In this document: positions 1 through 64,000 of the stretch, piece by piece
Layout of the letters: each line of letters opens with the position of its first letter
Numbering within the stretch: position 1 is the first letter of the stretch
Assembly: GCA_018648265.1 (NCBI GenBank)
Contig: JABGRN010000003.1
Location: 74,915 to 138,914, forward strand
Origin: Prolixibacteraceae bacterium
Lineage (GTDB): Bacteria; Bacteroidota; Bacteroidia; Bacteroidales; Prolixibacteraceae
Direction: 5' to 3'
DNA: 64,000 bases
Translations under genes and position numbers: made by a program
Notes under the pieces: generated by a model
What the model was told of the DNA's origin: nothing
The model's input: the letters and a program-made list of their open reading frames with translations, nothing else
Database searches by the model: none

Positions 1-17
1 GAAATTGAATAATCAAT

Positions 18-1556
18 TCACTCTTTGTATTCAGACAATGCTTTGTAAAAACTAAAACATAGTAGAATAATAACAATTGCAAAAGGTAAACCGGTAAGAA
101 TGGATGCGGTTTGCAAGGCTTTTAATCCACCTCCTATTAGTAAAATTGCTGCAACCATTCCTTCCATTGAAGCCCAAAATATTTTTTGCCCTTTTGGAGC
201 ATCATGACGTCCTCCGGATGTAAGCGTATCAACAACATAGGAGCCGGAGTCTGAAGATGTTATAAAAAAACTGGCGATAAGTATTATAGTTATAATTGAT
301 GCAAAACTTGTTAAAGGGTATTGTTCTAGAAGGTAGAATATAGCAGTTGCAACATTATTGTTTACCGCTTCCGTAATGGCATGATTGCCAATTAATTCCT
401 GATAAATTGCACTACCCCCAAAAACTGTGAGCCACAAAAAAGTAAGCAGGGTAGGAACAAGTAAAACACCAAAAATAAATTCACGAATGGTTCTTCCTTT
501 GGAGATTCGAGCAATAAAAATACCCACAAAAGGAGACCAGGAAATCCACCATGCCCAATAGAAAATAGTCCAGGAACTTTGCCATTCTTCCTGATTGGAA
601 ATCCCTTTGTAGGAATTTGTCCAGAAACTCAATTCAAAAAATTCATAAATATAATAACCAATATTTTGAACAAACGATTTGAAAATAAACAAACTAGGGC
701 CTACTATCAGCATAAACAATAAAAGGAGGAGTCCTAATCTCATATTCCACTCGCTTAATACCCTTATTCCTTTATCGAGTCCAAGAACCAACGATAAAGT
801 AGCAAAGATTGTAATAATGAGAATAATTAGAATCTGAACCGTAGTAGAAATTTGAATTTGAAACAGGTAGTTCAAGCCTGCATTTACTTGTTGTGCTCCA
901 AATCCTAAAGAAGTAGCAAGCCCAAATAGCGTTGCAATTACTGAAATTGTATCTATAATATCACCAATTGGCCCATAAATTTTTTCACCTAATAAGGGAT
1001 AAAAAACAGAACGAATTGTAAGTGGCAATTTTTTGTTGAAAGTAAAAAAAGCAAGAGCAACTCCAACAATGGCATAGAGTGCCCAAGCATGCACACCCCA
1101 GTGGAGGAATGTAATTCCCATCGCCGATTTTGCTGCTGCTACATCGCCCCCGTTCTGTTCTAAAAAGGGGTTGCCGTTAAAATGAACTATCGGCTCTGCA
1201 ACGCTCCAAAAAAGAAGACCAATGCCCATTCCAGCACTAAAAAGCATTGAAAACCATCCAGTTTTTGAAAACTCTGGTTTTGCATCTTTCCCCCCAATCC
1301 TTATGTTCCTGTATTTTCCAAAACCCAGAGCGATAGCAAAAAATAACATCCCATTTACTAAAAGGATAAAAAACCAACCAACATGATTTGCAATAAATTT
1401 TTGCGTATCATCAAACCATTTTTCCATAGGTTCCCCTACAACTATTGTAACGATTATTAAAACGGCGATAATTAATAATGAAGAAATAAATACAGGGCCA
1501 TTGGCTTTAATACCAAACAAGGTCTTTTTGTCACTTCGGATTTTTGATTTATGCAT
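18..1556 (-). CDS. BCCT family betaine/carnitine/choline transporter
   Basis: This inner-membrane secondary transporter of 512 residues imports quaternary-ammonium osmolytes such as glycine betaine. The chain has about twelve hydrophobic segments. It carries the BCCT core GMGIGLLFWSVAEP at residues 109-122 and the aromatic family signature FYWAWWISWSPF near residue 335. The GMGIG loop resembles ion-coupled BetP rather than a carnitine/butyrobetaine antiporter, which suggests Na+ or H+ coupling (inference). Length matches the family. The ATG start is preceded within 25 bases by a TAATTTTG box. It stands alone, with no ABC or choline-oxidation genes nearby, so the exact substrate is unknown. 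Confidence 0.93.
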   Translation of the reverse strand: MHKSKIRSDKKTLFGIKANGPVFISSLLIIAVLIIVTIVVGEPMEKWFDDTQKFIANHVGWFFILLVNGMLFFAIALGFGKYRNIRIGGKDAKPEFSKTGWFSMLFSAGMGIGLLFWSVAEPIVHFNGNPFLEQNGGDVAAAKSAMGITFLHWGVHAWALYAIVGVALAFFTFNKKLPLTIRSVFYPLLGEKIYGPIGDIIDTISVIATLFGLATSLGFGAQQVNAGLNYLFQIQISTTVQILIILIITIFATLSLVLGLDKGIRVLSEWNMRLGLLLLLFMLIVGPSLFIFKSFVQNIGYYIYEFFELSFWTNSYKGISNQEEWQSSWTIFYWAWWISWSPFVGIFIARISKGRTIREFIFGVLLVPTLLTFLWLTVFGGSAIYQELIGNHAITEAVNNNVATAIFYLLEQYPLTSFASIITIILIASFFITSSDSGSYVVDTLTSGGRHDAPKGQKIFWASMEGMVAAILLIGGGLKALQTASILTGLPFAIVIILLCFSFYKALSEYKE

Positions 1557-1570
1557 ATACCGTAATAATA

Positions 1571-1578
1571 CAAAATTA
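1571..1578 (-). promoter_or_regulatory. Predicted -7 element before the BCCT gene
   Basis: Read on the minus strand, TAATTTTG fits the Bacteroidota -7 consensus TAnnTTTG. It lies only about 14 bases before the ATG, implying a very short leader. No clear TTG -33 box is present, so this is tentative. Confidence 0.3.
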
Positions 1579-1684
1579 TCTGAAGGGCGATGATTTTTTA
1601 GAAATAATTTTCGGTTTTCATGATAACTACTCAGGTAGTTCAGCTTTAGATAATATATTAAATGTCAATCAGATATGTATTTCT

Positions 1685-1778
1685 CGCAAAGAGCGCAAAA
1701 TTCTTACGCAAAGTACGCAAAGCGCATATTGTGAACCCTTTGCGACTTTAGCGTTCTAATTGTTTTGCGTCCTTTGCG
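1685..1778. repeat. Long imperfect palindrome of CGCAAAG/CTTTGCG motifs
   Basis: In the 337-base gap between the BCCT and PLD-like genes, CGCAAAGAGCGCAAAA (1685-1700) pairs with TTTTGCGTCCTTTGCG (1763-1778), 14 of 16 positions complementary. An inner pair, ACGCAAAGTACGCAAAG, complements CTTTGCGACTTTAGCGT nearly as well. The unit could fold into a long hairpin or cruciform. Sequences of this kind occur as dispersed intergenic repeats in Bacteroidota. Nothing else is apparent in this gap; short frames crossing it look non-coding. Confidence 0.7.
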
Positions 1779-1893
1779 TGGAATAGGATTATCAAATTCT
1801 TTTAATTCCATTATGATTAAACTCCCGGAGTTGTTACAAAGAAAAAAGGCAACTACAAATGTAGCAGCTTCAGTCCGTCAAATGATTACAAAT

Positions 1894-4122
1894 TTATTTC
1901 TTAATGATTTTATAAGTATTGAATTTATTGTTTTTGGTTTGAATTTTTAGAATGTAAAGCCCGGATTTAAATGTGGTAAAATCAATTTCACATTGATTAG
2001 AATTGCATGAGTTTATCTTTTTTATTTGTACTCCTGTGGCAGAGTATAGAAGGATATTTTTAATACCAATCTGAGAAGAAATAGTAATCTTTTCAACTGT
2101 CGGATTTGGATAAACCTTCACATTTTCAATTTCAATATTTTCTGCAGAAACAACCAAATCTCCACCATTTTCTGCAAATCGATACGCAAACTGTTGAAAA
2201 TACTGGTTGGCAATTTCAGCATCATGAATAATCAAAGTATTTTCATCGTTTCGGTCGTTCGCCGAGTTACTCCAGTTATGACTTCCTGTAATAACTTGCG
2301 GGTCTGAAGCTGCATAATTTGCATCTACAATTGCTAGTTTATGGTGTAAAGTAGCACTGGCAGAATTATCGAAAATATATTTCCCAAAGGGCAAAGCATT
2401 ACTTAAAATATCATTTACAGTTAATGAGTTTCCTCCCGAGGCATTTGTCAATACATGTACCTCCACACCTCGTTCGTAAGCATCTTTTATTGAGTAGGCC
2501 AAATCGGAACGTGTTATCAACATGGTTTCAATATTCAAATCGTTGTCTGACGTATTAATTGCATTTATAATTTGTTGGTTGGTTCCGTCGGATGGACTGA
2601 AATACAATTGAACGCGATTCCCACCAATAATAAATTCGTGAGGGGTGTTGTTGGTTTTGGCAGCGCCAAATTTTGAAGTATTTTCGTTTGGTTGGTCACC
2701 TGCACTTCCCCACATTTCTTCAAATTCGATTTGATATGCCTTTGCAAGCGATTGGTCTTGAATAAAAATCATATTATTCGCATCACTATTTATTTGGCCC
2801 TCGGTTAAATTTGTTGAACCAGACCAAACCCATGGTTTTGATGCATCAATGGAATTGGCATCGAAACTGACGAATTTGTTGTGCATCAATCCTGTTTCCG
2901 AGTTGTCGGGACTTACCAATACCGGAATTTCAGGCAGCAAATTATCAGCACCCAAATGAGCAGTTGAACCGCAGGTAATAAATCGAATTTTTACTCCCCG
3001 GTTATGAGCCTCGATTAGGGCCTGGCTCATGTTGCTTAATCCTGAATTATTGATATTGTAAATGCAAAAATCGATGGTCGCTTCTGCCCGGTTTATGTAT
3101 GCCATTAGAGTGTCCTCCAAAGCATTGTCGATGTTCATCGCTTCTGTTCCGGTTGAAAGGGAATTTTGTACAGGGGTATTAAAATAAGCTTTTATTTCTC
3201 CCGATGAATTCGATTCGGTGGCAAAAACCCCAATCGAAGAAAATGTAGTGTCGGTATTTAAAACTGAAAATGCTTTTGCATAAATTATTGTAGCAGCTTC
3301 AAGTCCGGAAAAATTAACGTCATGAAAATATCTATCGTTTACTAAAGTAGAATTCCCGGTTATAAAATTTGTCCACGACGATTGGTTGCTGGTAAATCCG
3401 AAAATTACTTCAGAACTTGCTTCCACATCGGTTTCCCACGAAAGTATAAAGCCTTCTTTTGAAATATTATTGATTTCAACGGGCGACGTGAAATTCACCA
3501 GATTCCCTGAAATAAAATCTTCCATAGTCCGGGGTAGTAGTTGATATCCGGATCGCGTGTCGTTCTGGTAATAAGAATATTGCGAACAAATTGCAACAAT
3601 GTTAATTTTTCCGGTTGGAATTACCTGACCAACAATCGGTGAACTGTTGTTTGTCCTGAAAACCCCTTTTTCCTGACCATTGGTGAAATTGTAGTTTTTA
3701 TTGCCATCGAATGTGCCAATGGCATTTTCAATTTCAACATTATTTATTTGAATTAATTGTCCTTCAAAATCTTCGTCGATTCGATCGATGGTCATAATTT
3801 TAGGGTTTGGTAATTTATTCCCTGAGGAGACAATTGTAACACTTTCAATTGGATCTATTTCCAGAAGATTGTTATAATCTTTTAAAGTTCCTGAAATTAA
3901 AATTGAGTCGCCTCTTTTTACATTGGCTAACTTAGAGCCGTACGCAGCTAAACCGGCTGTTCCATCCTGAAAATATCTAATTAATCCCAATTCATCACCA
4001 TTGGTAACAATTCCGGAAACTGTTACATCTTGTCCAACCGAGTTTCTAACATCAGCAATATTCTGTTGAGCGAAAAGTTGAATAGCACTAAAAAATGCCA
4101 GAAAAGTAAATAGTAATTTCAA
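1894..4122 (-). CDS. Secreted OB-fold/phospholipase D-like protein with T9SS C-terminal signal
   Basis: This is an exported protein of about 742 residues. I prefer the TTG start at 4122 because it places a clean signal peptide (LKLLFTFLAFFSAIQLFAQ) at the N-terminus. An ATG at 4209 would add 29 residues with no signal-like character. After the signal comes an OB-fold-like region (SVGQDVTVSGIV), then a fibronectin-III-like stretch. Two PLD-type half-sites follow: HNKFVSFD with SGSTNLTEG, and HHKLAIVDAN with GSHNWSNSANDRNDEN. The C-terminus (VYPNPTVEKI ... GLYILKI) is a type A T9SS sorting domain. Such proteins may be nucleases or phosphodiesterases; the substrate is not determinable. It follows the small T9SS-tail gene on the same strand. 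Confidence 0.85.
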   Translation of the reverse strand: MKLLFTFLAFFSAIQLFAQQNIADVRNSVGQDVTVSGIVTNGDELGLIRYFQDGTAGLAAYGSKLANVKRGDSILISGTLKDYNNLLEIDPIESVTIVSSGNKLPNPKIMTIDRIDEDFEGQLIQINNVEIENAIGTFDGNKNYNFTNGQEKGVFRTNNSSPIVGQVIPTGKINIVAICSQYSYYQNDTRSGYQLLPRTMEDFISGNLVNFTSPVEINNISKEGFILSWETDVEASSEVIFGFTSNQSSWTNFITGNSTLVNDRYFHDVNFSGLEAATIIYAKAFSVLNTDTTFSSIGVFATESNSSGEIKAYFNTPVQNSLSTGTEAMNIDNALEDTLMAYINRAEATIDFCIYNINNSGLSNMSQALIEAHNRGVKIRFITCGSTAHLGADNLLPEIPVLVSPDNSETGLMHNKFVSFDANSIDASKPWVWSGSTNLTEGQINSDANNMIFIQDQSLAKAYQIEFEEMWGSAGDQPNENTSKFGAAKTNNTPHEFIIGGNRVQLYFSPSDGTNQQIINAINTSDNDLNIETMLITRSDLAYSIKDAYERGVEVHVLTNASGGNSLTVNDILSNALPFGKYIFDNSASATLHHKLAIVDANYAASDPQVITGSHNWSNSANDRNDENTLIIHDAEIANQYFQQFAYRFAENGGDLVVSAENIEIENVKVYPNPTVEKITISSQIGIKNILLYSATGVQIKKINSCNSNQCEIDFTTFKSGLYILKIQTKNNKFNTYKIIKK

Positions 4123-4215
4123 AACATTGGTTTTTAAATTTGGGAGGTGAAAGTAAGAAAAAATAGCAGATAAATTTTTATCGTGAAAATGAAAATAATT
4201 GTTTTTCAAACTGTG

Positions 4216-4581
4216 TTAATTTGCTGAAACGATTAGTTTCTTGACAACAGTTTTGTTTTCAGATGTTTTAACCTGAATAAGGTAAATCCCGTTTGGAATG
4301 TTTTCGAGCCGAATTAGATGCTTGTTTACCCCAAAATCAAATGTTTTCAGAAGTATTTCTTTTCCGGCAATGTTTGTTAGCCTTATTTCGATAAGCTCCT
4401 GGTTAATCGTTTCGATGGTAACTTTTTGGTTTTTAACGGGATTGGGATAAAGCTTTACTTCTGGTTGTATTTGTTCAGTTTTAAAATCTGAATCCCAGGC
4501 GTTTGAATTACCAGTTGAATTATTCGAAAAACCAGAGATGTAAAAAGTAAAAAAGGAAATAATCAGAATAAATTTTTTCAT
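4216..4581 (-). CDS. Small secreted protein consisting mainly of a T9SS sorting domain
   Basis: A 121-residue protein starting at the ATG at 4581, which puts the signal peptide MKKFILIISFFTFYISGFS first. An in-frame upstream ATG at 4620 would add 13 polar residues. After a short linker of about 30 residues, the rest (VKLYPNPVKNQKVTIE through NGIYLIQVKT and KKLIVS) matches a type A T9SS C-terminal sorting domain. Almost no cargo lies between the signal peptide and the sorting domain, which is unusual. It sits 94 bases before the PLD-like gene (with that gene's TTG start) on the same strand, so the two may be co-transcribed. Function is unknown. Confidence 0.75.
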   Translation of the reverse strand: MKKFILIISFFTFYISGFSNNSTGNSNAWDSDFKTEQIQPEVKLYPNPVKNQKVTIETINQELIEIRLTNIAGKEILLKTFDFGVNKHLIRLENIPNGIYLIQVKTSENKTVVKKLIVSAN

Positions 4582-4620
4582 GGCTTTAAAATTTTCTTCT
4601 TCGGTGATTGCAAATAACAT

Positions 4621-4982
4621 GCCTATTTTTTATCCTTAAATTTTATTTGTGGGTTGCAATAAAATATTTTGTTCAATTTGGATCTATTCAGGGATAAAAA
4701 AATGCTTGTCAGTAAACCTTTGATGTTGGGAAAATATATTTTTAACTGCTATGAGCAATTTCAAAATACAATTAGTTAAATCAATATTAATTGAAGATAG
4801 AAAAAACGATATCACGGCAAACAAAAATGCAGCGACCGAAAAGAATTCTTAAATTCAGGATCTTTTTATCGAAATAAAATTTTATGTAATAATTTTTATT
4901 TTGAATACGAATTTCGAGTAATTTTGAGATTTATATTTAAACAGGGAACAAAACCTTAGGAATTTAACATTAGTAGATTAAA
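4621..4982. other. Intergenic region before rel; possible promoter only
   Basis: This 362-base AT-rich gap separates the divergent T9SS-tail gene and rel. TAATTTTG at 4919-4926 matches the TAnnTTTG -7 consensus on the plus strand. A TTTG at 4900-4903 lies 15 bases upstream, shorter than the usual 17-21 spacing. If used, the rel leader would be about 50 bases. I see no gene, terminator or RNA element here. Confidence 0.35.
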
Positions 4983-7214
4983 GTGCAGCATTTTACAAAG
5001 TCAGAAATAAGTTATATCGAAGACCGTTACGAAGATTTCCTGAAAGTGATCCAGGATAAATTTGATGAAGAACGGATGGCACGGATTGACAAAGCTTTTC
5101 GGTTTGCCAACGCTGCACACGACGGCATTAAGCGAAAATCGGGAGAACCCTATATTATTCATCCAATTGCCGTTGCTAAAATTGTAGCTCAGAAACTAGG
5201 GCTTGGTGCTACAACAATTGTTGCCTCCCTTTTGCACGATGTAGTTGAAGATACAGAATACCGGATTACCGATATTGAAAATATGTTCGATTCAAAAGTT
5301 GCAAACATTGTTGATGGTTTAACAAAATTATCGGGCGATTTTGATTTGAGTCAGGCACTCACCCTAAAAAAAATATTGATGACCCTTTCAGACGATGTCA
5401 GGGTTATATTGATAAAAATTGCCGATCGCCTTCACAATATGCAAACACTCGATTCGATGTTGCCCCAAAAAAAGCTAAAAATCGCGGGCGAAACTTTGTT
5501 TCTTTATGCACCTCTTGCACACCGGCTGGGCTTGTATGCAATAAAAAGCGAGCTTGAAGAACTCAGCTTCAAATATAAACATCCCGAGGAATATAATCGG
5601 ATAATCTATCAATTGCACAACCAGGAAGAAAAGAGGAATTACCTTGTTGAAGAATTTATAAAACCCATTAAAGATAGGTTGAAAACAGAGAATATTTATT
5701 GCAATGTAACCCATCGCTTAAAATCGACTTATTCTATTTGGGAAAAAATGCAGAAAAAAGGGGTAACCTTCGATGAAATTTATGATTTGCAAGCCATCAG
5801 AATAATAATTAAAGCAAAACCTGACATTTCGGAAAAACGCCAGTGTTTTGATGTTATGTCGATAGTAACCGATGTTTACAAACCCAAACCTGATAGGATA
5901 AGAGACTGGATTACGGTACCAAAAGCGAACGGTTACGAATCGCTGCATGTTACTGTAATGGGGCCACAGGGGAAGTGGGTGGAAATTCAAATCCGTACCG
6001 AGCGGATGGACGAAGTTGCCGAGCATGGTTTTGCTGCACATTATCGTTACAAAGACATTAGTAATTATGAAAACGAACTGGACACCTGGATTGAACGAAT
6101 CAGAGAACAATTAAGAAACCCTGATATTGATGCTTTTGAATTTCTTGATGATTTTAAACTGAATTTGTTTGCCACCGAAATACATGTTTTTACGCCAAAA
6201 GGAGAAATGATCTCGTTACCACAAGGATCTACAGTTGCAGATTTTGCTTATGAAATACACACCGACCTTGGCAATAAATGTATTGGCGCAAAAATAAATT
6301 TAAAATTGGTTTCAATAAGCCATATTCTACAAAATGGTGATCAGATAGAAATCCTTAGTTCTGAAAGCCAGGTCCCAAAACTGGAATGGCTCAAATTTGT
6401 AAGTTCGGCAAAAGCACGAACTAAAATAAAAGATTCATTTAAACTAGAAAAAAGTGAGCACATTGAAAAAGGTAAAATCGCGGTTGAAGAGGCAATAAAA
6501 AATGCAAAGGCACCTTTAACTGCAAATAACCTAAAAAAAATAATTGCTCATTTTAATCTTAATAATAAAGAGCAATTGTACTCCGATATTGGGACTGGTT
6601 TTTTGGAATTGGGAAATATTAACGATATCCTGGGAAAAAAAGCAGAAAATAAACTTATTAAATATTGGAATATTACTTTTAGTAGAAAAAAGAAAGGAGA
6701 GCACGGGGAAATAGAAACTGAAGAAGAAGCCACCGGAAAAAAAATAGATAAACGAAAAACTTTCGTGTTAAAAGAAGCACAAGACAATATAACTTTCTCT
6801 TTGGCAAAATGTTGCAACCCCATCCCTGGCGAAAAAGTAATAGGTTATTTAAGTACCGACGACCATGTTATCATTCATAAAACAGAATGTAACAAAGTTG
6901 CCAAATTATTGTCGAGCCAGGGGGAAAGGATAATAACCGCAGAATGGACAAAGTTTAAAAAACATGCTTATTTAAGGCGATTACGCCTGGAAGGTTTCGA
7001 TAGGCTTGGGATAGTAAACGAAGTTACCAATATTATTTCGAAGGTACATACTATAAATATGCGTTCAGTAAAATTCGATACCCACGACGGCATTTTCGAA
7101 GGCGACCTGTTTCTTTATGTCCATAATGCTGAAGATTTAGATAACCTGGTTATCCAATTAGAGAAGATAAAAGGTATTGACAGCATTTCAAGAGTTGAGA
7201 TTCTTAATGATTAA
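4983..7214 (+). CDS. rel: Bifunctional (p)ppGpp synthetase/hydrolase (RelA/SpoT family)
   Basis: A 743-residue cytoplasmic stringent-response enzyme that makes and degrades (p)ppGpp. The GTG start at 4983 is the only in-frame start before the conserved N-terminus. The hydrolase domain (about residues 25-200) keeps its HD motif, with SLLHDVVEDTEY and IKIADRLHNM, so hydrolysis should be active. The synthetase domain (about 230-360) has HRLKSTYSIWEKM, DLQAIRIII, GYESLHVTV and EIQIRTERMDEVAEHG. A TGS domain starts near residue 395 (TEIHVFTPKGEMISLPQG), and a C-terminal ACT domain covers about 660-743. Both catalytic halves look intact, as in single-copy long Rel of Bacteroidota. The Fur-family gene follows after 68 bases. 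Confidence 0.96.
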   Translation: MQHFTKSEISYIEDRYEDFLKVIQDKFDEERMARIDKAFRFANAAHDGIKRKSGEPYIIHPIAVAKIVAQKLGLGATTIVASLLHDVVEDTEYRITDIENMFDSKVANIVDGLTKLSGDFDLSQALTLKKILMTLSDDVRVILIKIADRLHNMQTLDSMLPQKKLKIAGETLFLYAPLAHRLGLYAIKSELEELSFKYKHPEEYNRIIYQLHNQEEKRNYLVEEFIKPIKDRLKTENIYCNVTHRLKSTYSIWEKMQKKGVTFDEIYDLQAIRIIIKAKPDISEKRQCFDVMSIVTDVYKPKPDRIRDWITVPKANGYESLHVTVMGPQGKWVEIQIRTERMDEVAEHGFAAHYRYKDISNYENELDTWIERIREQLRNPDIDAFEFLDDFKLNLFATEIHVFTPKGEMISLPQGSTVADFAYEIHTDLGNKCIGAKINLKLVSISHILQNGDQIEILSSESQVPKLEWLKFVSSAKARTKIKDSFKLEKSEHIEKGKIAVEEAIKNAKAPLTANNLKKIIAHFNLNNKEQLYSDIGTGFLELGNINDILGKKAENKLIKYWNITFSRKKKGEHGEIETEEEATGKKIDKRKTFVLKEAQDNITFSLAKCCNPIPGEKVIGYLSTDDHVIIHKTECNKVAKLLSSQGERIITAEWTKFKKHAYLRRLRLEGFDRLGIVNEVTNIISKVHTINMRSVKFDTHDGIFEGDLFLYVHNAEDLDNLVIQLEKIKGIDSISRVEILND

Positions 7215-7249
7215 TTTTAATTAAGTCTAAAGAAATAAAAAAAAAAAAT

Positions 7250-7257
7250 TATTTTTG
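7250..7257 (+). promoter_or_regulatory. Predicted -7 element before the Fur-family gene
   Basis: TATTTTTG matches TAnnTTTG and lies 26 bases before the ATG at 7283, in a poly-A-rich gap after rel. No good TTG box is found upstream. It would give the Fur-family gene its own transcript in addition to readthrough from rel. Confidence 0.35.
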
Positions 7258-7282
7258 AACCCTATTTAAAATTGGTTTAATT

Positions 7283-7726
7283 ATGAATAGCCATAAAAAC
7301 CGGGAAACGGTAAGAAAAATGTTTACCGAGTACCTTGAGCAAAACGGGCATCGGAAAACACCGGAGAGATTTGCCATTCTTGATGAAATTTATTCGCGCG
7401 AAGGTCATTTTGATATTGAATCGTTATATATTTCGATGAAAAATAAAAATTATAGGGTCAGCAGGGCTACACTTTATAATACCATCGATTTATTGCTCGA
7501 TTGCAAACTGGTGGTGAAACATCAGTTTGGAAAAAATATAGCGCAGTTTGAAAAGGCATTTGCAACTTTGCAACACGATCATTTGATCAACACAACAAAT
7601 GGTAGTGTCGTTGAATTTTATGACCCTCGCATTCGCGAAATAATAGAAGACGCATGTTTAAAAAACAATTTCAAACTCTCGCACCACACGCTGTATATTT
7701 ATGGCGAGACCATTAAAAATGAATAA
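7283..7726 (+). CDS. Fur-family transcriptional regulator lacking the structural CxxC
   Basis: A 147-residue DNA-binding regulator of the Fur superfamily. The winged-helix half (residues 15-85) reads [20 protein letters not shown] and [16 protein letters not shown], as in Fur/PerR/Zur. The dimerisation half keeps the regulatory metal ligands: HDHLI near residue 97, the acidic EFYDPRI segment, and [10 protein letters not shown] near the C-terminus. Where Fur proteins usually have CxxCG after HDHLI, this one has INTTNG, and no second CxxC appears at the C-terminus. The structural zinc site is therefore absent. It lies between rel and purA and is closed by a strong terminator. The sensed metal or signal cannot be predicted. 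Confidence 0.88.
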
Positions 7727-7750
7727 TACAAGTCATTTTAAAATATTATA

Positions 7751-7778
7751 AAATCCTCTTGATCAAGAGGATTTTTTT
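7751..7778 (+). terminator. Rho-independent terminator after the Fur-family gene
   Basis: AAATCCTCTT GATC AAGAGGATTT is a perfect inverted repeat running directly into a run of seven T. It lies 25 bases after the Fur-family stop codon and separates that gene from purA. Confidence 0.9.
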
Positions 7779-7823
7779 ATGCCCGTAAACAAAAAATATT
7801 TGTACTTTTAAAAACTAAAGTTT

Positions 7824-7869
7824 AAAGCCGTGAAAATTTTCTCTGATATGATAGAATTTTCACGGTTTT
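7824..7869 (+). promoter_or_regulatory. Terminator-like hairpin in the purA leader
   Basis: CCGTGAAAATT (7828-7838) and AATTTTCACGG (7855-7865) form perfect 11-base arms. The arms extend outward through a G-T pair and three A-T pairs to about 15 pairs, with a 16-base loop. TTTT follows, and the purA ATG is 28 bases further on. Because a complete terminator for the previous gene lies upstream, this second hairpin probably sits inside the purA 5' leader and could act as an attenuator or mRNA stabiliser (inference). It does not resemble a purine riboswitch core. Confidence 0.6.
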
Positions 7870-7897
7870 ATTTGGGAAATCAAAAATCGAGTTACAA

Positions 7898-9175
7898 ATG
7901 AATGTAGATGTATTGCTTGGCCTGCAATGGGGCGACGAAGGGAAAGGGAAAATAGTAGATGTTTTAACTCCGAAATACGATGTAATAACACGTTTTCAGG
8001 GAGGTCCCAATGCGGGGCACACATTGGAATTCAATAATCTTAAACAAGTACTGCACACAATTCCTTCGGGTATTTTTCGAGAAAATAAAATAAATATAAT
8101 CGGGAATGGTGTTGTAATCGACCCAATAGTTTTTCAAAAAGAAATTGAGTCGTTAAAAAAGATTGGGTTCGATATTTCAGGAAATCTCTATATTTCGAAA
8201 AAGGCACACCTTATTTTACCCACCCACCGGATTCTTGACGCTGCATCGGAACAGAAAAAAGGCAAAACCAAAATTGGATCTACATTAAAAGGGATTGGAC
8301 CTACTTACAAAGATAAAATTGGACGCGAAGGTTTGCGGGTTGGCGACTTGCTGCACAATTTTGAAGACAAATACAATACCCGGATCGAAAACCACAAAAT
8401 TATGCTAAAGGAATTTTTCAAATACGATTACGAAAAAATTCTTAGCGAGTGCGAAAAGGAGTGGTTTGAAGGTATTGAAGTTTTAAAATCGTTCCAATTT
8501 GTTGACAGCGAACATATGATTAACCAATTGCTCCATGAAAAAAAATCGGTATTGGCAGAAGGGGCGCAGGGAACATTGTTAGATGTCGATTTTGGATCTT
8601 ATCCTTTTGTAACCAGTTCAAGTACAATTTGTGCCGGGGCATGTACAGGTTTGGGGATTGCACCGCAAAAAATTGGTAAAGTTTTTGGAATTTTTAAAGC
8701 CTACTGTACCCGAGTTGGAATGGGACCTTTCCCAACCGAGTTGCTCGACAAAACAGGTACTGAACTTCGAGATGCCGGAAATGAATATGGATCGACAACC
8801 GGAAGGCCACGCCGTTGTGGATGGCTCGATTTAGTGGCTCTGAAATATGCAACTATGTTGGATGGGGTTACGGAATTAATAATGATGAAAGCTGACGTTT
8901 TGGACAAGTTCGACTCTATTAAAATTTGTGTTGGGTACGAAATCGACGGAGAAGTAAGCGGGCATTTCCCATTTGAACTTAACGATGATGTTAAACCCGT
9001 TTATGTTGAATTACCCGGTTGGAAAACTGATCTCACGCAAATAAAAGATCAAAACGAATTTCCCGAAGAATTGAATAATTACATCAATTTTATTGAAGAA
9101 GAAATGGGGATTCCGGTATCGATTGCGTCGGTGGGGCCAAACAGGGAGCAAACAATATTCCTTGAAAAAGAGTAA
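7898..9175 (+). CDS. purA: Adenylosuccinate synthetase
   Basis: A 425-residue cytoplasmic enzyme that joins IMP and aspartate with GTP hydrolysis to give adenylosuccinate, the first committed step to AMP. The N-terminal GLQWGDEGKGKIVD holds the GTP-binding loop and catalytic Asp. NAGHTLEF supplies the catalytic His. GPTYKDKIGR, AEGAQGTLLDVDFG, and STTGRPRRCGWLD follow in the expected order. Length is normal. It is bracketed by its own hairpin-bearing leader and a terminator, so it appears monocistronic. Purine supply and Rel-made alarmones converge on GTP levels, but nearness of the two genes alone does not show co-regulation. Confidence 0.97.
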   Translation: MNVDVLLGLQWGDEGKGKIVDVLTPKYDVITRFQGGPNAGHTLEFNNLKQVLHTIPSGIFRENKINIIGNGVVIDPIVFQKEIESLKKIGFDISGNLYISKKAHLILPTHRILDAASEQKKGKTKIGSTLKGIGPTYKDKIGREGLRVGDLLHNFEDKYNTRIENHKIMLKEFFKYDYEKILSECEKEWFEGIEVLKSFQFVDSEHMINQLLHEKKSVLAEGAQGTLLDVDFGSYPFVTSSSTICAGACTGLGIAPQKIGKVFGIFKAYCTRVGMGPFPTELLDKTGTELRDAGNEYGSTTGRPRRCGWLDLVALKYATMLDGVTELIMMKADVLDKFDSIKICVGYEIDGEVSGHFPFELNDDVKPVYVELPGWKTDLTQIKDQNEFPEELNNYINFIEEEMGIPVSIASVGPNREQTIFLEKE

Positions 9176-9196
9176 ACTGTTGTTTTTATACTTTCG

Positions 9197-9224
9197 AAAC
9201 TCGTTTTTTTAAAGCGGGTTTTTT
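9197..9224 (+). terminator. Terminator after purA
   Basis: AAACTCG pairs with CGGGTTT (one G-T pair) across an 11-base loop and runs into six T. It begins 22 bases after the purA stop. Confidence 0.65.
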
Positions 9225-9301
9225 GTATTCTGTACTCTTGTTATTTAATAAACTGTTTTTCTTGATTATAATTAAATACGCAAAAAAAATAATCCGTTTT
9301 A

Positions 9302-10744
9302 ATGGCTACATTTTTTAATTCATTAGGGCTTTATACCGATTTTTACGAATTGTCGATGGCGCAGGGTTATTTCTATTGCGGTAAAAAAGAAGATACTAGC
9401 ACTTTCGATTACTATTTCCGCACTAATCCGTTTAAAGGTGGTTTTACGGTTTTTGCAGGTCTTCAGGATTTTCTGGATTTATTGTCAAATTTTACTTTTG
9501 GTGATTCTGATCTTGAATATTTAGAAAAACACGGGTTTAAACCGGAATTCCTGAAATACCTCAAAAATTTTAAGTTTTTGGGAAACATATTTAGTATGCA
9601 AGAGGGGGAAATTGTTTTTCCAAATGTGCCCATTTTGCGTGTTGAAGGAAATATTATTGAGTGCCAGCTTATTGAAAGTCTTCTTCTAAATATTTTAAAT
9701 TTCGAATCGCTGATTGCCACAAAAGCATTTCGGATAAAATTGGTAACTGGTAAAAAGATTTTTTCTGATTTTGGCTTGCGTCGGGCGCAGGGTTTTGGTG
9801 CAATTCATGCAAGCCGGGCAGCGGTAATCGGGGGGGCAACTTCCACATCGAATGTATTGGCAGGGAAAATGTTTGGTATTCCGGTTTCAGGAACTCAGGC
9901 ACATAGTTGGGTTCAAAGTTTTGATAGTGAACTTGAGGCATTCCGCACTTATGCAGATTTAAATCAGGGAAACACAGTTTTACTTGTAGATACTTTCGAC
10001 ACTTTAAATTCGGGTGTTCCGAATGCTATTAAAGTTGCCAAAGAGATGGAAGAAAACGGGCATCGCTTAAAAGCTATCAGGTTAGATAGTGGCGACCTTG
10101 CATACTTAAGTAAAAAAGCCCGTAAAATGTTAGATGAAGCCGGACTGAAATCGGTTAAAATAATTGCATCGAACCAACTGAACGAATACGTTATTAAAAG
10201 CCTTTTAAAAGATCAAAATGCTGCTATCGATGCGTTTGGTATTGGAACCGAGTTGGTAACCGGGAAAAGTGATGCTGCTCTCGACGGTGTTTATAAACTG
10301 GTTGAAATAAACGGAAAACCTAAAATGAAGATTTCGGAAAACATTGAAAAAATTACCCAACCCTGCAAAAAACAGGTTTACCGGTTTTTCGATAATAATG
10401 GAAATTTTTTCAGGGATGGCATATTCCTGCAAAATGAAAATATTGAAGAAACCGACATGATTTATCATCCTGTTTATCCTGAAAAAAATACTCGTATTAA
10501 AAACTTAACAAAAGAAGCACTTTTACAACAAGTGGTAAGCAACGGAAAAATTATGTTAGCCAGGTTGCCTCTTGCAGAAATTCACAAATACCTCGTAACA
10601 AGAGCTGGTTTTTTGCCAAACGAACATAAACGATTTATTAGTCCACATTTGTACAAAGTTGGTATTTCAAAGAAGTTATTAGAATTCAGGAACATGTTAT
10701 CAAATCAGATAAAATTAAATATTGAATTGAATAAAAATGGTTGA
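9302..10744 (+). CDS. pncB: Nicotinate phosphoribosyltransferase
   Basis: A 480-residue enzyme of NAD salvage that converts nicotinate and PRPP to nicotinate mononucleotide. The start LGLYTDFYELSMAQGYF is the family N-terminal signature. SDFGLRRAQGFGAIHASRAA, GIPVSGTQAHSWVQSF (with the conserved His) and RLDSGDLAYLSKKAR match the core. IGTELVTGKSDAALDGVYKL follows. Length fits the longer PncB2-type enzymes. Its last codons overlap the next gene by 8 bases, so the two are translationally coupled. NAD kinase is encoded 19 kb away in this window, completing the route to NADP. Confidence 0.95.
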   Translation: MATFFNSLGLYTDFYELSMAQGYFYCGKKEDTSTFDYYFRTNPFKGGFTVFAGLQDFLDLLSNFTFGDSDLEYLEKHGFKPEFLKYLKNFKFLGNIFSMQEGEIVFPNVPILRVEGNIIECQLIESLLLNILNFESLIATKAFRIKLVTGKKIFSDFGLRRAQGFGAIHASRAAVIGGATSTSNVLAGKMFGIPVSGTQAHSWVQSFDSELEAFRTYADLNQGNTVLLVDTFDTLNSGVPNAIKVAKEMEENGHRLKAIRLDSGDLAYLSKKARKMLDEAGLKSVKIIASNQLNEYVIKSLLKDQNAAIDAFGIGTELVTGKSDAALDGVYKLVEINGKPKMKISENIEKITQPCKKQVYRFFDNNGNFFRDGIFLQNENIEETDMIYHPVYPEKNTRIKNLTKEALLQQVVSNGKIMLARLPLAEIHKYLVTRAGFLPNEHKRFISPHLYKVGISKKLLEFRNMLSNQIKLNIELNKNG

Positions 10745-11837
10745 TATTATTCGTCCAACATTGGTGGTAAACAAAGAAATTTGTTTGAGGAACATTGAAA
10801 GAATGGCCTTGAAAGCAAAAGAAAACAATTTGCGTTTCAGACCTCATTTTAAAACTCATCAGTCGGCAAAAATAGGGGAGTGGTTCAGGCTTTTTGGAGT
10901 CGATGCAATTACTGTTTCGTCGGTGCGGATGGCGGAATATTTTGCAGCCAACGGATGGAAAGATATAACTTTAGCTTTTCCACTAAATATTCTTGAAATT
11001 GAAAATATTAACCGTTTGGCGGCTGAAATAAAATTAAATGTTTTAGTTGAGAACAATGAAGGGGCAAAAGTTCTTGCTGAAAAAACCACGCACCCGCTTG
11101 GAGTTTATTTGAAAATTGACACCGGTTATCATCGGACCGGGATTTTATCATCGAAAACCAATACAATAAATTCGCTTGTAAAATCGATTTCCAGGAATAA
11201 TAAAATTACGTTTAAGGGATTTCTGACACACACCGGGCATACTTATGAAACAAAATCGACGGATGAAATTATTAAACGTCATTTCGATGCTTCGTTAAAA
11301 TTAAAGTCGTTAAAACAGCAATTCAAAAGAAAATTTTCACAGGTTGAAATAAGTATTGGCGACACACCATCGTGCAGCATTTGTACCGATTTTAAGGGTG
11401 TAGATGAAATACGGCCCGGCAATTTTGTTTTTTACGATTTGATGCAGCAAAACCTTGGCGTTTGTACATTTGATGATATTGCTGTAAGCCTGGTTTGCCC
11501 GGTTGTTTCGAAACATCTCTCGCGAAATGAAATAGTATTTTATGGGGGGGCGGTACATTTGTCGAAAGACTCTATTATTGATCAAAATGGAAAAAGAATA
11601 TTTGGCCGGATTGAAATCAAAAAAAACGGGGAAAATATATTGCTTGACCCCTTTAATTATGTTTCAAAAGTTTCGCAGGAACACGGCACATTAAAAGTTA
11701 CGCACGATCAATTTAAGAATTTTCAGGTTGGCGATTTGATAAAAATTATACCGGTACACTCATGTTTGACGGCAAATTTAATGGGACATTTTCAAACTAC
11801 AAAAGGTGAATTAATTGAGATGATGCCAAAATATTAG
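10737..11837 (+). CDS. PLP-dependent D-threonine aldolase/D-serine dehydratase-like protein (DSD1 family)
   Basis: A 366-residue fold-type III PLP enzyme, related to alanine racemase at the N-terminus. The PLP-lysine segment RFRPHFKTHQSAKI sits at residues 31-44, as in D-threonine aldolases and eukaryotic-type D-serine dehydratases. Near the C-terminus, VHSCLTANLM carries the His-x-Cys pair that binds zinc in D-serine dehydratase. It likely cleaves or deaminates a D-beta-hydroxy amino acid; the choice between aldolase and dehydratase cannot be made from sequence. It overlaps pncB by 8 bases, implying coupled expression, though a shared pathway is not obvious beyond PLP/NAD metabolism. Confidence 0.85.
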   Translation: MVDIIRPTLVVNKEICLRNIERMALKAKENNLRFRPHFKTHQSAKIGEWFRLFGVDAITVSSVRMAEYFAANGWKDITLAFPLNILEIENINRLAAEIKLNVLVENNEGAKVLAEKTTHPLGVYLKIDTGYHRTGILSSKTNTINSLVKSISRNNKITFKGFLTHTGHTYETKSTDEIIKRHFDASLKLKSLKQQFKRKFSQVEISIGDTPSCSICTDFKGVDEIRPGNFVFYDLMQQNLGVCTFDDIAVSLVCPVVSKHLSRNEIVFYGGAVHLSKDSIIDQNGKRIFGRIEIKKNGENILLDPFNYVSKVSQEHGTLKVTHDQFKNFQVGDLIKIIPVHSCLTANLMGHFQTTKGELIEMMPKY

Positions 11838-12088
11838 ACAGTCTTTTTTTGAAGTATAAAAACTTTCCACCCGGTTTTTGAAAGTAATACCAATTGTACT
11901 TTGAAATGCCGCATGGCAATTTCGAAGTTTATAATGGTTAATGCCGATACTACAACAAAGGAGTATGCTGAGTAAAACGAAAGTATGCGACATTTGATTG
12001 TTAAATCGGTATAATTGGATGAAAACCCACAAAATGCTATTAAATAAAAGCGATAATTATTTGTAATGAATTGATAAAATATCGGGCA

Positions 12089-13456
12089 TTAAAATTTCGA
12101 ATTTTTCAATCTTATAAAATAATCTTTTGCGGCCCGCCTAACGTGTGGCGAAAGTAACAAAGTGGAAATTACTGTTGGAAAAGCCATTAATGCAAAAGAA
12201 ATGTCGATTAATCCAATTATAACCTGTAGGTTTGAAACTGCTCCAATAATTATTACCACAACAAAAACGTAATTGTAGAGGTATCCATATTTTGCACCGG
12301 CAACAAAACCAAGGCATTTTGTTCCATAATATGGGAATGCAAAAAGTGTTGACATGGCAAAAAAGGTAACACAAATTGTTAAAATGTATTTTCCGTAAAT
12401 TGGTATCGCAACGTCGAAGGCATTGGCAGTGAGTGAAATCCCATCGGCTGAACTTTCAACCCAGGTATTTGTAATAATTATTGCAAGCGCTGTCATTGTG
12501 CAAATTATTATTGTGTCGATAATCGGACCAAGCATTGCAACCAATCCCTCACGGATTGGTTCGCTGGTTTTAGCCGCACCGTGTGCCATCGGCGCAGTTC
12601 CCAATCCGGCTTCGTTCGAAAACGCAGCCCTACGAACACCAACAATTATAATCGCTCCCAATGAACCCCCCAAAACGGCATCACCGGTAAAAGCATCGTG
12701 CAAAATGGTTTTAAATGCAGGAATTATTAGGCTGGTATCTGAAAAAATAATGTATAAAACAGTTATTACATAAACTACAACCATAAAAGGAACAACTCTT
12801 CCGGTAACACTTCCTATTCGTTTTATTCCACCAATAATTACAATTCCTGTTATTATTGAAATTATTATTCCTGTAATTAAATCAGATTGAAAAGAGGCCC
12901 CGAAGTTATTTGGAATAAGAACAACATCCCTAATCATTTGGGTAAGTTGGTTGGCCTGGAAAAGTGGTGAAACACCAACCATTCCCATGATTGAAAAAAA
13001 TATGGCAACCGGCTTCCAGTTTTTTCCTAATCCTTCAGTAATATAATACATTGGGCCGCCCTGGATTTCCCCCGAAGAATCTTTTCCCCGGAACATTACT
13101 GCCAGTGAACATGTAAAAAATTTGGTGCTAACACCTAACAAAGCTGACACCCACATCCAGAAAATAGCACCCGGCCCGCCCATGGTAATTGCAACGGCAA
13201 CACCGCTAACATTTCCCATTCCAACGGTTCCGGCAAGTGCGGTTGAAAGTGCCTGATAATGTCGAAGTTGTCCCGGTTCATCGGGATCGTCGTATTTCCC
13301 GGTTAGAATTCTTATTGCATGGCCAATGTACCGTAAAGGTGCCAGCCGTGAATAAATCAGAAAATAAAATCCACCGCCAAGCAGCAGGATTAAAAGTGGA
13401 GTTCCCCAAATACCATCAGAAATTTTTATGATGAGCTGACCAATATTTTCAAGCAT
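12089..13456 (-). CDS. Alanine/glycine:cation symporter (AGCS family)
   Basis: A 455-residue inner-membrane Na+- or H+-coupled importer for alanine or glycine. Family signatures include ALAGTVGMGNVSGVAVAI near residue 73, GGPGAIFWMWVSALLG near 93 and RAAFSNEAGLGTAPMAHGAA near 277. About ten hydrophobic helices are visible, and the length is standard for the family. It is transcribed alone, convergent with the DSD1-family gene. The 250 bases between them hold no recognised gene or strong terminator. Substrate preference between D- and L-alanine, glycine or serine is unresolved. Confidence 0.94.
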   Translation of the reverse strand: MLENIGQLIIKISDGIWGTPLLILLLGGGFYFLIYSRLAPLRYIGHAIRILTGKYDDPDEPGQLRHYQALSTALAGTVGMGNVSGVAVAITMGGPGAIFWMWVSALLGVSTKFFTCSLAVMFRGKDSSGEIQGGPMYYITEGLGKNWKPVAIFFSIMGMVGVSPLFQANQLTQMIRDVVLIPNNFGASFQSDLITGIIISIITGIVIIGGIKRIGSVTGRVVPFMVVVYVITVLYIIFSDTSLIIPAFKTILHDAFTGDAVLGGSLGAIIIVGVRRAAFSNEAGLGTAPMAHGAAKTSEPIREGLVAMLGPIIDTIIICTMTALAIIITNTWVESSADGISLTANAFDVAIPIYGKYILTICVTFFAMSTLFAFPYYGTKCLGFVAGAKYGYLYNYVFVVVIIIGAVSNLQVIIGLIDISFALMAFPTVISTLLLSPHVRRAAKDYFIRLKNSKF

Positions 13457-13583
13457 TCAATAAAGAAAATATTAATCGATAAATAAACAAACAAAAAAAA
13501 CAAATAAATTATTGTTTCGCTCCGGGGATCGGAAGTTTCCAAGTCCCGGATTTTGGGTTTTGGAAAGTTCAATTTTCAATCTT

Positions 13584-14417
13584 TTATTTTAATTGAACTT
13601 TTGCAAATACCGGCAAATGATCTGATGGATAGCGTTTGTCTTTTGAATCTGAAATTGCCGCATATTTTAAAACCTTAATTTCTCCCTGGACGAAAATGTA
13701 GTCAATTCTTCGGCTCAGTGGTGAATCCCATTTAAATCCGCTGGAAGTTCCTACTGGTCCGTACGGTGGGGTTTCTGTAACTTCGCGACTATCACTCATA
13801 AAACCTTTTATTAAACCAATTGGTTCAGATTCGGGTAACAGGTTAAAATCGCCGGTTAAGATTACAGGCAAGCCTTGATTATTGCTAATCTCTTTTATTT
13901 TATCGCGGATTAGGAAAGCAGAATTTTTTCGGGCTTCATCACCCCGGTGATCAAAATGAGTATTAAACACCAAAAACTTTTTTCCGGTAATTTTCGATTG
14001 GAATTTGCCCCAGGCAACTATCCGGTTGCAAACCGCATCCCAGCCAAGTCCTGGTTTTTCGCAATCTTCCGATAACCAGAAGTTTCCTTTTTCGATTAAA
14101 ATAAATTTCGATTTTTTAAAGAAAATGGGGGAGAATTCACCATCTTTTTCGCCATCGTCGCGACCCACTCCAAACCATTCGTATTCTTGTTGGTTTTTAT
14201 GGATATCGGTAATTTGTCCGTAAAGGGCTTCCTGTAATCCAAAAATATCGGGTTCATGAAAATCGAGTAATCCGTTAACCATTTCAATGCGATTAGGCCA
14301 GGCGTTTATTCCATCGCCCGGATTGTTGTACCTTATATTGAATGTTATGATATTCATTTGTTGTGAATACAGTGTTGCCGGAGCAAGAATTAAAATTAGC
14401 AAAATAATTTTTTTCAT
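13584..14417 (-). CDS. Secreted endonuclease/exonuclease/phosphatase family hydrolase
   Basis: A 277-residue protein exported by the signal peptide MKKIILLILILAPATLYSQ. The mature part is a complete EEP fold with all catalytic positions in order: TFNIRYN, LQEAL, NTHFDHRG, LTGDFNLLPES, RRIDYIFV and PSDHLPVFA. Secreted relatives in Bacteroidota are often annotated as metal-dependent hydrolases, and the family includes DNases, phosphodiesterases and sphingomyelinases. The substrate cannot be chosen here. It starts 22 bases after the secreted esterase gene on the same strand, so the two probably form an operon of exported hydrolases. Confidence 0.9.
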   Translation of the reverse strand: MKKIILLILILAPATLYSQQMNIITFNIRYNNPGDGINAWPNRIEMVNGLLDFHEPDIFGLQEALYGQITDIHKNQQEYEWFGVGRDDGEKDGEFSPIFFKKSKFILIEKGNFWLSEDCEKPGLGWDAVCNRIVAWGKFQSKITGKKFLVFNTHFDHRGDEARKNSAFLIRDKIKEISNNQGLPVILTGDFNLLPESEPIGLIKGFMSDSREVTETPPYGPVGTSSGFKWDSPLSRRIDYIFVQGEIKVLKYAAISDSKDKRYPSDHLPVFAKVQLK

Positions 14418-14439
14418 AGCTGTTTAATTTATGTCAGTT

Positions 14440-15399
14440 TCATTCCGCACAAAGATTAATATAATTGTAGTCGACGTTTTTTGTTTCCCCTTCAATTATG
14501 GTGTGGCGGCTTTCACCATTTTCTTTCACAACGAAATTATAACAAAATTCCACAATCTCATCGAAATAATTAGTTAATGGTGTATTTGCCAGTTCGTGGC
14601 CACCACCACAAGTTGTGTGCAGCCAGCAAGGAACTTTCAATTGCGAAAGTTTTTCTGCGATGGAATGCGAACCATGCAAAACAAGATACCCGGGAGTTTT
14701 TTCATCGCAATAATGGTGTGGCGCAGTTGCATAAGGAACCAGGTTGTCGTTAGTTCCATGAAAAAGCAAAGACGGAACTGCCGATTTATCGTAAATTCTA
14801 TTGAGGTCGGGAACAGCCCCCGCCATTCCAATTACTCCGGCAAACGAAACCGGGCCAGAATCAAGTCCATAACAATACGGAGGTTCGTAGGCAGTATTTA
14901 AAGCTGTTTCGGCACCGGCACTGCTTCCTGCGAGGATTATTTTTTGTGGATTTATACCAAATTGTTCCCGGTTTTCGATAAGATAAAAAGTTGCATCTTG
15001 TAAATCTTCAACCGCAGCATAAAATGTATTTAACTTTTCGTTGGCAGGGCAATCGCAACCAAAAGCCCCTTCTTTATCTTTTCGGGTTAAACGGTACGAA
15101 ATTGATGCAACAACATATCCGTAGCTGGAAATTGTCCTGCAAAAATCCTGTATGTTTTCACTGTTTCGCATGCCACCCTGAAATCCCCCTCCATGAACGT
15201 AAATAATTGTTGCCCTTTCTGTTTCTGCATCATAATCTGGCATGTACAAATCTAAATCAAGATTTTCTCCATCTTTCGAAACATAAGTATGGGTCTCTAT
15301 AATAACTTCATCTGTAATTGGTTCGGCGTATCTTTCTTGTGCCGAAATAGCTGAGGCGATCCGGAAAATCAGAAAAACAAGGAATAAACTTTTCTTCAT
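14440..15399 (-). CDS. Secreted alpha/beta-hydrolase (carboxylesterase-like)
   Basis: A 319-residue protein with the signal peptide MKKSLFLVFLIFRIASAISA. The mature domain is an alpha/beta-hydrolase of the hormone-sensitive-lipase/carboxylesterase type. It has the oxyanion-hole motif YVHGGGFQGG near residue 67 and the nucleophile elbow AGSSAGAET near residue 157. A late FHGTNDNLVPY gives a candidate acid, and GGGHEL near residue 267 the catalytic His. It leads a likely two-gene operon with the EEP hydrolase 22 bases downstream. Deacetylation of a glycan or ester cleavage is plausible, but the substrate is unknown. Confidence 0.88.
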   Translation of the reverse strand: MKKSLFLVFLIFRIASAISAQERYAEPITDEVIIETHTYVSKDGENLDLDLYMPDYDAETERATIIYVHGGGFQGGMRNSENIQDFCRTISSYGYVVASISYRLTRKDKEGAFGCDCPANEKLNTFYAAVEDLQDATFYLIENREQFGINPQKIILAGSSAGAETALNTAYEPPYCYGLDSGPVSFAGVIGMAGAVPDLNRIYDKSAVPSLLFHGTNDNLVPYATAPHHYCDEKTPGYLVLHGSHSIAEKLSQLKVPCWLHTTCGGGHELANTPLTNYFDEIVEFCYNFVVKENGESRHTIIEGETKNVDYNYINLCAE

Positions 15400-15540
15400 G
15401 TTAGAATTTTTGGCGAATATAATAATTAATGTTTAAGAGCAATTCAGCAATAAAAAGGATGAACCCGGTATTTTGTTCACAATAAAGTAAAAATATTTTT
15501 ATCTATTTGAATAAAATAAAAGTGAATTTTAGTGAACTAA

Positions 15541-16032
15541 TTAAAAGAGTTTGTTTGTTGGTTTCGTAAATTTTAATTCGTGTTGGAGTAGCCAGCGTTT
15601 GCGTTCCAGCCCACCGGCATAACCGGTTAATTTTCCGTTGGAGCCAATAATCCTGTGGCATGGAATAATTATAGGAATTGGGTTTTTACCATTTGCCAAA
15701 CCCACAGCCCGCGTATTTTTTTCAGAGCCGGTTTGTTTTGCAATTTCAAGGTACGATGCAGTTTTGCCGAAAACGATATTTTTAACGTATCCCCAAACTT
15801 TGTGCTGAAATTCAGTTCCGGCAGCATTTATTTTTAAATCGAAAGTTTTTCTTTTTCCTGAAAAATATTCGTTTAGTTGATGGATGGTTTCTTTTAAGAT
15901 TGGCGTTAAGATTTGGGAGGAACTGTCAGGTGAGTCAGAAAATGCAATAGTTAACAGATAATCAGAATCTGAAACCAGATTTAAAAATCCGATCGGGGTT
16001 TCTATGCTGGTGTAAAATAATTTTTCTTTCAT
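15541..16032 (-). CDS. ogt: Methylated-DNA--[protein]-cysteine S-methyltransferase
   Basis: A 163-residue suicide repair protein that removes alkyl groups from O6-alkylguanine. The active-site segment PIIIPCHRIIGSNGKLTGYA contains the acceptor Cys, and LERKRWLLQHE follows as in Ogt. I chose the ATG at 16032 (MKEKLFYTSIETP) because it matches the usual N-terminus. An upstream in-frame ATG at 16080 would extend through the terminator hairpin of the preceding operon. The ATG lies directly after that terminator's T run, so the gene either has a promoter embedded there or uses the longer frame. No Ada-type regulatory domain is present. Confidence 0.92.
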   Translation of the reverse strand: MKEKLFYTSIETPIGFLNLVSDSDYLLTIAFSDSPDSSSQILTPILKETIHQLNEYFSGKRKTFDLKINAAGTEFQHKVWGYVKNIVFGKTASYLEIAKQTGSEKNTRAVGLANGKNPIPIIIPCHRIIGSNGKLTGYAGGLERKRWLLQHELKFTKPTNKLF

Positions 16033-16064
16033 AAAAAAATCCGATACCAAAGATACCGGATTTT
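16033..16064 (-). terminator. Terminator of the hydrogenase operon abutting the ogt start
   Basis: Read on the minus strand, AAAAATCCG and CGGATTTTT form nine-base arms around a 13-base loop that itself contains the repeated GATACC/GGTATC-type pairs. The second arm ends in a run of seven T. The structure begins 22 bases after the hydrogenase stop codon and ends at the ogt ATG. Confidence 0.75.
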
Positions 16065-16086
16065 TAAATAATTCTACCATTCGATA

Positions 16087-17877
16087 TTAGTAGCGTTTTC
16101 TTTTTGTGTATTTTGTGTGAAGTAAATGGTGCGACACTTCACCCAGTGGCTCTTTCAGGAAATCTTTGTATAATTTTATTACTTCCGGGTTTTGGTGCGA
16201 TTTCCGCATTGGCATTTCTCCATCTTCAGCATAAATTGCTTCAGCGCGTTTTTGCCTGATTTCTGCATTAGTAGGAATTGGTTGTCCACCACCACCGAGG
16301 CATCCACCCGGGCAACCCATAAATTCAATAAAATGATAGTCGGCTTTTCCAGCTTTTACAGCATCCATCACTTTTTTTGCATTAACTAATCCATGAGCAA
16401 CTGCACATTTTAATTCAACACCATCAAGAAAAGCCCATTCTTTTAGTGGTTTTTCAATTTTTATGGTGGCTTCTTTGATAACTTCCATACCACGAACAGG
16501 TTCAATATTAAGGTTTTCGAATGGCACGTCGCGCCCGGTCACAATTTCGTATGCAGTTCTGAGTGCCGCTTCCATTACACCTCCCGAAGCACCAAAGATT
16601 ACACCGGCTCCTGTCGATTCGCCCATTAATCGATCGTATTTTACAGGTTCTAGTTTATTAAAATCAAGCCCTGCCTGTTTAATAAGAATCGCAAGTTCAC
16701 GTGTTGTTAAAACATAGTCAACATCGCGATATCCACTGTCGTGCATTTCAGGTCGATAAGCTTCAAATTTTTTGGCTGTGCAAGGCATTATCGAAACTGA
16801 AACAATTTTTTCAGGTTCCAGGTTTCTTGCTTTTGCGTAATAGGTTTTAGCCAAAGCCCCAAACATTTGCTGTGGCGATTTGCACGAAGAAAGATAATCG
16901 AGAAATTCAGGATATAAATGTTCCATGTATTTAATCCATCCGGGAGAACAGGAAGTGGCCATTGGTAATTTTACATTTTTGTCTTTGTCAACCAGCGCGC
17001 TTTTCAGGCGCATAAGCAATTCTGTTCCTTCTTCAACAATAGTAAGGTCGGCAGTAAAGTCTGTATCAAGTACCGAATCGAAGCCAAGTCTTTTTAAGGC
17101 AGCGACCATTTGACCGGTTACCCTGGAACCAGGTTCAAGGCCTAATTCTTCGCCCAAACCAACCCTTACCGCCGGGGCTGTTTGAACAATAACATGTTTG
17201 TCGGGATTTGCAATAGCTTCCCAAACTTCCTCGATATAATTTTTTTCGACCAAAGCACCAGTTGGACAATGGTTTATACACTGGCCACAATTGGTGCAAA
17301 CCACATCGCGCAGTGCTTTTTCGAAAAATGTTGTAATTTTCATTTGATCGCCTTTATGCGCAACCGACAGAGCATTTACACCCTGTAATTCTGCACAAGT
17401 ACGGACGCAACGCTGGCAACGGATGCATTTGCTGTCGTCTTTAATAATTGACGGCGAAAACATGTCGATCGAGTAATTTTTTAATGGCACCAGTTCAATA
17501 AAATCCTGGGTCATTATTTTATAGTCGGAAGCAAGTTTTTGCAGTTCGCAATTGCCATTTCGGTAACATTTAGTGCAGTCGGCATTGTGTTCTGTCAGTA
17601 AAAGTTCGATAATATGTTTCCTCGAATTTCTTACTTTTAAACTGTTGGTGAGGATTTCCATGCCTTCTTCGCAAGGGGTTGCACAAGCAGCAGAAAGCCG
17701 GTTTTGCCCTTCAACTTCAACTACACAAACACGGCAGTTCCCTGCAACGCATAAGTCTTTGTGGTAACAAAGTGTTGGTATTGTAATGCCTTGTCCTTCG
17801 GCAGCTTCAAGTATCGTTTTACCCTTTTCTATCTCAACAGGAAATCCATTTATGGATATATTTAATTTATTTGCCAT
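16087..17877 (-). CDS. [FeFe] hydrogenase catalytic subunit (HydA/HndD type)
   Basis: A 596-residue iron-sulfur enzyme that interconverts protons and H2. The N-terminal [2Fe-2S] domain has CYHKDLCVAGNCRVC. A His-Cys3 [4Fe-4S] segment (HNADCTKCYRNGNC) and two ferredoxin clusters (CIRCQRCVRTC and CTNCGQCINHCPTG) follow. The H-cluster domain has all three signatures intact: TSCSPGW near residue 315, MPCTAKKFEA near 368 and FMGCPGGCLGGGGQP near 523. This is the modular M3 layout of trimeric NAD(P)-linked and electron-bifurcating enzymes. It is the last gene of a NuoE-NuoF-HydA operon, 21 bases after the NuoF-like gene. Maturation genes hydE, hydF and hydG are not in the window. Confidence 0.95.
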   Translation of the reverse strand: MANKLNISINGFPVEIEKGKTILEAAEGQGITIPTLCYHKDLCVAGNCRVCVVEVEGQNRLSAACATPCEEGMEILTNSLKVRNSRKHIIELLLTEHNADCTKCYRNGNCELQKLASDYKIMTQDFIELVPLKNYSIDMFSPSIIKDDSKCIRCQRCVRTCAELQGVNALSVAHKGDQMKITTFFEKALRDVVCTNCGQCINHCPTGALVEKNYIEEVWEAIANPDKHVIVQTAPAVRVGLGEELGLEPGSRVTGQMVAALKRLGFDSVLDTDFTADLTIVEEGTELLMRLKSALVDKDKNVKLPMATSCSPGWIKYMEHLYPEFLDYLSSCKSPQQMFGALAKTYYAKARNLEPEKIVSVSIMPCTAKKFEAYRPEMHDSGYRDVDYVLTTRELAILIKQAGLDFNKLEPVKYDRLMGESTGAGVIFGASGGVMEAALRTAYEIVTGRDVPFENLNIEPVRGMEVIKEATIKIEKPLKEWAFLDGVELKCAVAHGLVNAKKVMDAVKAGKADYHFIEFMGCPGGCLGGGGQPIPTNAEIRQKRAEAIYAEDGEMPMRKSHQNPEVIKLYKDFLKEPLGEVSHHLLHTKYTKRKRY

Positions 17878-17898
17878 TTTTTTAGTTTTATCGGTTTA

Positions 17899-19083
17899 TT
17901 AATAAATCATCTCTTCCCGGAAGTTTTCAACTATTGAAGAGAAGGAGTTTGCCACCGATTGGCCCAACCCACATTTTGCTGTTAATTGCATTGTCTCGGT
18001 CAATCGGATTAATTTATCGAGGTACGATGCAGGTTTTTCTCCACGTTTAACAGCTTTTATCCCCAAAAGCAGTTGCTGGCAACCTACCCGGCAAGGTGTA
18101 CATTGTCCGCAAGATTCTTCCCTGAAAAATTCGAGGTAGTTGTCGAGGACGTTGTACATTGAACGGGAACTGTTAAAAAGCATCATCGACCCACCGGTAG
18201 GTAATGAAATGCCTGAAAGTTTTCCTTTAAAGCCAATGGCAGCATCTTTAAAACTTTTACGGGGCACCAAAAAGCCAGACGCTCCCCCTACTTGTACAGA
18301 TTTAGTGTCACCGTCGCCAAATTCGTAAACAAAATCCTGAAGGCTCATTCCCAACTCCAATTCAAAAATCCCGGGTTTTGGGGTATCGCCCGATACTGAA
18401 AATAACTTGGTCCCCCTGGAATATTGCACTCCAAGATCGTAGAATTTTTTAGCTCCGAATTTGAAAATTGTAAACGTATGGACCAGTGTTTCCACATTGT
18501 TTATTACGGTCGGTTTGCCCAGATAACCTTTTTGTGTCGGGAAAGGTGGTTTGTTTCGGGGTTCTCCACGTCTTCCTTCCATCGACTCCATTAATGCTGT
18601 TTCTTCCCCGCAAATGTAAGCGCCACTACCCATAAAAATATTAATTTTGAAATCGAGTTTAATATCCTTACAATAATATTCGAATTCATTGATTGCTTTA
18701 TTTAATTCCGGTTCAAGGAATTTATATTCCCCCCTGAGGTAAATAAATCCTTCGGTTGCACCCGTAATATACCCACACACTGCCATTGCCGTAAGTACTT
18801 TATACGGAACTTTCGAGAGAATTTCGCGATCTTTGAATGTGCCGGGTTCACCTTCGTCGGCATTGCAAATAACATATTTTTGATCTGATTTTTCTTCTGC
18901 GGTATATTTCCATTTTAAACCTGTTGGAAAACCCGCACCTCCGCGTCCTTTTAGTTCCGAACTCATCAGTTCGTTGATCAATTCCTGTGGTTTCTTCTTT
19001 ATTGTGTTTGACAGTATTTTTTCCCAGTCATTATCGTTTCTGAAAATAAAATCTACCCTTTTTAGCTGATGTGAATTTGCCAT
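17899..19083 (-). CDS. NuoF-type NADH/FMN subunit of the [FeFe] hydrogenase, short form
   Basis: A 394-residue flavoprotein carrying FMN, the NAD(H) site and one [4Fe-4S] cluster. GRGGAGFPTGLKW near residue 47 is the FMN loop. GSGAYICGEETALMESMEG near residue 150 is the NADH loop. ESCGQCTPCRVGC near residue 334 plus a later Cys (TAKCGLGQ) bind the cluster. Hydrogenase subunits of this type (HydB/HndC) are usually about 600 residues, with an N-terminal thioredoxin-like [2Fe-2S] domain and a C-terminal two-cluster ferredoxin domain. Both are missing here, leaving only a complex I-sized core. It lies 11 bases after the NuoE-like gene, in the same operon. Confidence 0.93.
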   Translation of the reverse strand: MANSHQLKRVDFIFRNDNDWEKILSNTIKKKPQELINELMSSELKGRGGAGFPTGLKWKYTAEEKSDQKYVICNADEGEPGTFKDREILSKVPYKVLTAMAVCGYITGATEGFIYLRGEYKFLEPELNKAINEFEYYCKDIKLDFKINIFMGSGAYICGEETALMESMEGRRGEPRNKPPFPTQKGYLGKPTVINNVETLVHTFTIFKFGAKKFYDLGVQYSRGTKLFSVSGDTPKPGIFELELGMSLQDFVYEFGDGDTKSVQVGGASGFLVPRKSFKDAAIGFKGKLSGISLPTGGSMMLFNSSRSMYNVLDNYLEFFREESCGQCTPCRVGCQQLLLGIKAVKRGEKPASYLDKLIRLTETMQLTAKCGLGQSVANSFSSIVENFREEMIY

Positions 19084-19094
19084 AATTTCCTGTT

Positions 19095-19571
19095 TTATAT
19101 TTGCCCATTTTGTTTCATGTAACCCGATAGAATATCTCGTACTTTTTCAGGCGTCAGCTCTGTATATACTTCGTTGTTGATAAGCATTGCCGGAGCTTTG
19201 TGACACCATCCAAGACAATTGGATTCCAGAAGTGAAAAACGATTGTCAGGTGTTGTTTCGCCAAGTTTGATTTTTAACATGTCTTGTATGGCAAACATCA
19301 TTTGGGTTTTTCCTTTCATTGCACAGGTAATGGTTTTGCATACCCGAATAATGTACTTCCCGGTTGGTTTTGTTTCGAGGAAAGAATAAAAGGTTGCAGT
19401 ACCGTAAACTTCGGAAGCCGGAATATCTACTTCGCGTGCAATTTCTATCATTGAATATTCCGATAGATAGTTTTCGCGTTCTACTACTCCTTGTAAAATA
19501 GGCAGCAGGCTTTCTCTTCTCCTTCCGTATTCGTCGGCTAAGTCTTTAATTAAAGATTGAATAGAATCCAT
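19095..19571 (-). CDS. NuoE-type [2Fe-2S] subunit of the [FeFe] hydrogenase
   Basis: A 158-residue thioredoxin-like protein that carries one [2Fe-2S] cluster and passes electrons between the flavin subunit and the hydrogenase. The four ligands are visible as RVCKTITC near residue 83 and ESNCLGWCHKAP near residue 124. The N-terminal helices (LLPILQGVVERENYLS, VDIPASEVYGTATFYSF) are those of NuoE, HydC and HndA. It is the first gene of the minus-strand operon. Two dyad sequences in the upstream gap may be control sites. Confidence 0.94.
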   Translation of the reverse strand: MDSIQSLIKDLADEYGRRRESLLPILQGVVERENYLSEYSMIEIAREVDIPASEVYGTATFYSFLETKPTGKYIIRVCKTITCAMKGKTQMMFAIQDMLKIKLGETTPDNRFSLLESNCLGWCHKAPAMLINNEVYTELTPEKVRDILSGYMKQNGQI

Positions 19572-19664
19572 AAAAATAATTTAAATTATAAAATCGGTTA
19601 ATAATTGTTTTTGTTAAATAGAATGCCCATTAAGGCAGGTTCATTAATTTTTTTACTCTTTTCA

Positions 19665-19686
19665 ATTAAAGAAAAATTTCTTTAAT
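19665..19686. promoter_or_regulatory. Perfect 10-base dyad upstream of the hydrogenase operon
   Basis: ATTAAAGAAA and TTTCTTTAAT are perfect inverted arms separated by AA. The centre lies about 105 bases before the NuoE-like ATG. It may be an operator or part of an mRNA leader hairpin. The half-site does not match the known Rex (TTGTGAA) sequence. Confidence 0.4.
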
Positions 19687-19731
19687 GATCGTAACAAAAA
19701 TAGCCAGTTGTTTATTAATAATCTAAAATAT

Positions 19732-19743
19732 TGTTGCGCAACA
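19732..19743. promoter_or_regulatory. TGTTGCGCAACA palindrome upstream of the hydrogenase operon
   Basis: This GC-rich 12-base perfect palindrome stands out in an AT-rich gap. It is about 165 bases before the hydrogenase operon and 240 before the plus-strand gene. Such compact dyads are typical of dimeric regulators, but no regulator is identified. Confidence 0.35.
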
Positions 19744-19984
19744 TGATGTTATTCAGCAGTGTTATGGGTTTTGATTAATTTTTTACAAAAAATAAAATTT
19801 TGTGTGATAATAATATTATTGGTATATGTTTTACGATATATAATAGTGTGCTTTAAAACACAATGTATTCTAAATAAGAATTGTTTTTGGATGAGCATTA
19901 AAAAATAATTCGAACATTAAGCAACCTTTTTCGAAAAAAATAGTTCTTATTAATAGCCAGAAAATATTAAACATTAACATTAAA

Positions 19985-20383
19985 ATGAGAACAGTATTAA
20001 CTACCTATTTATTTTTGATTATTATGTTTTTTCCAATGTTTGGAAAAACTCAATTAGTAACGATTTCAGGAAACATTACAAATAGTTTAAGCGGAAAAGC
20101 TTTGGATAATGTAAGCATTTTCGAATCTTCTTTAAATATTGGAACAATTTCCAACGAAAATGGATTCTTTAAATTAGTCTTGTCGCAAGGTACATTGGAA
20201 ATTAAGATTACTAATAATGGTTTTAATGAGTTTAACCAACAGATTTTTTTAAAAAATGATACAGTTTTAAATGTACAGTTGGATCCTGAAGTTCAAAATA
20301 GAGTTCGACATAAAAAGCAGTCTGTTTTGCAAGCTAATGCAAAAATTAGTAAAATTATTCCTGGACAAAAACGGGATAAATAG
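19985..20383 (+). CDS. Small exported CarboxypepD_reg-like domain protein
   Basis: A 132-residue protein with the N-terminal signal MRTVLTTYLFLIIMFFPMFG. The rest is one beta-sandwich domain of the carboxypeptidase-regulatory/CarboxypepD_reg-like type (TISGNITNSLSGKALDNVSI, then TISNENGFFKLVL), normally found at the start of TonB-dependent receptors. Here it is free-standing, followed by a basic tail (RVRHKKQSVLQANAKISK, GQKRDK). It stops 17 bases before the convergent phosphatase-like gene. Function is unknown; it could be a relic of a larger receptor or a small periplasmic partner. Confidence 0.7.
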   Translation: MRTVLTTYLFLIIMFFPMFGKTQLVTISGNITNSLSGKALDNVSIFESSLNIGTISNENGFFKLVLSQGTLEIKITNNGFNEFNQQIFLKNDTVLNVQLDPEVQNRVRHKKQSVLQANAKISKIIPGQKRDK

Positions 20384-20400
20384 GTTAAATGTGATTCTAT

Positions 20401-22044
20401 TTATTTTACAATAACATCTTCAATAATTTTTCCCTGGCATTTATCAGGTACAGGAATCTCTAAAAGTTCAGATAAGGTAGGTGCCAAATCGATTGCATTG
20501 TACTTCCCGTTTATTCTTTTCGGTTCAATTTGTGCCCCGTAAAATACTAAAGGAATATGTGATTGATCGGTATAATTTACTTTTTTAAATTTATATGTGG
20601 GCTGCCAACCTTCTTTTAATAGGTACAGAAAATCGCCCGAACGGTTTTTTGCATACGATTTATAAATTGGCGAGAGCAAACCGTTTGCCGAGCTTCCCTG
20701 CTCCAGTTGGTACGAGGGCATCGATAGTTGAACACCTTCGAATTGGTTAATAAAATTTGAAGTAACATCGCGCATTTCGTTCAAATCCAGATTATTTTTA
20801 TCGATAAGTTCGTGGTTAAGGTAAACCTGTAAATCGTTGTAATGTTCTATCCATTTTTCTTCGCCATAAGTAATATTTAAGAACGAAGTAAGTAGTGCTA
20901 TTGCACTTTCGATATTAAAATTATCAACCGGTAAATTAAATTCTTCTTTCAAATAATCAACCGGATAAGATGCCGAAGTATTGGCAGTTAAAAAGAAAAG
21001 CACATTTTCTTTACCAAATTTATTTTCAGCAAAATCAATTAACTGGCCAATATATTGGTCGAGATATAAATAAGTATCTTCCATTTCGAGCGAAGCCGGC
21101 CCAAACGAGCCATTTTCGTAATCCATCGAAGAAAATACTGTCGTTACAAAATCGGTAATTTCGTCGGTGCCAATTTCTTCGTTTTCAAGTATCTCAATCG
21201 CAAATTTCTGGACCATTAAATTTGCAGATGGTGTGGTTTTAAATGGCCTGAAATCTTTGGTCCGTTTTATATACCTGCTTATATTATGTGGAAAAGTATT
21301 CCATTTATCGAAATAACCTTTTTCTAAAAGATAGTCATCTTCCAGGCTTTCGTTGTAGGTTGTTTCGGGTAATAAGGTTGTCCAGTTTCGGTAACTATAA
21401 ATTTCGGCGTAGTTTTCGCTGTTAAAATTCCGTACCCAGTCGGGGAAAGTGCTTACATAAAACGAACTAGAAATCATTCGCCCCGATTCTACGTCGAACC
21501 AGTACGCGCCGTCGGCAGAATGTCCGGCAGCAAAAATAGCCGATTCCCGGTTTAAGGCCGCACTAAAAACTTTGGCTTTTCCGAGAGTAAATATTTTTAG
21601 GTTGTCGGTAATAGTATTCGAAAGAAGTTTAACCGGCGAAGCATTTCCGGCTTTGGTATCGGCACCCACTGTAAAATAGTAATTGTCGTCAGTGCATTCT
21701 AATTCTTTTTGTTTCAGACGGTCGTACCAGGTTTTGTCAATTATCCCGTGAATTGAAGGATTAACGCCGGTAAAAAGTGTTGCTGTTCCGCTTGCATAAT
21801 TTTGAACATGTTGGGTAATGTTTACATTGGTGCAAACAGCTCCGTTCGAATATAGTTTTTTGAATCCGTTTGGCTGAAATTTATCCCAAAATCGTTGAAT
21901 ATAATCGGGGCGCATATTTTCAACAACAATCCCAATAACAACTTTGGGTTTATTGGTTTGTTTTTCTTTGTTACGTTGTGCTGAAACTGAGTTCGAAAAA
22001 ATGAACACAAAAATTAGTGATAATATAAAAATGCCTTCCCTCAT
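20401..22044 (-). CDS. Alkaline phosphatase-superfamily protein (PafA-like), probably catalytically inactive
   Basis: A 547-residue exported protein, started at the ATG at 22044 that gives the signal peptide MREGIFILSLIFVFIFSNSVSA. The fold is clearly that of PafA/NPP phosphatases: VVENMRPDY, TLFTGVNPSIHGI, TWYDR and SHIPLVFYGAQI. Aligned by eye to PafA-type enzymes, the key positions differ. The first metal Asp is Glu42. The nucleophile Thr is Tyr83 (NYASGTA). The DYxGHxFGP motif is DYENGSFGP, so its metal His is lost. The ADHG metal pair is ANTS. Only one Asp and the late His remain. A binding or scaffold role is inferred; another chemistry is possible. No frameshift or stop is present, so it appears to be maintained. 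Confidence 0.85.
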   Translation of the reverse strand: MREGIFILSLIFVFIFSNSVSAQRNKEKQTNKPKVVIGIVVENMRPDYIQRFWDKFQPNGFKKLYSNGAVCTNVNITQHVQNYASGTATLFTGVNPSIHGIIDKTWYDRLKQKELECTDDNYYFTVGADTKAGNASPVKLLSNTITDNLKIFTLGKAKVFSAALNRESAIFAAGHSADGAYWFDVESGRMISSSFYVSTFPDWVRNFNSENYAEIYSYRNWTTLLPETTYNESLEDDYLLEKGYFDKWNTFPHNISRYIKRTKDFRPFKTTPSANLMVQKFAIEILENEEIGTDEITDFVTTVFSSMDYENGSFGPASLEMEDTYLYLDQYIGQLIDFAENKFGKENVLFFLTANTSASYPVDYLKEEFNLPVDNFNIESAIALLTSFLNITYGEEKWIEHYNDLQVYLNHELIDKNNLDLNEMRDVTSNFINQFEGVQLSMPSYQLEQGSSANGLLSPIYKSYAKNRSGDFLYLLKEGWQPTYKFKKVNYTDQSHIPLVFYGAQIEPKRINGKYNAIDLAPTLSELLEIPVPDKCQGKIIEDVIVK

Positions 22045-22259
22045 AATCTTCAAATTTGGCTGCCAAAAGTAATAAAAGTAACGTTTCAATCAAAGAAAAC
22101 GTATTTCAACAAGAAATATTTTAATAAATTAATTTTCTGATATTCAGTGCTTTAGTTAGAATTTGTAATTTTTATTGAAAATAGTCGATTAAAAAAGTAG
22201 GGTAAAAATCTGTTTCAACGGATAAGATGTAAAATAACTTTAACTTAATATTTATAATC

Positions 22260-23144
22260 ATGAAAAGAATTTTTGGATTTACATTAATTATTTTAGGAAT
22301 TTCACTTTTTTCTTGTCAGACAGAAAAAATTGATTTGGGAAACGATGAGGCTTTGTCGGAAAAGGCAGCGCAGATTACTTTAACCGAAGTCGCATTAGAA
22401 AGTGCAGCAACAGAAATTGAATACGAAGTTGATTTTTATGCAAATGCCGAATTAATTTTAACCAATTTATGGAAGATGGGAAAGCATTTCCGTTGGACCA
22501 CCAATCTTCGTTATAAATTCGAGCAATGCCCCGATATTCACATTGAGAGTGAAGAAGGTGGTTATCCAAAAACAATTACCCTGGATTACGGCGACAGCAC
22601 AGTTTTGAGAACTGGCAGGGTGTTAAGTGGGGTAATTACTGTTGAGATTTCAGGGCCGCGTTTTAGTCCAGATTATAACAGGATGGTTACCTACACAGAT
22701 TTTGGTGTAGATTCATTATTGATCAACGGAAATTCTCTTGTTACATTCGATAAAGATGAGGATGTTTTCCGTACAATAACAAGCGATTTTAGCTTTTTAC
22801 TTGCTAATGGAATGACAGTCGATCGGACGTCTGAAAGAGTTTGGGAATGGATTGAAGGGATGGAAACTGAGGAAGATCAAAATGATGACGTGATACAGAT
22901 AACAGGTTTTTCAAATGCCGAGACTTCGGAAGGTGATGTTTACAGGAAAGAAATTGTAGAACCCTTGATTCGTATGCGCGACTGCCATTTTATTGTTCAG
23001 GGAATAGTTGAAATTACTTTAAACGGAGAATTGATTTCATCGCTGGATTACGGTAATGGAGATTGCAACAATATTGCAATTCTAACAAAAGATGGCGAGA
23101 CATACGAAGTTGACCTGGCGAAAAGAGATGTAAAAAAGCCATAA
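22260..23144 (+). CDS. Putative lipoprotein of unknown function
   Basis: A 294-residue protein with a lipoprotein signal: MKRIFGFTLIILGISLFSC, Cys at residue 19 followed by polar residues. The mature part appears beta-rich. It has two related segments with an aromatic-Gly turn, ITLDYGDST near residue 101 and SLDYGNGDC near 257, each followed by a strand ending in hydrophobic residues. Similar orphan lipoproteins occur in Bacteroidota, but I assign no function. It precedes an ECF sigma gene on the same strand, from which it is separated by a terminator, so a functional link is not shown. Confidence 0.75.
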   Translation: MKRIFGFTLIILGISLFSCQTEKIDLGNDEALSEKAAQITLTEVALESAATEIEYEVDFYANAELILTNLWKMGKHFRWTTNLRYKFEQCPDIHIESEEGGYPKTITLDYGDSTVLRTGRVLSGVITVEISGPRFSPDYNRMVTYTDFGVDSLLINGNSLVTFDKDEDVFRTITSDFSFLLANGMTVDRTSERVWEWIEGMETEEDQNDDVIQITGFSNAETSEGDVYRKEIVEPLIRMRDCHFIVQGIVEITLNGELISSLDYGNGDCNNIAILTKDGETYEVDLAKRDVKKP

Positions 23145-23170
23145 AAGCAATGTTTTAACAGAAAAAAAAG

Positions 23171-23205
23171 TCCTCGGTTAACTAAAATTAGCCGGGGTGC
23201 TTTTT
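23171..23205 (+). terminator. Terminator after the lipoprotein gene
   Basis: CCTCGGTTAA pairs with TTAGCCGGGG (two G-T pairs) around a six-base loop, and TTTTT follows at 23201. A flanking A run could pair with the T run. Confidence 0.8.
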
Positions 23206-23233
23206 ACCGTTCTAAAATCTTAAACTATCTTTG
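23202..23233 (+). promoter_or_regulatory. Predicted promoter of the first ECF sigma gene
   Basis: TATCTTTG at 23226-23233 matches TAnnTTTG exactly. TTTT at 23202-23205, in the -33 position, lies 20 bases upstream and overlaps the preceding terminator's T run. Transcription would begin around 23240, about 20 bases before the TTG start. Confidence 0.45.
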
Positions 23234-23259
23234 AGAAGCACTAAAGAATTTGAATCGCT

Positions 23260-23745
23260 TTGACACAGGGAGAATTTAAAAAATTATTTGAAATGCACTT
23301 TGCCCAGGTCCGCAATTATGTATTCTATCGTTCGGGAAATACCGAAGACGCTACAGATATTGCACAGGAAACTTTCTTGAAAGTCTGGGAAAAACGAAAT
23401 CTAATTCAACCTGAAAAAGTAAAGGGATTACTTTTTAAAATTGCCGGCGACTTATTTGTATCTCATTACCGCAAAGAAAAACGTTCTTTTCAATTTTTCA
23501 ACCACTATTTTTTTGATGAGAAAGGAAATTCGCCCGAAGATATTATGGCTTTTAATCAATTAAAAGAAAACTACGAAAAAGCTTTGGTTAATTTGCCTGA
23601 AAAACAAAGGACCGTTTTTTTATTGAGCCGTGCAGAAAATTTAAAAAATTCAGAAATTGCAGAAATGCTTGGGCTCAGTATTAAAGCAGTTGAAAAAAGG
23701 ATGACAGTTGCACTGGCACATTTACGTAAGTTTTTAAAAAAATAA
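23260..23745 (+). CDS. ECF RNA polymerase sigma factor
   Basis: A 161-residue sigma-70 family factor with only regions 2 and 4. Region 2 includes DATDIAQETFLKVWEKR. Region 4 includes LPEKQRTVFLLSRAENLKNS and the helix-turn-helix EIAEMLGLSIKAVEKRM. The TTG start at 23260 gives a full-length N-terminus; the next ATG is ten codons in, too close to region 2. It overlaps the FecR-type gene by one base, the normal arrangement in a FecI/FecR-style surface-signalling set. It is expected to transcribe the downstream receptor once released. Confidence 0.93.
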   Translation: MTQGEFKKLFEMHFAQVRNYVFYRSGNTEDATDIAQETFLKVWEKRNLIQPEKVKGLLFKIAGDLFVSHYRKEKRSFQFFNHYFFDEKGNSPEDIMAFNQLKENYEKALVNLPEKQRTVFLLSRAENLKNSEIAEMLGLSIKAVEKRMTVALAHLRKFLKK

Positions 23746-24608
23746 TGAATGACAAAAATTTACATATCGATAATTTAGAAGAAAAAAGTTTGGATTTCTT
23801 TTCAGCAGGTAAAATTGCCTGGGAGAAATCTGAGGCTGATGTTTGGGAAAGTCTTTCCTCACAAATAGAAAATGTACCTGGAGGACGTGAAATTTCCATT
23901 TTTTCACGTGTAATAAAATACGCCGCTGCGGCAGTATTATTTCTTTTGGTTAGTTTGGGTGCTGCTACCTTTTTATTTACTAAAACAGTAACAAGTTTGC
24001 CCGGTGAACATATAGTTGCAAATCTTCCCGATGGTTCAACAATAGAATTAAATGCTGGGTCTTCAGTTAAATATTATCCTCTAAAATGGCAATTCGAGCG
24101 CAAATTGAACTTCGAAGGAGAAGGGTTTTTCGATGTCCAAAAAGGGAATGATTTTAAGGTTGAATCGAAAAATGGGATAACACAGGTTTTGGGGACGTCA
24201 TTTAATATTTATGCCCGCGAAAATAATTATCGGGTTACCTGTTTGACCGGGTTAGTAAAAGTAACTTCGCTAAGCGAAAAAACGGTAATGCTGCAAGCCA
24301 ATTCGCACGTTGAAATTGAAAGAGGAGAGTTCATCGTAAAGAAAAATTATCAAACCGAAAAAGTTGTGGCCTGGAAAAATAACCTCTTTTATTTCTCTGG
24401 AACCCCATTAAAGGAGGTTATTGACGAAATCGAACGCCAGTACGGTGTAACAGTTCAAATAATACCAGAATTGCACGATCGGAATTTTGCAGGTAATTTC
24501 CCAAAAAAATATAACGTTGAAGAAGTATTGGATTTTGTTTGTAAAACAATGGCTGTTAAATTTGTAAAACAATCGGAAAACGTATATTTGGTTGTTGAAA
24601 AAAGTTAA
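23745..24608 (+). CDS. FecR-type anti-sigma factor
   Basis: A 287-residue inner-membrane regulator. The cytoplasmic N-terminus (residues 1-50) is followed by one membrane helix (VIKYAAAAVLFLLVSLGAAT). The periplasmic FecR domain has the family motifs LPDGSTIELNAGSSV and GEGFFDVQKG. A C-terminal domain near residue 220 (FYFSGTPLKEVIDEIERQYG) matches the DUF4974 secretin-like module. It should hold the ECF sigma and receive the signal from the STN domain of the next gene's receptor. The receptor's GTG start lies three bases after this gene's stop. Confidence 0.92.
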   Translation: MNDKNLHIDNLEEKSLDFFSAGKIAWEKSEADVWESLSSQIENVPGGREISIFSRVIKYAAAAVLFLLVSLGAATFLFTKTVTSLPGEHIVANLPDGSTIELNAGSSVKYYPLKWQFERKLNFEGEGFFDVQKGNDFKVESKNGITQVLGTSFNIYARENNYRVTCLTGLVKVTSLSEKTVMLQANSHVEIERGEFIVKKNYQTEKVVAWKNNLFYFSGTPLKEVIDEIERQYGVTVQIIPELHDRNFAGNFPKKYNVEEVLDFVCKTMAVKFVKQSENVYLVVEKS

Positions 24609-24611
24609 CAT

Positions 24612-27149
24612 GTGAAAATTGGATTGCTGGTAGTTATAATTGTAATGCTTCAATTTTATGTTGCAGCACAAACACCTCAGGAAATAAAAGTTAATGTAAC
24701 TGAAAATACATTAAGCGAAGTTTTTATCTCCTTAAAGGAGAAATACGGATTCCAGTTTGCCTTCGATAAAGATTTACTTTCGCAATATTCTGTAACGCTA
24801 AATAAAGTTTTTCACTCGGAAGAAGAAACCCTGACATTTTTAATTAAAAACCTACCCCTGCAAATTGAAAAATCGGGTAAGGTTTTTTTGATAATGCCTA
24901 AATCGGAAATTGAAATAATTGAACCTGAAAATATTTATACCCGGATTTCGGGGCAGGTACTCGAAAAACAAACCTACGAACCTCTTCCATTTTCGTATAT
25001 CTTAATAAATAATAAATCCATTCAGGCCGACCAGCAAGGGAATTTTTCTTTTTTGGCTTCGGCCGATACTTCATTTAGTTTGAAAATTTCGCACCTCGGT
25101 TACTATATTTTCGATACCCTTTTAACCAGTAACATAAATAAAAAATTCCTGTTAACCCCGCAAATGACGGCCATATCACAAATTCTTGTAAAAGGCAATC
25201 CCGTAGAAAAATCAACTTTAATTGGCGATAAACCGGGGAAGATGAAAATAAATCATCGGATAGCACCAATTTTACCGGGATATGGCGATAATTCAGTTTT
25301 TAATTTGCTGCGTTTGCTGCCCGGTGTTTTAGCAGCCGGCGAACAATCGAACGATTTGCTTATTTGGGGAAGTTACGAAAGCCACAGTAAAATTCAGTTT
25401 GATGGTTTTACCGTTTTTGGCCTTAAAAATTTTAACGATAACATTAGTGTTGTTAACCCGTTTGTGGTAAAAAATATTGAAATTTATAAAGGCGGTTACG
25501 AAGCTCGCTATGGAGGGCGGGTTGGGGGAATTATTGATATAACTGGGAAAAATGGAAACCTGCAGAAGCCGTCATTTACTTTTAATATTAACAACACAAC
25601 GTTAAATTCATTAGTGGAAATCCCGGTCACAAAAAATTCGTCGTTGTTGGCTGCATACCGGAAAACGTATTATCAGTTGTACGATCCAACTACTTTGAAT
25701 CTTTTTCAAAAACCTGTTAATTCACATGGCGGACCTGCATTTCAAACCGAAAATGGGATTGATTTTACCGTCGTCCCAAATTATAATTTCAGCGATGCAA
25801 ATTTGAAATACACTGTGAATGGTAAAAAAGGGCAAATGTTTTATCTGAGTTTCTATGGAGGGGGCGACCGCTTTTTGTATAACATGGATGGCGATTATTT
25901 TAATACCCATATTTTGAGAGTTGAAGAGGAAAAAAACCGCCAAATAGGTGGTGCATTGCATTTTAGCCAGCCTTGGAAAAATGGGGGAATAACAAAATTC
26001 CTGGCAGGGTATTCGGTGTTCGAACAAAATGCAAACGAGCAAAACAAAATAGAAAATACCCGGACCGGGATTATTCGGACTACAAAAAATATTACCTCAG
26101 AAAATAATGTTGATGAGTTTACTTTAAAAGCAGAACACAATATTACCCTGGTTGAAGGACATAACCTTGTTTTAGGGACACAACTGGTAAATAACAATGT
26201 TCAGTTATTAAGAAAATCGCTTGCGACAGAGATTATTCATTTAAATACAAGTTTGTCGCAACTAAATTTTTATATACAAGATGAACTACCGATAGGGGAG
26301 ATCGCAAATTTAAAAACTGGTTTTAGGGTGATAAATGCACTTCAACTTAAAAAATGGTTTGCCGAACCACGTATTGCAATCTCGTTGAATATTTCAAAAA
26401 ATATAAAATTAAATGCGTCGTGGGGATTATACAACCAGTTTATGGCAAAAACTTCGCTGGTTGACAGCAGTTATAATTTTTCTTATTTCTGGACTAATAG
26501 CGATAACGAAACTATTCCGGTTTTAAACGCCGGGCATTGGGTTGGTGGAATTTCGTACAACAAAAACGGGTTTACTTTTAGTACCGAAGGATATTATAAA
26601 ACTACAACCGGGATTAATCGTTTTTTTAATGGGACAAACCGTCTGGCACGAGGTTTTTACCACGGTGAGGGCAGAAGTTATGGTGTTGATTTATATATCA
26701 AAAAAGAGTATAAACAGCACATGGCATGGATTTCTTACACTTTGAGTAAAACAGAAGAACATTTTCCTTTTTTTGTCAGAGAGTATTATTTGTTAGCGCC
26801 ACATCACCAGACACACGAATTGAAACTTGCTGGCATTGTTAATTTGAAATCGTTTTATTTATCGGCAAATTATGTTTATGGCTCGGGGTTCGAGCGCTAC
26901 GATATTGAAACAGAAGAGGGAACCTGGTTAAATCAGGATTATAAAAGGCTTGATGCTTCGCTGGTTTATAAGCTTCCGGTTGGAAGAATACTAGGTGAAT
27001 TTGGTATTTCTGTTTTGAATGTGTTAAATACCAACAATATTAAATATTCCAATTTGCGGCGGGCAACTGTAGATGAAATTAATTTAGTGGGAATTTATGC
27101 CGAAGCGGTCCCGTTTACGCCATCTGTTTTTTTGAAGATAGAATTTTGA
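24612..27149 (+). CDS. TonB-dependent receptor with STN signalling domain
   Basis: An 845-residue outer-membrane receptor with a GTG start. The signal peptide is MKIGLLVVIIVMLQFYVAA. An STN domain (about residues 25-95, TEVFISL-like ENTLSEVFISLKEKYGFQF) can talk to the adjacent FecR. A CarboxypepD_reg-like domain covers about 112-200 (ISGQVLEKQTYEPLPFSYIL). The plug (about 215-320) has VFNLLRLLPGV and GGYEARYGGRVGG. A beta-barrel ending in a terminal Phe (VFLKIEF) follows. It completes a sigma/anti-sigma/transducer set like FecI-FecR-FecA. There is no SusD partner, so the cargo may be a siderophore, cofactor or small glycan; the ligand is unknown. Confidence 0.92.
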   Translation: MKIGLLVVIIVMLQFYVAAQTPQEIKVNVTENTLSEVFISLKEKYGFQFAFDKDLLSQYSVTLNKVFHSEEETLTFLIKNLPLQIEKSGKVFLIMPKSEIEIIEPENIYTRISGQVLEKQTYEPLPFSYILINNKSIQADQQGNFSFLASADTSFSLKISHLGYYIFDTLLTSNINKKFLLTPQMTAISQILVKGNPVEKSTLIGDKPGKMKINHRIAPILPGYGDNSVFNLLRLLPGVLAAGEQSNDLLIWGSYESHSKIQFDGFTVFGLKNFNDNISVVNPFVVKNIEIYKGGYEARYGGRVGGIIDITGKNGNLQKPSFTFNINNTTLNSLVEIPVTKNSSLLAAYRKTYYQLYDPTTLNLFQKPVNSHGGPAFQTENGIDFTVVPNYNFSDANLKYTVNGKKGQMFYLSFYGGGDRFLYNMDGDYFNTHILRVEEEKNRQIGGALHFSQPWKNGGITKFLAGYSVFEQNANEQNKIENTRTGIIRTTKNITSENNVDEFTLKAEHNITLVEGHNLVLGTQLVNNNVQLLRKSLATEIIHLNTSLSQLNFYIQDELPIGEIANLKTGFRVINALQLKKWFAEPRIAISLNISKNIKLNASWGLYNQFMAKTSLVDSSYNFSYFWTNSDNETIPVLNAGHWVGGISYNKNGFTFSTEGYYKTTTGINRFFNGTNRLARGFYHGEGRSYGVDLYIKKEYKQHMAWISYTLSKTEEHFPFFVREYYLLAPHHQTHELKLAGIVNLKSFYLSANYVYGSGFERYDIETEEGTWLNQDYKRLDASLVYKLPVGRILGEFGISVLNVLNTNNIKYSNLRRATVDEINLVGIYAEAVPFTPSVFLKIEF

Positions 27150-27208
27150 AAGGAGTTCGCTCTAAAAAATTATGATCGTTTACTTTTACCCGATATTTTT
27201 CATTGAAA

Positions 27209-28015
27209 TCAACAACACAACATTACTGCTTTCATAAATTTTTCGGGCTGCTCGGCATGGAGCCAGTGCCCCGCACCCGGGATGTCAATTATTTTAGCGT
27301 CGGGGTAAATAGATTTGATTAAATTTTTGTCTTCATCAAGAATATAATTTGATTTTAATCCGCGAATAAAAATTACCGGGTAGTTGGTAATTGGGATCCT
27401 GTCGTCGAGCCACTGTTGATTTACACCACTCACAATTTCCTCCAGATAATTGTACAAGACTTCCACATTTATCCTCCATTTATATTTTTTTGTTTCCTTA
27501 TCCTTCACTATATTTTTTAGCAAAAATTGCCGGATCCGTGAATTGTCAATTTTTTCTCCAAGAAAATCGTCAACATCATTTCTCGAATGGACAAGCGAAA
27601 AATCGATTTCCTGCATGGCGAGTAAAATATTCTGGTGAAGGTAAAACTGGCTGTCTTCGATTATTTGAAGATAATTTTTGGGGGCAATGTCGGCAATTAC
27701 CAGTTTTTCAACTTTTTCGGGATAATCGGCTGCAAACCACATGGCAACTTTTCCCCCCATGCTGTGCCCCAGTATAATAGCTTTTTCAATTTGATGTTTT
27801 TCATAAAATTCCACAAGATCTTCTCTCATATTATTAAAAGAGTTTTCGTCGGCAAATGGCGAACGTCCGTGATTTCTCTGATCTATCATATAAACAGTGT
27901 GGTTTTCTGCAAGTTTTTTCCCAATGTTCAGCCAGTTATCCGACGATCCGTACAATCCGTGGATAATAATTAGGGTCGGGCCATTTCCTTCTTTTCGATA
28001 AAAAAGTTCCATCAA
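27209..28015 (-). CDS. Cytoplasmic alpha/beta-hydrolase (YbfF-like esterase)
   Basis: A 268-residue serine hydrolase with no signal peptide. It has IIHGLYGSSDNW near residue 18 (oxyanion hole), DQRNHGRSP near 45, the nucleophile elbow LGHSMGGKVAM near 85 and the C-terminal GAGHWLHAEQP containing the catalytic His. The overall pattern is that of YbfF and related acyl-CoA or short-chain esterases. Length is normal. It is convergent with the TonB receptor gene; the 59 bases between them show no strong terminator. Its substrate is not predictable. Confidence 0.9.
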   Translation of the reverse strand: MMELFYRKEGNGPTLIIIHGLYGSSDNWLNIGKKLAENHTVYMIDQRNHGRSPFADENSFNNMREDLVEFYEKHQIEKAIILGHSMGGKVAMWFAADYPEKVEKLVIADIAPKNYLQIIEDSQFYLHQNILLAMQEIDFSLVHSRNDVDDFLGEKIDNSRIRQFLLKNIVKDKETKKYKWRINVEVLYNYLEEIVSGVNQQWLDDRIPITNYPVIFIRGLKSNYILDEDKNLIKSIYPDAKIIDIPGAGHWLHAEQPEKFMKAVMLCC

Positions 28016-28146
28016 TTATCTAATAGTTTATTATGAATTTATTTAAGGCTGAATAACGAGAGCTTGTTAAAAAAGTGAGTTGAATTTTTGTAAGCCTAAG
28101 ATTTGGATTTAGTATCATTTCTCAAATCAACTAGTTTAACCATTTT

Positions 28147-28860
28147 TTATTTAAGGCAGTTAAGGTATTTTCTAACAGAGTTTTCCAATCCGATGTATAA
28201 AGCGTCGGCAACCAAAGCATGGCCGATTGAAACTTCTTTTAAGTCCGGTATTTTTTTAAACATATAATTTAAGTTCTCGAGGTTAAGATCGTGTCCGGCG
28301 TTTACATCAATTCCCAGGGTTACAGCTACTTTTGCTGCTTCTATAAATGGTTCGATGGCTTTGCTTCGATTAATATGATATAAGTTTGCATAAGGCTCGG
28401 TATATAATTCAATCCGGTCAGTTTTAATTTCTGATGCACCTTCAATGGCAATTGGGTTGGGATCAACAAAAATCGAAGTCCTGATCCCGTTTTCTTGCAA
28501 CCTCGAAATTACTTCCTTCAGGAAATTTAAATTTTTCCATGTGTCCCAACCGTGGTCGCTAGTTAGCTGGTTATGAGAGTCGGGAACAAGCGTTACCTGG
28601 TCGGCTTTAACCTCGATTACCATTTTTAGGAAATCTTCGCTAGGATAACCTTCAATGTTAAATTCGGTCGTAATCAATGGTTTTAATTCATATACATCTT
28701 TGCGGGTAATATGTCTTTCATCGGGGCGTGGATGTATTGTAATTCCCTGCGCACCAAAATTCTGACAGTTAATTGCAGCATCTTTTACACTCGGTTTGTT
28801 TCCTCCCCTCGAGTTTCGTAATGTTGCTATTTTGTTTATATTTACACTTAGTCTTGTCAT
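28147..28860 (-). CDS. pdxJ: Pyridoxine 5'-phosphate synthase
   Basis: A 237-residue cytoplasmic enzyme that condenses 1-deoxyxylulose 5-phosphate with 3-amino-2-oxopropyl phosphate to form pyridoxine 5'-phosphate (vitamin B6). LSVNINKIATLRNSRGG, GITIHPRPDERHI and GHDLNLENL match the PdxJ family, and SIGHALVADAL near the C-terminus is the phosphate-binding end. Length is normal. It is divergent from the CBS-ACT gene with only 64 bases between them. The next genes, starting with that CBS protein and nadK, form a conserved Bacteroidota neighbourhood in which pdxJ often appears. Confidence 0.96.
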   Translation of the reverse strand: MTRLSVNINKIATLRNSRGGNKPSVKDAAINCQNFGAQGITIHPRPDERHITRKDVYELKPLITTEFNIEGYPSEDFLKMVIEVKADQVTLVPDSHNQLTSDHGWDTWKNLNFLKEVISRLQENGIRTSIFVDPNPIAIEGASEIKTDRIELYTEPYANLYHINRSKAIEPFIEAAKVAVTLGIDVNAGHDLNLENLNYMFKKIPDLKEVSIGHALVADALYIGLENSVRKYLNCLK

Positions 28861-28924
28861 AATAATAAATTTGCAACGAAGTTACTATTTTCAATTTGAA
28901 ACGTTAAAATAAAAAAACAAAGAA

Positions 28925-29590
28925 TTGCTGGCAGAAAAATTAATATCAGATTCTGTGCCGTCGGTAAAAAGTACTGAAATAGGACAAAAAGCACTCAATT
29001 GGATGGATGTTTTAAGGGTTTCGCACATCCCCGTTGTCGATGATAGTAAATATCTTGGGATAATTTCGGATAAATTAATTTATGATTTGAATTTGCTTGA
29101 CGTCCCGATTAAAAAAGAATTAAATAAACTTGATACTTCGCATACCCATAAAGATCAACACATTTTTGAAGTTGCTATTTTAATGTATAAGTTAAAATTG
29201 AGTGTTTTGCCCGTAGTCGATACCGACCATTATTATATAGGGGCGATTACGCTTTATGATTTGGCCCGGCGGTTTGCTCGTTTATTTTCGCTTCAGGAAG
29301 TGGGTGGTGTAATCGTACTCGAAATGAATGTAAATGATTATTCACTTTCTCAGATTAGCCAAATTGTTGAAAGTAATAATACAAAAATCCTAAGCTTTTT
29401 TATGAACCGGAATCCCGGAAGCAGCAACCTCGATTTAATTATAAAACTCGACAAGGTGGAACTATCCCCGGTAATCCAGACTTTAACAAGATACAATTAC
29501 AACGTGAAAGCCGTTTATATGGACGATTCAATGTTAAACGATTTATATAAAGACAGGTACGAGCAATTTATGAAATTTATGAATATATAA
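28925..29590 (+). CDS. CBS-CBS-ACT domain protein (AcuB-like)
   Basis: A 221-residue cytoplasmic protein, starting at the TTG at 28925. Two CBS modules are visible: residues 5-55 (VSHIPVVDDSKYLGIISD) and about 72-122 (LSVLPVVDTDHYYIGAITL). They usually bind adenine nucleotides. The C-terminal 85 residues look like an ACT-type regulatory domain (VIVLEMNVNDYSLSQISQIV). It probably senses nucleotide or amino-acid state. It is nine bases upstream of nadK, so the two are co-transcribed; control of NADP synthesis is possible but unproven. Confidence 0.88.
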   Translation: MLAEKLISDSVPSVKSTEIGQKALNWMDVLRVSHIPVVDDSKYLGIISDKLIYDLNLLDVPIKKELNKLDTSHTHKDQHIFEVAILMYKLKLSVLPVVDTDHYYIGAITLYDLARRFARLFSLQEVGGVIVLEMNVNDYSLSQISQIVESNNTKILSFFMNRNPGSSNLDLIIKLDKVELSPVIQTLTRYNYNVKAVYMDDSMLNDLYKDRYEQFMKFMNI

Positions 29591-29599
29591 AGTGTCAAA

Positions 29600-30481
29600 A
29601 TGAAAATTGCTGTTTTTGGTACTTCTGTTTCAAATGATTTTATCCCTGTTCTTGAGGAGTTTTTTCAGTTCTTAAAAACAAATGAAATTGAAGTCCAGTT
29701 GTTCAAGCCATTTTACTCTTTTTTGGTAGAAGATTTAAAAACAAAGCCTTATTACACTTCCTTTTTTCATTCTTTTGTCGATTTTGATGTAAACAATGAA
29801 TTTATTTTCAGCGTTGGTGGCGATGGGACATTCTTGCATTCAGTATTGAATATCAGGAATTTCGAGATTCCGGTTGTTGGTGTAAACAGTGGACGTTTGG
29901 GTTTTCTGGCCGACATTTCGCAAGACCAGGTTAAAGATGCTTTGACCAATATTTTTAACAAAAATTATTCGGTAATAGAAAGGTCGATGTTACAGGTCGA
30001 TTTTGAAGGTCATAGGAATATAGATTTTAATTTTGCATTAAACGAAATAACTGTCCAAAAAACGGATACTTCGTCGATGATAAATATTTCTGCTTACTAC
30101 GGCAAAGAGCTGCTGAACAATTACTGGGCCGATGGTTTAATAATTTCAACGCCTACAGGTTCAACTGCCTATTCATTAAGTGTTGGCGGCCCAATTTTAA
30201 CCCCCGATTCCGAAAATTTTGTAATTACACCATTGGCACCGCATAATTTGGCAATCCGCCCAATTGTAGTTCCCGACGATTACGAAATTAAACTTAAAGT
30301 AGAAGGCAGGGGACCTCACTATTTGACCTCACTCGATTTTAGATCTGAGGCTGTTGAATTCTCAACAATAATTAAAGTACGGAAAGCCAAATTTAAACTC
30401 AAAACACTTCAATTGCCTGACCAGGAATTTTTTAATACCCTTCGAAATAAACTCATGTGGGGAATCGACAAGCGTAACTAA
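29600..30481 (+). CDS. nadK: NAD kinase
   Basis: A 293-residue enzyme that phosphorylates NAD to NADP. The catalytic SVGGDGTFLHSV at about residues 72-83 contains the GGDGT motif. GVNSGRLGFLADIS, LNEITVQKTDTSSM and ISTPTGSTAYSLSVGGPI complete the family pattern. Length is typical. It follows the CBS-ACT gene by nine bases and is separated from the downstream envelope genes by a 700-base gap containing a palindromic element. Confidence 0.96.
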   Translation: MKIAVFGTSVSNDFIPVLEEFFQFLKTNEIEVQLFKPFYSFLVEDLKTKPYYTSFFHSFVDFDVNNEFIFSVGGDGTFLHSVLNIRNFEIPVVGVNSGRLGFLADISQDQVKDALTNIFNKNYSVIERSMLQVDFEGHRNIDFNFALNEITVQKTDTSSMINISAYYGKELLNNYWADGLIISTPTGSTAYSLSVGGPILTPDSENFVITPLAPHNLAIRPIVVPDDYEIKLKVEGRGPHYLTSLDFRSEAVEFSTIIKVRKAKFKLKTLQLPDQEFFNTLRNKLMWGIDKRN

Positions 30482-30484
30482 TTA

Positions 30485-30627
30485 GTGTCTGTCCATAATG
30501 TCCGTTTTCTGCATTACTCTCATCAAAAAAATGCTCGATTACATTAGTAAACTCCGCTTTTTTTGATTTCGAAAGCTCCCGTAAAGTTACGGGACAGGTT
30601 TTGAAAACGAACATTTTAACAGACACC
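30485..30627. repeat. MITE-like palindromic intergenic element
   Basis: The left end GTGTCTGTCCATAATGTCC (30485 on) is an imperfect inverted copy of the right end ending ACATTTTAACAGACACC at 30627, continuing inward through CGTTTTC/GAAAACG. Inside lies a perfect hairpin TCCCGTAA-AG-TTACGGGA (30577-30594). No coding frame spans it. The architecture resembles a non-autonomous mobile element or an extended palindromic repeat. Confidence 0.55.
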
Positions 30628-30633
30628 TGACTT

Positions 30634-30665
30634 TATAGACAGACTCTAATTAGGGCCTGTCTATA
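30634..30665. repeat. Inverted repeat TATAGACAG/CTGTCTATA
   Basis: Perfect nine-base arms flank a 14-base spacer, immediately beside the MITE-like element. The arms resemble IS termini, which would fit an excised or nested element. From here to the DUF6089-type gene (about 530 bases) I see no convincing gene. A 78-codon TTG frame at 30778 is judged noise. Confidence 0.45.
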
Positions 30666-30964
30666 AAAATCCGAAATAGAAACAAATGATAAAAATCTCA
30701 ATCGGCAAACAACAAAATTCAAGTAAATAACAATGACCCAAATTCCAGAGTTTGAAATTTTATCGAACATTTAAAAATTGATAATTGGTATTTATCAGTC
30801 AATTGACGGACTGGTTTGTGATTTGAATTTTTTGTTATTTGGTGCTTCAATTCAAAAATTATCAACTTTATTGACAGGCACAATTTATCTTAATAGCTTA
30901 ACAATTTTTAATCTTTCTTTGGGTTTTATAATAACATTCAGGTATGTTATTTTTAGAATTATAT

Positions 30965-30972
30965 TACTTTTG
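30965..30972 (+). promoter_or_regulatory. Predicted -7 element upstream of the envelope cluster
   Basis: TACTTTTG matches TAnnTTTG. It would start a transcript about 215 bases before the DUF6089-type gene. The -33 position is A/T-rich without a TTTG, so this is uncertain. Confidence 0.3.
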
Positions 30973-31194
30973 TACCTCTTGAAAGCAGATGTATTAAAGA
31001 GAAAGGCGGATTAAGTTAATTGATATTCAGCAAGTTACAGAGGTGGTTGAGCACTGTTTTTTATTGTTTGAAACTATAGTTTAACCACTAAAAAACCTTG
31101 ATTTTGCCCTTTTTAATCATCAACATTTTTTTAAATAAATTGTAAAGTTATTATGCCTGGAGCAATTGTTAAATAAACGATTTTGAATACCAAA

Positions 31195-31929
31195 ATGAAA
31201 AAAATTACATTGGTGTTTGCAGCAGTTTTGATAACTGTTTCAGGTTTTGCCCAAAAAACGGCCGATATTGGGGTTTGGGGTGGTACATCGACCTATTTGG
31301 GAGATATGATAAATGTTACCCCTTTCCAAACATTCGAACCAAATTTTGGCGCTTATTTTAGGTATAATTTTAATGCGCGTGTTGGGATGCGGGCTATGTT
31401 TCTGAACGGTAAATTTGGTGCCGAAGGTACGATAGAAGGTGTACCCTGGGATTTTAATAAAAATGTGCAGGATTTTTCATTACAAGTTGAAATAAATTAC
31501 TTGAAATATATACTGGGATTAAAAAGTACACCTTTTACACCGTATATTTTGGGGGGAATTGGTATCATGTATTTTCCTTATGTTCTCGATCCTGATTTGA
31601 TCGCTGCGTTTAATCCAGACCATAATAAACATATTGTGGTAATGCAGGAATCAGCAATAGCCCCGACAATACCGTTTGGTTTTGGGGTAAAAACACATTT
31701 AGGGAGCAGGTTAGGAATTGGGGTTGAATATTTAATGAGGAAGATTTTAAGTGATAAACTGGATGATTTAGACGATCCGTTGGCAATAATTAATAGTGAT
31801 GGTGAAACAATTACCTATACAAATTATTTGCATAATAACGATTGGTCGGGATATTTGGGAATTCATTTAACATATAGGATTTATATGGGCAAAAAAGCTT
31901 GCCCGGCATACGAAAGTAAAGATTGGTAA
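31195..31929 (+). CDS. DUF6089-type outer-membrane beta-barrel protein
   Basis: A 244-residue exported protein. The ATG at 31195 gives the signal peptide MKKITLVFAAVLITVSGFA; a TTG four codons earlier adds nothing. The mature protein alternates amphipathic strands (IGVWGGTSTYLGDMIN, FGAYFRYNFNARVGMRAMF, FTPYILGGIGIMYF) and ends in LTYRIYMGKK, typical of small eight-stranded barrels. Relatives annotated DUF6089 precede uppS and bamA throughout Bacteroidota. Its stop overlaps the uppS ATG (TAATG). The role is likely outer-membrane structure or assembly, which is inference from context. Confidence 0.82.
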   Translation: MKKITLVFAAVLITVSGFAQKTADIGVWGGTSTYLGDMINVTPFQTFEPNFGAYFRYNFNARVGMRAMFLNGKFGAEGTIEGVPWDFNKNVQDFSLQVEINYLKYILGLKSTPFTPYILGGIGIMYFPYVLDPDLIAAFNPDHNKHIVVMQESAIAPTIPFGFGVKTHLGSRLGIGVEYLMRKILSDKLDDLDDPLAIINSDGETITYTNYLHNNDWSGYLGIHLTYRIYMGKKACPAYESKDW

Positions 31930-32675
31930 TGGAGTTGTTCAGAAACAAGTTAAATAAAAATAAAATTCCAAAGCATGTCGCCATAATAATGGATGGCAAT
32001 GGGCGCTGGGCTGAAAAACATGGAAATGCCAGGGTTTTTGGTCATAAACAAGGCGTTGAATCGGTTCGTTCAACAGTTGAAGGAGCCGGCGAAATAGGTA
32101 TTGAACACCTCACTCTGTATGCTTTTTCAACCGAAAATTGGGAACGGCCAAAATATGAGATAGAGGCCTTAATGAGTTTGTTGATTTTTGCTATTGAATC
32201 TGAAACCGAATCATTGATGAAAAATAACGTTCGGTTAAGCACCATTGGCGATTTGAACAAAATGCCCGGTTCTGTAAGGACGAAATTAAATTCATGTATT
32301 AATACATTACAGTCAAATACGGGTTTAAACCTGATACTGGCACTTAGTTACAGCTCGAAATGGGAAATTACCGAAGCTGTTAAAAAAATTGTTGAAGAAT
32401 CAAAAAGCGGGAAATTAAATCCCGATGATATAAATGATAAACTGTTCGAGAAATATTTGTCAACAGCCGATTTGCCCGACCCGGAACTTTTGATCCGGAC
32501 AAGTGGCGAATTTAGGATCAGTAATTTTTTACTTTGGCAAATTGCTTATTCCGAATTGTATTTTACAGAAAAACTATGGCCTGATTTTAGAAAAGAAGAC
32601 CTGTTTAGGGCAATATTTGATTATCAAAACAGGGAGAGGAGATTTGGAAAAACAAGTGAACAGTTAATTAGCTAA
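31929..32675 (+). CDS. uppS: Isoprenyl transferase / undecaprenyl diphosphate synthase
   Basis: A 248-residue cis-prenyltransferase that makes the C55 lipid carrier used for peptidoglycan and O-antigen building. HVAIIMDGNGRWAEKHG near residue 16 has the catalytic Asp. LTLYAFSTENWERP and PDPELLIRTSGEFRISNFL are the substrate-binding regions. The ATG at 31929 shares its A with the preceding stop codon, indicating translational coupling; a TTG at 31923 is an alternative start. bamA begins six bases after its stop. Confidence 0.96.
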   Translation: MELFRNKLNKNKIPKHVAIIMDGNGRWAEKHGNARVFGHKQGVESVRSTVEGAGEIGIEHLTLYAFSTENWERPKYEIEALMSLLIFAIESETESLMKNNVRLSTIGDLNKMPGSVRTKLNSCINTLQSNTGLNLILALSYSSKWEITEAVKKIVEESKSGKLNPDDINDKLFEKYLSTADLPDPELLIRTSGEFRISNFLLWQIAYSELYFTEKLWPDFRKEDLFRAIFDYQNRERRFGKTSEQLIS

Positions 32676-32681
32676 AAATTT

Positions 32682-35408
32682 ATGTATAGGATGCGAAAGC
32701 CAGTAATATTATTTTTATTTCTGTTGGTATCGGTTATGCCCCAGGCATTTTCACAGGTTGCCGACAGTACAAATTTTTCAATATATTATTCCAGCCCGAG
32801 GAAATATACGATTGCAGATGTTCAGGTTTCCGGAATACGTTATCTTGATAAAACGGTTCTTGTGCAACTGTCGGGACTAATTGTAGGAGATGAAGTTGAG
32901 ATACCGGGAGAAGCTATTACAACTGCAATTAAAAAATTGTGGAACCAGGGGCTTTTTTCTGATGTTCAGATTACTGCTACCAAAGTTATTAACGACGATA
33001 TTTGGCTCGATATTTCACTTCAGGAACGGCCAAGGCTTTCGGATGTAGTTTTTAGCGGTATTTCGAAATCGGAAAAAGATGATATTACCGATAAAGTTCT
33101 TCTGTTAAAGGGAAGTCAGATTACCGATAATCAAGTAAACAACGCAGAACGGACCATTAAAAACATATTCCTAGAAAAGGGCTTTTTGAATACAGAAGTT
33201 AATATTGTACAACGGGACGATACAACGCAAAACAACAGTCTAATTCTCGATATTTATGTCGATAAAAAAGAAAAAGTAAAAGTCCAGGAAGTAAATATCA
33301 GTGGGAATAAAGAAGTTGAAGCAGTGGTTCTTGAACGGGCCATGAAAAAAACCAATGCTAAAAAATTGAGGAATTTTTTCAAAACAAAAAAGTTCTTACA
33401 AGAAGAATTTAAAAACGACAAAATATTGTTGGTTGAAAAATATAACGAAAAAGGTTTTCGCGATGCAGTAATTATTCACGACACAATTGTACAGGTTGAA
33501 GTAGGCAAAAAAAATAAACCTAAAGTAAATGTAGATCTTTTGGTTGAGGAAGGGAACAAATATTATTTTGGAAATATTAAATGGGTTGGAAATACTGTAT
33601 ATCCTTCCGATTATCTATATACATATCTTGGAATAAAAAGAGGAGACGTATTTAACCAGTCGATATTAGACAAGCGTTTGTTTGATAATGATGAAGGCCT
33701 AAACAATTTGTATTTAGATAAAGGTTATTTGTTTTTTAATCTCGATCCGATAGAAGTAAATATTAACAAAGATTCTATTGATTATGAGATGCGGATTTAT
33801 GAAGGGAAACAAGCAACCATAAACAATGTAATGATTACGGGTAACACAAAAACCCACGAACATGTTGCACGTCGTGAAATACGTACGTATCCGGGCGATT
33901 TGTTCAGTAAAACATTGCTGATGCGTTCGTATCGGGAACTATCACAATTAGGGCATTTCGACCCTGAAGCAATTAATCCCGATGTTCGTCCGCACCCCGA
34001 AGACGGAACTGTTGATATTGAATATCAGTTACAGGAAAAAGCCAACGACCAGATTGAACTTTCAGGTGGTTGGGGAGCAGGGATGTTTGTTGGTTCGGTT
34101 GGTTTAAAATTTGCAAACTTTTCGGTACGGAATATTTTTAATAAAGAAGCATGGAGACCGCTTCCAACCGGTGATGGTCAAACACTAAGTTTACGCTACC
34201 AAACCAGTGGACGTTATTACCGCACTGTTAGCCTGTCGTTTATCGAACCCTGGCTGGGAGGCAAAAAACCAAATTCCTTATCCGTTTCATTGTCTCATTC
34301 GAAAATAAATTATAGTGCAAATACTTATTCGCAATCATACAATCCGTATGGTTCTAGTGGATATTCGCCTTACGGAAGTAGTTATTCACCTTATGGAAGC
34401 TATGGCGGTTATTCCCCTTATGGTAGCAGCTATGGCTATTCACCTTACGGAAGTAGTTATGGTTACGATCCGTACGGGTATGGTTCTTATCCGCAATATC
34501 AGTACAACTACGATTCGGAAAGTGAAGATGAAGCAGACGACCAGATATGGGAAACAACAGCTTTGGCTTTGGGTTATGGTTACCGGCTTTCTTTTCCTGA
34601 TGATTATTTTACTGTATATCACGAGTTTTCGTTAGAGCATTACAACCTCAGGAACATGGCCAGTTATTTCTATTTCCTTGCCGACGAAAATGGAGAAGTA
34701 AATGGTACTTTTAATAACTTTAGTTTTAAAACTGCATTTGGACGGAATTCTGTGGATAATCCGCTTTATTCAAGAAAAGGATCCAATCTTTCGTTATCGA
34801 TGAAACTTACTCCGCCGTTTTCATTAATCTCAGGAAAAGATTATAGTTTGCCAGAAATTACTAACGAGGAGAGATATAAATGGATTGAATATCATAAATG
34901 GTTGTTAAAAGGGAACTTGTACAATCCATTGTCAAAAAATACCGATTTGGTGTTGCGGACTGCATTCGAAATGGGATTTCTTGGATATTACGACGCCAAC
35001 CGTAGATCTCCTTTTGAAGGGTTTATTGTTGGGGGTTCAGGTATGTCGGGATACAATATTTATGGTACCGATTATGTGGCACTCAGGGGATATAAAGATT
35101 ACAGTTTAAGTCCAAGTAACGGTTCAAGTATGTATTCGAAATTCACCATGGAACTTCGTTATCCCGTAACTTTAAAACCAAGTGCAACTATTTATGCGCT
35201 TGCATTTCTCGAAGGAGGTAACGCCGATATTAATTTTCAAAATTATAATCCATTTAAATTATACAGATCGGCTGGGTTAGGTGTTAGGATATTTCTCCCA
35301 ATGTTTGGTTTAATGGGTATCGATTGGGGCTATGGTTTCGACGATGTGCCAGGGGTGTCTGATGCAAACGGCAGCCAGTTTCATTTTGTTATTGGTCAGC
35401 AATTCTGA
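32682..35408 (+). CDS. bamA: Outer membrane protein assembly factor BamA with a Tyr/Gly/Ser/Pro-rich loop insertion
   Basis: A 908-residue Omp85 protein that inserts beta-barrels into the outer membrane. A signal peptide (RKPVILFLFLLVSVMPQAFS) is followed by about five POTRA domains to residue 450 (for example YTIADVQVSGIRYLDKT). The barrel follows, with FIEPWLGGKKPNSL and a late VRIFLPMFGLMGIDWGYGFD. Residues about 545-605 are an insertion of SPYGSSYG-like repeats ending in DSESEDEADD. From strand order, after the periplasmic WLGGKKPN turn and one upward strand, it should lie in an extracellular loop. The gene is in the uppS-bamA-ompH-ompH run. An ATG at 32691 is an equally good start. Confidence 0.94.
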   Translation: MYRMRKPVILFLFLLVSVMPQAFSQVADSTNFSIYYSSPRKYTIADVQVSGIRYLDKTVLVQLSGLIVGDEVEIPGEAITTAIKKLWNQGLFSDVQITATKVINDDIWLDISLQERPRLSDVVFSGISKSEKDDITDKVLLLKGSQITDNQVNNAERTIKNIFLEKGFLNTEVNIVQRDDTTQNNSLILDIYVDKKEKVKVQEVNISGNKEVEAVVLERAMKKTNAKKLRNFFKTKKFLQEEFKNDKILLVEKYNEKGFRDAVIIHDTIVQVEVGKKNKPKVNVDLLVEEGNKYYFGNIKWVGNTVYPSDYLYTYLGIKRGDVFNQSILDKRLFDNDEGLNNLYLDKGYLFFNLDPIEVNINKDSIDYEMRIYEGKQATINNVMITGNTKTHEHVARREIRTYPGDLFSKTLLMRSYRELSQLGHFDPEAINPDVRPHPEDGTVDIEYQLQEKANDQIELSGGWGAGMFVGSVGLKFANFSVRNIFNKEAWRPLPTGDGQTLSLRYQTSGRYYRTVSLSFIEPWLGGKKPNSLSVSLSHSKINYSANTYSQSYNPYGSSGYSPYGSSYSPYGSYGGYSPYGSSYGYSPYGSSYGYDPYGYGSYPQYQYNYDSESEDEADDQIWETTALALGYGYRLSFPDDYFTVYHEFSLEHYNLRNMASYFYFLADENGEVNGTFNNFSFKTAFGRNSVDNPLYSRKGSNLSLSMKLTPPFSLISGKDYSLPEITNEERYKWIEYHKWLLKGNLYNPLSKNTDLVLRTAFEMGFLGYYDANRRSPFEGFIVGGSGMSGYNIYGTDYVALRGYKDYSLSPSNGSSMYSKFTMELRYPVTLKPSATIYALAFLEGGNADINFQNYNPFKLYRSAGLGVRIFLPMFGLMGIDWGYGFDDVPGVSDANGSQFHFVIGQQF
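34341..34500 (+). repeat. In-frame tandem repeat within bamA encoding SPYGSSYG-like units
   Basis: Units such as TATTCACCTTACGGAAGT recur about six times with synonymous variation, encoding Tyr-Ser-Pro-Tyr-Gly-Ser-type octads and nonads. Codon drift between units suggests an older expansion that is selected at protein level rather than recent slippage. Confidence 0.75.
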
Positions 35409-35472
35409 TAATTATGGGTTTGGCATAAAATATGATATACAAGATTTCAGTTTTAACAAAAAATAATTCGCT

Positions 35473-35985
35473 ATGAGAAGATTAGTATTTACAATTGCAG
35501 CCATTTTAACTTTCGTTGGAGTTACAAGTGCACAAAAATTTGCTTTTATCGATTCGGAATATATTTTAGAAAACATTCCAGCTTTTACCGCTGCCCAGGG
35601 GCAGTTAAACCAATTGTCATCGCAATATCAAAAAGAACTGGAATCGATGCACGCTGAAATTGAACAAATGTATAAAGATTTCCAGGCTGAAAGTGTTCTT
35701 TTGTCAGAGGATATGAAACGCAAACGTGAAGATGTAATTATTACTAAAGAAAAAGATTATAAACAACTTCAGCGTAAATATTTTGGTCCCAGTGGCGATT
35801 TGTTTAAAAAACGCCAGGGTTTAGTTAAACCTATCCAGGACGATATTTTTAATGCCGTACAGGAAATCGCAAACGATGGCAGTTATGCCGTAATTTTTGA
35901 TAAATCGGGAGGTACATCTATGATTTTTACAAATCCAAAATTCGATTTAAGCGATCAGATTTTACAAAAACTCGGATATAAATAA
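35473..35985 (+). CDS. Periplasmic chaperone of the Skp/OmpH family, first copy
   Basis: A 170-residue exported protein with the signal MRRLVFTIAAILTFVGVTSA. The body is the OmpH pattern: an initial strand FAFIDSEYILENIPAF, long charged helices (about residues 40-120) able to form coiled-coil tentacles, and a closing YAVIFDKSGG. Skp-like proteins hold unfolded outer-membrane proteins on the way to BamA. It lies 64 bases after bamA and 45 before the second copy, fitting that role. Confidence 0.92.
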   Translation: MRRLVFTIAAILTFVGVTSAQKFAFIDSEYILENIPAFTAAQGQLNQLSSQYQKELESMHAEIEQMYKDFQAESVLLSEDMKRKREDVIITKEKDYKQLQRKYFGPSGDLFKKRQGLVKPIQDDIFNAVQEIANDGSYAVIFDKSGGTSMIFTNPKFDLSDQILQKLGYK

Positions 35986-36030
35986 TTAATAACTATATTT
36001 GTGACCAAAAATTTTAATACTACATTGATT

Positions 36031-36546
36031 ATGAGAAATTTAATGAAACTATTTGCTGCTCTTCTAATTGTTTTTGTTGCCGCATCGGTAAATGCGCAAA
36101 CCCCAAAATTTGGGCATATCGATTTACAAGCTTTAATCCAGATTATGCCGGAGCGGACAGTTGCCGAAACTGAATTTAATACATTTCAGACTGAACTAGA
36201 AGAAATACTTGGCGAAATGCAGGCAGATTATCAACAAAAATTAGGGGAATTCGAACAACTTGGAGAAGATGCTTCAGAAATTAAACGAAATGCCAAGATA
36301 ACAGAACTTCAGGATTTACAGCAGCGTATGCAGAATTATCAGGGAACTGCACAACAACAACTTCAGCAAAAACAGGGTGAATTACTCCAACCTGTATTTG
36401 ATAAAGCAGAAGAAACAATTGAAACAGTGGCTAAAGAATTAGGTTTGATTTACGTTTTCGACATTGGGACGAAAGTTGTTTTATACAAATCAAATCAAAG
36501 TACAGATGTGCTTCCACTTGTAAAAGCAAAACTTGGATTAGAATAA
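36031..36546 (+). CDS. Periplasmic chaperone of the Skp/OmpH family, second copy
   Basis: A 171-residue paralogue of the preceding gene. I chose the ATG at 36031, which gives the signal MRNLMKLFAALLIVFVAASVNA; a GTG at 36001 would place ten extra residues before it. The mature part starts FGHIDLQALIQIMPERT and has a Gln-rich helical stretch near residues 100-125 (QQRMQNYQGTAQQQLQQKQ). It ends with LIYVFDIGTKVVLYKS. A strong terminator closes the envelope operon 15 bases later. Two adjacent OmpH copies are common in this phylum. Confidence 0.92.
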   Translation: MRNLMKLFAALLIVFVAASVNAQTPKFGHIDLQALIQIMPERTVAETEFNTFQTELEEILGEMQADYQQKLGEFEQLGEDASEIKRNAKITELQDLQQRMQNYQGTAQQQLQQKQGELLQPVFDKAEETIETVAKELGLIYVFDIGTKVVLYKSNQSTDVLPLVKAKLGLE

Positions 36547-36561
36547 GAGATTATTTAAAAC

Positions 36562-36601
36562 AAAAAAAAGCCATTTGTTAATTGACAAATGGCTTTTTTT
36601 T
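36562..36601 (+). terminator. Terminator of the bamA-ompH operon
   Basis: AAAAAAAAGCCATTTGT and ACAAATGGCTTTTTTTT form perfect 17-base arms around the loop TAATTG, with T residues at the 3' side. This is a textbook intrinsic terminator, probably active in both directions. Confidence 0.92.
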
Positions 36602-36689
36602 GTTTTAAATATATAGTTTTCTGTTGGATCAGTTATGATTAAAACTTATATTTAGTCGGTATAAAATTGATTAACAAAAACTGTAATTT

Positions 36690-38528
36690 ATGAATGCTGA
36701 AAAGAGGAACGTGAAAAAAGAAAAGGAAAATATCCCTTCGAATGTTTCATTGTTTGAAATAGCCTGGGAAGTGTGTAACCAGGTGGGTGGAATTTATACG
36801 GTTATCCGTTCAAAAGTTCCTTCAGTTATAAATAAGTGGGGAAAAGAGAATTACTTTTTAATTGGACCTTATTTTGAAGATCAGGCCGACGCCCACTTCG
36901 ATCCGGCGACAGATTATTCAACTCCTATAGGAAAAGCAGTTTTAAAAATGCAGGAACGCGGATTCGATGTTCATTACGGGCAATGGATAGTTTCGGGACG
37001 CCCTAACGTGGTACTTTTTAATCCGTATTCAGTATATGACAAATTAGGGGAAATTAAACACTTTTTATGGCACGATTATCATATTTCGCTGCCTGAAAAC
37101 GATGAACTTCTCGACAAGGTCGCTGCATTTGGTTATCAGGTTAAAGAATTTTTCCATTTTTTGTGTTCAATTGGTTATTGTAATGGGTCGGTAATTGCCC
37201 ACTTTCACGAGTGGATGGCAGGTTTGCCTATTCCGGGCATTCGAAAAGATAATTTGAATATTAAAACTGTTTTTACTACCCACGCTACACTTTTAGGAAG
37301 ATATTTGGCAATGAACGATCCCAATTTTTATGATCATTTACCGGAATATAATTGGGAGGTCGAAGCCTTAAATTATAATGTAAAACCAATTGTCGAAATC
37401 GAAAGGGCTTCAGCTCACGGTGCACATTTATTTACAACGGTAAGCGAAGTTACGGCCAATGAATGCACACATTTGCTGGGGCGCACTCCGGATTTTATTC
37501 TCCCGAACGGATTAAATATTGAGCGTTTTGAAGCACTTCACGAAATTCAAAATCAACATCTTCAGATTAAGAAAAAGATTAATGATTTTGTAATGGGCCA
37601 TTTTTTCCAGAGCTATTCGTTTGATTTAGATAAAACACTTTATTTTTTTACTTCAGGCCGATACGAGTATCATAATAAAGGCTATGATTTGACACTTGAA
37701 GCGCTGGCAAGGCTTAATTACAAAATGCAGGCAGCCAACATTGATATGACTGTGGTTTCATTCTTTATCACCCGCCGGCCTTTTTATACGTTTAATCCCG
37801 ACGTTTTACAATCTAAAGCGCAAATGGAAGATGTTTTGCGTGTGAGCGAAGAAATTAAAGAACAGATTGGCAAGCGTTTATACACAAAAATAACCTCAGC
37901 CGATGGTCCATACGAATTTCCCGATTTAAGGGCTATGGTGGATGATTATTTACGTTTGAAATTAAGACGTAATGTTCAGAGCTGGAAAACACATAAACTT
38001 CCAAAAATTGTTACACACACTTTAAAAGACGATGCAAAGGACGAAATATTGAATTTCCTTAGAACAGCTAATCTGGTCAATAATCGTCACGATAAAGTAA
38101 AAATTGTTTATCATCCCGATTTTATTTCAACCTCAAATCCTTTATTTAAGATGGATTATACTCAGTTTGTACGGGGGTGTCATTTGGGTATTTTTCCAAG
38201 TTTATACGAACCGTGGGGATATACGCCGCTTGAATGCCTTGCAAGTGGTTTGCCTTCGGTAACGAGCGACATGGCAGGTTTTGGCGATTATGTAGTGAAT
38301 AAAGTTCCAGATCACGAAGAAAAAGGAATGTACATTATTAATCGTCGGGGCATAGATTTTAATCAATCGGCAGAAGATCTTGCTAATATAATGTTTGAAT
38401 TTGTTCAATTATCCCGTCGCGACAGAATAGCATTAAGATATAAATGTGAAGAATCATCACTTCATTTTGATTGGTCGAACCTGGGCAAATTTTACGATGA
38501 GGCATACAAGTTGGCAATGAAATGCTAA
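36690..38528 (+). CDS. Glycogen synthase of the GT3 (eukaryote-like) family
   Basis: A 612-residue glycosyltransferase that likely elongates glycogen from a nucleotide-glucose donor. FEIAWEVCNQVGGIYTVIRSK near residue 21 is the GT3/GYS N-terminal signature, including the donor-binding Gly-Gly region. VIAHFHEWMAG, TVFTTHATLLGRYLA and FPSLYEPWGYTPLECLASGLP follow in family order; the last is the GT-B acceptor/donor motif. Bacteroidota commonly use this GYS-type enzyme in place of bacterial GlgA. It stands between two operons with no other glycogen gene in the window. Confidence 0.9.
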   Translation: MNAEKRNVKKEKENIPSNVSLFEIAWEVCNQVGGIYTVIRSKVPSVINKWGKENYFLIGPYFEDQADAHFDPATDYSTPIGKAVLKMQERGFDVHYGQWIVSGRPNVVLFNPYSVYDKLGEIKHFLWHDYHISLPENDELLDKVAAFGYQVKEFFHFLCSIGYCNGSVIAHFHEWMAGLPIPGIRKDNLNIKTVFTTHATLLGRYLAMNDPNFYDHLPEYNWEVEALNYNVKPIVEIERASAHGAHLFTTVSEVTANECTHLLGRTPDFILPNGLNIERFEALHEIQNQHLQIKKKINDFVMGHFFQSYSFDLDKTLYFFTSGRYEYHNKGYDLTLEALARLNYKMQAANIDMTVVSFFITRRPFYTFNPDVLQSKAQMEDVLRVSEEIKEQIGKRLYTKITSADGPYEFPDLRAMVDDYLRLKLRRNVQSWKTHKLPKIVTHTLKDDAKDEILNFLRTANLVNNRHDKVKIVYHPDFISTSNPLFKMDYTQFVRGCHLGIFPSLYEPWGYTPLECLASGLPSVTSDMAGFGDYVVNKVPDHEEKGMYIINRRGIDFNQSAEDLANIMFEFVQLSRRDRIALRYKCEESSLHFDWSNLGKFYDEAYKLAMKC

Positions 38529-38547
38529 AAATTTTCAGATTTTATTT

Positions 38548-39372
38548 ATGAACTGTCCAATTGGTGTATTCGATTCAGGTTATGGTGGTTTAACAATTTT
38601 AAAAGAGTTGGTCAAAAAATTGCCAGAATACGATTTTTTGTATTTGGGCGACAATGCCAGGACTCCATATGGAACGCGTTCGTTTAATGTTGTTTACGAA
38701 TATACATTGCAGGCTGTAAAATATCTTTTTTCCCAAAACTGTCGCCTGGTAATAATTGCATGTAATACTGCTTCGGCAAAAGCACTTCGAAATATCCAGC
38801 AACTCGATTTACCCAAAATTGCGCCCGATAGGAGAGTTTTGGGAGTAATCAGGCCCAGCGTGGAAAAAGTTGCTGAAATAACCCGAAATGGTCATGTCGG
38901 AGTTTTAGGTACAAGCGGAACGGTAATTTCAGAATCGTACCCAATTGAACTTAAAAAATGGTCGGGGGGAAAAGTGAAAACTGTGGTACAGGAAGCTTGC
39001 CCGATGTGGGTTCCTATTGTTGAGAATAATGAAATTGATACATTTGGAGCAGATTATTTTATTGAGAAGAACATCAGGAATATTCTTCAAAAAGATAAAA
39101 AATTAGATACACTGATTTTGGGGTGCACGCATTATCCTTTGTTATTAAATGTTATTAAAAAATATGTACCTAACAAAATTAAAATTTTGGAACAAGGTGA
39201 AATTGTAGCTTATAAATTGCTCGATTATTTAACAAGGCACCCTGAAATAGGAAACAAATTAACCCGTAACGGAAAAATTCAATTTCAAACTACCGAGGCG
39301 ACTGAGAATTTCGAAAATAAAGCCGCCCTGTTTTTAGGGCGCGAAATTAAAGCTAATAATATTCATTTGTAA
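38548..39372 (+). CDS. murI: Glutamate racemase
   Basis: A 274-residue cofactor-independent racemase that supplies D-glutamate for peptidoglycan. PIGVFDSGYGGLTILKEL has the N-terminal Asp-Ser pair. IIACNTASAKALR and LGCTHYPLLLN carry the two catalytic cysteines. GDNARTPYGTRS is also conserved. Length is standard. It follows the GT3 gene by 19 bases on the same strand and often sits near bamA/ompH in this phylum. Confidence 0.96.
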   Translation: MNCPIGVFDSGYGGLTILKELVKKLPEYDFLYLGDNARTPYGTRSFNVVYEYTLQAVKYLFSQNCRLVIIACNTASAKALRNIQQLDLPKIAPDRRVLGVIRPSVEKVAEITRNGHVGVLGTSGTVISESYPIELKKWSGGKVKTVVQEACPMWVPIVENNEIDTFGADYFIEKNIRNILQKDKKLDTLILGCTHYPLLLNVIKKYVPNKIKILEQGEIVAYKLLDYLTRHPEIGNKLTRNGKIQFQTTEATENFENKAALFLGREIKANNIHL

Positions 39373-39449
39373 AACCGTTTTAATTGAAGATAATTAGTTG
39401 GAAATAAGCACTCATCATTTCAATATCGGCAAAGTAACTAATAATAGTT

Positions 39450-40544
39450 TTAAAGTTCCGTCAGCAAATCTTTGACCACTTTTTTCATTTCATCGTACTG
39501 CTCTTCCATACTTTGCAGTAGCTTGTATTGAGCTTTTGTGCGCACCAGGTTGTGGTCTGGCGATTTCACCTTATAATAATTATCGCCATCAATATAATCC
39601 ATTAAAAATCGGAGCACTTGTTCGTATGTAATATATTTTGCCGAAAAAGCCAGGTATTCGATTTCTTTATTGGTAAGAAAGGAGCCTGCCTCCTCGATAT
39701 AACCTTTTGCAAATGCTTTATAAATCTCAATGTCCATTGAAACATTGTCGAGGTTGGTATCATCTTCCAGCCCGGTGTTGGTATAAAAGCGCATTGCATC
39801 GCCAAAATCGTTTAAAACGGTACTGCTCAAAACGGTATCTAAATCGATAACGCAAAGTACTTCTCCTTTTTGGTCGAATAAAATGTTATTAATTTTTGTG
39901 TCGTTATGGCTTACTCGGATTGGAATGATACCGTCTTCAACCAGTTTCCAAAAATCTAACATCTCTTTTCTGCGACTTTCGATCCATTCAATTTCTTTTT
40001 CCACCCCAGCTTTTCTTCCAACCGGATTCTTACTTAAAACTTCGTCCCATTGTTTATATCGAAACCGGATATTATGAAATCCCGGCAAAATATCGGTTAA
40101 CGGATCTTTCAGGTCGGAAACCAGCGATTGAAATTTGCCAATTCCCTTTCCTCCTGCGTAAGCCAATTCAGGAGTCTCAGCTGCTTCATAAGCAATTGTT
40201 TCGTCGATAAATTGGCAAACTGCCCAATATTCATTTTCTTCGTCTTCGTAATATAGTTTTCCATCAACAGCAGGAGTAACGGTCATTGCTTCTCGCATAG
40301 GATCACCACCTGCTTCTTTTACTTTCTTTTTAATGTGTAAACATACTTTTTGTATATTTTCCATCATCGCCGGAATGGGTGAAAAAATTTTTTTGTTTTT
40401 CCTTTGAAGAATATAATTTGGAGAACCTTCGCTTGTTTCAATTATAAAAGTATCGTTTATAAATCCTTCGCCTAAAGCTTTTACTTCAATAACTGAACCT
40501 TCTAATTGAAATTTGGTTGCAACATCAAATACGGGTTGTTTCAT
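39450..40544 (-). CDS. APH-family sugar kinase (N-acetylhexosamine kinase/AmgK-like)
   Basis: A 364-residue cytoplasmic kinase of the aminoglycoside-phosphotransferase fold. VSHNDTKINNILFD near residue 210 is the Brenner catalytic motif with the catalytic Asp, and VIDLDTVLSSTVLNDFGDA supplies the metal Asp. The N-terminal lobe (LGEGFINDTFIIE) holds ATP. Relatives include anomeric kinases such as NahK for N-acetylhexosamines and AmgK for cell-wall amino sugars. It lies ten bases after the nucleotidyltransferase gene, so the two probably make a sugar 1-phosphate and then activate it. The sugar is unknown. Confidence 0.85.
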   Translation of the reverse strand: MKQPVFDVATKFQLEGSVIEVKALGEGFINDTFIIETSEGSPNYILQRKNKKIFSPIPAMMENIQKVCLHIKKKVKEAGGDPMREAMTVTPAVDGKLYYEDEENEYWAVCQFIDETIAYEAAETPELAYAGGKGIGKFQSLVSDLKDPLTDILPGFHNIRFRYKQWDEVLSKNPVGRKAGVEKEIEWIESRRKEMLDFWKLVEDGIIPIRVSHNDTKINNILFDQKGEVLCVIDLDTVLSSTVLNDFGDAMRFYTNTGLEDDTNLDNVSMDIEIYKAFAKGYIEEAGSFLTNKEIEYLAFSAKYITYEQVLRFLMDYIDGDNYYKVKSPDHNLVRTKAQYKLLQSMEEQYDEMKKVVKDLLTEL

Positions 40545-40554
40545 TTTATATAGA

Positions 40555-41454
40555 TTAAAAAAGTTTTTCTGGGTAATCCCCTTTTACTATTAACGATTTT
40601 ATTTTTTCAACAACAAAAGGTTTGTCCTCTTTATAGGTTACACCAAACCAGGGTGAGTTGGCTTCCAGTACTTTAACTGTTGCTTTCTTTTCGTCAATCA
40701 TTTCGAAAACAACCGATGGAATGTACATTTCCGATTTAGTTTTATTAATCTCGGTTTTTAAAAACGCCTTGAATTTCGACTCCAACGTTTCAAAAACAGA
40801 GAGTTTAAAACCCCAAATATTCATTGAGACACTTTCTTTTCCTGTGAGCAGGGTTTCACTTCCATCTTCTTCAACAGAAATAATATCATTTTCCCTTTTT
40901 AAGATTTTGATGGTTTCTACAATTTTTTTAAGGTTCTGGTTTTCATCTACATTGCAAACTCCACGAGAAACATGACCAAATTCGGATAAAGTATCTTTAA
41001 GGTTGTAGCCAACCATTGAATATTCAGTTTCATTTTCAGATGAAATTAAAAACTTAGCCATTACATTATAAGCATTGTGTCCATAAAAGTCGTCCGCATT
41101 TAATGCACAAAATGGTTCGTGAATTACATCTTTCGCAACAAGAATGGCGTGTGATGTCCCCCATGGTTTTTCCCGCCCCACAGGCAAAGAAAATCCTTCT
41201 GGCAACATGTCTAATTCCTGATAAACATATTCAACCTCAATTTTTCCTTTAAGTTTTTTATCGAATTTTTCTTTAAAAGCTTCAGCAAAATTTTCCCTGA
41301 TAACAAATACTACCTTTCCAAATCCGGCCCGAATAGCATCGAAAATTGAGTAATCAATAATGGCTTCACCGTTTGGCCCAACAGGTTCTACTTGTTTAAG
41401 GCCACCAAACCGGCTGCCCATTCCGGCTGCTAATATTAATAATGTTGGCTTCAT
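40555..41454 (-). CDS. Sugar-1-phosphate nucleotidyltransferase
   Basis: A 299-residue NTP-transferase. The N-terminal LILAAGMGSRFGGLKQVEPV is the nucleotide-binding GxGxR...K signature, and LNADDFYGHNAY near residue 118 contains the metal-binding Asp. SMNIWGFKLSVFE near residue 211 is another conserved region. There is no C-terminal hexapeptide domain. It is the first gene of a minus-strand pair with the APH-type kinase. The pairing resembles AmgK-MurU in cell-wall sugar recycling, though this protein is longer than MurU; function is inferred. Confidence 0.87.
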   Translation of the reverse strand: MKPTLLILAAGMGSRFGGLKQVEPVGPNGEAIIDYSIFDAIRAGFGKVVFVIRENFAEAFKEKFDKKLKGKIEVEYVYQELDMLPEGFSLPVGREKPWGTSHAILVAKDVIHEPFCALNADDFYGHNAYNVMAKFLISSENETEYSMVGYNLKDTLSEFGHVSRGVCNVDENQNLKKIVETIKILKRENDIISVEEDGSETLLTGKESVSMNIWGFKLSVFETLESKFKAFLKTEINKTKSEMYIPSVVFEMIDEKKATVKVLEANSPWFGVTYKEDKPFVVEKIKSLIVKGDYPEKLF

Positions 41455-41585
41455 TGACTTGTATATTTTAAACGAGCTGGGAAATTACAAAAAAAGTTGT
41501 TCAGGGAAAGAATAACAATAAAAAAATGTGGCTGCTGTTTATTATAAGGTTTAAAAGATTCAATAAAAATTATTAATTATTCGAA

Positions 41586-41614
41586 TTTGAAACTCAAAAA
41601 AGATAGTATATTCG
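41586..41614 (+). promoter_or_regulatory. Predicted promoter of the MFS transporter gene
   Basis: TTTG at 41586-41589 and TATATTCG at 41607-41614 (seven of eight matches to TAnnTTTG) are 17 bases apart. A leader of about 30 bases would precede the ATG at 41650. Confidence 0.45.
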
Positions 41615-41649
41615 TTCTGGTATTTAAGTAATCTAATTAAATTATTATC

Positions 41650-42861
41650 ATGGGAAATACTCGTTCGGTTAACGCAAAAGGATTTGTTCTTCCTTTAATT
41701 ATTATTGGGATAATGTTTTTTGCAATTGGATTTGCATTAGGAATTAACAGTTATCTTATTCCATTATTAAATAAAGCATTAAATATATCATCTGGAGAAT
41801 CATACCTGGTTTTGACTGCTACTTTCTCTGCATTTGTTATATTTGGTTATCCCGCATCTTTTGTAATAAGTAAGATTGGATATAAAAGGACGATGTCACT
41901 ATCGTTTTTAATGTTTGCTGTTGGTTTTTATCTTTTTATACCATCTGCAAAAATAGAAAGCCTTCCTCTATTTTTGGTAGCTTCATTTATTAGTGGAATG
42001 GGGAATGCATTTTTACAGGCTTCGGTGAATCCATATATTACAATTATGGGCCCAATGGAAAGTGCCGCCAAACGAATGAGTTTTATGGGTATTGCAAATA
42101 AACTTGCCTGGCCAATTGCTCCACTCTTTCTTTCGTTGGTTATTGGTAAAAGCGTTAGTGATGTTCAATTGACAGATATTAACCTTCCTTTCTATATTAT
42201 TATTGGAGTATTTATATTGTTGGGCGTTTTGGCCATGATGGCTCCACTTCCCGAAGTAAAGGCAGTTGGCGAAGATGAAGATAGCGCAGAAGATTGTCCG
42301 TATGCTGCTGGCAAGACTTCGATTTGGCAGTTTCCACATCTTCTGTTGGGTGTACTTGCATTGTTCGTATATGTTGGTGTTGAAACAATTTCGTTAGGAA
42401 CATTGATTGATTATGCGGAAAGCTTAGGTTTATCCAATCCTGAACATTATGCATGGATTGCACCTATTGGAATGGTTATCGGGTATATGGGTGGAATTAT
42501 TTTTATACCAAAATATATCAGCCAAGCCCTTGCTTTAAGAATTGTTTCAATAATTGCAATCTTTGGCTCTTTAATGGTGGTACTAACACCAGCAGATATT
42601 TCAATATATTTTATTTTATTTATGGCATTGGGTTGCTCGTTAATGTGGCCTGCTTTATGGCCACTTGCCATGACTGATCTTGGTAAATTCACAAAAACAG
42701 GTTCGTCTTTAATGGTTATTGCGATAGTTGGTGGAGCGGTATTACCTACACTTTACGGTTTCTTAAAAGATTCTGTTGGCAGTCAAGATGCATATTGGTT
42801 AGTTCTCCCCGGCTTTTTATATATTTTGTATTATGGTATTAAAGGGCATAAAATCAGATAG
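41650..42861 (+). CDS. MFS sugar transporter (FucP/GlcP-like)
   Basis: A 403-residue inner-membrane transporter with about twelve hydrophobic helices. FAIGFALGINSYLIPLLNKA at residues 20-39 and FGYPASFVISKIGYKRTM near 73-90 match FucP/NagP-type sugar:proton symporters. GMGNAFLQASVNPYI near 115 is another family signature. The start MGNTRSVNAKG gives a short cytoplasmic N-terminus. It is divergent from the kinase/nucleotidyltransferase pair with 195 bases between, so the three may form one salvage unit: import, phosphorylate, activate. The sugar is unknown. Confidence 0.9.
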   Translation: MGNTRSVNAKGFVLPLIIIGIMFFAIGFALGINSYLIPLLNKALNISSGESYLVLTATFSAFVIFGYPASFVISKIGYKRTMSLSFLMFAVGFYLFIPSAKIESLPLFLVASFISGMGNAFLQASVNPYITIMGPMESAAKRMSFMGIANKLAWPIAPLFLSLVIGKSVSDVQLTDINLPFYIIIGVFILLGVLAMMAPLPEVKAVGEDEDSAEDCPYAAGKTSIWQFPHLLLGVLALFVYVGVETISLGTLIDYAESLGLSNPEHYAWIAPIGMVIGYMGGIIFIPKYISQALALRIVSIIAIFGSLMVVLTPADISIYFILFMALGCSLMWPALWPLAMTDLGKFTKTGSSLMVIAIVGGAVLPTLYGFLKDSVGSQDAYWLVLPGFLYILYYGIKGHKIR

Positions 42862-43354
42862 TTACTGAATTGAGTCTGGCTTTAAACTTTAAATTTTTCT
42901 TTTTGTCATTAAAATTGCAAACTTCAAGTACCAAAATTTAATAAAACATAGAAATCCACTTCCTTTGGGAGTGGTAACGTTCTTTAGGCTTTGCCATTAA
43001 ATAAATGGAATGTTTCAGGTTTCAAGTTTCAAGTTTAAGGGGCAAAGAACCTGTAACTTGAAACTTGTAACAAGGGGAGGAGCGGGCTTGCAAGTGCGAG
43101 AAAAGGCTTTGCCTTTTGGCTTTTGACAAACCACCTTCTTAGAGGGGGGTGGTTGATTTAAATATTAATATCAAAAATTCAAAGTTAAAAACGTTTGGGA
43201 CTTTTGAAATTTGATTTTTGTGATTTATTTGTCATTTGAAATTTGTGAATTGATGCTTCATATTTAAAAACAGGTGACTTTATGGATAAACACAATTTAA
43301 CTTGTACTTATTTAGTGAGGTCATTCATTTTTATTATTCATTATTATTTATTGT
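42862..43354. other. Gene-free stretch with short inverted repeats
   Basis: This roughly 490-base stretch has no credible gene. Perfect 12-base arms AAGTTTCAAGTT (43024-43035) and AACTTGAAACTT (43055-43066) form one dyad. A second, AAACCACC/GGTGGTT, is near 43128-43154. Sequences like these are common filler repeats in Bacteroidota intergenic DNA. The right flank is the carbonic anhydrase relic. Confidence 0.55.
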
Positions 43355-43628
43355 TCAGCCATGTACAATTGCACCGTGTGCTACAGTTGCGTTATCCTAA
43401 ATAGTTGTGGGCGATTTTTTATAGTTGGAATGTACAATAACGTTATCCTGAATATTAGTATTATTTCCAACTTTTAAATAATGAACAACGCCCCGTAAAA
43501 CTGCATTAAAACCAGATGTTGCAATTATTTCCGATTTCAACATAGCCAATTATTGTCGCAGTTTCAGTTAAAAAACAGTCATTTCCAATTGAGGGTGTTT
43601 TACCATTCAATTTTTTAATTAATGCCAC
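43355..43628 (-). pseudogene. Decayed gamma-carbonic anhydrase-like hexapeptide gene
   Basis: Reading leftward from the GTG at 43628 gives MALIKKLNGKTPSIGNDCFL, then ATIIGYVEIGNNCNIWF, the N-terminal half of a YrdA/CaiE-type gamma-carbonic anhydrase. One extra T in the run at 43508-43511 shifts the frame. Correcting for it continues NAVLRGVVHYLKVGNNTNIQ and DNVIVHSNYKKSPTTI. A TAG follows at 43397-43399, then DNATVAHGAIVHG and a TGA at 43355. The C-terminal third is gone. Frameshift, nonsense codon and truncation together show decay. It is divergent from korA, whose promoter region it borders. Confidence 0.85.
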
Positions 43629-43833
43629 TATCTATAATAATTTTAAATTAATATCAAATATATTAAAACCTGTAAATAAATGGATACGTTATTACTTACT
43701 TATCAAATTATGGTTAATTTTGCGCTTGAAAAAATGGATAAGATTTATGGAATCGATTCTGAAATTATAAATTATTAATTTTAGGGTCGTTTTTATTTTG
43801 AGTTAAAGTTTTAAAAATATAAAAAATAAATAA

Positions 43834-45672
43834 ATGAAGGACGCAAAAGTAATAGAGCTTGAGGAGGTTGCAATTCGCTTTTCAGGAGATTCTGGCGATG
43901 GCATGCAACTTACCGGGACTTTGTTCTCAGATGCTTCAGCACTTCTTGGGAATGATATTTCAACATTTCCCGATTATCCGTCTGAAATAAGGGCACCCTT
44001 AGGTACAGTTGGGGGAGTATCTGGTTTTCAGGTTCAATTCGGACAAAAACAGGTTCATACGCCTGGAGATTTTGCCCATGTTTTGATTGCCATGAACCCT
44101 GCTGCAATAAAAGCCAATGCGAAATTTATGAATCCGGGCGGGACCATAATTTACGATTCTGATTCTTTTACCGAGAAAAACCTGAAAAAAGCAAATTTTA
44201 CGACTGACGATCCTTTTGCGGAATGTAAGCTGGTAGATTATTTTAAAATTCCAGTTCCAATTTCGAGCCTCACTAAAGAAAGCTTGAAAGACTTTGGGCT
44301 TGATAATAAAAGTGTGCTGCGAAGCAAGAATATGTTCGCATTGGGGCTGGTTTGCTGGATGTTTAATCGACCGTTAGATTATATTGAAGAATTTATCAGC
44401 ACCAAATTTGCTAAAAAACCGGTAGTAGTTGAGTCGAATATTAAGGTTCTGCACGATGGATTCAACTATGGTTATACAATGCAACATATGACCCCGAGTT
44501 ATATTGTGCATCCTGCAAATATTGAGAATGGAACGTATAGAAATGTAAACGGAAACCATGCTACGGCATGGGGGCTTTTAGCTGCCGCGGAAAAATCAAA
44601 ACTTGATTTATTTATTGGTTCATATCCTATAACTCCGGCAACAGAAATTTTACAGGCATTGGCGGAAAGAAAAGATTTGGGAGTGAAGTCATTTCAAGCT
44701 GAGGATGAAATTGCCGGAATTGCATCGGCCATCGGAGCTTCTTTTGCCGGAAACCTTGCTGTAACCACTACTTCGGGTCCCGGTCTTGCATTAAAGTCGG
44801 AGGCAATTGGTTTGGCTGTAATGGCAGAACTTCCGCTTGTAATTGTTAATGTGCAGCGTGGCGGGCCTTCTACCGGACTTCCAACAAAAACGGAACAGTC
44901 AGATTTAATGCAGGCACTCTATGGCAGAAATGGTGAAAGTCCGGTAGTTATTTTGGCCGCCAGTACTCCTTCGGATTGTTTCTGGTATGCCTTTAAAGCA
45001 GCCAAAATTGCACTGGAAAGGATGGTGCCGGTTATCTTATTAACCGATGGATTTCTTGGTAATGGAACGGAACCCTGGAAAATCCCAAAAATGGCTGATT
45101 TGCCATCAATTTCACCACGCATTGCAAAAGATGCTGCTTCATTTAATGCTTACAAAAGAGATCCTGAAATTTTGGCCAGGGATTGGGCAATTCCTGGGAT
45201 GCCAGGATTTGAACATCGCATAGGTGGCCTTGAAAAAAATATTACTGGTACGGTTAGCCACGATCCCGAAAACCATCAGGTAAATACTGAGATACGGGAA
45301 GAAAAAGTTCAGCGGGTGGTCGATATGATCCCTAAAATGGAACTGTGTGGCGACGGCGATGGCGATGTTTTGGTTGTTGGCTGGGGAGGAACTTATGGAC
45401 ATTTGATAAGTACTGTGAGGGAACTTCGCAAAGAAGGCAAAAATGTTAGCCTTGCACATTTCAACTATATAAAACCACTTCCTGAAAATACGGCTGAAGT
45501 ATTTAGTAAATTCAAAAAAATAATTGTTTGTGAGTTAAACCTGGGGCAGTTTGCCAGTTATCTCCGCGATAAAGTCCCTGGAAAGGAATATCATCAGTAC
45601 AATAAAGTGAAAGGCTTGCCTTTTACCGTGAATGAATTGAAACAAAGCATTTATAAATTACTGGAGGACTAA
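43834..45672 (+). CDS. korA: 2-oxoacid:ferredoxin oxidoreductase, fused gamma-alpha subunit
   Basis: A 612-residue subunit of a ferredoxin-linked 2-oxoacid oxidoreductase, probably 2-oxoglutarate to succinyl-CoA. The gamma domain comes first (residues 7-190, IRFSGDSGDGMQLTGTLF). The alpha domain begins near 245 with GSYPITPATEILQAL and QAEDEIAGIASAIGASFAG; TTTSGPGLALKSEAIGLA and RGGPSTGLPTKTEQSDL follow. The substrate-loop TEQSDL is typical of KorA types. It pairs with the beta gene three bases downstream. The enzyme would supply reduced ferredoxin to anaerobic metabolism, which may connect to the hydrogenase. Confidence 0.93.
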   Translation: MKDAKVIELEEVAIRFSGDSGDGMQLTGTLFSDASALLGNDISTFPDYPSEIRAPLGTVGGVSGFQVQFGQKQVHTPGDFAHVLIAMNPAAIKANAKFMNPGGTIIYDSDSFTEKNLKKANFTTDDPFAECKLVDYFKIPVPISSLTKESLKDFGLDNKSVLRSKNMFALGLVCWMFNRPLDYIEEFISTKFAKKPVVVESNIKVLHDGFNYGYTMQHMTPSYIVHPANIENGTYRNVNGNHATAWGLLAAAEKSKLDLFIGSYPITPATEILQALAERKDLGVKSFQAEDEIAGIASAIGASFAGNLAVTTTSGPGLALKSEAIGLAVMAELPLVIVNVQRGGPSTGLPTKTEQSDLMQALYGRNGESPVVILAASTPSDCFWYAFKAAKIALERMVPVILLTDGFLGNGTEPWKIPKMADLPSISPRIAKDAASFNAYKRDPEILARDWAIPGMPGFEHRIGGLEKNITGTVSHDPENHQVNTEIREEKVQRVVDMIPKMELCGDGDGDVLVVGWGGTYGHLISTVRELRKEGKNVSLAHFNYIKPLPENTAEVFSKFKKIIVCELNLGQFASYLRDKVPGKEYHQYNKVKGLPFTVNELKQSIYKLLED

Positions 45673-45675
45673 AAA

Positions 45676-46734
45676 ATGTCAGATTTAAGATATAACATAA
45701 AAGATTTTAAAAGCGAAAATGAAGTACGCTGGTGTCCGGGATGCGGCGATTTTGCAATTTTAAATGCAGTTCAACGTACCATGGTAAATATGAACATCCC
45801 GCGCGAGAAATATGCAGTAATTTCCGGGATAGGATGTTCTTCGCGATTTCCATATTATATGAATACTTATGGGTTTCACACCATTCACGGAAGGGCAGCT
45901 GCAATTGCATCGGGTGTAAAAAGTGCAAATCCCGATTTAAATGTGTGGGTAATGAGTGGCGATGGTGATTCAATGGCCATTGGGGGAAACCATTTTATTC
46001 ATTTGATCAGGAGAAATATTAATTTAAACCTTATTCTTTTTAACAACCGCATTTATGGTTTAACAAAAGGGCAGTATTCGCCAACATCGGATCGTGGTTT
46101 TAAAACGAAAACATCTCCATTCGGAACGATTGAAGATCCATTTGTTCCCGGCCAGTTGGTTATTGGTGCCAGAGGGACTTTTTTTGGACGCTCCATCGAC
46201 GGAAACATGAAACTGAACCAACAGGTTTTGATGGAAGCTGCTCAACATAACGGCACATCTGTGGTTGAAGTTTTGCAAAACTGCGTTATTTATAATAGCG
46301 GAATCCACAGTGCAATAACTGATCCTTTACATCGTGCCGACAGGCAATTAATGTTGGAACATGGCAAATCAATGCTTTTTGGTGAGGAGAATGAAAAGGG
46401 GTTAGTATTTGAGAAAGGAAAGTTGAAAGTGGCAAAAATTGGAGAGAACGGAGTTACTATCGACGATATTTTGGTACACGACGCAAATGAGCCCGATCCA
46501 GGTTTGCATTTGGCTTTAATTAATATGCAGTTACCCGATTTTCCAGTGGCTTTTGGTGTAATAAGGAGTGTAGCAGCACCGGTTTATGATGTAGAGATGA
46601 AAGCTCAAATAAAGCACATCCAGCAAAATCGAAAAATTACCTGTGTTGACGAATTATTAAATTCAGGAAATACATGGGAAGTGACAGGAAATGAACCGGA
46701 GGAGCAGGAATGTCCAAATTTTGAATTGAAATAA
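45676..46734 (+). CDS. korB: 2-oxoacid:ferredoxin oxidoreductase, beta subunit
   Basis: A 352-residue thiamine-diphosphate subunit. RWCPGCGDFAILNAVQ near residue 18 and GIGCSSRFPYYMNTYGFH near 51 hold conserved Cys. MSGDGDSMAIGGNHFIH with LFNNRIYGLTKGQYSPTS is the ThDP/Mg site. SVVEVLQNCVIYN is also family-typical. Length matches KorB. It forms an operon with korA (three-base gap) and ends at a terminator 20 bases downstream. It also carries about 60 residues after the core with a Glu-rich end. Confidence 0.94.
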   Translation: MSDLRYNIKDFKSENEVRWCPGCGDFAILNAVQRTMVNMNIPREKYAVISGIGCSSRFPYYMNTYGFHTIHGRAAAIASGVKSANPDLNVWVMSGDGDSMAIGGNHFIHLIRRNINLNLILFNNRIYGLTKGQYSPTSDRGFKTKTSPFGTIEDPFVPGQLVIGARGTFFGRSIDGNMKLNQQVLMEAAQHNGTSVVEVLQNCVIYNSGIHSAITDPLHRADRQLMLEHGKSMLFGEENEKGLVFEKGKLKVAKIGENGVTIDDILVHDANEPDPGLHLALINMQLPDFPVAFGVIRSVAAPVYDVEMKAQIKHIQQNRKITCVDELLNSGNTWEVTGNEPEEQECPNFELK

Positions 46735-46753
46735 GTTTAAGTATTAAAATAGT

Positions 46754-46785
46754 AAAAGGCTCTGCAATTTTGTGGAGCCTTTTTT
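46754..46785 (+). terminator. Terminator of the korAB operon
   Basis: AAAAGGCTC and GAGCCTTTT form perfect nine-base arms with a 12-base loop, followed by further T residues. Confidence 0.88.
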
Positions 46786-46830
46786 GATTTGATATGTTTT
46801 AGGTTTGAGAAGAAGAAAGGGATTTTCATC

Positions 46831-46858
46831 TTGAATTCAATTTATTCAACTATATTTG
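46831..46858 (+). promoter_or_regulatory. Predicted promoter directly before the second ECF sigma ATG
   Basis: TTG at 46831-46833 and TATATTTG at 46851-46858 (exact TAnnTTTG) are 17 bases apart. Transcription would begin within a few bases of the ATG at 46865, giving a leaderless or nearly leaderless mRNA. Confidence 0.45.
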
Positions 46859-46864
46859 GTCTTG

Positions 46865-47458
46865 ATGTTCGATATTAAAACCAAAACAGAACTAAAACGT
46901 GGAAATCCTTCCGCCTTTAAGGAGGTATTTCGGTTATTATATCCACGGTTAAAAGGATATTGTAAACTTTTTATAACCAACCAAAACCAGGTGGAGGATA
47001 TTATTCAGGAAAGTTTTATTACGCTTTGGGAAAAACGAGAATCAATTAAACCCAATAAATCTGTTGAGAGTTATGTTTTTGTAATTGTCAGAAATCGTTG
47101 TTTAAATGTTCTGAAAAAACAAAAACTGGAAGAAGGCAAAATTGAATTGGACAATCTTAATGCCATAGAGCTTCAATATTTATATCAATTGGATTTCATT
47201 GAAAAGGAAGAAAAGAGCATGGAAGAAATGTTGACAGCATCTTTTCAGAATGCCATAGAAGAACTTCCTAATAGAATGAAAAAGGTTTTTACCAAATGTA
47301 AAATTGAAGGCAGAAAACAAAAAGAAGTTGCGAAAGAGTTGGGAATTAGTTTAAAAATGGTAGAAAAACACATCTCAAAAGCGAAACAGCAAATCCGTAA
47401 AAAGTTGCTCCAACAGTATCCTGCGTTAATTGTTTTAATTGCTTTATTTATTGAATGA
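46865..47458 (+). CDS. ECF RNA polymerase sigma factor of the sulfatase PUL
   Basis: A 197-residue sigma factor of the Bacteroidota PUL type, started at the ATG at 46865; a TTG three codons upstream lies within the promoter. Region 2 has NQVEDIIQESFITLWEKRESI. Region 4 has LPNRMKKVFTKCKIEGRKQKEVAKELG and SLKMVEKHISKAKQQIRKKL. The hydrophobic C-terminal tail YPALIVLIALFIE is typical of SusC-linked sigmas. A FecR gene follows after an unusually long 466-base gap holding a second copy of that tail. It should activate the SusCD-sulfatase genes. Confidence 0.92.
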   Translation: MFDIKTKTELKRGNPSAFKEVFRLLYPRLKGYCKLFITNQNQVEDIIQESFITLWEKRESIKPNKSVESYVFVIVRNRCLNVLKKQKLEEGKIELDNLNAIELQYLYQLDFIEKEEKSMEEMLTASFQNAIEELPNRMKKVFTKCKIEGRKQKEVAKELGISLKMVEKHISKAKQQIRKKLLQQYPALIVLIALFIE

Positions 47459-47656
47459 AAAAGCTACGAGCCATGAGCTTTGAGTTATTAGTTTTTGCAA
47501 CATGTCAAAACACTCCTGGTGTCAAATCAGCGATAAAACTTCAGTACGTCATGCTGAATTTATTTCAGCATCTCCCAATTTGAAACAGATTCCGATACCC
47601 CGACTGACCAAACGGTCAGGAAATTAAGAATGAGGGGATTCCATCTCTCAAAAAAG
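47459..47656. repeat. Hairpin-rich insertion between sigma and FecR genes
   Basis: Three perfect inverted repeats occur here: ATGCTGAA-TTTAT-TTCAGCAT (47551-47571), CTGACC-AAAC-GGTCAG (47604-47619), and GGATTCCATCT/AGATGGAATCC (47636-47665, running into the relic). The first matches a palindrome (GTCATGCTGAA...TTTCAGCATCTC) seen dispersed in Bacteroidota genomes. No gene is present. Confidence 0.65.
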
Positions 47657-47719
47657 ATGGAATCCTTATCAGCACAATATCCGGCACTTATAATTCTGAT
47701 TACTTTGATTATTGAATAG
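47657..47719 (+). pseudogene. Relic of a second ECF sigma gene 3' end
   Basis: The 20-codon frame ends QYPALIILITLIIE, closely matching the true sigma tail QYPALIVLIALFIE. The DNA resemblance continues about 35 bases past both stop codons (AAAAAGCTNCGAGC...GAG-TATTAG). Copy one is about 47411-47491 and copy two about 47672-47753. It is best explained as the remnant of a tandem sigma paralogue lost by recombination. The stub itself is unlikely to be translated. Confidence 0.65.
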
Positions 47720-47924
47720 AAAAAGCTTCGAGCTTCGAGCTACGAGGTATTAGCCTTTTGTTCTTAATTTTAAACTGCCACTAATACTGCCTACTGCAAC
47801 TGCGACTGATTACTTTACTTACTACTCTCTACTCATTCCTCACTTTAAGCTTTCACCTTTAAATTTTCAACTCTCCCGAGGTAGGGTTTTTAAAAAATAA
47901 TTGTACTCCTATTAGAAATACATT

Positions 47925-48929
47925 ATGCAAAAAATTATCACAAAATATTTAGAAGGCAAAGCAACTGAATTAGAACAGACAAAACTACTTCAGTGGTTGC
48001 GTATTAAAAAGAATAATCTCGATTTTCATAGGTTTAGTTTAGTTTGGAAGAACAGTCTGGATGAGAACCAATTTCCCGGAGATAGCGAAAAGAGTTGGAA
48101 CAAAATTCAGACACAGTTATTACAAAAAAGTTTTAAAGGATGGCAAAAATCTCGAAAAATATATCAATTTTTCAAGGTTGCAGCCATCCTCTTTTTTGTA
48201 ATTAGCATTGGGAGCTTGGCTTACTTTTTTGTTAACCAGAAAGAATCCCTACCAGAATATTATACCAGCGTAGTAGCCGAAAACGGACAGATTTCAAAAG
48301 TTGAATTGCCTGATGGATCAATGGTGTGGTTAAATTCAGGTTCGGAAATTACTTATAGCAACTTTTTTGCATCAAACAATAGAAATATTACTCTAAGCGG
48401 CGAAGCCTATTTTCATGTAACAAAAAATAAAAAGATTCCTTTGGTTGTATGTAGTGACGATTTACAAGTAAGAGTTCTGGGCACAAAGTTTAATGTTTCT
48501 GCTTATCCCGATTCTAAAAAAATAGATATTGTACTTGAAGAAGGTTTGGTTGAATTGTTAAATTGTAAAGTTGAATCTTTTTTATGCCAGTTAAAACCCG
48601 GAGAATTAGCTGTGTTTGATAAAACCAATAGCAATCTTGTGATTAGTGAAGTAAACACATCCAAGTTTACTTCGTGGAAAGAGGGGCTGATAAATATTTA
48701 CGATCAGTCGTTGGAAGAGTTAACAAAACGTTTGGAAATCCGATACAATCAGAAATTTGAGTTCACCAAAGATGTAAAAGATTTCCGTTATACATTTACT
48801 ATTAAAAATGAATCTCTTGATGAGATATTAATATTGATGGAGAAAATTACTCCAATAAAAGCAGTACAAAAGAAGGATACTATTTCATTTAAACTGGATA
48901 AAAACAAAATAAAAATAACTGGAGAATAG
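47925..48929 (+). CDS. FecR-type anti-sigma factor of the sulfatase PUL
   Basis: A 334-residue inner-membrane regulator. Residues 1-75 are cytoplasmic (ITKYLEGKATELEQTKLLQW), followed by one membrane helix (FFKVAAILFFVISIGSLAYFF, near 84-104). The periplasmic FecR domain has ELPDGSMVWLNSGSEITYS and LSGEAYFHVTKN. LGTKFNVSAYPDSKKIDIVL leads to a C-terminal DUF4974 module near residue 255 (INIYDQSLEELTKRLEIRYN). It should restrain the sigma encoded upstream and read the STN domain of the downstream SusC. Confidence 0.93.
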   Translation: MQKIITKYLEGKATELEQTKLLQWLRIKKNNLDFHRFSLVWKNSLDENQFPGDSEKSWNKIQTQLLQKSFKGWQKSRKIYQFFKVAAILFFVISIGSLAYFFVNQKESLPEYYTSVVAENGQISKVELPDGSMVWLNSGSEITYSNFFASNNRNITLSGEAYFHVTKNKKIPLVVCSDDLQVRVLGTKFNVSAYPDSKKIDIVLEEGLVELLNCKVESFLCQLKPGELAVFDKTNSNLVISEVNTSKFTSWKEGLINIYDQSLEELTKRLEIRYNQKFEFTKDVKDFRYTFTIKNESLDEILILMEKITPIKAVQKKDTISFKLDKNKIKITGE

Positions 48930-48939
48930 ATTATAAAAT

Positions 48940-48972
48940 AAAGCCAGTAGTGCAGTAACACCACCGGCTTTT
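48940..48972 (+). terminator. Hairpin between FecR and SusC genes
   Basis: AAAGCC and GGCTTT flank a stem continued by GT/AC and GTG/CAC with two mismatches, then TTTAT. It could end the FecR message, or attenuate readthrough into susC so that susC relies on its own ECF-driven promoter. Confidence 0.55.
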
Positions 48973-49025
48973 ATCTATCATCGGTAAATGATAAATAAAT
49001 TTATTAACTAAATTATGGTAAAATT

Positions 49026-52000
49026 ATGAAAAAAATCCGAATTAAGGGAAGAGGAGAGCCTTCCGTTTGGAACAAATGTTTTAGAATTATGAAACTAACA
49101 ACCTTGTTCTTTTTAATTGGGCTAATGCAAATTTCGGCAAGTGTGTATAGCCAATCTACGAAACTATCACTTGAAATACGAAACCAAAAAGTGATTGAAG
49201 TTTTAGAGGAGATTGAGAAGCAATCGGAATTCCGGTTTGCTTACAGTTCTGAACTAATCGACCTGGAACGGAAAGTTTCGGTTGAATTAAGTGAAAGGGA
49301 CATTGAAGAAACTCTAAATGTTATTTTTGATGGTACTGGTGTTAAACATATTGTGTACGACAGGCATATTATGCTCTATCCAAAAGAAATGGATTCGAAC
49401 ACTGAGATTGTCTCTAATCAGCAAAAAACTATAACCGGAACAGTAACAGATGATTCCGGTCAATCCTTACCTGGGGTAACCGTTTTAATAAAAGGAACTA
49501 CACAAGGAACGGTTACCAACATGGATGGGAATTATTCAATCTCAAACATTCCTGAAAATTCTACACTTGTATTTTCATTTATAGGAATGAGAACACAGGA
49601 AATATTGGTTGGGAACAAGACAACAATAGACGTTCAGTTGGAAGTCGATGCGGTTGGAATTGAAGAGGTTATAGCTGTTGGATACGGTGTTCAAAGAAAA
49701 GTCAATATGACTGGAGCTGTTTCAATGATAAATTTTGATGAAGAAGTTGAAAACAGGCCAATTACAAATGCATCTCAAGCACTTAGTGGCAAAATTCCGG
49801 GAATTTGGGTGAGTCAAAACTCAGGGAAACCTGGAAGTGATGGCGCTCAAATCCGTGTTCGTGGTTGGGGAACTTTAAATAATTCGAATCCTTTGGTAAT
49901 AATTGATGGGATTGAAGGTGATTTTGATCAATTAAATCCCAATGATATTGAAAGTGTTTCTGTTTTAAAAGATGCTGCCAGTGCAGCCATTTATGGTTCA
50001 AAAGCTGCTAATGGGGTAATACTGATTACAACCAAGACAGGTAAAACGAATGAAAGGATGCAAGTCAATTTATCTTCTTATTACGGAGTTCAGGTATTGG
50101 GAAGAAGATACAATCTCATAAATAACAGTGCTGAACATATGAGAATGACAAATACGGCATTGGCCAATGAAGGGGGAAGCCCATTGTTTCCTGATAATAT
50201 GATTTCAGCATTTGAAAACGGAACGGATAAGTACAAATATCCAAGTACCGATTGGTATGATGTTGCATTTGAGAATGCTCCAATTCAGGAACACAATTTA
50301 TCCATAAAGGGCGGAACCGAAAAAAGTTCTTCATTCCTTTCGTTTAATTATTTGAATCAGGATGGTATGATTCCAAATACAAATTCAGAGAGATATGGGA
50401 TAAGAGCTAACCTTGAATCAAGAGTAAACAGTTGGTTTACGGTGGATTGCCGAATAAATTATAGCCATAAAGTATCAGAGGAAGCATATAACGATATTGT
50501 CTATGGGTCTATGGGTCGTTTTTTCGATATGTTGAATGGCGTAACACCATATACCGCACCCTATACCAGGGATGGGGAATTTGGAGCAGTTGAAGCTATA
50601 ACAGATGATGGGAACATCCTGTTTGATAACAGAAATCCTTTAATTGATGCCAATAATGGAAAGAAAACAGCAGAGGAGAACTTTTTAAGCATCAATGCTT
50701 CTGCAAATGTTGAGCTATTCGATTTTTTAAACTGGAGAACAACGGTTGCATCTACCGGGAATTGGAATTTGATTGATAATTACAATCAAAGTATTGAAGG
50801 ATTTACAGACTCTGGAATTCCGATGATGACTAAAAATTACAACAGGGAAGGAATTGAAATTTCCCGTAGCCAGGTATCATCGCTTGTAAATAATGTGTTT
50901 TCTACATTGAATTTTAATAAAACAGTTGCTGAAATTCATGAATTCTCTGCAATAGCAGGGTTGCAGGTGGAAGATCGGCAAATTAAAAACGTATATGCAA
51001 GACGCTCGGACCCACCAAAAGAGGGATTAACACAAGTGGATGCCGGTACATCTGGAATTCAGGGAGAAGGTAATATGGTCGGATTGAGGATGTTCTCTTA
51101 TTTTGGACGTTTTAATTATGCACTTTCCGGTAAATATCTGTTTGAAGCCAACATAAGAGCGGATGCATCATCCCGATTCAAAGAAGGAAACAGGTGGGGA
51201 ATATTTCCGGGATTCTCGGTGGGTTGGAGAGTTATTGACGAATCTTTTATGGAAGATCAGGATATTTTTTCCAATTTAAAATTAAGAGCATCCTGGGGAC
51301 AATTAGGAAACCAAAATATTGCAGGCTATTGGCCATACTTAACAATTATCAATCAAGACAATAATTTAAGTTACAGTTATGCTGACGGCTTCGCCCCGGG
51401 AGCTGCTGTAACCTCATTAATTGATGAGAATATTACGTGGGAAACAACTTCAACACTAGATATCGGTGTAGATGCCGGGTTTATGAATAATAAAATAACT
51501 GTTGAAGCTGATTATTTCCAAAAGAAAACAACCGATATTATTGTGCAGTTACCAATTCCAGACATAATGGGTGATATAACACCTCCTTATGAAAACGTAG
51601 GAGAAATGGTCAATAACGGTTTTGAGTTTACAATTAATTACGACAATCAATCCTTGGATCGTGATCGTTTTGGATACAACATTGGATTAAATGCAACTTA
51701 TATCGACAATGAAGTTACAAAATTCCGTGGGGGCGATTCTCCTGATCAATTATATTTAATCAGAGAAGGTTATTCATACCGGACGCTTTACGGATATAAA
51801 GCGGTTGGTATCTATCAATCGGATTCTGAAGCGGCACAGCATATGAGCAATAACAGTTATACACCCATTGCAGGTAACCTGAAGTTTGAGGATGTGAATA
51901 ATGATGGAAAATTGGGTTTTGAAGATAAGCAGGATATTGGAAATACAATACCTAAAATTACCTACGGTTTATCTACCGCATTTAAATATAAAGGATTTGA

Positions 52001-52430
52001 TTTAAATCTTTTATTCCAGGGGCTTGTAGGTGTTCATTCGTTTAATAGTAATGCTCTTACCACTCTAAATTATGAAAACAGAACAATTTCAACTCGGTGG
52101 AGAGATGCCTGGACACCACAAAATACTGATACCGATGTTCCAATTTTGTACTTGAATAACTCATGGGATAATTTGCAATCTTCTTATTGGGTAAAAGAAA
52201 TAAGTTTTTTAAAACTTAAAAATGTGCAACTGGGCTACGCTCTGCCAACTGATCTTACAACACGGATTGGATTGCAGAAGATTTATTTTTATGTAAATGC
52301 GCAAAACGTTTTTGTACTTGTTGACAAGGACTTTGAAGGTTACGACCCTGAGAAGAGTGCGTTTTCACATGGTACAAATCAATATCCCGTTTCGAGGATT
52401 ATTTCTTTAGGTTTAAATCTTAATTTCTAA
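49026..52430 (+). CDS. SusC/RagA-type TonB-dependent transporter with STN domain
   Basis: A 1134-residue outer-membrane transporter that imports oligosaccharides with its SusD lid. The N-terminus (MKKIRIKGRGEP..., then KLTTLFFLIGLMQISASVYS) is the usual long SusC leader. An STN domain (about residues 49-113) can signal to FecR. CarboxypepD_reg-like domain: TGTVTDDSGQSLPGVTVLIK near 138. The plug begins with VIAVGYGVQRKVNMTGAVS and has IRVRGWGTLNNSNPLVIIDG. ESVSVLKDAASAAIYGSKAA is the classic SusC box. The barrel ends RIISLGLNLNF. It is the start of a SusC-SusD-sulfatase block. Confidence 0.96.
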   Translation: MKKIRIKGRGEPSVWNKCFRIMKLTTLFFLIGLMQISASVYSQSTKLSLEIRNQKVIEVLEEIEKQSEFRFAYSSELIDLERKVSVELSERDIEETLNVIFDGTGVKHIVYDRHIMLYPKEMDSNTEIVSNQQKTITGTVTDDSGQSLPGVTVLIKGTTQGTVTNMDGNYSISNIPENSTLVFSFIGMRTQEILVGNKTTIDVQLEVDAVGIEEVIAVGYGVQRKVNMTGAVSMINFDEEVENRPITNASQALSGKIPGIWVSQNSGKPGSDGAQIRVRGWGTLNNSNPLVIIDGIEGDFDQLNPNDIESVSVLKDAASAAIYGSKAANGVILITTKTGKTNERMQVNLSSYYGVQVLGRRYNLINNSAEHMRMTNTALANEGGSPLFPDNMISAFENGTDKYKYPSTDWYDVAFENAPIQEHNLSIKGGTEKSSSFLSFNYLNQDGMIPNTNSERYGIRANLESRVNSWFTVDCRINYSHKVSEEAYNDIVYGSMGRFFDMLNGVTPYTAPYTRDGEFGAVEAITDDGNILFDNRNPLIDANNGKKTAEENFLSINASANVELFDFLNWRTTVASTGNWNLIDNYNQSIEGFTDSGIPMMTKNYNREGIEISRSQVSSLVNNVFSTLNFNKTVAEIHEFSAIAGLQVEDRQIKNVYARRSDPPKEGLTQVDAGTSGIQGEGNMVGLRMFSYFGRFNYALSGKYLFEANIRADASSRFKEGNRWGIFPGFSVGWRVIDESFMEDQDIFSNLKLRASWGQLGNQNIAGYWPYLTIINQDNNLSYSYADGFAPGAAVTSLIDENITWETTSTLDIGVDAGFMNNKITVEADYFQKKTTDIIVQLPIPDIMGDITPPYENVGEMVNNGFEFTINYDNQSLDRDRFGYNIGLNATYIDNEVTKFRGGDSPDQLYLIREGYSYRTLYGYKAVGIYQSDSEAAQHMSNNSYTPIAGNLKFEDVNNDGKLGFEDKQDIGNTIPKITYGLSTAFKYKGFDLNLLFQGLVGVHSFNSNALTTLNYENRTISTRWRDAWTPQNTDTDVPILYLNNSWDNLQSSYWVKEISFLKLKNVQLGYALPTDLTTRIGLQKIYFYVNAQNVFVLVDKDFEGYDPEKSAFSHGTNQYPVSRIISLGLNLNF

Positions 52431-52434
52431 AAAC

Positions 52435-54036
52435 ATGAACATGAAACTAAAAAATATAATAACTTATAGTTTACTATCCTTATTGATTTTAACTTCAGGC
52501 GGATGCGTAGAGGAGTTTTTGGATTTCTTTCCGGAAGATAAAATTACTTCCGCAAATTTTCCGGTAAATGAGGACGATATGGATTTGCTACTAAATGGAC
52601 TTTATGGACAACTTCGAGAAAATGCACTCTATAATCAAGGATTTTTTGCCTATGGAGTGTTGGATGGAGCAACTCCAAACGGTTGGAACTGGGGAAATTT
52701 ATCCATCACAAAAATTGGTAATGGGCAACTTTCTGCCACCGATGGGCAAATCGTAAGTTTCCGATGGACAAGGGCGTATGCAATTATTTTCAGGGCGAAT
52801 TATTTAATTAAGGCTTTGGAAGTAGTTGAACTGAGTGCGGATATAAAATCAATGTATGAAGCAGAAGCGCGATTTCTGAGAGGGGTGGCTTATGCAACAC
52901 TTGTTGAATCGTATGGTGGAGTACCAATAGTTTTAGATGCGATTTCTACGGAAGAAGCACGAACAATTGGAAGAAATACTGCAGACGAAACCTGGAATCA
53001 GGCAATTTCTGATTACGATTTTGCAATTGCAAACCTAGATGTTAATGCACCTCAGGTTGGTAGAGCAACCAAGGGTGCAGCAATGGCAATGAAAATGAGA
53101 GCCTATTTGTATCAAAACAAGTTTAGTGAAGTCATAAGCCTTGCAGACCAAATTATTGGCTTGGGGAAATATTCACTTTTCCCAACTTACGATGGTTTAT
53201 TTCAAATGGAAAATGAGAACAACCAGGAGGTAATTTTCGATATTCAATATATGAGGGGTGAAAACTCACAGGGAAACCGTCTTGATCAATTTACAGGAAC
53301 GGGAACCGGTAGCTGGACCAGGGGAACAAGATACACTCCGACTGAAAATTTAGTAAATGCATATGAAAGAATTGATGGTTCTCCTGGAAAATATTTTGAA
53401 TCGGAAATTGATTTGGATAATCCTTACGATGGTTGGGATCCCAGGCTTAAAGTTACGTGTGTGGTTCCTGGAGCATACTATCTAGACTACCGCTTTCCAA
53501 ACTATCTTTATCCGGGTGGAGCCTATAACCATCCCGGGAACAGGATAAAACATCTCAGCACACGTAAGTACAGAGAGGATGTTATGGCGGATCTTGCTCC
53601 AACGGATCAATCGGATTTAAATAATATTGTTATTCGGTATGCTGATATTCTTTTATCGAAGTCTGAAGCGCTAATTGAATCTGGTGGTGATGTTGATGAA
53701 GCAATTGCTTTGATTAACAGAATTAGGACAGAACGGGAAGATGTTAAGATGACCCCAATACCAACTGGTTTGTCTCGTGAAGATGTCAGGGGGAAATTAA
53801 GGCACGAAAGAAGAATCGAGTTTGCGTTGGAAGGTCTGTATTGGATGGATATAAAACGCTGGCATAAAATGGATGGATTCCTTAATGGTGTCTATCCCAT
53901 TGAGATTCGGGATCACAATGGAGGCTTGGTTGAAACCAAATTTCCAGATGGTTTCAAAGAACATTTTGGTTTGTTACCAATTCCCAACGGTGAACTTTCA
54001 TTGAATGGAAATTTAGAGCAAAATCCCGGTTGGTAG
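52435..54036 (+). CDS. SusD/RagB-type glycan-binding outer-membrane lipoprotein
   Basis: A 533-residue surface lipoprotein with the signal MKLKNIITYSLLSLLILTSGGC, lipobox Cys preceded by SGG. It starts five bases after susC. SusD helices and TPR-like units are visible (ANYLIKALEVV, EAEARFLRGVAYATLVESYGG, FAIANLDVNAPQVGRATKGA). The C-terminal SusD core has NIVIRYADILLSKSEALIES, LINRIRTERE and RHERRIEFALEGLYWMDIKRW. It captures glycans and forms the lid over SusC. A hairpin at 54068-54097 follows, then four sulfatase genes. Confidence 0.96.
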   Translation: MNMKLKNIITYSLLSLLILTSGGCVEEFLDFFPEDKITSANFPVNEDDMDLLLNGLYGQLRENALYNQGFFAYGVLDGATPNGWNWGNLSITKIGNGQLSATDGQIVSFRWTRAYAIIFRANYLIKALEVVELSADIKSMYEAEARFLRGVAYATLVESYGGVPIVLDAISTEEARTIGRNTADETWNQAISDYDFAIANLDVNAPQVGRATKGAAMAMKMRAYLYQNKFSEVISLADQIIGLGKYSLFPTYDGLFQMENENNQEVIFDIQYMRGENSQGNRLDQFTGTGTGSWTRGTRYTPTENLVNAYERIDGSPGKYFESEIDLDNPYDGWDPRLKVTCVVPGAYYLDYRFPNYLYPGGAYNHPGNRIKHLSTRKYREDVMADLAPTDQSDLNNIVIRYADILLSKSEALIESGGDVDEAIALINRIRTEREDVKMTPIPTGLSREDVRGKLRHERRIEFALEGLYWMDIKRWHKMDGFLNGVYPIEIRDHNGGLVETKFPDGFKEHFGLLPIPNGELSLNGNLEQNPGW

Positions 54037-54067
54037 AAAGAAGATATAATACTTTACAAAATAAAAT

Positions 54068-54097
54068 GAGGGTTCTGGAGAATTTTCCGGAACCCTC
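54068..54097 (+). terminator. Strong hairpin between SusD and the first sulfatase
   Basis: GAGGGTTCTGGA and TCCGGAACCCTC form a 12-pair stem (one G-T) with the loop GAATTT. It is not followed by a T run, so it may stabilise the susCD message or reduce, not stop, readthrough into the sulfatases. Confidence 0.6.
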
Positions 54098-54114
54098 TAA
54101 AATATTGTACGACA

Positions 54115-55494
54115 ATGTATAAAAACAATACTAACTCAAAACTATGTTACTTTGTTATTAGGATTAAAATTTTTAGTCTCTATTTATTGATGTTTACTTT
54201 TAGTGCAAGTGCATCTGTAAAAGAAAAACCCAATATTGTTTTTATCCTTGCCGATGATTTAGGTTATACCGATTTGGGTTGTTATGGATCCTCGGAAATT
54301 CACACTCCTAACCTCGATAAAATGGCAACAGAGGGAATCCGGTTTACTCAGTTTTATGCACCGGCAGGTGTTTGCACTCCAACAAGAGCAAGCTTTTTAA
54401 CTGGTTGTTATCCTAAAAGAGTTGGGTTGCATGTGGGAGTACTTCGTCCTGATACACAAAGTGGATTAAATCCCAATGAAATAACAATTGCTGAAATTTT
54501 GAAAGAAGAGGGCTATGTTACAGGTTGCATTGGTAAATGGCATTTGGGGCTATTACCTGAGGTTAAACCAAATGCACAAGGATTTGATTATTATTACGGA
54601 CTTCCAGGGCCAAATCATGCAAGATCAGACCTTTATCGTAATGAAACTTTATTGAAAAAAAACAGCGAGCTTAATTATGATGAATTAACTCTTAAATATA
54701 CCGATGAAGCGGTCTCTTTTATCAGAAAAAATAAAGAGAAACCATTTTTTCTATATTTGGCACACAGTGCAATTCACATTCCCTTATATGCATCAAAGAA
54801 ATTTCGGAGACATGAAGGATTTAAGGGATTATACCGCGATATGGTAGAAGAATTAGACTGGAGTTGTGGTGAAGTTTTAAGGGAATTGAAAGAAGCAGGA
54901 GTACTGCAAAATACAATTGTTGTATTTACTTCAGATAATGGTCCGGCAGGAGTAGCTGCTCCTCCTTTACACGGAGGCAAAGGCAGTACATGGGAAGCAG
55001 GATTTAGAGTGCCTCTTATCGTTCGTTGGCCGGTGCAAATACCAACAGGGAGTGAATGTTATGAAATGGCCACAATGATGGATTTTTATCCCACGTTAGC
55101 TAAGTTAGCAGGTGCTAATATTCCCAATGACCATAAATTAGATGGTTATAATATTACTCCACTCATAACCGGGAAGAATGTCAAATCTCCTTATTCTATT
55201 TTTTGTTATTACGGTCGCGACGGGAAGCTTGCTGCCATACGCCAGGGACAATGGAAACTTCATTTACTTGAGCCGAGTGAAAGATGGGCAGGTAAACAAC
55301 CCATAAAAGAAGCTTTGCTCGATACCAAGCCAACAACACCTCTTCCGTGGTTGTATAACCTATCTTCAGACATTGGGGAAACAAATAATATTGCAAATTC
55401 TAATTCTGAGATTGTGAATAAATTGAAGAAACTTGCCTTCGAAATGGATTCAGAATTGACAGATGAACTAAGACCATTTTATATAAAAAAATGA
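54115..55494 (+). CDS. Secreted sulfatase, first of four
   Basis: A 459-residue type I (S1) sulfatase. The hydrophobic segment IFSLYLLMFTFSASAS after a basic N-terminus looks like a signal peptide. The active-site motif is CTPTR at residues 87-91; its Cys must be converted to formylglycine by an anSME-type enzyme, which is not in the window. Metal and core motifs are present: FILADDLGYTDLGCYG, GKWHLGLLPE and TSDNGPAGVAAPPLHGGKG. It sits 79 bases after susD, separated by a hairpin. The sulfate position and glycan are not predictable. Confidence 0.95.
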   Translation: MYKNNTNSKLCYFVIRIKIFSLYLLMFTFSASASVKEKPNIVFILADDLGYTDLGCYGSSEIHTPNLDKMATEGIRFTQFYAPAGVCTPTRASFLTGCYPKRVGLHVGVLRPDTQSGLNPNEITIAEILKEEGYVTGCIGKWHLGLLPEVKPNAQGFDYYYGLPGPNHARSDLYRNETLLKKNSELNYDELTLKYTDEAVSFIRKNKEKPFFLYLAHSAIHIPLYASKKFRRHEGFKGLYRDMVEELDWSCGEVLRELKEAGVLQNTIVVFTSDNGPAGVAAPPLHGGKGSTWEAGFRVPLIVRWPVQIPTGSECYEMATMMDFYPTLAKLAGANIPNDHKLDGYNITPLITGKNVKSPYSIFCYYGRDGKLAAIRQGQWKLHLLEPSERWAGKQPIKEALLDTKPTTPLPWLYNLSSDIGETNNIANSNSEIVNKLKKLAFEMDSELTDELRPFYIKK

Positions 55495-55613
55495 AAAAGT
55501 TACTTGCAGTTTGAATTAACAACAGGAGTTGTTATGTTTTCAGTATTGTTTTAAAAGAGAAATTTTCATTTAATCGGTAATAATAAATTATACCAACTAA
55601 AATTGAAATATTC

Positions 55614-57056
55614 ATGAAATTAATAAAGTATTCAAAAAAAATATTGAGTTATATTATTTTATTAGTGTTTATTATTGGTTGTGAAGGAAAGACAGATATT
55701 ATTAAACCTAATATTATCTTAATTCTTGCAGATGATCTGGGATATAATGATGTTACCTGTTATCGGAATTCGAACGAAAATCAATCAATTGATAAGCCTC
55801 CAACATCGCAAACGCCTAATATTGATATTCTTGCTGAGCAAGGAATGCTTTTTACCGATTTTTATTGCGGAGCTGCTGTATGTTCACCATCCAGATCAGC
55901 GCTAATTACTGGCAGAAACGCAACCAGAGTTGGCATATACAATTGGATTCCTGAAGACTCCCCAATACATCTTCGTTCGTGGGAAGTAACCATTGCTGAG
56001 TTATTGAAAAATATTAATTACAGTACGGGCCATTTTGGAAAATGGCATTTAACTTCAAAGGGAACTAATCAGCCAATACCAAACGACCAGGGATATGACT
56101 ATAGTTTTTTTGCACATAACAATGCTATTCCATCACATCGAAATCCAGAAAATTATTATAGGAATGGTAAGCCTGTTGGCCCTTTAAAAGGGTACGCTTG
56201 TAACCTTGTTGTTGATGAAGCAATTAATTGGTTGAAAACTAATAAAAATATGCAAACACCCTTTTACATAAACGTTTGGTTTAATGAGCCACATTTAAAA
56301 GTTGCAGCACCCGAGGAGTTAACCAAAAGACATAAATACAACCAGGAATATTATGGTGCCATTGAAAATATGGACATTGCTGTGGGTAAATTAATGGTGT
56401 ATTTAAAAGAGAATAATTTAGATGAAAATACGATCGTAATTTTTACTTCCGATAATGGTTCACGATGGGATCATTCCAACGATCCGTTACGAGGAGAAAA
56501 ATGTTTTAATTACGAGGGAGGCGTTCGCGTTCCATTCATAATAAAATGGCCAACAAAAGTGCCCCAAGGCAAAACAAGTAAAGTGGTTGGGAGTTTTACC
56601 GATATATTACCGACTGTTGCCAGTATTACCGGAATTCCTGTTCCTTCAGATCGTATAATTGATGGTATTGATATTTCACCCGTATTTTTGGGAAAGACAG
56701 CAATTGTTAAAAGGGAGAATCCTATTTTTTTCTTTCGATATTTTCATGATCCAATTTGTATGTTAAGAGATGGAGATTGGTGTCTTTTAGGATATGACAC
56801 ATTAATTCCCAAGGCCGAATCTCTAAATGAAGGACAGCTTGGAAAAATAAGGCCCTGGCAATTTATGGAAAATCATATGGAATATTTAAAGACTATTACA
56901 CCAAAACACTTTGAACTCTACAACCTACACGATGACAGGGAGCAAAAAAATGATTTAGCAAAAGAGTATCCTGGGATAGTCAATAAAATGAAAAATAAAA
57001 TGTTACAACTTCGAAAGGAGATGGTTACTGAAGGGGGAGATTGGTTTGATCATTAA
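55614..57056 (+). CDS. Sulfatase lipoprotein, second of four
   Basis: A 480-residue S1 sulfatase. The start IILLVFIIGCEGK has a lipobox Cys near residue 23, so this one is probably anchored at the outer membrane or periplasmic side. Core motifs: LILADDLGYNDVTCY, CSPSR near 98, HFGKWHL and FTSDNGSRWDHS. An insertion (NENQSIDKPPTSQTPNIDI) separates the first metal motif from the catalytic region. It begins 119 bases after the first sulfatase. Different surface localisation from its neighbours suggests an earlier step on the polymer (inference). Confidence 0.94.
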   Translation: MKLIKYSKKILSYIILLVFIIGCEGKTDIIKPNIILILADDLGYNDVTCYRNSNENQSIDKPPTSQTPNIDILAEQGMLFTDFYCGAAVCSPSRSALITGRNATRVGIYNWIPEDSPIHLRSWEVTIAELLKNINYSTGHFGKWHLTSKGTNQPIPNDQGYDYSFFAHNNAIPSHRNPENYYRNGKPVGPLKGYACNLVVDEAINWLKTNKNMQTPFYINVWFNEPHLKVAAPEELTKRHKYNQEYYGAIENMDIAVGKLMVYLKENNLDENTIVIFTSDNGSRWDHSNDPLRGEKCFNYEGGVRVPFIIKWPTKVPQGKTSKVVGSFTDILPTVASITGIPVPSDRIIDGIDISPVFLGKTAIVKRENPIFFFRYFHDPICMLRDGDWCLLGYDTLIPKAESLNEGQLGKIRPWQFMENHMEYLKTITPKHFELYNLHDDREQKNDLAKEYPGIVNKMKNKMLQLRKEMVTEGGDWFDH

Positions 57057-57120
57057 TAGATAAACGCTATTTGAAATTTACTCAAAATATGAAACAAGAT
57101 TTATTTAAAATAAATTAATA

Positions 57121-58488
57121 ATGAAAAAGAATAAGGGGAGTATAATTATTATTTTGGGGGTTCTGATAGCTGGATTATTTTTATCGTTTAGTGTAAAATC
57201 AGCCGACTCTGATCAGCCGAATATAATATTCATTTTAGTTGATGATTTAGGTTATGGAGATTTATCTTGTCAGGGAGGAACAGATATTTTAACACCAAAT
57301 ATCGATAAGCTTTTTACAAGTGGTATCCGTTACTCAAATTTTTATGCAAACTGTACAGTTTGCTCTCCTTCAAGAGCGTCTTTAATGACTGGGCGTTATC
57401 CCGATATGGCTGGTGTTCCAGGAGTAATTCGTACTCATGAAACGAATAGTTGGGGTTACCTTGATCCTGCTGCTATTACCCTGCCAGATATGCTGAAAAA
57501 AGCCGGGTATCAAACTGCAATAATCGGAAAATGGCATTTGGGTTTGGAATCTCCTAATACCCCAAATGAGCGTGGATTTGACTTTTTTCATGGCTTTTTA
57601 GGCGATATGATGGATGATTATTGGAATCATCGTCGCCATGGAGAAAACTATATGAGGCTAAATGAAAAAGAAATTGACCCGAAAGGGCATGCAACGGACA
57701 TATTTTCAGATTGGGCAATAGATTTTATCAAAAAAAGCGAGAACGATGTTACTCCTTTTTTTATGTATTTAGCATACAATGCTCCCCATTTTCCTATTCA
57801 ACCCCCGGAAGATTGGCTTATAAAAGTGAAAAAGAGAGAAAATTCGATTGGAGAAAAGCGAGCAAAGAATGTTGCTTTTGTCGAACATCTAGATGATGGG
57901 ATTGGAAAGGTTATTAATTCACTTAAAGAATCTGGACAATACAGCAATACAATTATAATTTTCACTTCCGATAATGGAGGGCATCTTTCTAGTGGCGCTT
58001 CTAATGGTGAACTAAGAGGGGGTAAACAAGATATGTATGAAGGTGGAATAAAAGTCCCTACTTGTATGGTTTGGGAAAATAAATTCGAAGCTGGTTTTGT
58101 TTCTGATCAACTCGGATTAACCATGGATTTTTACCCTACAATTTGTTCCATCGCCGATGTTTCAATTTCTCATCAGATTGATGGAGTAAATATTTTATCA
58201 GATGCAGAAGAAAAAAACCAGACGACAGAAAACAGAGAGGTATATTATATGAGGCGTGAAGGAGGAAAATATGGAGGTTTGTGTTATTACGCTTTACGAA
58301 ACGGCGGCTATAAATTGGTGCAAAATACGCCGTATGAAAAATTGCAGCTATTCAATTTAGATTCCGACCCATTGGAAAAATCTCCACTTGATGAAAATTC
58401 AAAACAATTTAGGGATCTGAAATTCAATTTATCGCAACACATTAGGAGATCAGGAGGAATTCCTTGGCAAAAGAAAGAGGCCAAGTAA
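57121..58488 (+). CDS. Secreted sulfatase, third of four
   Basis: A 455-residue S1 sulfatase with the signal-like IIIILGVLIAGLFLSFSVKSA. Motifs in order: FILVDDLGYGDLSCQGG, CSPSRASLMTGRYPD near residue 81, GKWHLGLESPN, APHFPIQPPEDW and FTSDNGGHLSSGASNGELRG. GVPGVIRTHETNSWGYLDP just after the catalytic region differs from the first and fourth members, suggesting a different subfamily and linkage. It follows the second sulfatase by 64 bases on the same strand. Confidence 0.95.
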   Translation: MKKNKGSIIIILGVLIAGLFLSFSVKSADSDQPNIIFILVDDLGYGDLSCQGGTDILTPNIDKLFTSGIRYSNFYANCTVCSPSRASLMTGRYPDMAGVPGVIRTHETNSWGYLDPAAITLPDMLKKAGYQTAIIGKWHLGLESPNTPNERGFDFFHGFLGDMMDDYWNHRRHGENYMRLNEKEIDPKGHATDIFSDWAIDFIKKSENDVTPFFMYLAYNAPHFPIQPPEDWLIKVKKRENSIGEKRAKNVAFVEHLDDGIGKVINSLKESGQYSNTIIIFTSDNGGHLSSGASNGELRGGKQDMYEGGIKVPTCMVWENKFEAGFVSDQLGLTMDFYPTICSIADVSISHQIDGVNILSDAEEKNQTTENREVYYMRREGGKYGGLCYYALRNGGYKLVQNTPYEKLQLFNLDSDPLEKSPLDENSKQFRDLKFNLSQHIRRSGGIPWQKKEAK

Positions 58489-58534
58489 ATTCTTAATAAC
58501 ATGTATTAAACTATAAATTAATAAAATCTATAAA

Positions 58535-59950
58535 ATGAAAACTTTTAATATAAAAATGATTGTAATGACCGGTTTGCTATTTATTGGAATTACAAGGCAA
58601 CAAAATAGCATTGCAGCAGAGAAAAACAAAACCTCAACTCCTAACTTTATTATCATATTTGCTGATGATATGGGCTATGGGGACATGGGAACATTTGGCC
58701 ATCCGACGATTAGAACACCCAACTTGGACAAGATGGCTGATGAAGGGCAAAAGTGGACTAATTTTTATGTTGCGGCACCGGTTTGTACGCCTTCGCGAGC
58801 AGGTTTATTAACAGGTAGATTACCAATTAGAACAGGAATGTGTAGTGATAAACGAAGAGTTCTTTTCCCGGATTCAAAAGGCGGGTTACCAACAAACGAG
58901 ACAACTATTGCATCGGCATTAAAAGGTTCTGGGTATGCAACCGCTTGTATTGGGAAATGGCATTTGGGACATCTCCCGCAATACTCTCCAAATAAACATG
59001 GTTTCGACTATTACTTTGGTATTCCATACAGCAACGACATGGATTTGACACCTAAGCCAAAATCAGCACAGGATTACTTTGATGCCTGCACAAAACCAAG
59101 GGTAGAAAACTTTAATGTGCCTTTATTGCGTAACTCAGAAATAATAGAAAGACCGGCAGATCAAACTACAATTACAAAAAGATATACAAGTGAAGCCATT
59201 AATTTTATTAAGCAAAATAAAAAGAAGCCATTCTTCCTTTATTTGGCTCATTCAATGCCTCATGTCCCTCTGTTTCGTTCTAAAGAATTTGAAGGGAAAA
59301 GTTTGCGGGGAGTTTATGGCGATGTAATTGAAGAATTGGATTGGAGTTTAGGTGAAATAATAAAAACATTAAAACAAAACGGATTAGATGAAAATACTCT
59401 TGTGGTTTTTACATCAGATAATGGACCGTGGTTAACTTTTAAGGATCATGGAGGAAGTGCTGGATTACTAAGCGGAGGCAAAGGAGGAACCTATGAAGGA
59501 GGCATGCGGGAACCTACTATTTTTTGGAATCCGGGAGGAGTAAAACCTGGGGTTGTTATGGATTTAGGAACAACGATGGATTTATTGCCTACGATTTGTC
59601 ATCTGGCAAATGTTAATCTCCCTAATGACAGGAAATATGATGGTTATGATATTTCTTCAGTATTATCAGGAACAGGCGAAAGTCTCCGTGATATAGTTTT
59701 TTACTATAGGGGCACACAGGTTTATGCTATTCGTAAAGGTGAGTTCAAGGCTCATTTTATTACCCAATCTGAATATGGAGGAGAGGAGAAGAAAGTTCAG
59801 GAAACACCCTTGTTATACAATTTGGAATTAGATCCTTCTGAAAAATATAATATTACCGAAGAACATCCGGAAATTATTAAGGAGATGAAAGAAGTATTGG
59901 AAGAACATCTTTCTACTTTGATCCCAGTTGAGAATCAATTGGAAAAGTGA
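58535..59950 (+). CDS. Secreted sulfatase, fourth of four
   Basis: A 471-residue S1 sulfatase with the signal-like IKMIVMTGLLFIGITRQQNS. Motifs: IIFADDMGYGDMGTFGHPT, CTPSRAGLLTGRLPIRTGM near residue 88, GKWHLGHLPQYSPNKHGF, HSMPHVPLFRSKEF and FTSDNGPWLTFKDHGGSAG. This order with IEELDWSLGEIIKTLK matches arylsulfatase-like S1 enzymes and resembles the first member in its central region. It ends the locus. The next 212 bases hold no gene; pabC is convergent. Confidence 0.95.
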   Translation: MKTFNIKMIVMTGLLFIGITRQQNSIAAEKNKTSTPNFIIIFADDMGYGDMGTFGHPTIRTPNLDKMADEGQKWTNFYVAAPVCTPSRAGLLTGRLPIRTGMCSDKRRVLFPDSKGGLPTNETTIASALKGSGYATACIGKWHLGHLPQYSPNKHGFDYYFGIPYSNDMDLTPKPKSAQDYFDACTKPRVENFNVPLLRNSEIIERPADQTTITKRYTSEAINFIKQNKKKPFFLYLAHSMPHVPLFRSKEFEGKSLRGVYGDVIEELDWSLGEIIKTLKQNGLDENTLVVFTSDNGPWLTFKDHGGSAGLLSGGKGGTYEGGMREPTIFWNPGGVKPGVVMDLGTTMDLLPTICHLANVNLPNDRKYDGYDISSVLSGTGESLRDIVFYYRGTQVYAIRKGEFKAHFITQSEYGGEEKKVQETPLLYNLELDPSEKYNITEEHPEIIKEMKEVLEEHLSTLIPVENQLEK

Positions 59951-60162
59951 TTATGTTTCTCTTGAAAGATATGTTTATAAAATTGATGGTAAAAAGCCCC
60001 AGCTTCTTCTCGTTTGAGTTTAATGGGAAAGAGGGGTAGCCCGACTGTCGTTTGTTACTTAATGATCCTCCATTGAAGTCCTATAAACCTTCGAGTAATG
60101 ATATTTTGCCAAATGTCTTCCTTTTCTGTATTAGGAGAAAAGTTACTACATAGGCTAATTTT

Positions 60163-60762
60163 TTACAAATATATTTTTTCGACCAGCATTACTGGCATTT
60201 CCTCCAAATCCTGCATCGCATTTATCAATCCCACTTTCTCATACTTTGAGAGATCTTTGGGAGTGATCCGGCATTCTAATATTTTACCTTCATTAATTAA
60301 ACGTGCACGCTGTGTTCCGGGTAAAAGAGGTGTGTCGGGAGTCCACCATTTTAAACCATCAAAAAAAACAGAATTAGCTGTGTAACTGTCGGTTATGCAA
60401 TTATTTTTTACGATGAGAATATCATCGTATTTGGCACGTTGCTCAAAAAGTTCATCCAATTTTTTACGGTTGAAGTATTTAAAATGGTAATCAATGACAT
60501 CGTTTCTTACAAGTTTTAAACTTCTTATTTCGCGAATTTGATGAGGTAAGAATTCGATCTTATCAATTGTTTCTGAATAAAGAATCCGGCAACGGAATAA
60601 GCCATTTTTAAAATTTTCAGGAATCTCAATAATATCTTCCAGATTAATTTTACCAGAAGTTTTGAAGTATTCGTTGCGAGACTTATTAAAACGGGAATTA
60701 TGAAAAGAGATGTTAAACAGTTTCCCGTTTTTACATTTTATGGTTTCAAGCAATTGGGACAT
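60163..60762 (-). CDS. pabC: Class IV PLP enzyme, probable aminodeoxychorismate lyase
   Basis: A 199-residue fold-type IV PLP protein. The lysine region is YHFKYFNRKKLDEL near residue 92. The cofactor-loop ITDSYTANSVFF near 122 matches Bacteroidota PabC, in which DTS replaces the EGS of E. coli. TPDTPLLPGTQRARLI near 139 follows, as in the family. It overlaps pabB by 17 bases, so the pair would convert chorismate to p-aminobenzoate for folate. It is shorter than E. coli PabC, which is common in this phylum. pabA is not in the window. Confidence 0.85.
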   Translation of the reverse strand: MSQLLETIKCKNGKLFNISFHNSRFNKSRNEYFKTSGKINLEDIIEIPENFKNGLFRCRILYSETIDKIEFLPHQIREIRSLKLVRNDVIDYHFKYFNRKKLDELFEQRAKYDDILIVKNNCITDSYTANSVFFDGLKWWTPDTPLLPGTQRARLINEGKILECRITPKDLSKYEKVGLINAMQDLEEMPVMLVEKIYL

Positions 60763-61717
60763 ACACTTTTTTTAGCATTTCTTCGTACTCCTTTTCGGCT
60801 TCGCTCATAAACGTAATTCCACCACCACTTTTATAAATAAGTTGTCCGTTTTGGTTTTCAATATAACGGATTAAAACACAACTGTCCAGGTTTTTTCCGT
60901 CAAAAATCCCAAAGATTCCTGTGTAATAACCCCTGTCGTAATTTTCAGATTTTTCGATAATCTCCAGTGTTTTTTTCTTCGGTGCCCCCGAAATTGAACC
61001 AGCCGGGAGCATTGCAAAAATAATGTCCCCTATTTTTTTAGCAAAGTCATCAGGTAAATCTCCCGAAATTTTTGAACTTACCTGCCAAAGATTTTTTTGG
61101 TTGGTTTGAATATGACTGAGATATCTGAATTTTTCTACTTTCACATTTTCGGAGATCAGACTCAAATCATTCCGGATCAAATCAACAATGGTATTATGTT
61201 CCGCTACTTCTTTTGTATCTTTTAAAATCAGTTCTTCCGCGTTATCAATCCCGGCGTCAATGGTGCCTTTCATCGGGAAAGAATAAATCTTTCCATTGTC
61301 AATTTTTACAAAAGTTTCAGGAGAAAAACAAACAAATTGATTTTTCAAATAAATTTTATAGGGTGCTGAACTCAAGTGAAATATTTCTTCAAGCGAAAGA
61401 TTGGTTTCAATTAAAGTTGGCTGTGTGAAGTTTAAAAGATAAGTATCGCCGTTGTTAATGTGTTGCTGTATCTGGTCGAACCCTGTTTTGTATTTTTCGA
61501 ATGAAACAGGATTGGTATTCCATATTTTTTGGGACGGTTCAGTTTGAAATCTAACCACATTAGAAAAATCTGGAATGTGCCATAAAATTTCCCCTGACGA
61601 TTCTTTCAAAGGAAAAATTTTTGGTTTTTGCCCTAAGAAATCAATCAGAAAAACAAAAGGTTCACCTTGTTTTCCAAGGTCATTCATCCGATTTATTATT
61701 TCTTCCGGTTTATTCAT
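60746..61717 (-). CDS. pabB: Aminodeoxychorismate synthase component I
   Basis: A 323-residue chorismate-binding enzyme that makes aminodeoxychorismate with glutamine or ammonia. FVKIDNGKIYSFPMKGTIDA near residue 136 contains the catalytic-Lys loop. MLPAGSISGAPKKKTLEII near 236, GYYTGIFGIFDG and YKSGGGITFMSEAEKEYEEM are the C-terminal signatures. It lacks an extended N-terminal domain, as usual for short Bacteroidota forms. It overlaps pabC by 17 bases and is divergent from the YggS-like gene. Confidence 0.93.
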   Translation of the reverse strand: MNKPEEIINRMNDLGKQGEPFVFLIDFLGQKPKIFPLKESSGEILWHIPDFSNVVRFQTEPSQKIWNTNPVSFEKYKTGFDQIQQHINNGDTYLLNFTQPTLIETNLSLEEIFHLSSAPYKIYLKNQFVCFSPETFVKIDNGKIYSFPMKGTIDAGIDNAEELILKDTKEVAEHNTIVDLIRNDLSLISENVKVEKFRYLSHIQTNQKNLWQVSSKISGDLPDDFAKKIGDIIFAMLPAGSISGAPKKKTLEIIEKSENYDRGYYTGIFGIFDGKNLDSCVLIRYIENQNGQLIYKSGGGITFMSEAEKEYEEMLKKVYVPIA

Positions 61718-61820
61718 TTACAGTTGGCAAAGATATTAATTTTTGTTCCCTGTAAAATGCTTATGGAATTCAAAGGTTAAACCGTTCATTATTTTTATTT
61801 TTACCGCAAATATCAAAATA

Positions 61821-62489
61821 ATGGATATTGCGAATAATATTTCTGAGATTAAAAATACTTTGCCTGAAGGTGTGAAACTGGTTGCTGTTTCGAAGACAAA
61901 GCCAGTGGAAGATATTATGGTGGCTTATCGTTCGGGCCATAAAATTTTTGGGGAAAATAAGGTGCAGGATCTTGTTGGGAAATACGAACAACTACCCAAA
62001 GATATTGAATGGCATTTTATTGGTCATTTGCAATCGAACAAGGTAAAATTTGTTGCCCCTTTTATTAGTTTTTTACACGGAATTGATTCAATGAAATTAT
62101 TGAAAGTTGTAAACAAGGAAGCTAAAAAAAATGATCGGGTTATTTCCTGTTTACTTCAGTTTCACATCGCTGAAGAATCGACGAAATTTGGATTTTCGAT
62201 AAAAGAAGCTTATGATTTGCTCAGTTCAGAAGAAATTAATTCGCTTCAAAATGTTGAAATTGCCGGGGTAATGGGGATGGCGACCTACACTGATAATGAA
62301 AGCCAAATAAGAAAAGAGTTTCGTGGCTTAAAAAATATTTTTAATACGCTCAAAAATGAATACTTTTCCGGCGTCGAAAGTTTTAGGGAAATTTCTATGG
62401 GGATGTCGGATGATTATCTTATTGCAGTTGATGAAGGAAGTACAATAATACGTGTCGGCAGCAAGATTTTTGGCACACGGAATTATTAA
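61821..62489 (+). CDS. YggS-family PLP homeostasis protein
   Basis: A 222-residue single-domain PLP-binding protein. The ATG at 61821 (MDIANNISEIKNTLPEGVKL) was chosen over an upstream TTG frame because the family begins here. VKLVAVSKTKPVEDI holds the PLP Lys. FGENKVQDLVGKYEQL, WHFIGHLQSNKVKFV and SMGMSDDYLIAVDEGSTIIR are diagnostic. YggS/PROSC proteins buffer free PLP and have no known catalytic activity. It is divergent from pabB, whose partner PabC also needs PLP. Confidence 0.95.
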   Translation: MDIANNISEIKNTLPEGVKLVAVSKTKPVEDIMVAYRSGHKIFGENKVQDLVGKYEQLPKDIEWHFIGHLQSNKVKFVAPFISFLHGIDSMKLLKVVNKEAKKNDRVISCLLQFHIAEESTKFGFSIKEAYDLLSSEEINSLQNVEIAGVMGMATYTDNESQIRKEFRGLKNIFNTLKNEYFSGVESFREISMGMSDDYLIAVDEGSTIIRVGSKIFGTRNY

Positions 62490-62550
62490 AAATAACGATT
62501 AATATTTGATTTTTTTAACGTAAGTTATTTAAACTTTTAAACTCAAAACT

Positions 62551-63540
62551 ATGAGTAATTTTGAAACAACATATTTGGGATTGCATCTGAAAAATCCTCT
62601 GGTAGCAGCAAGTTCAGGTTTAACAAGTTCAGTGGAAAAAATTAAAGAATTGGAAAAAGCAGGAATTGGTGCTGTAGTTTTAAAATCTATTTTTGAAGAA
62701 CAGATAAATAACGAAGTTAGTAGTCTGTTAGTCAAAGAACAACAAAATATGGATTACCCCGAAGCGGAAGATTATATTAAAGGTTATCTCCGAGACAATT
62801 CAATTAACGACCATATTGAATTGCTTGAAGAATCAAAAAAGGTTGTGGATATTCCAGTAATTGCCAGTATTAATTGTGTTTCGGCTGATGAATGGACAAC
62901 ATTTGCAAAAGATTTTGAAAATGCCGGAGCCGACGCCATTGAATTGAATATTTTTTACGTTCCTACCGATCGCAACGAAAAACCCGGAGTTGTGGAACAA
63001 TTGTATCTCGATGTTTTGAAAAAAGTAAAAAGTGTAGTTTCTATTCCGGTTGCCGTAAAGTTTGGTGTTAATCACAGCAATATTATTGGAATGGCTGACA
63101 AATTAAAAGCTAATGGTGCCAGCGGGATTGTAATGTTTAACCGTTTTTACGAACCCGATATTAACCTGGAAACACTTGCCCTAACTTCGTCAGAAGTTTT
63201 TAGTTCGCCTTCAGAACTCCGGCGTTCGTTGCGTTGGGTGGGATTGGTTTCATCGGCAGTTCCAACAATTGATATTGCGGCTTCAACAGGTATTCACGAT
63301 GGAAGTGCAGTAATTAAACAATTATTGGCGGGGGCGCAAGTTACGCAGTTGTGTTCTTCGTTGTACATAAACGGAGCAAGTGTAATTGCAGAGATGCTCG
63401 ATGAAATGTCGGGATTTATGAAAAAATGGAATTTCAAAAAACCGGATGATTTCCGCGGACGGCTTTCCTATAAAAATATTCCCGATCCGATGTTGTATGA
63501 GCGCTCGCAGTTTATGAAATACTTTTCGAACAGGAAATAA
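62551..63540 (+). CDS. Dihydroorotate dehydrogenase-like FMN protein
   Basis: A 329-residue TIM-barrel protein of the dihydroorotate dehydrogenase superfamily. Start: FETTYLGLHLKNPLVAASSG. Core segments are IPVIASINCVSADEW near residue 106, AGADAIELNIFYVPTDRN near 130 and VPTIDIAASTGIHDGSAVI near 247, the last a FMN phosphate-binding end. The NxSCPN-type loop of true PyrD is replaced by NIFYVP, so it is a paralogue, commonly annotated dihydroorotate dehydrogenase-like. Its substrate is unknown. A secreted-protein gene follows after seven bases. Confidence 0.9.
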   Translation: MSNFETTYLGLHLKNPLVAASSGLTSSVEKIKELEKAGIGAVVLKSIFEEQINNEVSSLLVKEQQNMDYPEAEDYIKGYLRDNSINDHIELLEESKKVVDIPVIASINCVSADEWTTFAKDFENAGADAIELNIFYVPTDRNEKPGVVEQLYLDVLKKVKSVVSIPVAVKFGVNHSNIIGMADKLKANGASGIVMFNRFYEPDINLETLALTSSEVFSSPSELRRSLRWVGLVSSAVPTIDIAASTGIHDGSAVIKQLLAGAQVTQLCSSLYINGASVIAEMLDEMSGFMKKWNFKKPDDFRGRLSYKNIPDPMLYERSQFMKYFSNRK

Positions 63541-63547
63541 GATATTT

Positions 63548-64000
63548 ATGAAGTTATTTGGCTCGGTATTTCTAATTGTACACGTATTTTTATTTTCGAA
63601 TACCGGACTAGTTTTCTCACAAGATTCCGTTGTACCCCGAATTGAAAATCCAAACTCCGATACAATCCGTTATTGTAGTGATTCTATATTGGTTGTTCCT
63701 GATATTTCAATCCAAAATATTGAAATAAACGAGGCAAGCGAAGGAATGAAAATTTCAATAGCCAATTACAAACGTGGCGAAGATATTTTGGTTTACGATG
63801 AAGTTCCCGGATTCGTTTACAAATGGGTTGATTATTATGGATACCTGGAAATCAAAGGGGTTGGAACAGCAGAAGAATATCAATCAGCGGTTAGTCAAGT
63901 TTTTTATAAAAACTTAGCCAATATTCCAACTTTAGAAGATAGATCATTCTCAATAAGTCTTTTAGATGCCGACTATTTACCCCAAACAAAGCATTTTTAC
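63548..64000 (+). CDS. Start of an exported protein, cut by the window edge
   Basis: The first 151 codons are open from the ATG at 63548 to the edge with no stop. The N-terminus MKLFGSVFLIVHVFLFSNTG is a signal peptide, with cleavage likely near VFSQDS. The mature part (ISIANYKRGEDILVYDE, then YLEIKGVGTAEEYQSAVSQV and FSISLLDADYLPQTKHFY) resembles repeats found in large secreted Bacteroidota proteins, sometimes ahead of C-type lectin domains. The rest lies outside, so function is not assigned. It may be co-transcribed with the dehydrogenase-like gene. Confidence 0.75.
   Translation, partial: MKLFGSVFLIVHVFLFSNTGLVFSQDSVVPRIENPNSDTIRYCSDSILVVPDISIQNIEINEASEGMKISIANYKRGEDILVYDEVPGFVYKWVDYYGYLEIKGVGTAEEYQSAVSQVFYKNLANIPTLEDRSFSISLLDADYLPQTKHFY

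Follow-up and report, generated by a model that had tools for sequence, protein, structure and literature searches.

A PafA-like gene of Prolixibacteraceae with an eroded active site and a conserved predicted fold: a candidate envelope pseudophosphatase

What does selection preserve in an alkaline phosphatase homologue whose active site has been rewritten? The question is raised by a single gene in a 64,000-nucleotide stretch of contig JABGRN010000003.1 from a Prolixibacteraceae bacterium (hereafter the window). Working from the letters of the DNA, the original prediction had described a full-length, intact, PafA-like frame with its active site largely replaced and had proposed a maintained pseudoenzyme. 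The minus-strand frame is intact from its ATG at 22044 and encodes 547 residues with a hydrophobic N-terminus, and the protein is probably exported. The gene and its putative signal are located as follows:

20401..22044, minus strand: pseudo-PafA gene, encoding a 547-aa alkaline-phosphatase-fold protein with an export-type N-terminus and a degenerate active site
21979..22044, minus strand: putative N-terminal export signal (residues 1-22), a hydrophobic stretch in the sequence whose signal type is presumed

The homology to PafA runs nearly from end to end. A phmmer comparison of the window protein with PafA 5tj3 gave an E-value of 1.1e-86 across residues 25-545, Pfam PF01663 matched at 99.4 bits, and the NCBIfam PafA model NF042991 matched residues 8-545 at 477.3 bits, short of its equivalog cut-off of 650. 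This is the single full PafA-type match in the window genome, the two further matches there being short, with low scores of 25.8 and 20.3 bits. An AlphaFold2 model of the protein was obtained with a pLDDT of 94.3, residues 1-21 falling below 50, and Foldseek returned PafA as its top match (TM 0.87/0.92, rmsd 2.6, 33% identity), so that the superposition proposed as a check came out in favour of the PafA fold. Near full-length homology and the predicted fold together place the protein in the alkaline phosphatase superfamily, with the PafA/NPP fold. A protein from a distant branch (L188) is also predicted to adopt the PafA fold (pLDDT 90.3, TM 0.88/0.85).

The window protein thus shares with PafA (5tj3 and 5too, which we take to be from Elizabethkingia meningoseptica) its length, predicted fold and export-type N-terminus, and differs from it in the active site, in the score against NF042991 and in the conservation of a branch-specific segment. 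Sphingomonas SPAP/PhoK (3q3q, 5xwi, 5xwk) has the superfamily fold as well (TM 0.73-0.80), but these structures were solved as phosphatases, according to their entry titles, and are only 20-21% identical to the window protein. Enzymes of the PF01663 family (type I phosphodiesterase/nucleotide pyrophosphatase, ENPPs) rely on a nucleophilic Thr and a pair of metals, both of which the window protein lacks. The superfamily fold is also used outside nutrient phosphatase chemistry by PorX, although PorX is a cytoplasmic response regulator of the type IX secretion system (T9SS) with an alkaline-phosphatase-superfamily domain.

Alignment to PafA upheld all four active-site changes that had been called, namely Glu42, Tyr83, Gly at the His of DYxGH and Asn-Thr at the ADHG pair. 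The statement that the active site is largely replaced held, but the changes at contacts N100, K162 and R164 and at H486 had been overlooked. We examined 11 positions, ten catalytic ones and H83, the latter taken from the alignment; the PafA residue numbers are those we take to be in use, and the ten catalytic ones all matched the expected letter in the sequence. Ten of the 11 are replaced in the window protein, and D305 alone of the six metal ligands is kept. The correspondences, with counts among the 40 sequences at at least 60% identity, are:

21919..21921, minus strand: E42, at metal ligand D38 of PafA (E in 40/40)
21796..21798, minus strand: Y83, at the nucleophile T79 (Y in 40/40, and in 40/57 at at least 45% identity)
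21784..21786, minus strand: T87, at H83 (T in 37/40)
21733..21735, minus strand: K104, at phosphate contact N100 (variable among close relatives: N 20, K 17 and T 2 listed of 40)
21544..21552, minus strand: N165 and E167, at phosphate contacts K162 and R164 (N in 40/40, E in 37/40)
21121..21123, minus strand: D308, at D305, the sole retained metal ligand (D in 40/40)
21109..21111, minus strand: G312, at metal ligand H309 (G in 32/40)
20977..20982, minus strand: N355-T356, at the metal pair D352-H353 (N in 40/40, T in 37/40)
20584..20586, minus strand: K487, at metal ligand H486 (K in 37/40)

E42, Y83, N165, D308 and N355 are invariant in this set, and the counts were the same whether the 40 sequences were chosen by two active-site letters or by identity. 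The PafA equivalog, an active Pi-insensitive phosphatase, requires the Thr nucleophile, six metal ligands and the phosphate contacts, and of all these the window protein retains a single metal ligand. Two-zinc phosphoryl transfer should not run on such a site, and we infer that the protein is inactive as a phosphatase. The motif SHIPLVFYG, which had been used as a landmark, does not carry the ligand His, since that of PafA sits in THSVW; the His of SHIPL was tried as the equivalent of H486 and rejected, because a different column, that of the THSVW His, is the one invariant in intact enzymes.

The erosion is concentrated in the catalytic columns. In alignment A1, which left out one degenerate row (L182) and 25 of the 44 intact rows, 14 columns were at least 95% conserved in the 19 intact rows and below 60% in the 112 degenerate rows. 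Nine of these belong to the 11 active-site positions; the other five are N43, Q78, F171, S233 and N311, some of which adjoin active-site positions. The alignments of degenerate sequences yielded no replacement nucleophile or metal set.

Orthologues from other genomes carry the same active-site letters, which argues against chance or a local error. Overall, we aligned 225 frames from 226 loci, L002 and L003 being without a full homologue; the intact but split gene L142, which gave two rows, was dropped, and 151 rows, including the window protein, were degenerate, 141 of them non-redundant. Within the window family, Prolixibacteraceae, 135 of 140 genomes had a match, and all 76 main-locus rows read (67 distinct), comprising the window's own gene and genes from two collections, were degenerate, in keeping with the expectation that orthologues share the substitutions. 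Draconibacterium orientale FH5T, D. sediminis, D. mangrovi and Mangrovibacterium lignilyticum carry this form. A second PafA-like copy was read in 8/140 family genomes (L135-L142) and is intact; one of these copies, from a draft genome, has its intact residues divided between two frames (L142:5847-7578, plus strand).

The picture widens at the level of the GTDB order, which we take to be Bacteroidales (NCBI puts the family in Marinilabiliales). The PafA model matched 179 of 296 genomes of the order at 1e-40; the 117 without a match indicate that a PafA-like gene is not universal there. Degenerate sequences made up 74 of the 90 order rows read and intact ones 16, the rows being a non-random set of 88 genes (L047 and L058 recur as L204 and L206) made up of the 30 best-scoring and 60 chosen ones. 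A phylum-wide draw matched 135 of 295 genomes, and none of the 50 rows read from it, again non-random (the 30 best-scoring and 20 weaker ones), was degenerate. Counting intact and degenerate matches alike, a PafA-like gene was present in every sampled genome of 54 of the 96 families, in none for 36 and in some for 6; many of the families are represented by a single genome.

The window gene stands alone, convergent with a gene for a 132-aa CarboxypepD_reg protein. Among relatives, several neighbours are common to intact and degenerate genes and support one orthologous locus over a stray duplicate. A CrcB-like gene lies upstream of intact L228 and of degenerate L159, L236 and L243, and a subtilase-like gene downstream of intact L229 and L230, which are near-identical sisters, and of degenerate L181, L238, L239 and L242 (Pfam checked for L228, L236, L229 and L242). 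A CYTH-type gene, its domain read on L113, is found directly upstream of pseudo-PafA in seven loci (L113, L117, L120, L121, L126, L129, L146) and directly downstream of intact PafA in L217. The upstream gene in other branches is a YchF-like GTPase (by reading) or an M14 peptidase. At 13 of 152 flanked loci (L188, L191-L200, L202, L203) an Lnb-type membrane gene, pseudo-PafA and SecA follow each other on one strand, with the Lnb_N/5TMH_Lnb and SecA domains read on L188; one more locus has the Lnb-type gene without SecA, which brings the Lnb-type neighbours to 14/152.

Lnb_N (DUF4105) was considered as an obligatory partner and rejected: its co-occurrence is strong over genomes but tracks families, and it gave no match in the window genome. 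Both matches were found in 129 genomes, the PafA-like one only in 50, Lnb_N only in 25 and neither in 92; Lnb_N occurs in 41 of the 54 families with a PafA-like match throughout, in 9 of the 36 with none, and in every sampled member of 5 of the 6 families in which the PafA-like match varies. The Lnb_N/SecA adjacency thus appears to be a trait of one branch, and its 13 loci are suggestive only as a functional link to SecA.

Two other features of the surroundings were recorded. In the window, NuoE-, NuoF- and HydA-like genes (names by reading) stand in a row at 16087-19571 on the minus strand, with synteny in relatives, which suggests a trimeric [FeFe]-hydrogenase. A lipoprotein-like gene at 22260-23144 on the plus strand, without a Pfam match at 1e-5, adjoins pseudo-PafA in eight relatives (L036-L041, L046, L145).

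How the active site was lost can be followed in part from what remains of it. Among the 141 non-redundant degenerate sequences, none of the six metal ligands is kept in 2, one in 96, two in 31, three in 7, four in 5, and five or six in none. The whole Zn1 triad persists in 5/141 and the whole Zn2 triad in 1/141, and 48/141 carry Thr or Ser where the nucleophile belongs, so that some relatives may still bind metal or react. Every one of the 11 active-site residues persists somewhere in the set, in 6 or more sequences and in different lineages, from which it follows that the common ancestor kept most of them, unless there were many reversions. This pattern suggests that the erosion was lineage-specific and proceeded separately in different lineages.

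The trees disagree on whether catalysis failed once or repeatedly. In a tree of 158 rows, reduced from 223 by removing near-copies and rows shorter than 400 aa, the degenerate rows lie on one side of a branch with a support of only 56; one row listing lacks two rows shorter than 480 aa or two named references. A quick tree of 73 hand-picked rows, with the active-site columns masked, placed intact rows inside degenerate ones and needed three changes, but a tree holding the degenerate rows as one clade reached a higher likelihood, and the AU test did not reject it (p 0.652). A branch with a support of 99 separates an order clade of 50 degenerate and six intact rows from 17 other intact rows; some of the latter come from the order (L047, L048, L052, L057, L058), so that a second, canonical PafA type exists there.

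The gene family is under strong constraint. The Nei-Gojobori dN/dS of 40 close relatives, a measure that had been named as a check on the reading, had a median of 0.035 (range 0.013-0.068), strongly purifying, over the 45 of 780 pairs with usable dS (0.05-1.2), which are not mutually independent; the window gene is absent from the 12 lowest-dS pairs listed, and the value speaks for the clade. G60, G68, G93, G100, G174, W221 and E320 are invariant in a 131-row alignment. Mean column conservation is 0.531 in degenerate (n=141) and 0.539 in intact sequences (n=74, 72 distinct, PafA included), while the 11 active-site columns fall from 0.999 in intact to 0.407 in degenerate sequences.

One part of the protein seems to have gained constraint, namely:

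20725..20925, minus strand: residues 374-440, a newly conserved segment of this branch, from the comparison of conservation in degenerate and intact sequences

Residues 374-440 are 0.88 bits tighter in the degenerate (113 rows) than in the intact sequences (45 rows), whereas the rest is 0.11 bits looser, at similar mean pairwise identity in the two sets (0.373 and 0.381, respectively). No other contiguous stretch of equal length was as extreme, the segment having been picked after the conservation tables were seen. Tightened columns include F376, L384, L385, W398, F431 and G437, with G243 elsewhere; within the segment they are mostly hydrophobic or Gly, and the segment may be a re-packed core rather than an interface. 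Measured against the degenerate consensus over residues 360-445, the six intact clade members score 0.87-0.97, whereas the 41 other intact rows average 0.35 (highest 0.71), and canonical rows may be misaligned here. In the remaining conserved columns the same comparison gives 0.86-0.89 for the six and 0.70 for the other intact rows. As the intact clade members share the constraint, it is seemingly a clade trait older than the catalytic loss.

Taking into consideration that the fold is kept in the predicted structure, that the catalytic residues are lost, that selection is purifying and that orthologues share the loss, we regard the window protein with high confidence as a pseudoenzyme, and the maintained state that had been proposed is borne out by these observations. 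As to what it does, the reading we consider the probable one, from the alignments and the models, is that of a retained envelope pseudophosphatase which is non-catalytic and would bind or scaffold in the cell envelope through the 360-445 segment. The PafA orthologue of the order would have turned pseudoenzyme; selection would hold the fold together with the branch-specific segment (about 360-445), the useful activity would most likely be non-catalytic, and the old pocket would have been re-packed lineage by lineage. In the window's genus the pocket may be held by polar side chains that replace zinc, for example K487 near D308. A functional role for the segment taken by itself is proposed tentatively, with somewhat less than even confidence, and any named partner would deserve less still. 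Because the new constraint is present in intact clade members, a second role was probably acquired before catalysis was lost and rendered it dispensable. A fuller history, in which the ancestral enzyme gained an envelope role via residues 360-445, separate stepwise erosion then produced a widespread core pseudophosphatase, and the Lnb-SecA branch was perhaps drawn into export or envelope assembly, is speculative and, taken whole, rather unlikely.

The old pocket could instead bind a phosphorylated ligand such as a phosphoglycan, lipid A or a nucleotide without hydrolysing it. The stability of the pocket letters among close relatives and the basic K104 and K487 of the window gene agree with this, but the N100, K162 and R164 contacts are replaced, R164 by Glu in the window gene, and K104 varies even among close relatives. 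As the letters of the pocket change from lineage to lineage, a single small ligand in common is not to be expected across the order, though it is possible within the genus, and we judge such binding unlikely as the general explanation. Somewhat less probable again is that the rewritten pocket (E42, Y83, N165, E167, D308, N355, T356, K487) catalyses a different reaction, either without metal or with a single one. At at least 60% identity (n=40) the pocket columns average 0.909 against 0.792 overall, a level reached by 2.75% of random 11-column sets, but this excess fades with wider relatives, the share of random sets rising to 9.8% at 50% identity and to 22% at 45%, and order-wide the pocket columns rank with the more variable ones (0.407 against an overall 0.531). 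The most tightened columns, mainly Gly, Leu, Phe and Trp, are moreover no catalytic set.

That the protein belongs to the type IX secretion or gliding machinery is very improbable. Some loci lie near GldD/GldE-like genes (by reading) and L244 adjoins an M14 peptidase with a T9SS sorting tail, but a PafA-like match, intact or degenerate alike, is found in 169/279 SprA-positive and 10/17 SprA-negative genomes (odds ratio 1.08, Fisher p 1.0); occurrence is not tied to SprA, and we rejected the link. A decaying gene heading for loss, which the lost catalytic residues and the order genomes without a match might suggest, is scarcely credible given the low dN/dS, the invariant scaffold columns, an inside stop in only one among the family matches listed and a presence that follows families.

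A retained pseudophosphatase would bear on how PafA homologues are counted. PafA is a major, constitutive phosphatase of Bacteroidota, as stated in the parts covered of two papers (PMC8812569; PMC8115612). One of them, a 2022 survey, kept only sequences with key residues before building its tree, retaining 423 isolate ORFs with an isolate bank of n = 468 (genomes or ORFs), and found gut PafA to cluster with Bacteroidales; the same parts do not describe the excluded key-residue variants as a group (PMC8812569). Searches of the open-licence PMC literature listed no description of a degenerate PafA branch. Two degenerate proteins, L060 and L061, score 653.6 and 650.0 bits as whole frames against the NCBIfam cut-off of 650, and 646.9 and 643.4 bits when cut to the mature part. 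As they reach the equivalog cut-off, automatic naming may call dead homologues PafA.

PafA homologue counts serve to infer phosphorus cycling, and most of the PafA-like genes read in the order (74/90) are unlikely to be the PafA enzyme. With the fold constant, the active sites of this set range by degrees from intact to wholly eroded, which makes it a natural system for studying how a phosphatase scaffold is used once it no longer catalyses, and whether a new role arises before the old one is lost.
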